Shown in pieces: positions 1 through 24,004 of a stretch of DNA of 24,004 nucleotides. Positions within the stretch are counted from its first letter, which is position 1. The number at the start of each line of letters is the position of its first letter. The DNA lies in the IMG/VR virus record IMGVR_UViG_3300027365_000405, positions 1 through 24,004 of that record; one strand, given 5' to 3'. The translations under genes were made by a program, and so were the position numbers. The stretch is from a virus. Under the pieces are notes generated by a model. The model saw only the letters and a program-made list of their open reading frames with translations. It did not search any database and was not told where the DNA came from.

Positions 1-2
1 TC

Positions 3-641
3 ATGAACATCATCATTGCTGCATCAGGACCTTCCTATAAAGATTTAGATAAGAATCTTCTCTATCAAAATGAAGATACTGTTATCATTGCAGTGAACGG
101 TGCTTACGAGTATCTTAATTACAAAGCCGATATCTTCTTTACTCTAGATCCATCACCCGCCAATTTGAAGCGTCTATCTGTACGAAGTGAAACTTTGATG
201 TATTGCGCGACAGATAAAAAATGTCGTGTGCTACTTCCTGATCATGTGATGCCTCTAACGAGAATCTCAACCCAACCTAAAGAAATTCTTCCTAAAGGAA
301 CGTCTAAGTATTGGTTCCATCGATGGGGCTGTGTAAAAGGACTAGCAGAGAAAGCGAGTGAGATTCATACTGGCAATAGTGCATATGGTGCACTAGGCCT
401 AGCATATCACCTGCGACCAGAAAAGATTCTTCTATTAGGCGTGGACGGTACTGCACAGCCTCGCTTAACAGGTGAAGGACCATCCAAGTATAGTCTAGTA
501 CATCTTCCATATCTGTTTAGCACAGCCGTTAAGCAACTAGAATCTGCTGGTATTGAGGTTGTAAATGGAAGTCCAACATCAGCAATTGATTGCTTTCCAA
601 GAACTACACCAGAGAGAGGTATCGAGTGGATTCAACAGTAG
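3..641 (+). CDS. MptE/DUF115-like Rossmann-type protein (paralogue 1)
   Basis: The product is 212 residues. It opens with a nucleotide-binding-like glycine motif, ASGPS (residues 7-11), after a hydrophobic beta strand, and has a second signature HTGNSAYGALGLAY followed by KILLLGVDGT. The same two signatures occur in the gene at 2205 (GSGPSL; HTGNSGSLGIQLA, KIILIGFDHQ), so the two are paralogues. This pattern resembles the MptE-like/DUF115 family and the GT42 sialyltransferase-like fold, members of which act in pterin or glycan chemistry. The substrate here is unknown. The ATG at position 3 sits in an ATGA, suggesting a 4-nt overlap with a gene left of the window. Its neighbours are a glycosyltransferase and an FkbM methyltransferase, so a glycan-related role is the best inference. 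Family assignment is moderate; function is not established. Confidence 0.7.
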   Translation: MNIIIAASGPSYKDLDKNLLYQNEDTVIIAVNGAYEYLNYKADIFFTLDPSPANLKRLSVRSETLMYCATDKKCRVLLPDHVMPLTRISTQPKEILPKGTSKYWFHRWGCVKGLAEKASEIHTGNSAYGALGLAYHLRPEKILLLGVDGTAQPRLTGEGPSKYSLVHLPYLFSTAVKQLESAGIEVVNGSPTSAIDCFPRTTPERGIEWIQQ

Positions 642-1231
642 TATGTGTCTATAAAACAGGTGGAGATTTTGATGCTCGTTATGTGAGAAAGCTCATGGAT
701 TCTGCTCTAGAACATGGAGCAGATGATTTCATTTGTCTTACTGATGATATGACACTCAATCAGTTTTGTGAAGTCATTCCACTCGAATATGATCTTCCTG
801 GTTGGTGGTCAAAACTTGAGCTGTTCAAATTAGCGGGCGACAACTATATCTACTTTGATCTCGATACAGTCATTCATGGTGATATCAGACCATTCTTAGA
901 GTATCCTCATAAGTTCACCATGCTAAAGGATTTCAATAAGAAGGCGAATCGACCGGCGAGTGGAATCATGGCTTGGTCAGGTGACTATTCTCATCTTCTC
1001 TATGACTTCGACAAGAGAGAGATTGATAGATACACTCCACTAAAGGGTGGAAAGCTTGGAGACCAAGCATACATCGCTGATCGTCTCGGCTTTCAACCAG
1101 ACTATGTACAAGACTTGTTTCCAGAGTTGACATGCAGCCACAAGTGGGATACACTAGAGACTAGGCAGAACAGACCGGTGGTGTGTTACCACGGGAACCC
1201 GAGACCGCACCAAACAGGATGGGAGATTTGA
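626..1231 (+). CDS. GT-A-fold glycosyltransferase
   Basis: I choose the GTG at 626 as start, giving 201 residues, because a strong Shine-Dalgarno (GAGAGG, about 612-618) lies just upstream; an in-frame ATG at 590 would overlap the previous gene by 52 nt and has no comparable site. The protein starts with a VVCVYKTGGDF strand-loop and carries a metal/nucleotide-sugar DxD motif in YFDLDTVIHGD (Asp78-Leu79-Asp80), as in GT-A glycosyltransferases. A late HKWD and CYHGNPRP segment resembles the C-terminal His often found in such enzymes. It should transfer a sugar from a nucleotide sugar to an unknown acceptor, which could be modified DNA, a virion protein or a host glycan. It overlaps the upstream gene by 16 nt and is followed one base later by the next gene, so it is translated within the same operon. 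Confidence 0.75.
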   Translation: MDSTVVCVYKTGGDFDARYVRKLMDSALEHGADDFICLTDDMTLNQFCEVIPLEYDLPGWWSKLELFKLAGDNYIYFDLDTVIHGDIRPFLEYPHKFTMLKDFNKKANRPASGIMAWSGDYSHLLYDFDKREIDRYTPLKGGKLGDQAYIADRLGFQPDYVQDLFPELTCSHKWDTLETRQNRPVVCYHGNPRPHQTGWEI

Positions 1232-1232
1232 G

Positions 1233-1562
1233 ATGAGTGATAAAATCTATAAAGAAGGTAATAAGATTTTCTTGAGCCAGAAGGATGGAGAGTATGGTGC
1301 CATCTGTTGGGAAGTTCGTGCTTCTCGTTATGATGACAAAGACAAGTACATGACTGCTGGTAATATCCGTCTTCAAGACTGCTACGAGAATATCAATCTC
1401 GATTTCTGGGTTGGTGATTCCGAAGATCGTTTTGAGTCACGCATGGATAAGCTGAATACTCTTATTGATGAGTTGACTGATATGCGTCGTCACATGATGG
1501 CGGCATTTACGGTCATGCAAGAGGCCAACAAAGATATCCCGGAGAAGCTGAATGAAGACTGA
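1233..1562 (+). CDS. Unknown small phage protein
   Basis: The product is 109 residues, mixed-charge and without membrane segments; I do not recognise it. It has a beta-rich N-terminal half (KIFLSQKDGEYGAICWEVRAS, then a FWVGDSEDRF strand) and a helical C-terminal half (MDKLNTLIDELTDMRRHMMAAF) that could form a short coiled coil. The start follows a GGGAGA ribosome site inside the end of the glycosyltransferase gene. Its last 11 nt overlap the FkbM methyltransferase start, so the genes are translationally linked. Reality is supported by this packing and by typical codon use; function is unknown. Confidence 0.75.
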   Translation: MSDKIYKEGNKIFLSQKDGEYGAICWEVRASRYDDKDKYMTAGNIRLQDCYENINLDFWVGDSEDRFESRMDKLNTLIDELTDMRRHMMAAFTVMQEANKDIPEKLNED

Positions 1563-2208
1563 TTCTCTGATAGTCAAGATCAATGGTATGGTGAAGCTCT
1601 TCTCAGCCAATGATATGGTAGTTCGAGCGGCTTCAGATGATGCTCAATTCGAACCAGAGACATTTCAGTATTGGTTGAAGCATCTTAAAGAAGATCATAT
1701 CGCTATAGACGTAGGATCCTATACAGGTCTCTATGCTATTGCTGCGCACATGCACGGGTGTACAACACACGCGTTTGAGCCCAATGATCTTGTTCATAGT
1801 CGGTTGTGTGGAAATATTGAGCTAAATCATGCTTACGGCATTCAAACTCATATCGAAGCATGTTCAGACAAGCATGGAATGATGAACTTTGTTCAGAAAC
1901 CAATTCCATTAACTTCTGCTGGGCACATTGGAGATGAAGCTAAAGGTATTCCTGTTGGGTGCAGAATGCTTGATAGCTTCTTTCAATTCAATCAACGGCG
2001 GAAAGTCTGTGCTATTAAGATTGATGTAGAAGGTCATGAACCCAATGTGATTCGCGGTGCATCTAACATCATTGAAAATAGTAAGCCTTTAGTTATAGCA
2101 GAATTCTTGGTTGAAGAACAAAAGGAATATTTGATCGAGTTGATGACAACATTTGGATACAATAAGTTTTTTATTTGTGATGATAGGAACTTAGTGTGTG
2201 AACCATGA
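1552..2208 (+). CDS. FkbM-family SAM-dependent methyltransferase
   Basis: The product is 218 residues. A Rossmann methyltransferase core is visible: motif I AIDVGSYTGLYA (about 51-62), motif II acidic strand end HAFEPN (73-78), and the FkbM-defining KIDVEGHE (156-163) followed by VIRGA. FkbM enzymes are typically O-methyltransferases acting on sugars or other hydroxyls, often in glycan pathways. That fits the nearby glycosyltransferase and the two MptE/DUF115-like genes. The ATG lies inside the 3' end of the preceding gene (11-nt overlap) with GGAGAAG as ribosome site, and the stop overlaps the next start as ATGA. The acceptor cannot be told from sequence. Confidence 0.85.
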   Translation: MKTDSLIVKINGMVKLFSANDMVVRAASDDAQFEPETFQYWLKHLKEDHIAIDVGSYTGLYAIAAHMHGCTTHAFEPNDLVHSRLCGNIELNHAYGIQTHIEACSDKHGMMNFVQKPIPLTSAGHIGDEAKGIPVGCRMLDSFFQFNQRRKVCAIKIDVEGHEPNVIRGASNIIENSKPLVIAEFLVEEQKEYLIELMTTFGYNKFFICDDRNLVCEP

Positions 2209-2807
2209 ACTCAATAGTCATAGTAGGTTCAGGACCATCATTAACTGAGGATCAGATCAAGACGGCATCTGAATCTAATTCAGATGTAATGGTAATTAAT
2301 GATAATTACAAACTTCTTCCTGGGGCAGATTACTTATTTGCCGCCGATCTAAAATGGTGGTATAAAAATTATCATGATGTCCCGAGAGGTATTCAATGCT
2401 ATACCCTATATGACCATCCCACGCATCTAGAAAAACGCCTGAAGGGTGCTAGAGAACGAATTAGAGGGGTTCCATGGTCACGATATATCGAAGATCTAGA
2501 TAGCTTTAAGATTCTCTATCACACTGGCAATTCAGGTTCATTGGGAATACAATTAGCATGTCAGTTAGGCTATACAAAGATTATTCTTATTGGGTTCGAT
2601 CATCAACACACTAATGGTCAGAGACATTGGTTTGGTGATCATGATAGAGCTCATTTCAATAAGAACGCAGATGATCCAGAACGCTGGGTTGACACATTCA
2701 CCACAATCAGTTATTATATACAGAGTCTAGGAATTGACCTAGTGAACTGCAGTACTGAAACCGCCATCACATCATGTCGACGGTCTACATTAAACGAGGA
2801 GTGTTAA
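2205..2807 (+). CDS. MptE/DUF115-like Rossmann-type protein (paralogue 2)
   Basis: The product is 200 residues and is a paralogue of the gene at 3-641. The N-terminal strand and VGSGPSLTEDQI (7-18) form the glycine-rich motif, followed by a VINDNYKLLPGADYLFAAD stretch that resembles the second strand and loop of DUF115/GT42-like proteins. The distal signature is YHTGNSGSLGIQLACQLG then KIILIGFDHQ. His-rich loops (DHQHTNGQRHWFGDHDRAHF) may bind metal or substrate. It overlaps the methyltransferase stop by 4 nt. The two copies flank the glycosyltransferase and methyltransferase, implying related but distinct substrates. The biochemical role is inferred, not shown. Confidence 0.72.
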   Translation: MNSIVIVGSGPSLTEDQIKTASESNSDVMVINDNYKLLPGADYLFAADLKWWYKNYHDVPRGIQCYTLYDHPTHLEKRLKGARERIRGVPWSRYIEDLDSFKILYHTGNSGSLGIQLACQLGYTKIILIGFDHQHTNGQRHWFGDHDRAHFNKNADDPERWVDTFTTISYYIQSLGIDLVNCSTETAITSCRRSTLNEEC

Positions 2808-2810
2808 AAC

Positions 2811-3182
2811 ATGGCATCTAAAGGTCGTAACTCAGCAAGCGATAAAGCATACTACAGCAGCTATAACTATGAAGCTCAGCGTCGTAAGCGCCTCGAGCGT
2901 CATCTAAAGCGTCAGCCGAATGATGAACAGGCTCAAGCTGCACTGAAGAATATTCACCATCGCGGCCCTCGTCCTAGTAATAACGAGGGAGGTTGGATGA
3001 CGCGCAGCATGATGAATGCTGAGTTCTATGATGACAAGAAAGGACCTAAGCTGGATAATACCAGCCCCAAGGTTCTTGCTTGGATGCGTTCTATCATGAA
3101 GAAAGCAGAGAAGCAGCATCAACACGAAAAGAACTATGCACCGAAATCAGAGCGTAAGAAAGGTGGTAATGCTCAGAAGTAA
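2811..3182 (+). CDS. Unknown basic phage protein
   Basis: The product is 123 residues, strongly basic and hydrophilic, with Lys/Arg-rich ends (RRKRLERHLKRQ near residues 24-35; KSERKKGGNAQK at the C-terminus) and a GGWMTRSMMNAEFYDD centre. There is no membrane segment. Composition suggests nucleic-acid binding or a small structural/assembly role, but I do not recognise the family. A GAGGAG ribosome site precedes the ATG, inside the 3' end of the previous gene. Transcription continues from upstream; a promoter and hairpin follow its stop. Confidence 0.75.
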   Translation: MASKGRNSASDKAYYSSYNYEAQRRKRLERHLKRQPNDEQAQAALKNIHHRGPRPSNNEGGWMTRSMMNAEFYDDKKGPKLDNTSPKVLAWMRSIMKKAEKQHQHEKNYAPKSERKKGGNAQK

Positions 3183-3192
3183 GTGATATAAT
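3164..3192 (+). promoter_or_regulatory. Sigma70-type promoter P1
   Basis: TGGTAA (3164-3169), 17 bp, TATAAT (3187-3192). The -35 lies inside the end of the preceding gene. The expected start site near 3199 falls in the left arm of the hairpin at 3195-3217. It would drive the membrane-protein gene at 3237 and the next two genes. Confidence 0.65.
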
Positions 3193-3194
3193 GT

Positions 3195-3217
3195 CTGGGG
3201 AGGATGATCCTCCCCAG
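3195..3217 (+). terminator. Perfect hairpin at the promoter P1 start site
   Basis: CTGGGGAGGA-TGA-TCCTCCCCAG is a 10-bp perfect stem with a 3-nt loop followed by TTT. It begins two bases after the -10 box, so only read-through RNA from upstream contains the full stem. It could terminate upstream transcription weakly (short T-run) or act as an RNA processing or stability element. Confidence 0.6.
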
Positions 3218-3236
3218 TTTGATAGGAGAATGTTTG

Positions 3237-3656
3237 ATGATTATTTCTAGGGATTCGCGGCACTATAAGTTGGTTGATGCATTTTTAGATCGACCTAGTA
3301 AGAGCCTATGTGTATACTTCTGGCAAGTGATTTTCTTTAGTCTTTTAGTTCTAGTATTAGCTATTTTTGCTTGTACGGTGGTTTGGATGGTTGTAGTGTG
3401 TCCGCTGTTTGCTCTGCTTTGGGCATTGCCTATTCATGGATTTGAATATGCGATTTCAGATTCATATGCACATCAAGGTGTGTTTATGACTGGATTGTCT
3501 ATTGCGATTATAGAACTGGCAGTTGGTGGTATCTTTTTTGTCATCTGGTTTGTCAAGAAGATGTCTGGTACATCACAACGCATCATGCCAGAGTTTGCAT
3601 CTGAATATGTTAGGGCGAAGAAAGAGAAAGTCTGCCCACGTATTACATTCAAGTGA
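3237..3656 (+). CDS. Small integral membrane protein, unknown function
   Basis: The ATG at 3237 is preferred because AGGAG lies about 8 nt upstream; an in-frame ATG at 3204 lies within the promoter hairpin and lacks a ribosome site. The 139-residue product has a basic N-terminus, a long hydrophobic region at about 26-66 (one long or two closely spaced membrane helices) and another at about 81-104 ending in FVKK, leaving a charged cytoplasmic tail. Small membrane proteins in early phage regions often act in superinfection exclusion or on the host envelope, but nothing here identifies this one. It is first in a three-gene unit behind promoter P1. Confidence 0.75.
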   Translation: MIISRDSRHYKLVDAFLDRPSKSLCVYFWQVIFFSLLVLVLAIFACTVVWMVVVCPLFALLWALPIHGFEYAISDSYAHQGVFMTGLSIAIIELAVGGIFFVIWFVKKMSGTSQRIMPEFASEYVRAKKEKVCPRITFK

Positions 3657-3667
3657 GGAGTTTGATA

Positions 3668-3946
3668 ATGAACGATCAGCATATCAAAGAATATCTTGAC
3701 CAGTCAAAACGAGTTCAAGAGCTTGAGTATTACATTGAAATGGAATCTGAGAAGAGAGGTGGCTATGTACCTCAAGAGCTTCTAGAAGATTTTAATGTAG
3801 AGTTGGCCAAGCAATTTAAGCTATACTCAGATTATGGTATCACCCGCCAAATGCTAACTGACTATGATAAGAAGAGGCGCAATGCTACTACGTGTCACTC
3901 AGTAAGTGAAGCATTAAGTGCAATGGAAGAGGCTTTTAATAAATAA
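3668..3946 (+). CDS. Unknown small acidic/helical phage protein
   Basis: I place the start at ATG 3668, seven bases after a clear GAGGAG that overlaps the previous stop; an in-frame ATG at 3653 lacks such a site. The 92-residue product is highly charged and predicted helical (HIKEYLDQSKRVQELEYYIEMESEKR), with a short SVSEALSAMEEAFNK C-terminus. No membrane segment or known motif is visible. It lies between the membrane protein and another small acidic protein in one transcription unit. Confidence 0.72.
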   Translation: MNDQHIKEYLDQSKRVQELEYYIEMESEKRGGYVPQELLEDFNVELAKQFKLYSDYGITRQMLTDYDKKRRNATTCHSVSEALSAMEEAFNK

Positions 3947-3956
3947 AGGTGAATCC

Positions 3957-4280
3957 ATGTTTTATCCGAGGAATGCCCATATGCTTAGCCTACAAGAACA
4001 CCGCGAAATTTCCGAAGCCGTTCAATCAATGGACGCTGCCTTTACTGATGCTATCGTCGATCAAGCTGAATACTTCGAGATTGAGGAAGATCCTGTTACT
4101 CTACAAACTACAGTTACTCTGTTTGATGCCAATGGTGCTGCTATTAGTACCGCTAACGTAGAAGATTATGATGTGGCTCTTACCTATCTTGAAGATGTCT
4201 TCGAGCTTGATTGGAATGAGGCCGATGAGGCCGACGATGAAGCTGCCGCTGGTGCATCTCGCTGGGGACACGCTGACTAA
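3957..4280 (+). CDS. Unknown acidic small phage protein
   Basis: The start is ATG 3957, behind AAAGGTG that overlaps the end of the preceding gene; an in-frame ATG at 3918 would overlap that gene by 29 nt. The 107-residue product is very acidic (FELDWNEADEADDEAAAG near the C-terminus), with a helical N-terminal half (LQEHREISEAVQSMDAAFTDAIVDQ) and a central beta section. Such acidic small proteins are sometimes DNA mimics or host-interaction factors; that is only a suggestion. It is the last gene before promoter P2. Confidence 0.72.
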   Translation: MFYPRNAHMLSLQEHREISEAVQSMDAAFTDAIVDQAEYFEIEEDPVTLQTTVTLFDANGAAISTANVEDYDVALTYLEDVFELDWNEADEADDEAAAGASRWGHAD

Positions 4281-4289
4281 AATAAGCTG

Positions 4290-4318
4290 TTGCACCTCAC
4301 CTCCTCATCAGCTATAAT
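4290..4318 (+). promoter_or_regulatory. Sigma70-type promoter P2
   Basis: TTGCAC (4290-4295), 17 bp, TATAAT (4313-4318), with expected start near 4325. It drives the gene at 4348, denV and queE. The -10 box lies in the loop of a long inverted repeat whose right arm contains the Shine-Dalgarno. Confidence 0.85.
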
Positions 4319-4341
4319 GATAGCGTCAACGATGAGGAGGT
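4299..4341 (+). promoter_or_regulatory. Inverted repeat around P2 that can sequester the Shine-Dalgarno
   Basis: ACCTCCTCATC (4299-4309) is the perfect complement of GATGAGGAGGT (4331-4341), an 11-bp stem with a 21-nt loop. The right arm contains GAGGAGG (4334-4340), seven bases before the ATG at 4348. RNA made from P2 (start about 4325) lacks the left arm, so its ribosome site is free; RNA reading through from upstream carries both arms and should be occluded. Confidence 0.75.
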
Positions 4342-4347
4342 TATTTT

Positions 4348-4743
4348 ATGGTTGCTTACACGATTACTGATCTCGCCAACGCTCTGGGGTTGAACACTTC
4401 TGGTTTCAGAGTCAATATCACCTCTACAGCATATGTTGGGCTGGTAGACTCGACGTTCATTATTCACCATGATAGTGGTAGCGAAGAACATGTATCCCCG
4501 AAGGATATCATTGCACGTTGTGAAGAGATCATCGGTGCAGCTCATGTAGTATCAGATAGCGAGCTGTTTGACCTGTGCCAGAGCAAGACAGATTCTGTGC
4601 TCGATGAGGATACCTTCTTCGAAATGGATTTAGGTGGTGATCCTGTTGCTACCATGAATGACTGGATGGTAATGAATGACGTTGAATTGATCGTAACACG
4701 CTGTGTTGAAAAGGATGATACTGTGAGCTGGGAGGTAGCATGA
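4348..4743 (+). CDS. Unknown acidic phage protein
   Basis: The product is 131 residues. The N-terminal YTITDLANALGLNTSGFRV resembles a short helix-turn-helix-like segment, followed by beta strands (STFIIHHDSGSEEHVSPKDIIARC) and an acidic C-terminal half with several Met/Asp pairs. I do not recognise the family. An excellent GAGGAGG ribosome site lies in the right arm of the P2 inverted repeat, so translation is probably conditional on where the transcript starts. Its stop overlaps the denV ATG by 4 nt, so it is the lead gene of a repair/deazapurine operon. Confidence 0.75.
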   Translation: MVAYTITDLANALGLNTSGFRVNITSTAYVGLVDSTFIIHHDSGSEEHVSPKDIIARCEEIIGAAHVVSDSELFDLCQSKTDSVLDEDTFFEMDLGGDPVATMNDWMVMNDVELIVTRCVEKDDTVSWEVA

Positions 4744-5186
4744 CTCGTATCAACACTATTGATGTACAGGATCTTCTTGATCAGCACTTGATGGCTGAAT
4801 ACCGTGAACTTCCTATGGTGGCAGGATCGCTTCGGCGGTCCTTGAAGTCAAAACGAGGTGTAACAGGTATACCCGATCAATACACACTCAATCAAGGACA
4901 TGTTAAGTTTTTCTATAACAAGAAGCTGTACCTTCAACAGCGCTATCGTGAGCTTCTTGTAGAGCTGATATCTCGTGAATATCAGCTAGATCCTACCCGA
5001 CGGCCCGACTTCGATACATTCAACGCTATACCCAATGTCAAGTGGACTCCCACCAGCGACGACCATAAAATACTAATCTCACGTCTCATCGAACGTGTGC
5101 GTCAACGTCCTGATTTCTATCGAATGAGAGGCAAACGCGTTGACGTCGAAGAGTATATTCAACACCTACAGGAGAAGTATCTATAA
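4740..5186 (+). CDS. denV: Pyrimidine-dimer DNA glycosylase/AP lyase (endonuclease V)
   Basis: The product is 148 residues, close to T4 DenV (138). The N-terminus MTRIN and the helix DQHLMAEYRELP (14-25) align directly with T4 endonuclease V, including the nucleophilic N-terminal Thr2 amine, Arg3, Arg22 and Glu23. GHVKFFYNKKLYL and RQRPDFYRMRGK match later conserved blocks. The enzyme cleaves the glycosylic bond of UV-induced pyrimidine dimers and nicks the abasic site, repairing phage DNA in the cytoplasm. Residue 26, an arginine in T4 DenV, is methionine here, and the aromatic C-terminal tail is replaced by a longer charged helix. It overlaps the upstream gene by 4 nt and queE by 1 nt (TAATG), so all three are one operon from P2. 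Confidence 0.93.
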   Translation: MTRINTIDVQDLLDQHLMAEYRELPMVAGSLRRSLKSKRGVTGIPDQYTLNQGHVKFFYNKKLYLQQRYRELLVELISREYQLDPTRRPDFDTFNAIPNVKWTPTSDDHKILISRLIERVRQRPDFYRMRGKRVDVEEYIQHLQEKYL

Positions 5187-6058
5187 TGCTATACAGTGAA
5201 ACATTTAAGAGCATCCAGGGCGAGGGCATCTATACCGGCTACCCTTCCATCTGGCTTCGCACCTATCTTTGCAACTTCGAATGCTCTGGTTTTTCGCAGC
5301 CCGATCCAGCTGACCCATCAACATACCATGATGTAGGTGCTGATGTTGATCTCATCAACGTACAAGACATCACTGATTTACCTGTATTCAAATATGGGTG
5401 TGATAGCGCATACTCCTGGAGCAAGAAGTTCCGTCATCTTCAGCATGAGGAAACCGCTGAGGAGATTGTACAGCGTCTGGGGGATTATCTTCCTGAGCCG
5501 GGCGTATGGCATAACAGTGATTATGAGTTTCATATGGTGTTTACTGGTGGTGAACCTCTGCTAAAGCGAACTCAGAAAGATATCGTGAAGCTTATGCAAG
5601 CGTGGTCTCAAATGCCGTACGGTCAGCGCCCTCGCTATATCACGTTTGAAACAAACGGAACTCAGAAGATCATCCCTGAACTAGCCGAAGAGCTGAATGC
5701 TGACTGGGTAGAAGAAGTCCTGCTATCTTATTCACCTAAACTGCTACACGTATCCGGCGAGAGTAACAAACGAGCCATCAAGCCGGAGACGATTCATCAT
5801 AACATTCGTGTGCTGCGGAATGTACGATTTTCATTGAAGTTTGTGGTGAATTCTGACCCACGGGCATGGGATGAGCTCGACTGGGCGATTGATGAAATTG
5901 GCCTTGGCAAGAAGCCGGTCTGGATCATGCCGGTAGGTGGTCGCGTCGAAGATCAAGAAGCCACAGCAGGTGATGTAGCGGATATGGCCATCGCTCGTGG
6001 CTTCAAGGTGTCAGCCCGCGTGCATGCATATCTTTGGGGAAATTCTGTAGGGAAGTAG
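5186..6058 (+). CDS. queE: 7-carboxy-7-deazaguanine synthase, radical SAM
   Basis: The product is 290 residues, longer than cellular QueE (about 210-230). It begins with the diagnostic SETFKSIQGEG(I)YTGYPSIWLR, and has the radical-SAM GGEP (121-124) and FETNGT. It converts 6-carboxy-tetrahydropterin to 7-carboxy-7-deazaguanine using SAM and a 4Fe-4S cluster, the third step towards preQ0. The cluster motif is unusual: Cys29 and Cys33 have normal CX3C spacing, but the expected third cysteine (residue 36) is Phe; the likely replacement is Cys72 in KYGCDSAYSW, after a 36-residue insertion. It is translated by TAATG coupling to denV and is about 3 kb from folE and over 6 kb from queC and queD, all in the same window. 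Identity is strong; the cluster ligation is inferred. Confidence 0.93.
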   Translation: MLYSETFKSIQGEGIYTGYPSIWLRTYLCNFECSGFSQPDPADPSTYHDVGADVDLINVQDITDLPVFKYGCDSAYSWSKKFRHLQHEETAEEIVQRLGDYLPEPGVWHNSDYEFHMVFTGGEPLLKRTQKDIVKLMQAWSQMPYGQRPRYITFETNGTQKIIPELAEELNADWVEEVLLSYSPKLLHVSGESNKRAIKPETIHHNIRVLRNVRFSLKFVVNSDPRAWDELDWAIDEIGLGKKPVWIMPVGGRVEDQEATAGDVADMAIARGFKVSARVHAYLWGNSVGK

Positions 6059-6087
6059 TGGCATCTCGCTCAAGGATGAGCCATAAT
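6059..6087 (+). promoter_or_regulatory. Promoter-like element with internal palindrome, facing the tnpB 3' end
   Basis: TGGCAT (6059-6064), 17 bp, CATAAT (6082-6087). The spacer holds GCTCA-AGGA-TGAGC (6068-6081). About 24 of 30 bases match the promoter at 7432-7460 on the other side of tnpB. RNA starting near 6094 would run antisense through tnpB; originally it may have served the genes now beyond the insertion. Confidence 0.5.
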
Positions 6088-7347
6088 AGTTACGATAAAT
6101 TTGTAGATTTATCTAAACGCTTCACCGAGGTTGCTAGATGAGCATCAATCTTCTCGCCTAGTCTTATATCCTCTCCACGTTTGTAATCGACCAACTCGGC
6201 CGATACTTCATTTAAGGGCTGTCCAGTTAAATCTGAATAACCCTTAAATAAAATATTTTTAGCAGCATTAAGGTCTCTGTCATGATGAACCTCGCAAGAA
6301 GAACAAGACCACTCACGAACTGATAGATCTTTCTTTCCGTCTCTGTGACCACAACTAGAACAAATCTGACTACTAGGATAGAATCTGTCAATCTTGACAA
6401 AGCTCTTTCCATACCACTTGCTTTTATATTCTAGCTGTCTAACAAACTCACTCCATCCAACATCAGACACAGACTTAGCTAGATTTCCCTTCTTCAAACC
6501 AGTAACATTTAAGTCTTCAGTGGCAATAACATCAAACCCTCTCACAAGAGTTGTTGTCATGCAATGGAGGAAGTGTTTTCGCTGATTAGAGATTCTCTCA
6601 TGAACGCGAGCAACTTTTATGCGCTGTTTTTCATACCGCTTGCTACCTTTCTGTTTTCTTGAAAGGTGTTTCTGTTCCCTAGCAAGTTTCGCTTGGCTCT
6701 TACGATACCATCTAGGGTTGCTAACTACATCTCCGTTCGAAAGTGTGAATAAATCTTTCAAACCAAGATCAATGCCGACTGACTTTCCTGTCATAGGAAG
6801 CAAATCAACATTGATCTTGACTAGAATAGAAACAAAGAACTTCCCTGTAGGAGTCTTTGATATTGTTACAGATCGATAGTCGGCATCTTCAGGTATATCT
6901 CGATCGATCGCTGCATGTACATGGCCAATTTTCTCGAGACGAATAGTACTAGAATTTTGATCCAATTTGAACTTTTGATTAGGAAGCCGATATGATTGGC
7001 GTCCTTGTTTCTTTTTGAACGACATTCTTCCTAATCGCACTTTCCGTCTCTTATTGAAAAACTGTCTCTTTGTCTCAGAGAAATCCATTCTCTTCTGTTG
7101 AAGTGCCGCAGCGGAGACATCTTTCAACCAAGGAAAACGACTATCCTCCTTGATAGTCTTTTCTGACATTTTGGGGTTGAATGAAGAAGAACCATAAGAA
7201 TTGAAATTCTCAACAAGCTGATTCCACACAACACGAACACACCCAAAAGTCTGATTCAACTTTTCTTGTTGATCATCCGTCGGGTAAATTCGGAACTTAT
7301 AAGCTTTGAGGATTTCGTTTTTCATAAATCTATTTATTATGTGTTCC
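6088..7347 (-). mobile_element. tnpB-only insertion (approximate limits)
   Basis: The element is placed between the left promoter-like sequence ending at 6087 and the duplicated promoter sequence beginning at 7348. The right limit is supported because similarity between the repeats at 7348 and 7809 stops there. Terminal palindromes typical of TnpA recognition were not identified with confidence, so the exact ends and target site remain open. Confidence 0.45.
6090..7325 (-). CDS. tnpB: TnpB-family RNA-guided nuclease (IS200/IS605 OrfB, IS1341-type)
   Basis: I start at the ATG at 7325 (411 residues), matching the usual N-terminus (MKNEILKAYKFRIYPTDDQQEKL); a GTG at 7361 would add 12 residues. 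In this numbering the RuvC-like triad is intact: Asp186 in GIDLGLKD, Glu270 in IATEDLNV, and Asp351 in HDRDLNAAKNI. A zinc finger CSSCG (322-326) and CSSC (341-344) lies between the last two, as in active TnpB. TnpB is the DNA nuclease of IS200/IS605 elements, directed by an omega RNA encoded at the 3' end of its own gene; it favours retention and spread of the element. No tnpA is present, so it could move only with help or by homing. It is the only complete minus-strand gene in the window and separates queE from the next plus-strand operon. Confidence 0.93.
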   Translation of the reverse strand: MKNEILKAYKFRIYPTDDQQEKLNQTFGCVRVVWNQLVENFNSYGSSSFNPKMSEKTIKEDSRFPWLKDVSAAALQQKRMDFSETKRQFFNKRRKVRLGRMSFKKKQGRQSYRLPNQKFKLDQNSSTIRLEKIGHVHAAIDRDIPEDADYRSVTISKTPTGKFFVSILVKINVDLLPMTGKSVGIDLGLKDLFTLSNGDVVSNPRWYRKSQAKLAREQKHLSRKQKGSKRYEKQRIKVARVHERISNQRKHFLHCMTTTLVRGFDVIATEDLNVTGLKKGNLAKSVSDVGWSEFVRQLEYKSKWYGKSFVKIDRFYPSSQICSSCGHRDGKKDLSVREWSCSSCEVHHDRDLNAAKNILFKGYSDLTGQPLNEVSAELVDYKRGEDIRLGEKIDAHLATSVKRLDKSTNLS

Positions 7348-7380
7348 GGGGTTGCCATCACCGCAGAAAGATGCTATAAT
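7348..7380 (+). promoter_or_regulatory. Sigma70-type promoter P3 (repeat copy 1)
   Basis: TTGCCA (7352-7357), 17 bp, TATAAT (7375-7380), with a TGC extended -10. The 33-nt block from GGGG to TATAAT is repeated at 7809-7841 with one difference. It lies 168 nt upstream of the gene at 7493, in tandem with P4, and just upstream (divergent) of tnpB. Confidence 0.85.
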
Positions 7381-7431
7381 ATATGCAGAGGGTAGGGAGA
7401 CAGAGAAAGACGACGGAAAGGACATCCACAG

Positions 7432-7460
7432 TTGCATCTAGCTCAAAAATGAGCTATCAT
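7432..7460 (+). promoter_or_regulatory. Promoter P4 with operator-like palindrome
   Basis: TTGCAT (7432-7437), 17 bp, TATCAT (7455-7460). TAGCTCA-AAAA-TGAGCTA (7439-7456) fills the spacer as a perfect 7-bp inverted repeat. This position suits a repressor or activator site. The same type of element occurs at 6059-6087. It is the proximal promoter for the gene at 7493. Confidence 0.65.
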
Positions 7461-7492
7461 ATAGACACACTAGAGAGAAAAGGAACTACATC

Positions 7493-7786
7493 ATGAAACT
7501 CAACGCTAACGAATTCCTGGCACTTGACGAAATCATGAACTATGTGTCAGATTACGACAAACTGGATCTTGTCGAGCTGGCGAAGGCAGATGATTTCCCT
7601 GAAGGTGCACACAACGAGGTGATGGCAGAAGACATTGCAGAACGACTTGAAGTTAGCGTGAAAGCTGCTAAAGGATACATCGGCTCGCTTGCTAAGAAGG
7701 GATTGATTGATTGTGCAGACCCTGAAGAAGTTTATGACATGATCTGCGTCACCAAGGAAGGGGTACTCGAGTGGGACGCTCGATAA
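7493..7786 (+). CDS. Small putative winged-helix DNA-binding protein
   Basis: The product is 97 residues. The segment MAEDIAERLEVSVKAAKGYIGSLAKKGLID (about 44-73) reads as a helix-turn-helix with recognition helix, followed by a strand pair VYDMICVTKEGVLEW that would form the wing, as in MarR/wHTH-type proteins. The N-terminal part is acidic and helical. A regulatory role is inferred; the target is unknown, but the palindromes in its own promoter P4 and in 6068-6081 are obvious candidates. AAAAGGAA lies eight bases before the ATG. A hairpin at 7796-7815 follows its stop and overlaps the next promoter. Confidence 0.78.
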   Translation: MKLNANEFLALDEIMNYVSDYDKLDLVELAKADDFPEGAHNEVMAEDIAERLEVSVKAAKGYIGSLAKKGLIDCADPEEVYDMICVTKEGVLEWDAR

Positions 7787-7795
7787 AATGAAAAT

Positions 7796-7815
7796 CAACC
7801 CCAGGGAAGGGGTTG
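7796..7815 (+). terminator. Hairpin between the two DNA-binding-protein genes
   Basis: CAACCCC-AGGGAA-GGGGTTG is a perfect 7-bp stem with a 6-nt loop, ten bases after the stop of the upstream gene. There is no T-run. Its right arm overlaps the -35 box of promoter P5, so it may act as a weak terminator or boundary. Confidence 0.4.
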
Positions 7816-7841
7816 CCATCACCACAGAAAGATGCTATAAT
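7809..7841 (+). promoter_or_regulatory. Sigma70-type promoter P5 (repeat copy 2)
   Basis: TTGCCA (7813-7818), 17 bp, TATAAT (7836-7841), with extended -10. It is nearly identical over 33 nt to P3 at 7348-7380. It drives the gene at 7907 through a 60-nt leader. Confidence 0.88.
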
Positions 7842-7906
7842 GATTGTGAGGTAAGGGGAACACGGCCCACCTCGACTGAAACCAAAACTGAAGTGAGGAT
7901 TACATC

Positions 7907-8467
7907 ATGACTACCGCTACCAACACCCGCGAAGCTCAAATCACCATCGCTCTGGAAGTTCTGAAGATGGAAGAGACAGGCAAGACCAAGCGCGACATTG
8001 CTGAAGAGTTTGGCGTATCACCGCGCTCTGTGGCACGCTACGCTGCCAAGTACGAAGAAGAGGCGATGGATCTTCTGACCGGTGAGAACGAGCCTGAAGA
8101 AACTACCGACCTCAAGGCTGCTTTCGAAGAGCCGACTGCTGAAGAAACTACCGAAGAAGAACCTGAGCAGGAGGAGACCACCGAAGAAGAATCTGCAGAC
8201 GAGGCGGACGAAGAGCCTGAAGTGAAGGAGCCGAAACCGGAACCCAAGGTGGCTAAAGCCACCTCTGGCAAGCGCGGCGGCAAGCCCCGCAACGGTCGAG
8301 TCGCCCTGGTGAAGGCTGTCATCGGCGAGATGGAAGAAGGCGCCACTGTCAAGGAAGTGTACGCAGTAGTTGCCAAGCGCGCCGAGGAAGAAGGTCTCCC
8401 GGAAATCACCAAGGGCAGCTTCGTTAGCATCATCCATCAGATCATGAAGAAGATGGGCCTCAAGTAA
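7907..8467 (+). CDS. Putative transcription/DNA-binding protein: HTH, acidic linker, C-terminal helical domain
   Basis: The product is 186 residues in three parts. Residues 14-50 form a homeodomain-like helix-turn-helix (GKTKRDIAEEFGVSPRSVARYAAKY), as in Sigma-70 region 4-like or transposase HTHs. Residues 60-112 are a low-complexity Glu/Thr/Pro linker. Residues 120-130 are basic (GKRGGKPRNGR) and lead to a helical C-terminal domain (ALVKAVIGEMEEGATVKEVYAVVAKRAEEEG) with its own possible HTH (TKGSFVSIIHQIMKKMG). Such a layout suits a regulator or DNA-bridging protein. The gene is notably richer in G+C at third positions than its neighbours, partly because of the Glu-rich linker. It has a dedicated strong promoter and is followed by a stable hairpin, so it is a single-gene unit. 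The exact function is unknown. Confidence 0.8.
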   Translation: MTTATNTREAQITIALEVLKMEETGKTKRDIAEEFGVSPRSVARYAAKYEEEAMDLLTGENEPEETTDLKAAFEEPTAEETTEEEPEQEETTEEESADEADEEPEVKEPKPEPKVAKATSGKRGGKPRNGRVALVKAVIGEMEEGATVKEVYAVVAKRAEEEGLPEITKGSFVSIIHQIMKKMGLK

Positions 8468-8489
8468 CACAAAATAAATAGAAGCAACC

Positions 8490-8520
8490 TGCTGGAGCTG
8501 GCGACTTGCCAGCTCCAGCA
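8490..8520 (+). terminator. Stable hairpin after the HTH gene
   Basis: TGCTGGAGCTGGC-GACTT-GCCAGCTCCAGCA is a perfect 13-bp stem 22 nt after the stop. The following TTGT is a poor U-tract, so termination efficiency is uncertain; it would also protect the mRNA 3' end. Confidence 0.65.
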
Positions 8521-8541
8521 TTGTATAACACTCTCTCCCTT

Positions 8542-8623
8542 TGTCTCTCCGGTGCTCTCTCCCACCTATGTGCTGGTTCATATAGAATGAGAACAACGGA
8601 GAGACACGCGGAGCGCTCATTCT
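8542..8623 (+). promoter_or_regulatory. Structured leader, possible weak promoter, before the gene at 8637
   Basis: TGTCTCTCCG (8542-8551) pairs perfectly with CGGAGAGACA (8597-8606), and AGAATGAG (8584-8591) with CTCATTCT (8616-8623); the pairings are mutually exclusive in part. TATAGA (8581-8586) lies in the larger loop and could be a -10, but no good -35 is seen 17 bp upstream. This copies the promoter-in-loop layout seen elsewhere. Confidence 0.35.
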
Positions 8624-8636
8624 CTCAGGAGTTCTC

Positions 8637-8924
8637 ATGAAATCACTACGCCAGTTTATTACTGAAGCCACTAAGTACATGTCCATGGACATCTACAATG
8701 GCGACAAAATGCTCAAGACATCACGAGTCATGATCAATCAAACACGCATGGGTCGTACAGATATGAGCATCGTCGACTCTATCAAGTACGACGGCAAGGA
8801 ATATCTCAAAACAAGCCGCACAGCTCGTCTGCTGCATCACGATCAAAAGGGAACTGAATTCAAGGCCGATGATGGAGATATTCTATACGTGACAGACGAT
8901 CTATCGAAAATTGTGTTTGACTAA
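8637..8924 (+). CDS. Unknown small phage protein
   Basis: The product is 95 residues. It starts MKSLRQFITEA, an N-terminal pattern common in small T4-like phage proteins, and continues with a beta-rich body (MDIYNGDKMLKTSRVMI; DGKEYLKTSRTARLLH; DGDILYVTDDLSKIVF) in which KMLKTSR and EYLKTSR look like a degenerate internal repeat. No membrane segment or catalytic motif is visible. AGGAG precedes the ATG. Its 3' end overlaps the -35 box of the folE promoter. Confidence 0.7.
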   Translation: MKSLRQFITEATKYMSMDIYNGDKMLKTSRVMINQTRMGRTDMSIVDSIKYDGKEYLKTSRTARLLHHDQKGTEFKADDGDILYVTDDLSKIVFD

Positions 8925-8945
8925 TCTTAATAAACACGTTATAAT
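8917..8945 (+). promoter_or_regulatory. Sigma70-type promoter P6 for folE
   Basis: TTGACT (8917-8922), 17 bp, TATAAT (8940-8945): one of the best consensus matches in the window. Expected start near 8952, giving a leader of about 115 nt. The -35 overlaps the stop of the preceding gene. Confidence 0.88.
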
Positions 8946-8951
8946 GTAAAC

Positions 8952-9066
8952 TCTTTACAACAGAGTGTTCCGTTGGTTGTCATTGCTTGCGATGTTTTCA
9001 ACGGCCAAGTGTAACGTAGCCCTTGCTCTCTTCCGCTACGAAATCTAAACATGAAGAGGAAATTCA
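8952..9066 (+). promoter_or_regulatory. Structured folE 5' leader
   Basis: Three nested or sequential stems are visible: ACTCT/AGAGT at the start, CCGTTG/CAACGG around a loop of about 23 nt, and CGTAGC/GCTACG around a loop of 14 nt. The ribosome site AGAGGAA is just outside the last stem. The length is unusual for this compact genome, so post-transcriptional control of folE is possible. It does not match the preQ1 riboswitch patterns I know. Confidence 0.35.
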
Positions 9067-9747
9067 ATGAGCAACAAAAACGATCCTAAGCTAGGCCAGG
9101 AAGTAAAACAGTATCTCATCAGCATGGGCGTAGAAAGCCCCGTCGACTACGATGTATACTGCAGCACCACTAGCCAAGAAAAGGTAGACCTCATTACCGA
9201 TCGAATGACTGACATTCTACAGACAATCGGTTTTGACCTATCTAATCCTTCAGTAGAAGATACACCTAAACGCGTCGCAAAGATGTGGGTTAACGAGGTC
9301 ATGACTGGTCTTGACTATGATAATTTTCCACGTATCATGACATTCCCTAATGAGTTTAATACGACTGGGATGGTGGTCGAACGTGGCGTGACGAGTATGT
9401 CTCTATGCTCTCATCACCTTGTTACTATTGACGGTACCGCGACTATTGCGTATATCCCCAAAGACAAAGTACCCGGTATCTCGAAGATTGCACGCGTAGT
9501 AGATTTCTTCTCGCGTCGTCCTCAGGAGGCTGAACGGCTTACTCTTCAAATCTACTATGCACTGCAATACGTGCTAGAGACTGACGACATTGCAGTATTC
9601 CTCGACGGTGTTCACTACTGCATGAAGTCACGGGGTGTGAAGGATGCTAACGCTTCTACTTCTACAGTGAAGCTTGGCGGGGACTTCCTCAATGACCCAG
9701 CTGTACGACAGGAGTTCTATGGAATCGTAAACTCATCTACTAAGTGA
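9067..9747 (+). CDS. folE: GTP cyclohydrolase I
   Basis: The product is 226 residues, about the family length (E. coli 222). DTPKRVAKMW (65-74), SLCSHHLVTIDG (112-123), YIPKDKVPGISKIARVVDFF, RPQEAERLT and GVHYCMKSRGV are all classic FolE-I blocks. Zinc ligands are expected to be Cys114, His117 and Cys185, with catalytic His116 and His183. It converts GTP to 7,8-dihydroneopterin triphosphate, the entry step to both folate and 7-deazaguanine synthesis. With QueD, QueE and QueC present in the window, the deazaguanine role is clearly the intended one. It is a single gene behind promoter P6, with the dpdA promoter immediately downstream, so precursor supply can be controlled apart from the rest of the pathway. 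Confidence 0.96.
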   Translation: MSNKNDPKLGQEVKQYLISMGVESPVDYDVYCSTTSQEKVDLITDRMTDILQTIGFDLSNPSVEDTPKRVAKMWVNEVMTGLDYDNFPRIMTFPNEFNTTGMVVERGVTSMSLCSHHLVTIDGTATIAYIPKDKVPGISKIARVVDFFSRRPQEAERLTLQIYYALQYVLETDDIAVFLDGVHYCMKSRGVKDANASTSTVKLGGDFLNDPAVRQEFYGIVNSSTK

Positions 9748-9756
9748 TTAGGTAAG

Positions 9757-9795
9757 TAGTACAGATAGGGGCTGTTCCATATAATGGCAGCCCCT
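9757..9795 (+). promoter_or_regulatory. Promoter P7 inside an inverted repeat (dpdA operon)
   Basis: TATAAT (9780-9785) lies in the loop of AGGGGCTG (9767-9774)/CAGCCCCT (9788-9795), an 8-bp stem with a 13-nt loop. The -35 position 17 bp upstream is TAGTAC (9757-9762), which is weak, so an activator or another sigma contact may be needed. The hairpin may also end the folE transcript. Confidence 0.6.
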
Positions 9796-9818
9796 TCATT
9801 ATCTATAGAGGATATGAC

Positions 9819-10595
9819 ATGAAGACAGCACATGAAGCGCCCCTTTCCATCTTTGATATGGTAAGCGACCTCACTGATTATGATTATGCTCTGGTACACC
9901 TGTTTGAAGAAAATCCAGGGTATCTGGCTAAGTTTGAAGAAAAGCGCGATCAAGGCCGCGAGATCATTCTAGATAACTCTATTTTCGAGCTAGGAGAATC
10001 ATTCGACTCCGAACGCTTTGCTCATTGGGTTCGTCATCTCAAACCCACCTGGTATATCATTCCCGATGCACTAGAGAAGAAAGATGATACTATCGCTAAA
10101 CTCGATGATTTTCAATCTCGCTTTCCTGATCTGCCTGGTCAATCCATTGGCGTGGCGCAAGGTAAATCATATGATGAGATGGTAGAATGCTACCAGTATG
10201 TTGCACCTCGAGTGGACAAGGTAGCGATTTCATTCGACTATAGCTTCTTCGTAGATTGGTTTCCTAACGAGAAGACGAAGTATCACGCGTACATGAAAGG
10301 TCGTCAACGACTGATTCAACAGATGATCGACGACGGTGTTATTCGTTTTGATCAACCACACCATCTACTAGGCTGCGGCCTACCTCAGGAATTTAAAGCG
10401 TATAAGGATTATCATTGGATCGATAGTATGGACTCTAGTAATCCTGTAGTACATGGACTGCTGGGTATTCCGTATACCGAGGAAGGACTTGAGGATAAAT
10501 CATCCATCAAGCTATTCACTCTGGTCGACGATGAAGTAGACAATATCGATCTGATTCGCTATAATATTAACAAATTCCGAGAGTTCGTATCATGA
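9819..10595 (+). CDS. dpdA: DNA 7-deazaguanine transglycosylase, phage DpdA family
   Basis: The product is 258 residues, a compact TGT-like TIM-barrel protein. Conserved elements are LDNSIFELGESFD (51-63) with candidate catalytic Asp52, YIIPDAL (79-85), IGVAQG (110-115, matching the VQG strand of tRNA-guanine transglycosylases), HLLGCGLPQEF (182-192) and DSMDSSNPV (202-210) with a candidate second catalytic Asp. DpdA enzymes exchange guanine in DNA for a preformed 7-deazaguanine base, making the phage genome refractory to restriction. The start has GAGGA upstream and a dedicated promoter. The next gene overlaps by 4 nt. It heads an eight-gene operon containing queF, queC and queD. DpdA subfamily and sequence context of the exchange cannot be told by eye. 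Confidence 0.87.
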   Translation: MKTAHEAPLSIFDMVSDLTDYDYALVHLFEENPGYLAKFEEKRDQGREIILDNSIFELGESFDSERFAHWVRHLKPTWYIIPDALEKKDDTIAKLDDFQSRFPDLPGQSIGVAQGKSYDEMVECYQYVAPRVDKVAISFDYSFFVDWFPNEKTKYHAYMKGRQRLIQQMIDDGVIRFDQPHHLLGCGLPQEFKAYKDYHWIDSMDSSNPVVHGLLGIPYTEEGLEDKSSIKLFTLVDDEVDNIDLIRYNINKFREFVS

Positions 10596-11086
10596 TATGG
10601 ATCGCTTTATATTCACAGACAGGGTCAGAACTTCAAACGATCACAGAGCGGCTGGGGAGAGATCCTGATCTGGTGTTGACAAACAACAAACAGGCGCGCT
10701 TTGGGTTGATTTACGATCACCAGACTATCGAAGATACTCTTATGTCGATTGATGATAAATGCATCATCACACTGCACGGATATCTTCGGATTCTATCACC
10801 GCGTGTTTGTAGTAAGCATTATATCATTAACGGACATCCGGGACCGATTCATCTCTATCCAGAACTGAAAGGAAAAGATCCTCAGGTTCGTTGGTTTGAG
10901 AATCGCGATCAATATGATGTCATGGGTGCCGTTCTCCATGAGGTGATACCTGAGGTAGACGAAGGTCGAATTCTCAGCACTTTCACGTCTTCTTATAAGC
11001 CTGATAATATTGATGATGTGTTTAAGGCTCTAAAAAACATGTCGTTCGACATGTGGTGTAATTTACTAAGGGAGGAGCTACGTTGA
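10592..11086 (+). CDS. PurN-like formyltransferase, candidate dPreQ1 formyltransferase (DpdN)
   Basis: The product is 164 residues, somewhat shorter than PurN (about 210). The formyltransferase active site is intact: Asn80 and His82 in IINGHPGPIHLYPEL correspond to PurN Asn106/His108, and Asp123 in LHEVIPEVDEGRIL matches Asp144, with His116 seven residues before it just as in PurN. LKGKDPQ replaces the usual KYPG loop. GART-type enzymes transfer a formyl group from 10-formyl-tetrahydrofolate to an amine. It overlaps dpdA by ATGA and sits with QueF, which makes the aminomethyl group of preQ1. The best inference is therefore formylation of dPreQ1 in DNA (or of preQ1), the activity proposed for phage DpdN enzymes. 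Acting in purine synthesis is less likely given the context. Confidence 0.78.
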   Translation: MIWIALYSQTGSELQTITERLGRDPDLVLTNNKQARFGLIYDHQTIEDTLMSIDDKCIITLHGYLRILSPRVCSKHYIINGHPGPIHLYPELKGKDPQVRWFENRDQYDVMGAVLHEVIPEVDEGRILSTFTSSYKPDNIDDVFKALKNMSFDMWCNLLREELR

Positions 11087-11601
11087 AGATTGGTCTGCTG
11101 GGTGCACAAGGAACTGGGAAGACAACGCTGCTCGAGAGCGTGCACGGTTATCTACCCGAGTACGAAAAGTGCACAGAAGTGACTCGCTGGGTGAAGAGTC
11201 TAGGTGTTGATATCAATGAAGGCGGATCAGATCTATCACAACAACTGGTATTGATGAAACACCTAGAGAACTTATTCCTGCATGATTATATGATTACTGA
11301 TCGTACTTTGATTGACGGATACGTATATACGTGGTGGTTGAACAAACAGGGTCAGGTATCAGATAATATGGTGCACAAGACAGAAGACGCCATGCATCGA
11401 CTGCTTCATCACTATGATTTGCTGTTTTATCTTCCTATTGAATTTGACGTGGTAGACGATGGGGTACGCTCTATTGACAATACATTCCGTAATGAGATCG
11501 ACGCTAAGTTTCAGATAGTAGTGGAGACCTTTCAAATCCCCTCGCTCTGCGGTTCTATCGACCAACGAGTATCAGCACTACTAACTCACTTTGACCCTTG
11601 A
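11083..11601 (+). CDS. P-loop NTPase/kinase-like protein (AAA_28/NadR-like)
   Basis: The start is TTG 11083, overlapping the previous stop as TTGA, with a very strong GGGAGGAG seven bases upstream. The 172-residue product begins directly with a Walker A motif GAQGTGKTTL (7-16). DYMITDRTLIDGYVY (67-82) gives the Walker B/DR region typical of nucleoside or nucleotide kinase-like P-loop proteins, and LLFYLPIEFDVVDDGVRS resembles the kinase strand before the lid. AAA_28/NadR-type proteins phosphorylate nicotinamide riboside or related small molecules. Lying between the formyltransferase and queF in one operon, it may phosphorylate a pathway intermediate or a further DNA-modification moiety; that is inference. 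It could alternatively be a general dNMP kinase. Confidence 0.78.
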   Translation: MKIGLLGAQGTGKTTLLESVHGYLPEYEKCTEVTRWVKSLGVDINEGGSDLSQQLVLMKHLENLFLHDYMITDRTLIDGYVYTWWLNKQGQVSDNMVHKTEDAMHRLLHHYDLLFYLPIEFDVVDDGVRSIDNTFRNEIDAKFQIVVETFQIPSLCGSIDQRVSALLTHFDP

Positions 11602-11621
11602 GAGACAGGAGCTCTGAAAGA

Positions 11622-12539
11622 ATGACCAACATTAACGACATTGCCGGTCGGCACCTAGGCAAAGCTGGTGACGGTAGCACAGTAAAACCCTACGTCACAC
11701 CAGATAACGTAGACCCTGATCTGCTAGTAGGAGTTCCTCGCTCTTACAACCGCACTGACTACAACATCGAAGAAGATAATCTACCATTTATCGGTTTCGA
11801 TGTTTGGAACGGATACGAATTCTCCTGTCTTCTCGACAACGGATATCCAGTATCTGGTGTCGTGCGTGTTGTATATCCGGCGAACACCCCTAACATCGTC
11901 GAATCGAAATCCATCAAACTCTACCTAAACTCGTTTAACATGGCTCGAATGGGTAAAACGATTGAAGAGGCGGTAGAGCGAGTAGAAGGCAACATCACTC
12001 AAGATCTTACTGAGTGTGTGGGTGGCCAACCAGATGTTACTCTTCATCTTACCACCAGCCCTTCTAGAAGCTATGTATCTCCTCTTGATGGTGATTACGA
12101 TGTACTTGAGAGCATGGTAGATGTGGAGAATATTGAGTTCACCGCATACAATGAAACACCTGATACGCTACAAGTGGTAGACGGTCATACTCACGATCGA
12201 ATTCAATCCAGCAGTCTGCGTTCTAACTGTCGTATTACCAATCAACCTGATTGGGGTGATATCTTTATCGTCTACACGGCAGATAAAGGAGTCACTAACG
12301 AGTCGCTTCTGCAGTATATCGTATCCATGCGTAAGGAGAATCACTTCCACGAAGAGATTTGTGAGTGTGTGTATAAGCGGCTATACGACTTGCTTGATCC
12401 GGTTGAGCTCATGGTAGCATGTCTATACACTCGACGTGGTGGGATTGACATTAACCCAGTACGAGCCACTCACGACCATCTGCTCACCCACCCCATGCTC
12501 AATAGCAAACTGCTAGTAGATAAAACTATTCGTCAATAA
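11622..12539 (+). CDS. queF: NADPH-dependent 7-cyano-7-deazaguanine reductase, two-domain type
   Basis: I choose ATG 11622 (305 residues) because the N-terminus then matches bimodular QueF (IAGRHLGKAG ... LLVGVPRSYNR); a TTG at 11598 would overlap the preceding gene. The family fingerprint ESKSIKLYLNSFN, the catalytic SNCRITNQPDWG (Cys followed seven residues later by Asp, as Cys190/Asp197 in E. coli), FHEEICE and YTRRGGIDINP are all present, at full length. QueF reduces the nitrile of preQ0 to the primary amine preQ1 with two NADPH. In the operon it lies just upstream of queC, whose product it consumes. Its presence strongly suggests the modified base is preQ1-derived. Confidence 0.96.
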   Translation: MTNINDIAGRHLGKAGDGSTVKPYVTPDNVDPDLLVGVPRSYNRTDYNIEEDNLPFIGFDVWNGYEFSCLLDNGYPVSGVVRVVYPANTPNIVESKSIKLYLNSFNMARMGKTIEEAVERVEGNITQDLTECVGGQPDVTLHLTTSPSRSYVSPLDGDYDVLESMVDVENIEFTAYNETPDTLQVVDGHTHDRIQSSSLRSNCRITNQPDWGDIFIVYTADKGVTNESLLQYIVSMRKENHFHEEICECVYKRLYDLLDPVELMVACLYTRRGGIDINPVRATHDHLLTHPMLNSKLLVDKTIRQ

Positions 12540-12548
12540 GAGGGATAT

Positions 12549-13292
12549 ATGGACCTTCAACAAGCCATTGATACACTACCTGATACTTCTCAACCCGTAG
12601 TAGTAACTCATAGCGGAGGAATGGACTCCTCCGCTGGAGTCATTCTCGCTGTTGAGAAGTATGGCGCCGAAAACGTGATCTCTGTTGGATTTAACTACGG
12701 GCAGAAACAAGTAGTAGAGCTAGAACGAGCTCAAGAACTGTGTAATATTCTGGGAGTAGAGCGACACGTTCTCGATCTTGACGTGTTGAGTGATATTGCA
12801 CGTCCAGTATCGGCTAACATTCAATCCTCTACCATTGATATGCCGTCGATTGAGGATGTGCTAGGCGACCCTCAGCCTAAAACAGAAGTTCCGTTTCGAA
12901 ATATGATTCTATTTTCGTTGACTGCGGCTCTTGCTGAGGCTCGAGGGGCATCACATATCATCTGCGGTCTGCAGGTACATGATGCATACGCGTATTGGGA
13001 TACTACTCAAGCGTTCGTAGATGCCATCAATCATACATTTCATCAGAATCGCAAACATCCTATTACTCTAGTGGCGCCGTTTGGCCATCTATCGAAGACA
13101 GAGGAGCTATCTCTTGTAGATCAAGCCGGTAAAATGTATCTCATGAGTCGCACTCTTACTTGCTACAATCCAGATGAGAAGCATCGATCTTGTGGGCGGT
13201 GCCCTTCTTGTTCAGAGAGAATCATGGCGTTTATGAATATGGGTATGCGCGATCCCATTGAATACCAAGTAGACATTCCCTGGAGCGAATGA
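12549..13292 (+). CDS. queC: 7-cyano-7-deazaguanine (preQ0) synthase
   Basis: The product is 247 residues, slightly longer than cellular QueC (about 220-231). It has the PP-loop ATP pyrophosphatase motif SGGMDSSAG (22-30), the FNYGQKQVVELERA block, VPFRNMILFSLTAALAEARGA, and the C-terminal zinc site CYNPDEKHRSCGRCPSC with four cysteines. It converts 7-carboxy-7-deazaguanine plus ammonia and two ATP to preQ0. GAGGG precedes the ATG. The next gene, a class II glutamine amidotransferase, begins four bases after the stop, which recalls the fused Gat-QueC proteins of some phages and archaea. Confidence 0.96.
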   Translation: MDLQQAIDTLPDTSQPVVVTHSGGMDSSAGVILAVEKYGAENVISVGFNYGQKQVVELERAQELCNILGVERHVLDLDVLSDIARPVSANIQSSTIDMPSIEDVLGDPQPKTEVPFRNMILFSLTAALAEARGASHIICGLQVHDAYAYWDTTQAFVDAINHTFHQNRKHPITLVAPFGHLSKTEELSLVDQAGKMYLMSRTLTCYNPDEKHRSCGRCPSCSERIMAFMNMGMRDPIEYQVDIPWSE

Positions 13293-13295
13293 TAT

Positions 13296-13904
13296 ATGTG
13301 CGCTATTTTCGGTAGTATGGATGTAGGGGAGTTTCGGCTCCTCGCATCACTCAACCAATATCGCGGCTCTCATAGTTACTCTATTGCCGAGTATCGAGAC
13401 GGTGATATTCGGTTGAAAGAACAGCAACTAGGCACCAGTCATTTCGTGGTAGAAGGCAAAGGACTTCATATCGGTCATGTGCAGGCGCCTACAACATCTG
13501 ATCGTGATATTAGCAACATTCATCCTTGTCAAATGAACGGTAATATGCTATGGCATAACGGCATCATCAAAGATAAACAAGTAGCACAATGGCGAGGTGA
13601 ATCGGAAGATATTGCCTGGGACACTTACTGGCTCATGAAGAACCTCGAAGAGCGAGGATGGGGCGTTTTATCTGAAACTGACGGAGCATTTGCCTGCCTT
13701 TACTTCTATCAAGGTGAGCTGTATTTGTTTCGCAATCACAACTGCCCTATGTTTCTCAAAGAGTCGACTTTTTCTTCTACGCGTTTCGATAAGAGCTCGC
13801 CTATTAAATCAGGTGTAGTATATAAGTACGATGGAAGCGCATTTGCGTCTACTGATATCACGTTTAACACCAATCAACCTTACTTCTTCAGTCTCAACTC
13901 ATAA
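13296..13904 (+). CDS. Stand-alone class II glutamine amidotransferase domain
   Basis: The product is 202 residues. The Ntn-type catalytic cysteine is Cys2 (MCAIFGS), and the other conserved elements are present: YRGSHSYSIAEY (22-33, counterpart of RGxDSxGI), GHVQAPT (60-66), WHNGI (86-90, oxyanion Asn/Gly) and TDGAFACLYF (128-137). It would release ammonia from glutamine for a partner enzyme; it has no synthase domain. It begins four bases after queC. In Gat-QueC fusions this domain is joined to a QueC domain and enables conversion of preQ0 to the formamidine G+. Here the domains are separate genes, so it may partner QueC either to feed nitrile formation or to make a G+-like base. The assignment to the amidotransferase superfamily is firm; the partner is inferred. 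Confidence 0.85.
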   Translation: MCAIFGSMDVGEFRLLASLNQYRGSHSYSIAEYRDGDIRLKEQQLGTSHFVVEGKGLHIGHVQAPTTSDRDISNIHPCQMNGNMLWHNGIIKDKQVAQWRGESEDIAWDTYWLMKNLEERGWGVLSETDGAFACLYFYQGELYLFRNHNCPMFLKESTFSSTRFDKSSPIKSGVVYKYDGSAFASTDITFNTNQPYFFSLNS

Positions 13905-13913
13905 GGATATAGA

Positions 13914-14405
13914 ATGATTCATATTGCATCTCATCTCACTCAATCTGAACTTACCAATATTCTAGAAGGTGATGTTCAACCTAATGCTGTTGATCTGCGC
14001 GTGGCTAAAGTGATGCGCATTAATAACGACCCCTTTATCATTGATGAAGAACGGAAAGTTCATCGCGGATCGGTAGAGGTAGAAGTGAACGAGGACGGCT
14101 ATTGGGAACTGGAACCAGGCTCGTACGAAATTGTCATGGATAACGCCGTCAAGGTAGGAGTTGGTGAATCGGGTTTCGTCATCACACGCTCTACCCTCAA
14201 TCGAAACGGAGTGTACATCACCACCGGTCTATATGATTCTGGCTATCATGGGATGATGGCTGCTGCCTTGCACGTTCAGCGTGGTGTAGCCTATATTAAG
14301 CCGGGTACTCGTGTGGGTCAGTATCTGTGCTTTGAATCAGAGACTCTCAGTGAGTATGATGGTGATTACGGTTTCAACAAAGAACACGATCAAAAATACG
14401 TTTAA
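13914..14405 (+). CDS. dUTPase/dCTP deaminase-superfamily nucleotide hydrolase
   Basis: The product is 163 residues. Trimeric dUTPase/Dcd motifs are seen in order: PNAVDLRVAKV (23-33, motif I), FVITRSTLNRNGV (88-100, motif II), TTGLYDSGYHGMM (103-115, motif III) and PGTRVGQYLCF (130-140, motif IV). The catalytic-loop Asp108 in DSGY fits dUTPase; the Glu typical of dCTP deaminase after motif III is not obvious. No classical glycine-rich motif V is present, though YDGDYGF may replace it. Such enzymes hydrolyse dUTP (or deaminate dCTP), keeping uracil out of DNA. It is embedded between the amidotransferase and queD in the deazaguanine operon, so action on a modified dNTP cannot be excluded. Confidence 0.8.
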   Translation: MIHIASHLTQSELTNILEGDVQPNAVDLRVAKVMRINNDPFIIDEERKVHRGSVEVEVNEDGYWELEPGSYEIVMDNAVKVGVGESGFVITRSTLNRNGVYITTGLYDSGYHGMMAAALHVQRGVAYIKPGTRVGQYLCFESETLSEYDGDYGFNKEHDQKYV

Positions 14406-14415
14406 GGAATAGCTA

Positions 14416-14997
14416 ATGGGAATCAAGATTAAATCTACCAAGTCTTTTTATCATATGCCTGTAGCTCATGCGCAGTATCATGATATGACACCCGAGCGTA
14501 CACCAGGGGCGTGTGCGGCGATCCACGGATATGATCGCTCAGTTCATCTTACATTTGCTGGCGAGGTAGATGATCACGGGTGGATCTATCCATTCGGTGA
14601 CCTCAAACCGGTTAAGGAATTTCTAGAATACTATTTCGATCATACCCTGGTATTACCAGCCGATGACCCGAGGCTAGAGAATATCCCAGTAGAGATGATG
14701 GAGTGTGGTCAGCTGCTCGGTGAGATGCGCATTCTGCCTTATGGCGTCTCCATGGAGATGAGTTCGCTATTCGCCTGGGAGTATATTAATCCCTATATCT
14801 ACCACACTACAGGCGGTCGTGTATATCTAGAGAAGATTGAATTTCGTGAGCATGAGAAGAACTCAGCTTTTCTAGAGGTCGATGAGGAGACGGCGAAGAA
14901 GCAAGCTGAGCGGTATCGTTCAGATGCCGATCTGCTGGTGAAGGTGATCATGCATGCACATCAACCACCCAAGGATGCGCTGGCACAATACAGTTGA
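14416..14997 (+). CDS. queD: 6-carboxy-5,6,7,8-tetrahydropterin synthase-like protein
   Basis: The product is 193 residues, longer than cellular QueD (about 120-140). The recognised core runs SFYHMPVAHAQ (10-20), GACAAIHGYDRSVHLTFAGE (31-50), GWIYPFGDLKPVKEFLEYYFDHTLVL (55-80), with Cys33 as the catalytic thiol and Asp75-His76 as the catalytic pair. QueD makes 6-carboxy-tetrahydropterin from dihydroneopterin triphosphate, feeding QueE. The zinc-binding HGH is HGY here (His37, Tyr39), so the third zinc ligand differs; His18 and His37 are kept. The C-terminal third is an extra helical extension. It is the last gene of the dpdA operon and its stop overlaps the next promoter. Identity is strong, metal site unusual. 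Confidence 0.87.
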   Translation: MGIKIKSTKSFYHMPVAHAQYHDMTPERTPGACAAIHGYDRSVHLTFAGEVDDHGWIYPFGDLKPVKEFLEYYFDHTLVLPADDPRLENIPVEMMECGQLLGEMRILPYGVSMEMSSLFAWEYINPYIYHTTGGRVYLEKIEFREHEKNSAFLEVDEETAKKQAERYRSDADLLVKVIMHAHQPPKDALAQYS

Positions 14998-15022
14998 CTT
15001 CTACAGCTGAGTAGCCTATAAT
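14994..15022 (+). promoter_or_regulatory. Sigma70-type promoter P8
   Basis: TTGACT (14994-14999), 17 bp, TATAAT (15017-15022). GTTGAC (14993-14998) and GTCAAC (15029-15034) form a 6-bp inverted repeat around the core. The queD stop lies within the -35. It drives the gene at 15053. Confidence 0.88.
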
Positions 15023-15052
15023 GAATGTGTCAACACAAAGAGGAGCGACATC

Positions 15053-15595
15053 ATGCGTCATATTTGTGAATTTGATGGTATCGGTTACGTCAACAACCGC
15101 GGTACATCCCGCTATTGGGGAGTGGTGTCTAAGACTCTAACCGCTGGTAGTACATACTTCGTCTGCTTAAATGGACCGGGTGGTAAAGTGAACATCCATA
15201 ACCATCTCAGTGAGAAAGAAAACGCCTGGATTGCAGCATCGTATTACGAATATCCCAAGGAAGAATACGGTGTTGCGCGAGCGATTCCATCACCAAACGG
15301 AGATCGTGAGTACAGAATCACCGCTAATGGCAAGGTCCATGTTCACAGCACTCAATACGGCACCTCTACCTATAACGTCAAGCGAGTGACAGGATCACCA
15401 CAACCTGACATCCTGTGCGGTCAACAGTCTAAGACCGACACAGATAATAAACCGGAAGTGTTGTGGAGTGCACAGTCCATTCAAGCACTACAAGAGCTGG
15501 CTCGTGTGGCACTAGAAGATGACACTACGGATGGTTCTTACTGGGAGACCATGGAGCGAATCGCGCGTATTGCTAAGAGTCGCCCTGGACAATAA
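15053..15595 (+). CDS. Unknown phage protein
   Basis: The product is 180 residues and I do not recognise it. The first two thirds are beta-rich with repeated Tyr/Gly turns (GIGYVNNRGTSRYWGVV, GSTYFVCLNGPGGKVNIHNHL, YRITANGKVHVHSTQYGTSTY), suggestive of a small beta-sandwich or OB-like fold. The C-terminal part (SAQSIQALQELARVALEDD, YWETMERIARIAKS) is helical. The His residues in NIHNHL and HVHS could bind metal. AGAGGAG precedes the ATG, and it has its own strong promoter and is a single-gene unit immediately upstream of the polymerase promoter. Confidence 0.75.
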   Translation: MRHICEFDGIGYVNNRGTSRYWGVVSKTLTAGSTYFVCLNGPGGKVNIHNHLSEKENAWIAASYYEYPKEEYGVARAIPSPNGDREYRITANGKVHVHSTQYGTSTYNVKRVTGSPQPDILCGQQSKTDTDNKPEVLWSAQSIQALQELARVALEDDTTDGSYWETMERIARIAKSRPGQ

Positions 15596-15614
15596 ACCAC
15601 ATGTAAGCTAATAT
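15586..15614 (+). promoter_or_regulatory. Sigma70-type promoter P9 for the polymerase operon
   Basis: TGGACA (15586-15591), 17 bp, TAATAT (15609-15614). Expected start about 15621, inside the left arm of the adjoining hairpin. It drives both polymerase fragments and the homing endonuclease. Confidence 0.65.
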
Positions 15615-15646
15615 CGAGAGGTGTGATAGCCCTATCACACCTCTCG
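15615..15646 (+). terminator. 14-bp perfect hairpin fused to promoter P9
   Basis: CGAGAGGTGTGATA (15615-15628), loop GCCC, and TATCACACCTCTCG (15633-15646). It abuts the -10 box with no gap, so P9 transcripts carry only part of the left arm while read-through RNA carries the entire stem. There is no U-tract. It may block or destabilise read-through RNA into the polymerase gene. Confidence 0.6.
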
Positions 15647-15665
15647 AGCTGTTTAAGGAGCATCA

Positions 15666-16991
15666 ATGTCTGATTTCTTTTATACGTATTATCGGCGTCA
15701 TGGGAATAAGATTCTCATGCGTTATGTTAAGAACGGCAAGGCTAAGAATCGAGTGATCGACTTCTATGAGCCCACCTTATACGTCGATACAGCAGAAGAC
15801 AGTGATATTACTAACATCTACGATCAGCGCGTTAAACCAGTGTCGTTTGACTCGATGAAGCAAGCTGACTCATTTGCCGAGCAGTACAAAGACGTGGATG
15901 GAATGAACGTATATGGCAACAACGATTATACCAATCAGTTCATCATTGAGTTGTTTGATGGTGATACACCAAACTTTAACGCCGATCAAATCAAGATTGG
16001 TTATATCGATATCGAGGTCCACGCAGAGACCTTTCCTGATCCAGAGGAGCATCGCTGGCCGGTGAATGCGATCACTGTCTATAACTCTACCAGAAAGCAG
16101 TATATTACATGGGGTTTGGAGCACGGTGAATCATATTCACAGGAGAACCAGCACGAGAAGGTTCAGTCGCTGAATGTGGATTATCGTCCGTTTAGTGATG
16201 AAAAAGATATGCTGCGTGATTTTCTTCTTCACATGAATCAAGAAGAGTATCACATCACTACAGGATGGAACTCAGAGTTATTCGATTGGCCGTACCTCAT
16301 CAATCGGTGCTATCGTCTTTTCGGTGAAGCATATACTAAGAAGATGCTATCACCATTTAACATGATTCAGCGTACAGAAGTTTCTGGTGCGTTTGGTGGC
16401 AAGCCAAAAACGAAATACAAAGTGGTAGGGGTGCCAGATCTAGACTATATGGCACTATACAAGAAGCACGTATTCGTGCCACGTGAATCATATAGACTAG
16501 ATTTCATCGCAGAGGCTGAACTAGACGAACGCAAATTGGACTACTCTGAGTACGGTGGTCTAGACACCTTGTACTTAGATAATTACCAGTTGTTCATTGA
16601 CTACAACATCATCGACGTAGATCTTATCCGTCGTCTAGACGAAAAGCTCGGCCTGTTCAATCAAACATACGCGCTAGCTTACTACGCACTCACCAACTAC
16701 GAAGACACTCTCGGCACAGTGCGTATATGGGAGCACTTGATCGCCAAGTTTCTATACAAGCAAGGGCAGGTGCCGCTGTACTTTGGCATCAGGGGTGTAG
16801 ATCGATCCTTTCAGGGTGCATATGTGAAGGAACCGCGACCAGGGATGTATGAGTGGGTGGTAAGTTGTGATCTTAATTCACTATACCCTCACATCGAAAT
16901 CCAGTATAATATAGGACCCGAAACCCATCTAAATATTGATTCAGTAGAACAGAGAGCCCTCGATGAAATCAATCGCAGACTTAAAGAATGA
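15666..16991 (+). CDS. 43A: DNA polymerase gp43, N-terminal cistron (exonuclease and palm start)
   Basis: The product is 441 residues and corresponds to the N-terminal half of T4 gp43. Exo I is GYIDIEVHAETFPDP (Asp115, Glu117; T4 Asp112/Glu114), Exo II GWNSELFDWPYL (Asp207) and Exo III YNIIDVDLIRRLDEK (Asp317). The palm begins and polymerase motif A is SCDLNSLYPHI (Asp402). The reading frame then leaves polymerase similarity after GPETHLNIDSVEQR (about residue 430) and ends with nine residues and a stop read inside the homing-endonuclease insertion. Motifs B and C are in the separate cistron at 18678. The two proteins must assemble to give an active replicase. AAGGAG precedes the ATG. Confidence 0.94.
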   Translation: MSDFFYTYYRRHGNKILMRYVKNGKAKNRVIDFYEPTLYVDTAEDSDITNIYDQRVKPVSFDSMKQADSFAEQYKDVDGMNVYGNNDYTNQFIIELFDGDTPNFNADQIKIGYIDIEVHAETFPDPEEHRWPVNAITVYNSTRKQYITWGLEHGESYSQENQHEKVQSLNVDYRPFSDEKDMLRDFLLHMNQEEYHITTGWNSELFDWPYLINRCYRLFGEAYTKKMLSPFNMIQRTEVSGAFGGKPKTKYKVVGVPDLDYMALYKKHVFVPRESYRLDFIAEAELDERKLDYSEYGGLDTLYLDNYQLFIDYNIIDVDLIRRLDEKLGLFNQTYALAYYALTNYEDTLGTVRIWEHLIAKFLYKQGQVPLYFGIRGVDRSFQGAYVKEPRPGMYEWVVSCDLNSLYPHIEIQYNIGPETHLNIDSVEQRALDEINRRLKE

Positions 16992-18699
16992 AGTATTAGA
17001 CACGAATATTATTAGATCTGACGGGAAAGTAAACTCTAATATAATACGACATCTAGACAATCATCCTCGTATTAAGAGCATTGTACGCGATATACACAAC
17101 TACTATAACGCGCCAGGCGACTTAAAGTCTAGCTATTTGATAGTGCTCTGTATAAATGGTTATAAATCTCTACCAACATGCTCGGAATGCTCTGCGGTAC
17201 TAACGCATAAGGCCATACGAAATGTAAGCCCTATTGTTATATCCAGCTACTGCAGCCATAAGTGCGCAGGCACGAGTCAAAAACGAAAAGACAAACGAGC
17301 GACAACATTCGTGGAGCGGTATGGCGTAGAATATCCAAGCCAGCGAGAATCTTTTAAAGATTCTATGAACACTCCTGAGATGAGGAAGAAGAAAGCCGAC
17401 GCTATGCACTCATACTATAACAATTTGAGGTCGAGCGGGGCGTTCGATGACGAGATGGGGAAGCGAAACGAGAAGAGAAGGTCTACCGCCATAGAAAAAT
17501 ACGGTTCGTACGACGAATATATTGAGACGCGGGTTACATCATATAAGAATAACAACGATATGGAAGATGTTAACAGTCGACGCTCTGCATCGATTCGCGA
17601 TACTATTATTAAGCGATACGGCTCCTATAAAAGTCTACAAAAGCATAAGAAGCCGTATACTAACCCCAACTACCTGCGTATGTCCTCTGACCAGGTAGAT
17701 ATACTCACCAATAGAGATTCGTTTGTTAAGGAGCTAGAAAACAGTAATGATAGCATCGAGTATATGTCTGCTCGAACAGGCCTCGCTGTGTGTACTCTGT
17801 ACCTAAAGTGCAAGCAATTTGAAATAGAGCGAAACGGAAACATATCGTATCCCCATATCCTCATAATGAACATGCTTGACGATATGAGAGTTGACTATAC
17901 TATAAACGATAGAACTATTATCACTCCATATGAAATAGACGTGATGGTGGGAGATTCGATTGGAATTGAAATTAACGGTGTGACCTGGCATAGTGACAAA
18001 GTAAGAGATAAGAATTACCACTTGATGAAAACAGAAATGGCATCAACTCGTGGAGTGCACCTAATTCACTTGACTGACGTTGAGATAATCAACAACCAGT
18101 ATAAAATCGAATCGTTCTTAGCGTCTCTGGTTAACAGTGATATCAGAGTGTTGTATGCTAGAAAGTGTAGTGTGGTTGAGATAGAATTGTCGCGCTATCG
18201 CGAACTCTGTAATATGTGGCATATGCAAGGGTACGCGTATGCCGATTGTGTGTACGGGCTCGAATATGAAGGCGAGCTGGTTCAAGTTATGTCTTTTTCT
18301 CGTTCTCGTTTCAATCAATCATATCAATACGAGCTTGTGCGTTTGTGTACAACACGCCATACAAGGGTTGTCGGAGGAGCATCGCGTCTACTGTCACGCT
18401 TTAAGAAGGAAAAATGCCCCTCTTCGATAATATCGTATTGTGATCGATCTCTTCATACAGGAAGAGTATACGAGCAGTTAGGTTTTATATATGATGGTGA
18501 TACTAATATAGGGTATCGCTATTATAAGAGCGGTAAGCTATACTCTCGCTACACCTTTCAAAAACATAAGCTCAAGGATAAATTTCCAGACATTTGGAGC
18601 GAAGACAAAACAGAATATGAAATCATGTCAGAGGCAGGATATCTAAGAATATGGGATTGCGGAAATCGGAGGTTTGTATGGAACGACAGAGACTACTAG
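16963..18699 (+). CDS. Large homing endonuclease with EDxHD/Vsr-like nuclease domain
   Basis: The product is 578 residues and occupies essentially the whole insertion in gene 43, overlapping the first polymerase cistron by 29 nt and the second by 22 nt. The N-terminal part has a zinc-finger-like CSECS...CSHKC and repeated YG motifs (ERYGVEYPSQ, EKYGSYDEY, KRYGSYKS) common to phage homing endonucleases. The nuclease core is PYEIDVMVGDSIGIEINGV (from 322) with WHS, then YHLMKTE: Glu324, Asp326, Glu336, His343 and Lys356 fit the EDxHD/Vsr-like fold of I-Bth0305I-type enzymes. A C-terminal domain (from about 395) starts LYARKCSVVEIE. The enzyme should cut gene 43 lacking the insert and drive its spread. 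Codon use (many ATA, AGA) differs from neighbours. Confidence 0.88.
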   Translation: MKSIADLKNEVLDTNIIRSDGKVNSNIIRHLDNHPRIKSIVRDIHNYYNAPGDLKSSYLIVLCINGYKSLPTCSECSAVLTHKAIRNVSPIVISSYCSHKCAGTSQKRKDKRATTFVERYGVEYPSQRESFKDSMNTPEMRKKKADAMHSYYNNLRSSGAFDDEMGKRNEKRRSTAIEKYGSYDEYIETRVTSYKNNNDMEDVNSRRSASIRDTIIKRYGSYKSLQKHKKPYTNPNYLRMSSDQVDILTNRDSFVKELENSNDSIEYMSARTGLAVCTLYLKCKQFEIERNGNISYPHILIMNMLDDMRVDYTINDRTIITPYEIDVMVGDSIGIEINGVTWHSDKVRDKNYHLMKTEMASTRGVHLIHLTDVEIINNQYKIESFLASLVNSDIRVLYARKCSVVEIELSRYRELCNMWHMQGYAYADCVYGLEYEGELVQVMSFSRSRFNQSYQYELVRLCTTRHTRVVGGASRLLSRFKKEKCPSSIISYCDRSLHTGRVYEQLGFIYDGDTNIGYRYYKSGKLYSRYTFQKHKLKDKFPDIWSEDKTEYEIMSEAGYLRIWDCGNRRFVWNDRDY

Positions 18700-20012
18700 A
18701 GATTAAGGATTACATTGAGTCGGGTCAATTTCGGATGGATCGTGAAAAGTATACTGTTGACGATATCATCAATGAGCGCTTAGATGATAGGTTTCGTCGT
18801 TGTGTGCAATTGGCTGATGCTACCATGGCAGCCAACTTCCACTTCTATCGACGCGATAAACCATCATTCTTTAGTTCTATCAAGAGCGAGCTATATAACG
18901 AACGCAAGACATACAAGAAGAAAATGCTTGAGCAAGAGCAGTTAATGGCCGATGCACCGACCAAGGAAGAGAAACGCCAATATTCGTCTGCTCAGTCACA
19001 ATACCATAATATGCAAATGGCTTTGAAGATCCTCTTGAATGGGGGATATGGAGCTCTCGCAAACAAGCACTTCCTTTACTACATGGTGGATAATGCCGAA
19101 GCTATCACTGCATCGGGTCGCCTCATCAACAAGTGGGCGGGCACTCGAGTAGATGGCTTCCTTAACAATATACTAGGCAAGGGCACCTACTGGATCTACA
19201 GTGATACGGATAGTGGGTACTTCACGCTGAAGCCTTTCGTAGAACAGGTGTTTGGTGGTGATGTAGATGATAAACAATCTGTTGTGAACGCGATCGATCA
19301 ATTTTACAAGGAGGTGCTAGGACCAAAGATTGATGATTTCGCGCAAGACATGTGCGAATATGTTAATGGTCGAGAGCAGAAGATGGTATGGGAGCGCGAG
19401 GTAATATCCGAGCGCGCTGTGTGGTTGGCGCGGAAGCGATATGTAATGACGGTGTGGGATAATGAGGGTGTTCGATACCATAAAGAGCCTAAGCTCAAAT
19501 ACATGGGCGTAGATGCTGTACGATCATCTACACCAGCTTGGTCTCGTGAAGCACTAAAAGAGTGTTATATGATTGCACTTACAGATGGTGAACGAGCTGT
19601 ACAGCAGTATATCTCTGAGGTGTATGATAACTTCCTATCCAAACGCGTTGATGAAATTGCTATTCCTACTGGCGTCAATGGTATACTAAAGTATGCTGAT
19701 GATGATAACATTTTCATTAAAGGCACACCCAAGCACGTCAAAGCAGTTCTCATTCACAATTACCTGGTAGATCAATACAACGCTAATGTCAACAAGATTA
19801 CAGACGGTAACAAAATTAAATATGTTCCGCTCAAGATGCCGAATCCTATTAAACAGGAAGTGGTAGCGTTTGAACAATTTCTCCCTAAAGAGTTTAAAGT
19901 AGACGAATACGTAGACTATGACGCTGTGTTTGAACGAGCCTTTGCCAAACCGGTAGATGCTTTTCTATCGCCTATTGGGTGGACGGCTGAAGAAACCAAC
20001 ACACTGTTTTAA
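18678..20012 (+). CDS. 43B: DNA polymerase gp43, C-terminal cistron (fingers, palm, thumb)
   Basis: I choose ATG 18678 (444 residues), six bases after GGAGG inside the endonuclease gene; an in-frame ATG at 18651 has no ribosome site and would add residues foreign to polymerases. Early residues (ERQRLLEIKDYIESGQF, then KPSFFSSIKSELYNERKTYKKKM) match the T4 region before the fingers helix. Motif B is ALKILLNGGYGALANKHF (Lys117, Asn121, Tyr124, Gly125) and motif C IYSDTDSGY (Asp176, Asp178). REVISERAVWLARKRYVM, KYMGVDAVRSSTP and a C-terminal WTAEETNTLF follow T4 gp43, the last being the likely clamp-binding tail. It is in the same frame phase as the N-terminal cistron. It supplies two of the catalytic carboxylates, the first being in 43A. 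Confidence 0.94.
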   Translation: MERQRLLEIKDYIESGQFRMDREKYTVDDIINERLDDRFRRCVQLADATMAANFHFYRRDKPSFFSSIKSELYNERKTYKKKMLEQEQLMADAPTKEEKRQYSSAQSQYHNMQMALKILLNGGYGALANKHFLYYMVDNAEAITASGRLINKWAGTRVDGFLNNILGKGTYWIYSDTDSGYFTLKPFVEQVFGGDVDDKQSVVNAIDQFYKEVLGPKIDDFAQDMCEYVNGREQKMVWEREVISERAVWLARKRYVMTVWDNEGVRYHKEPKLKYMGVDAVRSSTPAWSREALKECYMIALTDGERAVQQYISEVYDNFLSKRVDEIAIPTGVNGILKYADDDNIFIKGTPKHVKAVLIHNYLVDQYNANVNKITDGNKIKYVPLKMPNPIKQEVVAFEQFLPKEFKVDEYVDYDAVFERAFAKPVDAFLSPIGWTAEETNTLF

Positions 20013-20060
20013 TGGAATGTTGTGTTGCGATTTCATATAATAGTGATTCGCAACACAACA
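20013..20060 (+). promoter_or_regulatory. Promoter P10 in the loop of a 13-bp inverted repeat
   Basis: TGGAAT (20013-20018), 17 bp, TATAAT (20036-20041). TGTTGTGTTGCGA (20018-20030) is the perfect complement of TCGCAACACAACA (20048-20060), with a 17-nt loop containing the -10. The ribosome site AAGGACG is just outside the right arm. It drives the gene at 20075 and uvsX. Confidence 0.78.
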
Positions 20061-20074
20061 AATAAGGACGCATT

Positions 20075-20626
20075 ATGAAAACGACATTAAAGATTCGATC
20101 TAATTATTCTATTGACGAACATGAAGCTAACGAGAGAATTAAAGAGTTTGTCAGGCACCTGACAGGCGACCATGAATGGTATGTAGAGTTAGTCACTAAT
20201 GAGAAGTATAATACCACATGCCCTATGTTCTGCTTTGAATATAACGATCACGACAGCTTAAAGGGCATTATTTCATTGTTCAACGACCATCGCTACATTC
20301 CCTTTGACAACTTTGAAGATGTGTCGTTTGATGATTTTGTTATGTCGCTAGAGAGTGACGATATCAATACATCGTTTGGTTTTCTTAGCGAGAAAAACCT
20401 AGAGTATGTAGAAGAGCAAGTGAACATGCTCGACTATATCTGCTCTGATGTCGTTGGAGAGCAGGAGGATTTAAAGCAGAAGGTAGAAGCGCTCTACTCG
20501 TTCATGGACAAATCAGGCATCCTATATTACAAACAACTCATCCAAGGCTTGCTTGAGGTACTCGATACGCAAGGTATCATCGATAAGCAGAACATTGAAA
20601 AGAAACTATTCACTAACATTCACTGA
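20075..20626 (+). CDS. Unknown phage protein upstream of uvsX
   Basis: The product is 183 residues, acidic and with no membrane segment; I do not recognise it. The N-terminal half is mixed alpha/beta (NERIKEFVRHLTGDHEWYVELV, PMFCFEYNDHDSLKGIISLF), followed by an Asp-rich stretch and a helical C-terminal half (VVGEQEDLKQKVEALYSFMDKSG, YKQLIQGLLEVLDTQGII). Its position between the polymerase and the recombinase, in one unit with uvsX, suggests a replication or recombination accessory role, but this is only context. Confidence 0.78.
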   Translation: MKTTLKIRSNYSIDEHEANERIKEFVRHLTGDHEWYVELVTNEKYNTTCPMFCFEYNDHDSLKGIISLFNDHRYIPFDNFEDVSFDDFVMSLESDDINTSFGFLSEKNLEYVEEQVNMLDYICSDVVGEQEDLKQKVEALYSFMDKSGILYYKQLIQGLLEVLDTQGIIDKQNIEKKLFTNIH

Positions 20627-20635
20627 GGATATTAC

Positions 20636-21748
20636 ATGGGTCTAGCAGATAAGTTCATCAAGTCCAGCTCTAAAATCAAAGGCGCTGGTCGCCTCTCTGA
20701 CGTTACTAAAGAAGACAAAAATATCTACGACACAGGCATCTATGCTCTCAATCTTGCCTACTCTGGCGATCTACATGGCGGTGTAACTGATGGCATTCAC
20801 TGTCTGGCTGGCAAAAGTCGTTCATTCAAATCGATGTTTGGTCTGCTATCATGTAAGGCGTATCTTGACGCTTATGACGACGCTTACATGATCTTCTATG
20901 ATTCGGAGGGCGGTGCTTCTGAAGACTACTTCAACTCGGTGGGTATTGATACTGAGCGTGTTATTTACATTCCCATCATGAACATTGAAGATCTCAAATT
21001 TGATATGATGGAGAAGCTTGAAGAGATCAAGAAGCATTATAACGAGACTAAAGAGTACTCACACTTTGTCTTCTTCACTGATTCTATCGGCAACCTAGCA
21101 TCAGTCAAAGAAGTTAATGATGCTATTGATCAGAAGTCTGTAGCAGACATGTCACGTGCTAAAGCGCTTAAGTCTCTGTTCCGTGTGGTAACACCCTACT
21201 TTACCAACTACAAAATGTACTGGATTCCCATCATGCACACGTATGACGAGATTGGTGGAATGGGAGCACCTAAACAGATCATGTCTGGCGGTCAAGGTGG
21301 TATGCTATCCAGTAATTCTGTGTTCGTGATCGGTAAGCGACAGGTCAAAGACGGTAAAGATCTGCTCGGCTGGAACTTCGTCCTTAACGCTGAGAAATCA
21401 CGCACTATTCGTGAGAAATCAGCCATCCCCGTTGAGGTTCTATACGATGGTGGTATTGACCGATATACTGGTCTTCTAGATATTGCCTTGGCTACCGGTC
21501 ATGTAGAGAAACCAAAGAATGGTTGGTATACTCGTCCTTCTGTGCCTGGGGATAAGAACTGGAGGAAGAAAGACACATCATGCCCTGAGTTCTGGGATGT
21601 GCTGCTCAATAGCGAAGATTTTTGTAATGCAGTGAAGGATATGTATAAACTGTCTGGTGGCGGTCAAGTACTGCACGATAAACTAGACTCTATCCTTTCT
21701 GATGATGAGCACCTAGATCCAGAAACAGGCGAAATCACCACCGAATAA
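20636..21748 (+). CDS. uvsX: RecA-like recombinase UvsX
   Basis: The product is 370 residues (T4 UvsX 391). It matches T4 UvsX along its length: GVTDGIHCLAGKSRSFKS contains Walker A (59-66), DAYMIFYDSEGG carries the catalytic Glu, HFVFFTDSIGNLAS is Walker B, KSLFRVVTPYF, MSGGQGGMLSSNSVFVIGKRQVKDG and NAEKSRTIREKS give loops and motif blocks, and GWYTRP with NWRKKDT match the C-terminal section. UvsX forms filaments on ssDNA to drive strand exchange, recombination-dependent replication and repair. It is nine bases after the unknown gene and precedes the gp41 helicase, the T4 order but without gene 40 between them. The shorter C-terminus lacks the long T4 acidic tail. Confidence 0.96.
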   Translation: MGLADKFIKSSSKIKGAGRLSDVTKEDKNIYDTGIYALNLAYSGDLHGGVTDGIHCLAGKSRSFKSMFGLLSCKAYLDAYDDAYMIFYDSEGGASEDYFNSVGIDTERVIYIPIMNIEDLKFDMMEKLEEIKKHYNETKEYSHFVFFTDSIGNLASVKEVNDAIDQKSVADMSRAKALKSLFRVVTPYFTNYKMYWIPIMHTYDEIGGMGAPKQIMSGGQGGMLSSNSVFVIGKRQVKDGKDLLGWNFVLNAEKSRTIREKSAIPVEVLYDGGIDRYTGLLDIALATGHVEKPKNGWYTRPSVPGDKNWRKKDTSCPEFWDVLLNSEDFCNAVKDMYKLSGGGQVLHDKLDSILSDDEHLDPETGEITTE

Positions 21749-21764
21749 ACATCATAACAGAGAT

Positions 21765-21789
21765 GGCGTGTGGTATGATATCACACGCC
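21765..21789 (+). promoter_or_regulatory. Hairpin with embedded -10-like box before gene 41
   Basis: GGCGTGTG (21765-21772)/CACACGCC (21782-21789) is an 8-bp stem around TATGAT (21774-21779). The -35 position (ATCATA, 21751-21756) is poor. It may be a weak promoter of the same loop type or mainly an intergenic hairpin after uvsX. Confidence 0.45.
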
Positions 21790-21818
21790 TATTGTTGGTT
21801 TGACGTTAGAGGCTAAGA

Positions 21819-23198
21819 ATGATCTCAATTGAGACGAGTATTTTCAAGGGGTTGCTATTTGACGAAGAATTTTCACGCAAGACCATTCCTTATCTAGATG
21901 AATCATACTTCGATGGCGGGTATCGATCACTGTTCAAGATTTATAAAGATTTGTTTGATCGATATAATAAGATTCCTAATATTGAATCTATCGCTATTAC
22001 ACTTCAAAAATCTAAGATCTCAGAACACGAATATGAGGATATTCTGAGTGTCGTCGAGGAAGTATCCAAACACAAAGATGAGCCCGTCGATACGGATTGG
22101 TTAGTTGATGAGACGGAGGAGTACTGCAAAGATAAAGCAGTATACAACGCTGTCTATGAATCGATTAACATTCTCGAAGGATCTAGTCAAAAATACGACA
22201 AACACGTCATCCCAGAATTGCTAGATAATGCTCTGGGTGTGTCGTTTGATACATCTATCGGCATGGATTACTTTGATGATGCCGAGCGTCGTTATGAAAT
22301 GTATACCAGTGAAGATGAGCGCATTAGTCTTCCTCTTGACACTCTCCAGCGGATGACTAATGGTGGATTGAAGAAGAAATCACTTACTGTGGCGTTGGCC
22401 TTCACCAACGTAGGGAAAAGCTCACTTATGTGTTACCTAGCCGGTGAGCTAATGAAGCAGGGCAAGAACGTTCTGTATATTAGCATGGAGATGGCTGAGG
22501 AGGTAGTATACGAGCGTATTGACGCTAATATGCTTAACGTGACAACAGATGAACTAAAACAGATGAAAAAGGAGAAATTCCTTTCTAGTGTCAACAATCT
22601 TAAGAAGAAAACCGTAGGTAAGCTAGTAGCGAAAGAGTACCCCACATCATCTGCCCATTGCGGTCACTTTCGTCATCTGCTCAAAGAACTAAAACAGAAG
22701 AAGAAGTTCAAGCCAGATGTCATCTTTGTGGATTACATCAACATCTGTGCCAGCTCTAGGTACAAGTCGCTCACCGGGGTCAACTCATACTCGTACGTGA
22801 AGGCTATTGCAGAAGAGCTACGCGGACTGGGTGTCGAATTTGATGTACCGATCTTTTCTGCTACTCAGACTAATCGCGGCGCCGCTAACGAAGACTCACC
22901 CGATCTCACCGCCACTAGTGAATCCATTGGCCTGCCTCAGACAGCCGACTTCATGTTTGCTATTACCACCAACGAGATACTAGAAGATAACAATCAACAG
23001 CTGTTCCATCTTCTTAAAACTCGCTGGGGCAATAAGACGTCGATGAAGCCGCAGCTGGTAGGAATTGACTTCAACAAAATGCGATACACGGACGTAGGCT
23101 CTACTGCTGAGATTCAGAGCAAGGTAGGCCAGAATAAACCACCAGCGAGAAACGATTCAACCAGCAAACGCTCTGTTGATGACATTGAGTGGGACTAG
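21819..23198 (+). CDS. 41: Replicative DNA helicase gp41 (DnaB family)
   Basis: The product is 459 residues (T4 gp41 475). The N-terminal domain aligns with T4 (FKGLLFDEEFSRKTIPYLDESYFDGG). The RecA-type ATPase domain has Walker A in VALAFTNVGKSSL (191-203), NVLYISMEMAEEVVYERIDANML, Walker B in PDVIFVDYINIC, SYSYVKAIAEELRGL, and the sensor ATQTNRGA and SIGLPQTADFMFAI blocks. The hexamer unwinds DNA 5' to 3' at the fork and works with a primase. A charged, Ser/Asn-rich tail ends in DDIEWD. Its stop abuts promoter P12. AGAGG is the ribosome site. Confidence 0.95.
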   Translation: MISIETSIFKGLLFDEEFSRKTIPYLDESYFDGGYRSLFKIYKDLFDRYNKIPNIESIAITLQKSKISEHEYEDILSVVEEVSKHKDEPVDTDWLVDETEEYCKDKAVYNAVYESINILEGSSQKYDKHVIPELLDNALGVSFDTSIGMDYFDDAERRYEMYTSEDERISLPLDTLQRMTNGGLKKKSLTVALAFTNVGKSSLMCYLAGELMKQGKNVLYISMEMAEEVVYERIDANMLNVTTDELKQMKKEKFLSSVNNLKKKTVGKLVAKEYPTSSAHCGHFRHLLKELKQKKKFKPDVIFVDYINICASSRYKSLTGVNSYSYVKAIAEELRGLGVEFDVPIFSATQTNRGAANEDSPDLTATSESIGLPQTADFMFAITTNEILEDNNQQLFHLLKTRWGNKTSMKPQLVGIDFNKMRYTDVGSTAEIQSKVGQNKPPARNDSTSKRSVDDIEWD

Positions 23199-23199
23199 G

Positions 23200-23228
23200 T
23201 GGCACTTCTCCTCATCTGCAGCTATAAT
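23200..23228 (+). promoter_or_regulatory. Sigma70-type promoter P12
   Basis: TGGCAC (23200-23205), 17 bp, TATAAT (23223-23228), with expected start near 23235. It serves two tiny ORFs and the dsbA-like gene. Confidence 0.78.
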
Positions 23229-23247
23229 GTATGTATCAGATGAGGAG
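23208..23247 (+). promoter_or_regulatory. Inverted repeat around P12 that can sequester the Shine-Dalgarno
   Basis: CTCCTCATCTG (23208-23218) is the perfect complement of CAGATGAGGAG (23237-23247), with an 18-nt loop holding the -10. The right arm overlaps GAGGAGG (23242-23248), ten bases before the ATG at 23258. The layout and even the sequence (CTCCTCATC/GATGAGGAG) repeat those at P2. Confidence 0.75.
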
Positions 23248-23257
23248 GAATTATATT

Positions 23258-23341
23258 ATGTTTTATTTTGACACTGATGAAGATAAAATCCTGGCCATGA
23301 TGTTCGGCAAGATCATCAAGAATGGTGGCCTTTGGGTTTGA
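23258..23341 (+). CDS. Tiny ORF, 27 residues
   Basis: ATG 23258 is placed nine bases after GAGGAGG, the best ribosome site in the area. The product MFYFDTDEDKILAMMFGKII... is acidic then amphipathic. The stop overlaps the next ATG (TGATG), so it is translationally coupled to the following small ORF and may mainly be a leader peptide for it. No homologue is recognised. Confidence 0.5.
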   Translation: MFYFDTDEDKILAMMFGKIIKNGGLWV

Positions 23342-23445
23342 TGGTAATGGCTATGATAGGAGTTCTCATATGTGCACTGGCTGTGGCATCCGTTGACCCA
23401 TTAGAAGATGTAATGCGTAAACTTAACTCAAAGAAAAGGAAGTAA
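23341..23445 (+). CDS. Tiny single-span membrane protein, 34 residues
   Basis: This ORF begins in the stop of the previous one. The product has a hydrophobic N-terminal helix (MVMAMIGVLICALAVASV) and a basic C-terminus (MRKLNSKKRK), which would give a one-helix membrane peptide with the basic end in the cytoplasm. It ends two bases before the next ATG. Coupling, spacing and the sensible hydropathy profile support it being real; function is unknown. Confidence 0.5.
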   Translation: MVMAMIGVLICALAVASVDPLEDVMRKLNSKKRK

Positions 23446-23447
23446 AC

Positions 23448-23711
23448 ATGAGTGATATTGTAATTCCTAGCAACCCCGCCGATCTGAAGAAACTTAAAGA
23501 TGGCATCGACGAGATCACCAACTCTATGACCCGTGTTGATGGTGAGAAAGAATACCAAAAAGAAGCTATCGAAGAGCTTTCAGAGCAGACAGGTATTGAT
23601 AAGAAATATATTAGGCGCATGGCAACAGATTTGTTCAAAAATAGATTTGATGAATGGGTAAATGAAATGGATGCTTATGCGCAGTTGTACGAATCAGTGT
23701 TCATGATTTAA
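23448..23711 (+). CDS. Small DsbA-like double-stranded DNA-binding protein
   Basis: The product is 87 residues (T4 DsbA 89). The pattern is acidic-helical: PADLKKLKDGIDEITNSMTR, then EAIEELSEQTGIDKKYIRRMATDLFKN, and a C-terminal QLYESVF that resembles the T4 DsbA ending (LYDTVF); the GIDKKYIRRMA segment matches the GVDGKMFNRL region. T4 DsbA binds dsDNA and is linked to late transcription. I rank this as a likely but not certain match. A strong intrinsic terminator follows directly. Confidence 0.68.
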   Translation: MSDIVIPSNPADLKKLKDGIDEITNSMTRVDGEKEYQKEAIEELSEQTGIDKKYIRRMATDLFKNRFDEWVNEMDAYAQLYESVFMI

Positions 23712-23713
23712 CC

Positions 23714-23745
23714 AAAAGGGCAAGTGAAATACACTTGCCCTTTTT
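23714..23745 (+). terminator. Strong, probably bidirectional intrinsic terminator
   Basis: AAAAGGGCAAGTG pairs with CACTTGCCCTTTT around an AAATA loop, followed by a T5 run; the A-run on the left provides the U-tract for the opposite strand. It lies between the plus-strand dsbA-like gene and the convergent minus-strand homing-endonuclease end, serving both. Confidence 0.9.
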
Positions 23746-23750
23746 GCATT

Positions 23751-24004
23751 TTACACAAAGATACAATTATCAAAATGGTGTCTTTTAGTATTAGGTAGAT
23801 TTCGTTTATCTAAATTTTTCTTACATTTTGGACATTTAATATATTCAATACGCCTCTCAGGGTTCATTTTACAATTATCAAAATGAAATCGACTCATTGA
23901 TCCTGTTCTTCCTTCCTTACCACAATGAGGGCATGTTCTTAGTGGTTGTTGCCTCCCCTTATTCGATTCAGAAATTTTCATTTTTGAATCTTTAGAATGA
24001 GATT
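23751..24004 (-). CDS. C-terminal part of an HNH-type homing endonuclease (partial, cut by window edge)
   Basis: The frame is open from the right edge, so the visible 84 codons are the C-terminus of a longer gene; a Met at 23981 is probably internal. The start of the visible part (SKDSKMKISESNKGRQQP) resembles a NUMOD3 DNA-binding motif. Two Cys/His repeats follow: CPHCGKEGRTGSMSRFHFDNC and CPKCKKNLDKRNLPNTKRHHFDNC. This tail is typical of phage HNH homing endonucleases. It is convergent with the dsbA-like gene and shares its terminator. Its A+T-rich codon use differs from the phage genes. The nuclease domain itself is outside the window. Confidence 0.8.
   Translation of the reverse strand, partial: SHSKDSKMKISESNKGRQQPLRTCPHCGKEGRTGSMSRFHFDNCKMNPERRIEYIKCPKCKKNLDKRNLPNTKRHHFDNCIFV

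Follow-up and report, generated by a model that had tools for sequence, protein, structure and literature searches.

A formyltransferase, DpdN, was reportedly proposed by Cui et al. in 2023 to act on dPreQ1 alongside DpdA and QueF, and Crippen et al. in 2019 are said to have found the genomic DNA of Campylobacter phages, which carry DpdA3-type proteins, to be modified. We know of no experimental demonstration of the formylation step in the literature. Phage QueF has been linked with the presence of dPreQ1 in the DNA of phages Dp-1 and HVTV-1, phage 9g makes dG+ by means of a fused Gat-QueC, and Campylobacter phage genomes are reported to be highly modified by dADG (PMC6884629). Among phage genomes available for comparison, that of the cultured Flavobacterium phage vB_FspM_immuto_2-6A (NC_055915; hereafter immuto) encodes the route with no gene missing. 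Vibrio phage KVP40 and Pseudomonas phage pf16 carry FolE and, further on, QueF-QueC-GAT, and pf16 adds QueD and QueE and so holds the whole preQ1 pathway (FolE, QueD, QueE, QueC, QueF). Campylobacter phage CP220 (Firehammervirus), with DNA reported to contain dADG, has a DpdA followed by a kinase-like gene.

The stretch of DNA analysed here (the window) is a 24-kb metagenomic fragment of a T4-like phage, and its cassette is a good example of this known kind of locus rather than something new. In gene set it resembles the DpdN/fdPreQ1 system proposed by Cui et al. 2023, as judged from the description of that system. The order FolE, DpdA, formyltransferase, kinase, QueF is shared with immuto (53.5% identity for DpdA, 37.4% for the formyltransferase), where QueD and QueE lie upstream. 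The two differ in that immuto has its QueC about 16 kb away, no detected GAT or DCD gene, a small open reading frame between DpdA and DpdN, a short QueE insertion (CX3CX7C), and a family A DNA polymerase. The order of the KVP40 and pf16 genes is likewise that of the window, but in these phages the place of the DpdA3-DpdN-kinase block is taken by a protein of 440-459 aa (PHROG 10773) that is probably DpdA2, and DpdN was not found. CP220 shares with the window its homologous DpdA and the kinase-like gene behind it, and differs in that neither DpdN nor QueF was detected.

Gene content and organization

The genes for FolE, DpdA, a formyltransferase with the PurN fold, a P-loop kinase, QueF, QueC, a protein of glutaminase type, a dCTP-deaminase/dUTPase-like protein, and QueD follow one another on the plus strand over 9067-14997, with QueE separate, on the same strand, at 5186-6058. 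The genes named in the original prediction (FolE, QueD, QueE, QueC, QueF, and DpdA) proved to be real and in their predicted places by Pfam, PHROG, identity, and fold, and chance open reading frames were rejected in view of the strong family matches. Upstream of folE, a consensus scan gave a promoter-like match at 8917-8945 on the plus strand (TTGACT-17-TATAAT, 11/12 matches), a match of sequence alone; its first position is the one at which the original prediction begins.

FolE, GTP cyclohydrolase I (9067-9747), matches Pfam at 1.3e-52, scores above the cut-off of its NCBIfam equivalog, and has an intact zinc-ligand motif, CSHH...HxC. QueC, preQ0 synthase (12549-13292), matches Pfam at 1.3e-50 and NCBIfam TIGR00364 above cut-off. 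The gene at 11598-12539 encodes the NADPH-dependent preQ0 reductase QueF (Pfam QueF_N 4.9e-30, QueF 1.1e-23), with the ESKSxKLY motif, C201, D208, and H241 conserved (alignment row numbering). Its NCBIfam score of 239 bits is under the strict cut-off of 293 bits; two domains, an NADPH motif of the form E(S/L)K(S/A)xK, and the catalytic Cys, Asp, and His place it with QueF and not with QueF-L. QueE, 7-carboxy-7-deazaguanine synthase, was recognized through PHROG 2076 (E 8.2e-50) and the radical SAM motif C29-X3-C33-X38-C72, the three cysteines of which are invariant in 15 relatives, as befits QueE. QueD, a 6-carboxytetrahydropterin synthase-like protein (14416-14997; Pfam 5.9e-14; PHROG 2389, 7.8e-32), has its catalytic residues C30, D72-H73, and E142 at least 95% conserved.

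The DNA transglycosylase and the formyltransferase

DpdA, the predicted DNA guanine transglycosylase (9819-10595), had no match in Pfam or NCBIfam, its family profile had none among PDB sequences, and the PHROG that it does match, 19058, is without annotated function. Its identity comes from elsewhere: the immuto homologue is annotated as DpdA, homologues in Campylobacter phages CP20/CPt10 align at 38.6% identity over 98% (E 1e-46), and the best 50 PDB matches to its predicted structure (Foldseek) are tRNA-guanine transglycosylases (TGTs), 50 out of 50. The TGT-like active-site residues D52, D83, Q114-G115, and D205, which we take to correspond by order and motif to positions of the Z. mobilis TGT, are invariant among its relatives, so that the fold comes with the Asp, Asp, Gln-Gly, Asp order characteristic of DpdA. 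On its homology to the Campylobacter phage proteins we class it as DpdA3-like.

The next gene (10592-11086) overlaps dpdA by 4 nt (10592-10595), as had been predicted. The record of the window lists no PF00551 domain because the single-sequence score (Pfam GART, 7.4e-5) falls under the curated cut-off; family profiles (7.3e-14 against PurN) and fold comparison resolved the matter, the model (pLDDT 97) having only PurN among its top structural matches. The GART catalytic set that the original prediction had read in this product, Asn80, His82, and Asp123, is invariant in 46/46 diverse relatives, as is H116, and R66-I67, equivalent to R90-I91 of the E. coli PurN folate pocket, are conserved in 45/46 and 41/46, respectively. 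The enzyme thus has in common with PurN the fold, the catalytic Asn-His-Asp, and the folate pocket motif. It differs in a LKGKDPQ motif absent from PurN and in an invariant Glu13 (46/46) where E. coli PurN has Asn13 of the GAR phosphate loop, a replacement that speaks against GAR as the substrate. With 28.8 bits, its NCBIfam PurN score is below the cut-off, which lies at 150.1. A tree placing it within true PurN or an unrelated formyltransferase would have spoken against the original prediction; instead, it falls in a clade of 97 phage-type sequences, including that of immuto and other DpdA-linked phage enzymes, with support of 100/100 and apart from PurN, PurU, Fmt, and ArnA. On this tree, a true PurN identity is rejected, and the catalytic residues, the distinct clade, and the co-occurrence with DpdA and QueF mark the protein as DpdN-type.

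Linkage across phage genomes

Where 5 kb or more of sequence follows the gene, 106 of 113 distinct DpdA proteins have both DpdN and QueF downstream; conversely, 94 of the 97 distinct DpdN proteins with flanks have DpdA before them and QueF behind. The Campylobacter phages have DpdA and the kinase, with neither DpdN nor QueF detected, as expected if DpdN requires preQ1. CP220 DpdA, used as a query, matched only Campylobacter phages and two weak candidates, so that few DpdA3 loci without DpdN are known from this analysis; in loci of the L159 type, DpdA, the kinase, and QueF occur without DpdN. Two cases speak against the proposed reading: one contig (L272) carries DpdA-DpdN, with none of the que families searched found, and no DpdA lies within 8 kb of the DpdN relative present in a Microcoleus MAG (L273).

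The cassette also occurs in dozens of environmental phage contigs, and all seven core genes are present in 84 fetched loci, representing 58 distinct DpdA proteins (window included). A complete, self-sufficient route is thus common among environmental phages, and the view that phages normally carry only part of it is wrong, as immuto, with all genes, and pf16, with the whole preQ1 pathway, also attest. Of the original interpretation, then, preQ1 made by the cassette, DpdA, and DpdN-type formylation remain as the best-supported reading, one that the tree upholds, while the exceptional completeness claimed for the locus does not hold. The wider proposal, in which preQ1 in the DNA of phages is formylated by an enzyme derived from PurN, gains support at the sequence level from many phages, through the distinct clade, the linkage to DpdA and QueF, and the missing DpdN in those phages that have DpdA but yielded no QueF. 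Comparable phages have a similar operon in which another protein, probably DpdA2, takes the place of the DpdA3-DpdN-kinase block.

Proposed pathway and alternatives

The computed evidence consists of gene assignments, fold, conserved catalytic residues, linkage of the genes, and clade membership, and the pathway that we consider likely on this basis is one in which the cassette makes preQ1, DpdA inserts it into DNA, and the DpdN-type enzyme formylates the amine. FolE, QueD, QueE, and QueC would convert GTP to preQ0 and QueF would reduce this to preQ1, which the small, DpdA3-type transglycosylase would exchange for guanine in DNA. With 10-formyl-tetrahydrofolate, the 10592 product would formylate the aminomethyl group, giving 2'-deoxy-7-(formylamino)methyl-7-deazaguanine. 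We infer the substrate, and with it the product, from linkage, and formylation could come before or after insertion. The formylated base would probably protect against host restriction enzymes. DpdA3 relatives have been reported to exchange all guanines, and extensive replacement is therefore possible in the window phage as well. Since a cultured phage, immuto, carries the cassette, the formylation prediction can be tested now.

The strongest competitor, although rather unlikely, is that the DNA contains dPreQ1, alone or in a mix, while the formyltransferase has some other amine as its substrate, such as a nucleotide sugar or, in purine synthesis, GAR. Among solved structures PurN is, after all, the closest, cyanophage P-SSM7 has a true PurN with no DpdA nearby, and the Microcoleus relative (L273) adjoins an aminotransferase and a phosphoribosyltransferase; but the fully supported separation from PurN, the Glu at the Asn13 position, and the DpdA and QueF linkage in 94/97 distinct cases point the other way, and further purine genes were not found in the cassette. 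The glutaminase-type gene, with Cys2 intact and directly behind queC, could point to archaeosine (dG+) as the end product, with preQ1 a side branch, as the fused Gat-QueC of phage 9g makes dG+ (PMC6884629). We regard this as improbable, since the intact two-domain QueF, with its catalytic and NADPH motifs, would use up preQ0, and QueC occurs without a GAT gene in many of the loci that hold DpdN and QueF. The QueC-glutaminase pair may do no more than provide QueC with ammonia. More improbable still is a modification beyond formyl-preQ1 through chemistry extended by the kinase-like and glutaminase-type proteins: the kinase is found in most DpdA loci and adjoins DpdA even in the Campylobacter phages, where DpdN was not detected, but it is missing from many cassettes with DpdN and QueF, and a homologue in Streptomyces phages lies beside terminase genes, with no DpdA found. 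The least credible reading, for which only the TGT fold of DpdA speaks, is that the transglycosylase acts on tRNA; the homology to DpdA3-type proteins of Campylobacter phages with genomic DNA reported to be modified (PMC6884629) and a length of 258 residues versus ~370 for TGT led us to reject a tRNA-only function.

Accessory genes and unusual motifs

Three genes in the run had been omitted from the original prediction. The first (11083-11601, TTG start) encodes a P-loop nucleotide kinase-like protein (thymidylate-kinase-like, AAA_28; Pfam 1.2e-11; PHROG 2107, 3.4e-28). The second (13296-13904) encodes a class II glutamine amidotransferase domain (GATase_6) with a Pfam value of 5.2e-6, just under the curated cut-off, and a PHROG 12378 match of 1.2e-36, and the third (13914-14405) a dCTP deaminase/dUTPase-like protein (Pfam DCD 3.2e-13). 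The order QueF-QueC-GAT is common to the window, KVP40, and pf16. That the glutaminase-type protein and the kinase act in the chemistry, leaving in the DNA a base derived beyond plain formyl-preQ1 and perhaps present at all guanines, has in our estimate little chance of being right.

Two departures from canonical motifs concern the preQ1 pathway. The radical-SAM cysteine motif of QueE is split, 38 residues separating its second cysteine from the third. QueD has HGY for HGH and thus is without one of the three histidines that bind zinc (H16, H31, and H33 in E. coli), for which reason it is classed as QueD-like; Tyr stands in place of H33 in the window and likewise in 87/93 distinct QueD sequences. 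Both departures count against the proposed pathway, although, judged from these alignments, they look like family features.

Results

The formyltransferase encoded at 10592-11086, a putative DpdN-type enzyme, stands apart from the PurN enzymes whose fold it shares. A 107-sequence tree sets the 97 phage-type formyltransferases, among them those of the window and of the cultured Flavobacterium phage vB_FspM_immuto_2-6A (immuto), apart from PurN, PurU, Fmt and ArnA across a single branch with support of 100/100; the original prediction had named a position inside true PurN or among unrelated amine formyltransferases as counting against it, and the protein falls outside both. Alone, it matches Pfam weakly (7.4e-5), but a profile built from 46 relatives matches PurN at 7.3e-14, and the top structural matches of its model (pLDDT 97) are PurN structures. 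N80, H82, H116 and D123 are each kept in 46/46 relatives, so that the full GART catalytic set first claimed (Asn80, His82, Asp123) holds throughout, and the folate-pocket motif R66-I67 is retained (R66 in 45/46, I67 in 41/46). Across the loop by which PurN binds the phosphate of GAR, the alignment to E. coli PurN has no gaps (SGNGSNLQ in E. coli PurN, SQTGSELQ here), and all 46 formyltransferases carry Glu at the site of E. coli PurN Asn13; because of this replacement, the loop is read as evidence that the substrate would be other than GAR. A DpdN relative was also seen in a Microcoleus MAG (L273, 5563-8540), beside DegT-type aminotransferase, phosphoribosyltransferase-like and thymidylate-kinase-like genes (families read from sequence), with no DpdA within 8 kb.

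Neither Pfam nor NCBIfam gave a match for the 9819 product. It shares 53.5% identity with the protein annotated as DpdA in immuto and 38.6% with Campylobacter phage homologues, and tRNA-guanine transglycosylases make up 50/50 of the best PDB matches to its predicted structure (pLDDT 96). Residues D52, D83, Q114-G115 and D205, which we take to be the same succession as in the TGT active site, are unchanged across 47 sequences.

DpdA, DpdN and QueF are closely linked: on viral contigs with at least 5 kb downstream, both DpdN and QueF follow DpdA for 106 of 113 distinct DpdA proteins, in a sample that leans to close relatives (the best 80 matches of each scan). Seven DpdA proteins depart from this pattern: those of three Campylobacter phages and of a Chryseobacterium phage, where neither DpdN nor QueF was detected; those of two contigs with DpdA about 7 kb ahead of DpdN-QueF; and that of L272, which has DpdA-DpdN and no que gene in the searched pieces of its 20.9-kb contig. 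Another cassette (L159, 7935-10424) holds DpdA, the kinase and QueF without DpdN; as a natural deletion of DpdN, it would predict unformylated dPreQ1 in DNA. Since both wider scans returned at least 599 matching stretches, at least 564 of them confirmed relatives, the family is common. The kinase is linked to DpdA, Campylobacter phages included, but is unlikely to be required, because it is missing from many cassettes. P-loop kinase genes were seen at 11083-11601 in the window, at 20819-21361 in L130 and at 3998-4618 in L293; Flavobacterium-type phages, like those of Campylobacter, have the kinase joined to DpdA, and in Streptomyces phages it adjoins terminase genes.

Two of the preQ1 enzymes depart from a canonical motif. 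The radical SAM motif of the window QueE is C29-X3-C33-X38-C72, and the 38 residues inserted between its second and third cysteines recur in L050, L052, L063, L138, L231 and other comparison loci. The three cysteines are unchanged in 15 relatives, one of which has the ordinary CX3CX2C. Among distinct QueE proteins the second-to-third spacing is 7 (n=38), 38 (n=31), 36 (n=15), 34 (n=15) or one of a few others; almost every member of the phage family has a spacing of 7 or 34-46 residues. In QueD the canonical three-histidine zinc site is altered: 87 of 93 distinct sequences read HGY where the canonical site has the zinc-binding HGH (window, 14416-14997; L001, 15917-16378). The first zinc histidine, which the window keeps, is also missing in many relatives; immuto-type QueD has Phe there and a conserved His immediately ahead of the catalytic Cys.

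Discussion

The plus strand carries every gene of the cassette: QueE at 5186-6058 and, at 9067-14997, FolE, DpdA, the formyltransferase, the kinase, QueF, QueC, a glutaminase-type gene, a DCD-like gene and QueD, in that order. Pfam, PHROGs and NCBIfam identities confirm the predicted preQ1-route genes, QueE included, and the proposed overlap of dpdA with its neighbor extends from dpdA through queF, each gene ending within the start of the next. The exceptional completeness claimed for this route did not hold up. QueE, QueD, FolE, DpdA, DpdN, QueF and QueC are all present in 84 loci (58 distinct DpdA proteins), nine of which, the window counted, have its exact gene order, and cultured immuto likewise holds the full set; a complete set is ordinary. 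Cui et al. 2023 (NAR 51:9214) reportedly detected 2'-deoxy-7-(formylamino)methyl-7-deazaguanine in phage DNA; they are reported to have proposed DpdN as the enzyme that formylates it, though not on enzymatic evidence, and to have defined DpdA3 as the type allowing complete replacement. Judged against that work, the window cassette is a further example of an already described kind of system.

The main chemical rival to a formylated preQ1 end product is dG+, ranked so because the cassette contains a glutaminase-type gene; phage 9g makes dG+ with a Gat-QueC fusion plus DpdA (PMC6884629). Against dG+, the QueF motifs are intact and other cassettes lack the glutaminase-type gene. Phages Dp-1 and HVTV-1, in which dPreQ1 was found, both have QueF-type proteins, and sequence hardly tells QueF from QueF-L (PMC6884629).

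Pseudomonas phage pf16, like the window, has FolE, QueD, QueE, QueF, QueC and a glutaminase-type gene but, unlike the window, a 440-aa PHROG 10773 protein in place of DpdA-DpdN-kinase, and Vibrio phage KVP40 has the matching order FolE-x-QueF-QueC-GAT. Because this protein (440-459 aa in the two phages), a putative DpdA2-type transglycosylase, fills the same slot between FolE and QueF in an apparent block exchange, the DpdA-DpdN-kinase block looks exchangeable.

The window spans the full extent of the 24,004-base virus record, and the phage is called T4-like because DNA polymerase B, a UvsX-like recombinase and a DnaB-type helicase are encoded downstream of the cassette. A pyrimidine dimer DNA glycosylase-like gene (4740-5186; Pfam, 1.9e-13) lies immediately 5′ of QueE, and a minus-strand gene resembling IS605 OrfB/TnpB (6090-7361) sits between QueE and the remaining cassette. 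The family B DNA polymerase (15666-20012) is split over two ORFs, 15666-16991 and 18651-20012; between them, the ORF at 16963-18699, with a weak restriction-endonuclease-like match, is probably a homing-type insertion.

Follow-up and report, generated by a model that had tools for sequence, protein, structure and literature searches.

Asparagine synthetase B combines a class II amidotransferase (GAT) and an ATP-PPase in one chain and passes ammonia between the two. In the archaeal GMP synthetase the ATP-PPase and the GATase are encoded separately within one operon (PMC13329287). The preQ0 (7-cyano-7-deazaguanine) synthase QueC takes ammonia as its nitrogen donor, and the residues Y35, R99, Y131 and Y189 of the E. 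coli enzyme are essential by experiment (PMC13329287). A class II GAT and a QueC also occur together in Gat-QueC, the archaeosine synthase of Crenarchaeota and 9g-type siphoviruses, and it is the fused Gat-QueC of the 9g-type phages that makes dG+ (PMC6884629). The 7-deazaguanine cluster of Schizotequatrovirus (KVP40, 6E35.1a) has the gene order queF-queC-gat, in which gat encodes a free class II GAT.

We found this order in a 24-kb virus record, IMGVR_UViG_3300027365_000405, the whole of which is referred to as the window. A run of plus-strand genes (9067-14997) comprises, in order, folE, a DpdA-like gene, a PurN-type formyltransferase gene, a kinase-like gene, queF, queC, gat, a dCTP deaminase-like gene and queD (Table 1). 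The queE gene stands apart from the run, separated from it by a transposase-like insert that is encoded on the opposite strand. Compared with the Schizotequatrovirus cluster, a small DpdA-like protein replaces DpdA2, and the formyltransferase and the kinase-like protein are added. The Pfam and PHROG matches, together with 107 related loci, bear out the initial annotation in that a free amidotransferase gene follows queC in an operon with QueF. The dCTP deaminase-like neighbour is probably outside the queC-gat pair. We consider it likely that QueC and GAT form a two-subunit glutamine-dependent preQ0 synthase, which feeds the formation of dPreQ1, probably formylated, and not of dG+. Elsewhere in the window, two MptE-like proteins are encoded at the left end, and a DNA polymerase is split within 15666-20012 into two pieces parted by a 578-aa ORF; a search for an intron at this split gave no Rfam match.

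Table 1 Features of the window, with the matches on which their assignment is based.
Feature	Position	Strand	Matches and remarks
MptE-like protein	3..641		PF01973
MptE-like protein	2205..2807		PF01973
queE, radical SAM	5186..6058	+	PHROG 2076, E 8.2e-50
TnpB/IS605 OrfB-like gene	6090..7361	-	PF01385, PF07282, PF12323; between queE and folE
folE, GTP cyclohydrolase I	9067..9747	+	PF01227, E 1.3e-52; NF006824 over cut-off
DpdA-like transglycosylase candidate	9819..10595	+	PHROG 19058, function unannotated
PurN-type formyltransferase, candidate dPreQ1 formyltransferase	10592..11086	+	family profile vs PurN structures, E 2e-12
P-loop kinase-like protein	11083..11601	+	PF13521, E 1.2e-11; PHROG 2107 (thymidylate kinase), E 3e-28; between formyltransferase and queF
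queF, bimodular NADPH-dependent preQ0 reductase	11598..12539	+	PF14819, E 4.9e-30; PF14489, E 1.1e-23
queC, preQ0 synthase, ATP-PPase subunit (247 aa)	12549..13292	+	PF06508, E 1.3e-50
likely gat ribosome-binding site and 3-base junction	13281..13295	+	GGAG about 10 bases before ATG, inside the queC end
gat, free class II (Ntn) amidotransferase, predicted QueC glutaminase subunit (202 aa)	13296..13904	+	PHROG 12378, E 1.2e-36
dCTP deaminase-like protein	13914..14405	+	PF22769, E 3.2e-13
queD	14416..14997	+	PHROG 2389, E 7.8e-32; TIGR03367 weak
DNA polymerase, piece	15666..16991		same frame as the other piece
578-aa ORF	16963..18699		other frame; REase_MTES_1575 match weak
DNA polymerase, piece	18651..20012		same frame as the other piece

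The QueC of the window scores 159 bits against TIGR00364 (cut-off 150.3) and keeps the SGGxDS, VPxRN and zinc Cys motifs as well as all four positions essential in E. coli. It shares with the canonical QueC (PF06508 Cluster 1, PMC13329287) the fold, the zinc site, the ATP loop and all four essential residues. Two canonical motifs are altered, YxQxHxxE to YGQKQVVE and YPDC to YWDT. GAT-adjacent QueCs as a group differ from the canonical enzyme in the same places, with Gln for the His of YxQxHxxE and Trp, His or Phe for the Pro of YPDC, and in having GAT as a constant neighbour.

The free GAT belongs to PHROG 12378, a phage family whose function is unannotated, and reaches 26.9 bits against PF13522 (E 5.2e-6, cut-off 27). 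A profile of the GAT family matches the glutaminase domain of E. coli GlmS with E 1.8e-6, and PurF is next. Grouping with unrelated PurF/GlmS-type enzymes had been named beforehand as an outcome that would speak against a partnership with QueC; this holds only in the trivial sense that no solved structures lie closer in sequence than GlmS and PurF, and the gene next to gat is in every case queC. Among 40 GAT relatives C2, R23-G24, H76, N88-G89 and D109 are invariant, and all align with catalytic or binding positions of GlmS. They include the class II features of a Cys after the Met (C2), the oxyanion N88-G89 and the substrate-amine D109. The class II Arg is missing. GlmS Arg73, a ligand of the glutamine carboxylate, has Q63 at its position, again invariant in the 40 relatives, whereas the fused Gat-QueC retains the Arg. 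As Q63 replaces the glutamine-binding Arg, the donor may be other than glutamine, or the activity may differ.

An AlphaFold model of the tethered pair, for which the in-frame read-through translation served as a modelling device with no readthrough claimed, has a pLDDT of 91.6 and a pTM of 0.72. Among solved structures it matches QueC (3bl5 and 2pg3) best, followed by PurF and EgtC. Structure prediction of the pair had been proposed as a check, and the model gives a hint of contact between QueC and GAT; the GAT-Dcd tether of similar proportions (pTM 0.54, pLDDT 81) is a weak control, with an alignment that is faulty in the GAT C-terminus. EgtC, of class II Ntn fold, hydrolyses a gamma-glutamyl amide. 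This match and the invariant Gln63 would suit a GAT that serves QueC as a non-classical glutaminase, either with another amide donor or as a regulatory or scaffold subunit. We regard such a role as improbable, given that the nucleophile, the oxyanion Asn-Gly and the amine-binding Asp are invariant, which argues that catalysis and not scaffolding is selected.

A tblastn search located GAT in 52 phage records, including KVP40-like vibrio phages, Pseudomonas phage pf16 and Vibrio phage 2.275.O. A further match, weak and partial, is to an unrelated protein of an Alcaligenes phage. Searching IMG/VR with a profile yielded 314 relatives, 80 of which were kept. That GAT could be a common bacterial enzyme was rejected, since a search of 84,980 cellular genomes yielded no more than 4 matches, each of them on a small metagenome contig. 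The existing annotation of gat in KVP40 and 6E35.1a is hypothetical or nucleophile aminohydrolase.

The pairing of the two genes is constant. The queC gene precedes gat in 107 distinct loci, with no fusion among these pairs, and three further gat loci without queC are on contigs that are small or end near gat. When at least 5 kb upstream of gat is available, queC is found in 50/50 loci and queF in 33/50. The spacing in the window, given as four bases in the initial annotation, is 3 bases (13293-13295) between the queC stop at 13292 and the gat start at 13296. Of 105 loci (among the 107) with a mappable gat start, 80 have the two genes at most 20 bases apart, mostly with a one-base stop/start overlap of the TAATG type, and this arrangement suggests coupled translation of queC and gat. 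Translational readthrough from queC into gat, which are in frame in the window, was rejected because only 10 of the 80 close pairs share a frame. In separated pairs the insert is often 5'-nucleotidase-like or YhhQ-like (L062:7493-7996, L035, L044; L085:7377-7997, L131); the YhhQ-like (preQ0 transporter) calls are a reading of the sequence.

What surrounds the pair is variable. QueF, the formyltransferase and an ArcS-like protein may each be present or absent, and the DpdA may be of either type, but queC is always adjacent to gat. Contigs of 73, 98 and 117 kb, which may be incomplete, carry the adjacent pair and gave no match to QueE (sought with the window protein as sole query), DpdA-like proteins, QueF or ArcS-like proteins. 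It had been considered that GAT acts later, for instance by amidating preQ1 or a DNA-bound base or by forming a formamidine on either, and the position of gat near QueF and the formyltransferase in the operon would agree with this. Such a later step is very unlikely, since gat follows queC in all contexts, even where no other que gene was detected, and the isolated queC-gat pairs show no downstream gene. With the pair constant and its surroundings variable, GAT behaves as would be expected of a subunit of QueC and not of a helper of QueF, of DpdA or of a step on DNA. The initial annotation had also offered the reading that the amidotransferase feeds ammonia to QueC, and this is the one favoured here, as gat tracks queC whatever the downstream context.

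Another proposal was that the pair is a split Gat-QueC which makes G+ (formamidine) from preQ0, so that the phage has two modified bases or QueF and GAT compete. The two systems do share features. The GAT domain of the fused Gat-QueC, the enzyme that makes dG+ in the 9g-type phages (PMC6884629), is homologous to the free GAT (hhalign probability 96%, E 1.9e-9), and the His of YxQxHxxE is absent from the QueC of both in their phage forms. In the window, however, the N-terminal GAT fusion is replaced by two genes in reversed order, Gln takes the place of the GAT Arg, and QueF is present, its gene ending 9 bases upstream of queC. QueF accompanies the fused Gat-QueC in 0/54 well-flanked loci and the split pair in 80/124 (p 9e-19), although the locus counts take in related sequences, so that the p values overstate independence. 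The PF14489 matches in the 9g-type phages BRET and Quinobequin-P09 were discarded as QueF candidates, as they fall on folE and are a T-fold cross-match. The "GATase/QueC fusion" of Bacillus phage BSTP5 (L011:2989-3660) is a wrong annotation, the protein having 223 aa and no GAT domain. The QueC motifs differ as well, YGQKQ/YWDT in the split forms versus YGxRxE/YPDN in the fused ones. The best QueC tree places the split forms in a single, fully supported clade that lies beside the canonical QueC and apart from the fused clade. A joint clade of split and fused QueCs stands unrejected in the AU test (p 0.47), which allows them a common origin; descent of the pair from a fused Gat-QueC that broke in two finds no support in the best tree, and the same p value leaves room for it. 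Apart from the placement of the QueC clade, the split pair appears from its sequence to lack those hallmarks of the Gat-QueC G+ synthase that were tested.

Published DNA analyses of relatives also bear on the product. Vibrio phage 6E35.1a, with the gene block queF-queC-gat, has 15% of its dG modified, and the observed mass of 295 Da is consistent with dPreQ1 (PMC12028318); a minor unreported amount of dG+ could be present. Phage nt-1 carries queC-gat with an ArcS-like PF17884 protein in the place of QueF, and no QueF was found across the whole 247 kb. In the DNA of nt-1 dPreQ0 predominates, accompanied by dADG and about 0.02% dG+, and the authors of that work noted that the phage encodes a homolog of ArcS, a known type of G+ synthase (PMC6884629). 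The traces of dG+ could be taken as a sign of G+ synthesis by the pair, but they need no GAT because nt-1 carries the ArcS-like gene, and the base that prevails when no QueF competes is dPreQ0. With dPreQ0 predominant in nt-1, which is without QueF, and dPreQ1 in 6E35.1a, preQ0 is the product to be expected of the pair itself, with the base set by the enzyme that comes next. A split Gat-QueC for G+, or a pair of modified bases, is unsupported by these measured relatives and by the occurrence of the pair both with and without a QueF that fused forms never have, and we think it unlikely. For the window phage we expect dPreQ1 as the base, probably in formylated form.

Of the proteins proposed for the following steps, QueF scores 239 bits against TIGR03138, under the cut-off of 293, and has both halves of the enzyme with the motifs ESKSxKLYLxSFN and SNCxITxQPDWG, which contain ESKS and the catalytic Cys. 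The formyltransferase, a candidate DpdN-like enzyme, has the catalytic Asn-His-Asp (N80, H82, D123) invariant in 20 members; DpdN and DpdM were reportedly named in a 2023 paper. Its gene is present in 26/33 loci with QueF versus 0/17 without (p 3.5e-8, with independence again overstated by related loci). The kinase-like gene occurs in 19/50 loci, always together with the formyltransferase and QueF. The DpdA-like protein matches the DpdA2 family in an hhalign profile-profile comparison (probability 82%, E 1e-5) and conserves GVxQG and DTSNP, and its match to the solved DNA-guanine transglycosylase 7ui4 reaches only E 0.28. At loci with a small DpdA-like protein and no QueF (L027, L032, L055, L069, L079, L089, L090), this protein belongs to a more distant subgroup than at the QueF loci, a division that may mirror preQ0 versus preQ1 as substrate.

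The pathway would thus begin with GAT, whose N-terminal Cys2 would hydrolyze glutamine and hand the ammonia to QueC. QueC would use ATP to convert 7-carboxy-7-deazaguanine to the amide and then to preQ0, which would be reduced to preQ1 by QueF. The DpdA-like protein would exchange preQ1 into DNA, and the PurN-type protein would probably formylate the preQ1 amine. The outcome would be a single base series of dPreQ1 and probably formyl-dPreQ1, with dG+ not made. The sequence grounds for this proposal are the protein families, the gene order, the constancy of the pair and the absence of the motif His from GAT-linked QueCs, and from these we infer the physical complex, the glutaminase activity, the ammonia transfer and the identity of the final base. 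A further point against it is that stand-alone QueCs work with ammonia in free form, which makes it less than obvious why a GAT would be required. The arrangement has parallels. Asparagine synthetase B works alike, and differs in its one chain, its substrate and its clade. The archaeal GMP synthetase resembles queC-gat in its two genes in one operon (PMC13329287), whereas the GAT here is class II Ntn and not class I, and the substrate is 7-carboxy-7-deazaguanine.

The His of YxQxHxxE follows the presence of a partner. Its position is Gln in 164/164 GAT-adjacent viral QueCs, and it is absent in 80/80 fused viral Gat-QueCs; loci found with the gat pattern are unbiased in this survey and those found with the QueC pattern are biased. 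Of the 90 viral QueCs classed as stand-alone 84 have the His, which became 85/86 after inspection. The correction removed three fused forms, missed by the classifier or cut by the contig end, and L130, a QueC of the split clade whose short contig has a nucleotidase-like gene at the expected place of gat, and counted CP220, with a gap-shifted His, as having it. L099 is the one true stand-alone QueC without the His. Cap9, which joins a protein amine in ammonia's stead, has the motif Y/FxQ(x)5E, again without the His (PMC13329287). The AU test (p 0.47) accommodates a single loss of the His as well as two, and a claim of two independent losses was dropped on this ground. Tentatively, and with somewhat less than even confidence, we suggest that the His helps QueC to handle free ammonium and that QueCs supplied by a partner (GAT-adjacent, fused, Cap9) have lost it. 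If this is true, the YxQxHxxE motif tells from sequence which QueC-family enzymes need a dedicated amine donor, and gives a sequence mark for the nitrogen source of these enzymes, anti-phage defence proteins now included.

For the amidotransferase, the analysis gives a likely role to a family of unannotated function that occurs on hundreds of viral contigs as well as in well-studied phages such as KVP40, and sets it apart from the G+ synthase it resembles. Phages with the pair are predicted to draw on glutamine for the synthesis of preQ0, which would be of use in water poor in ammonium.
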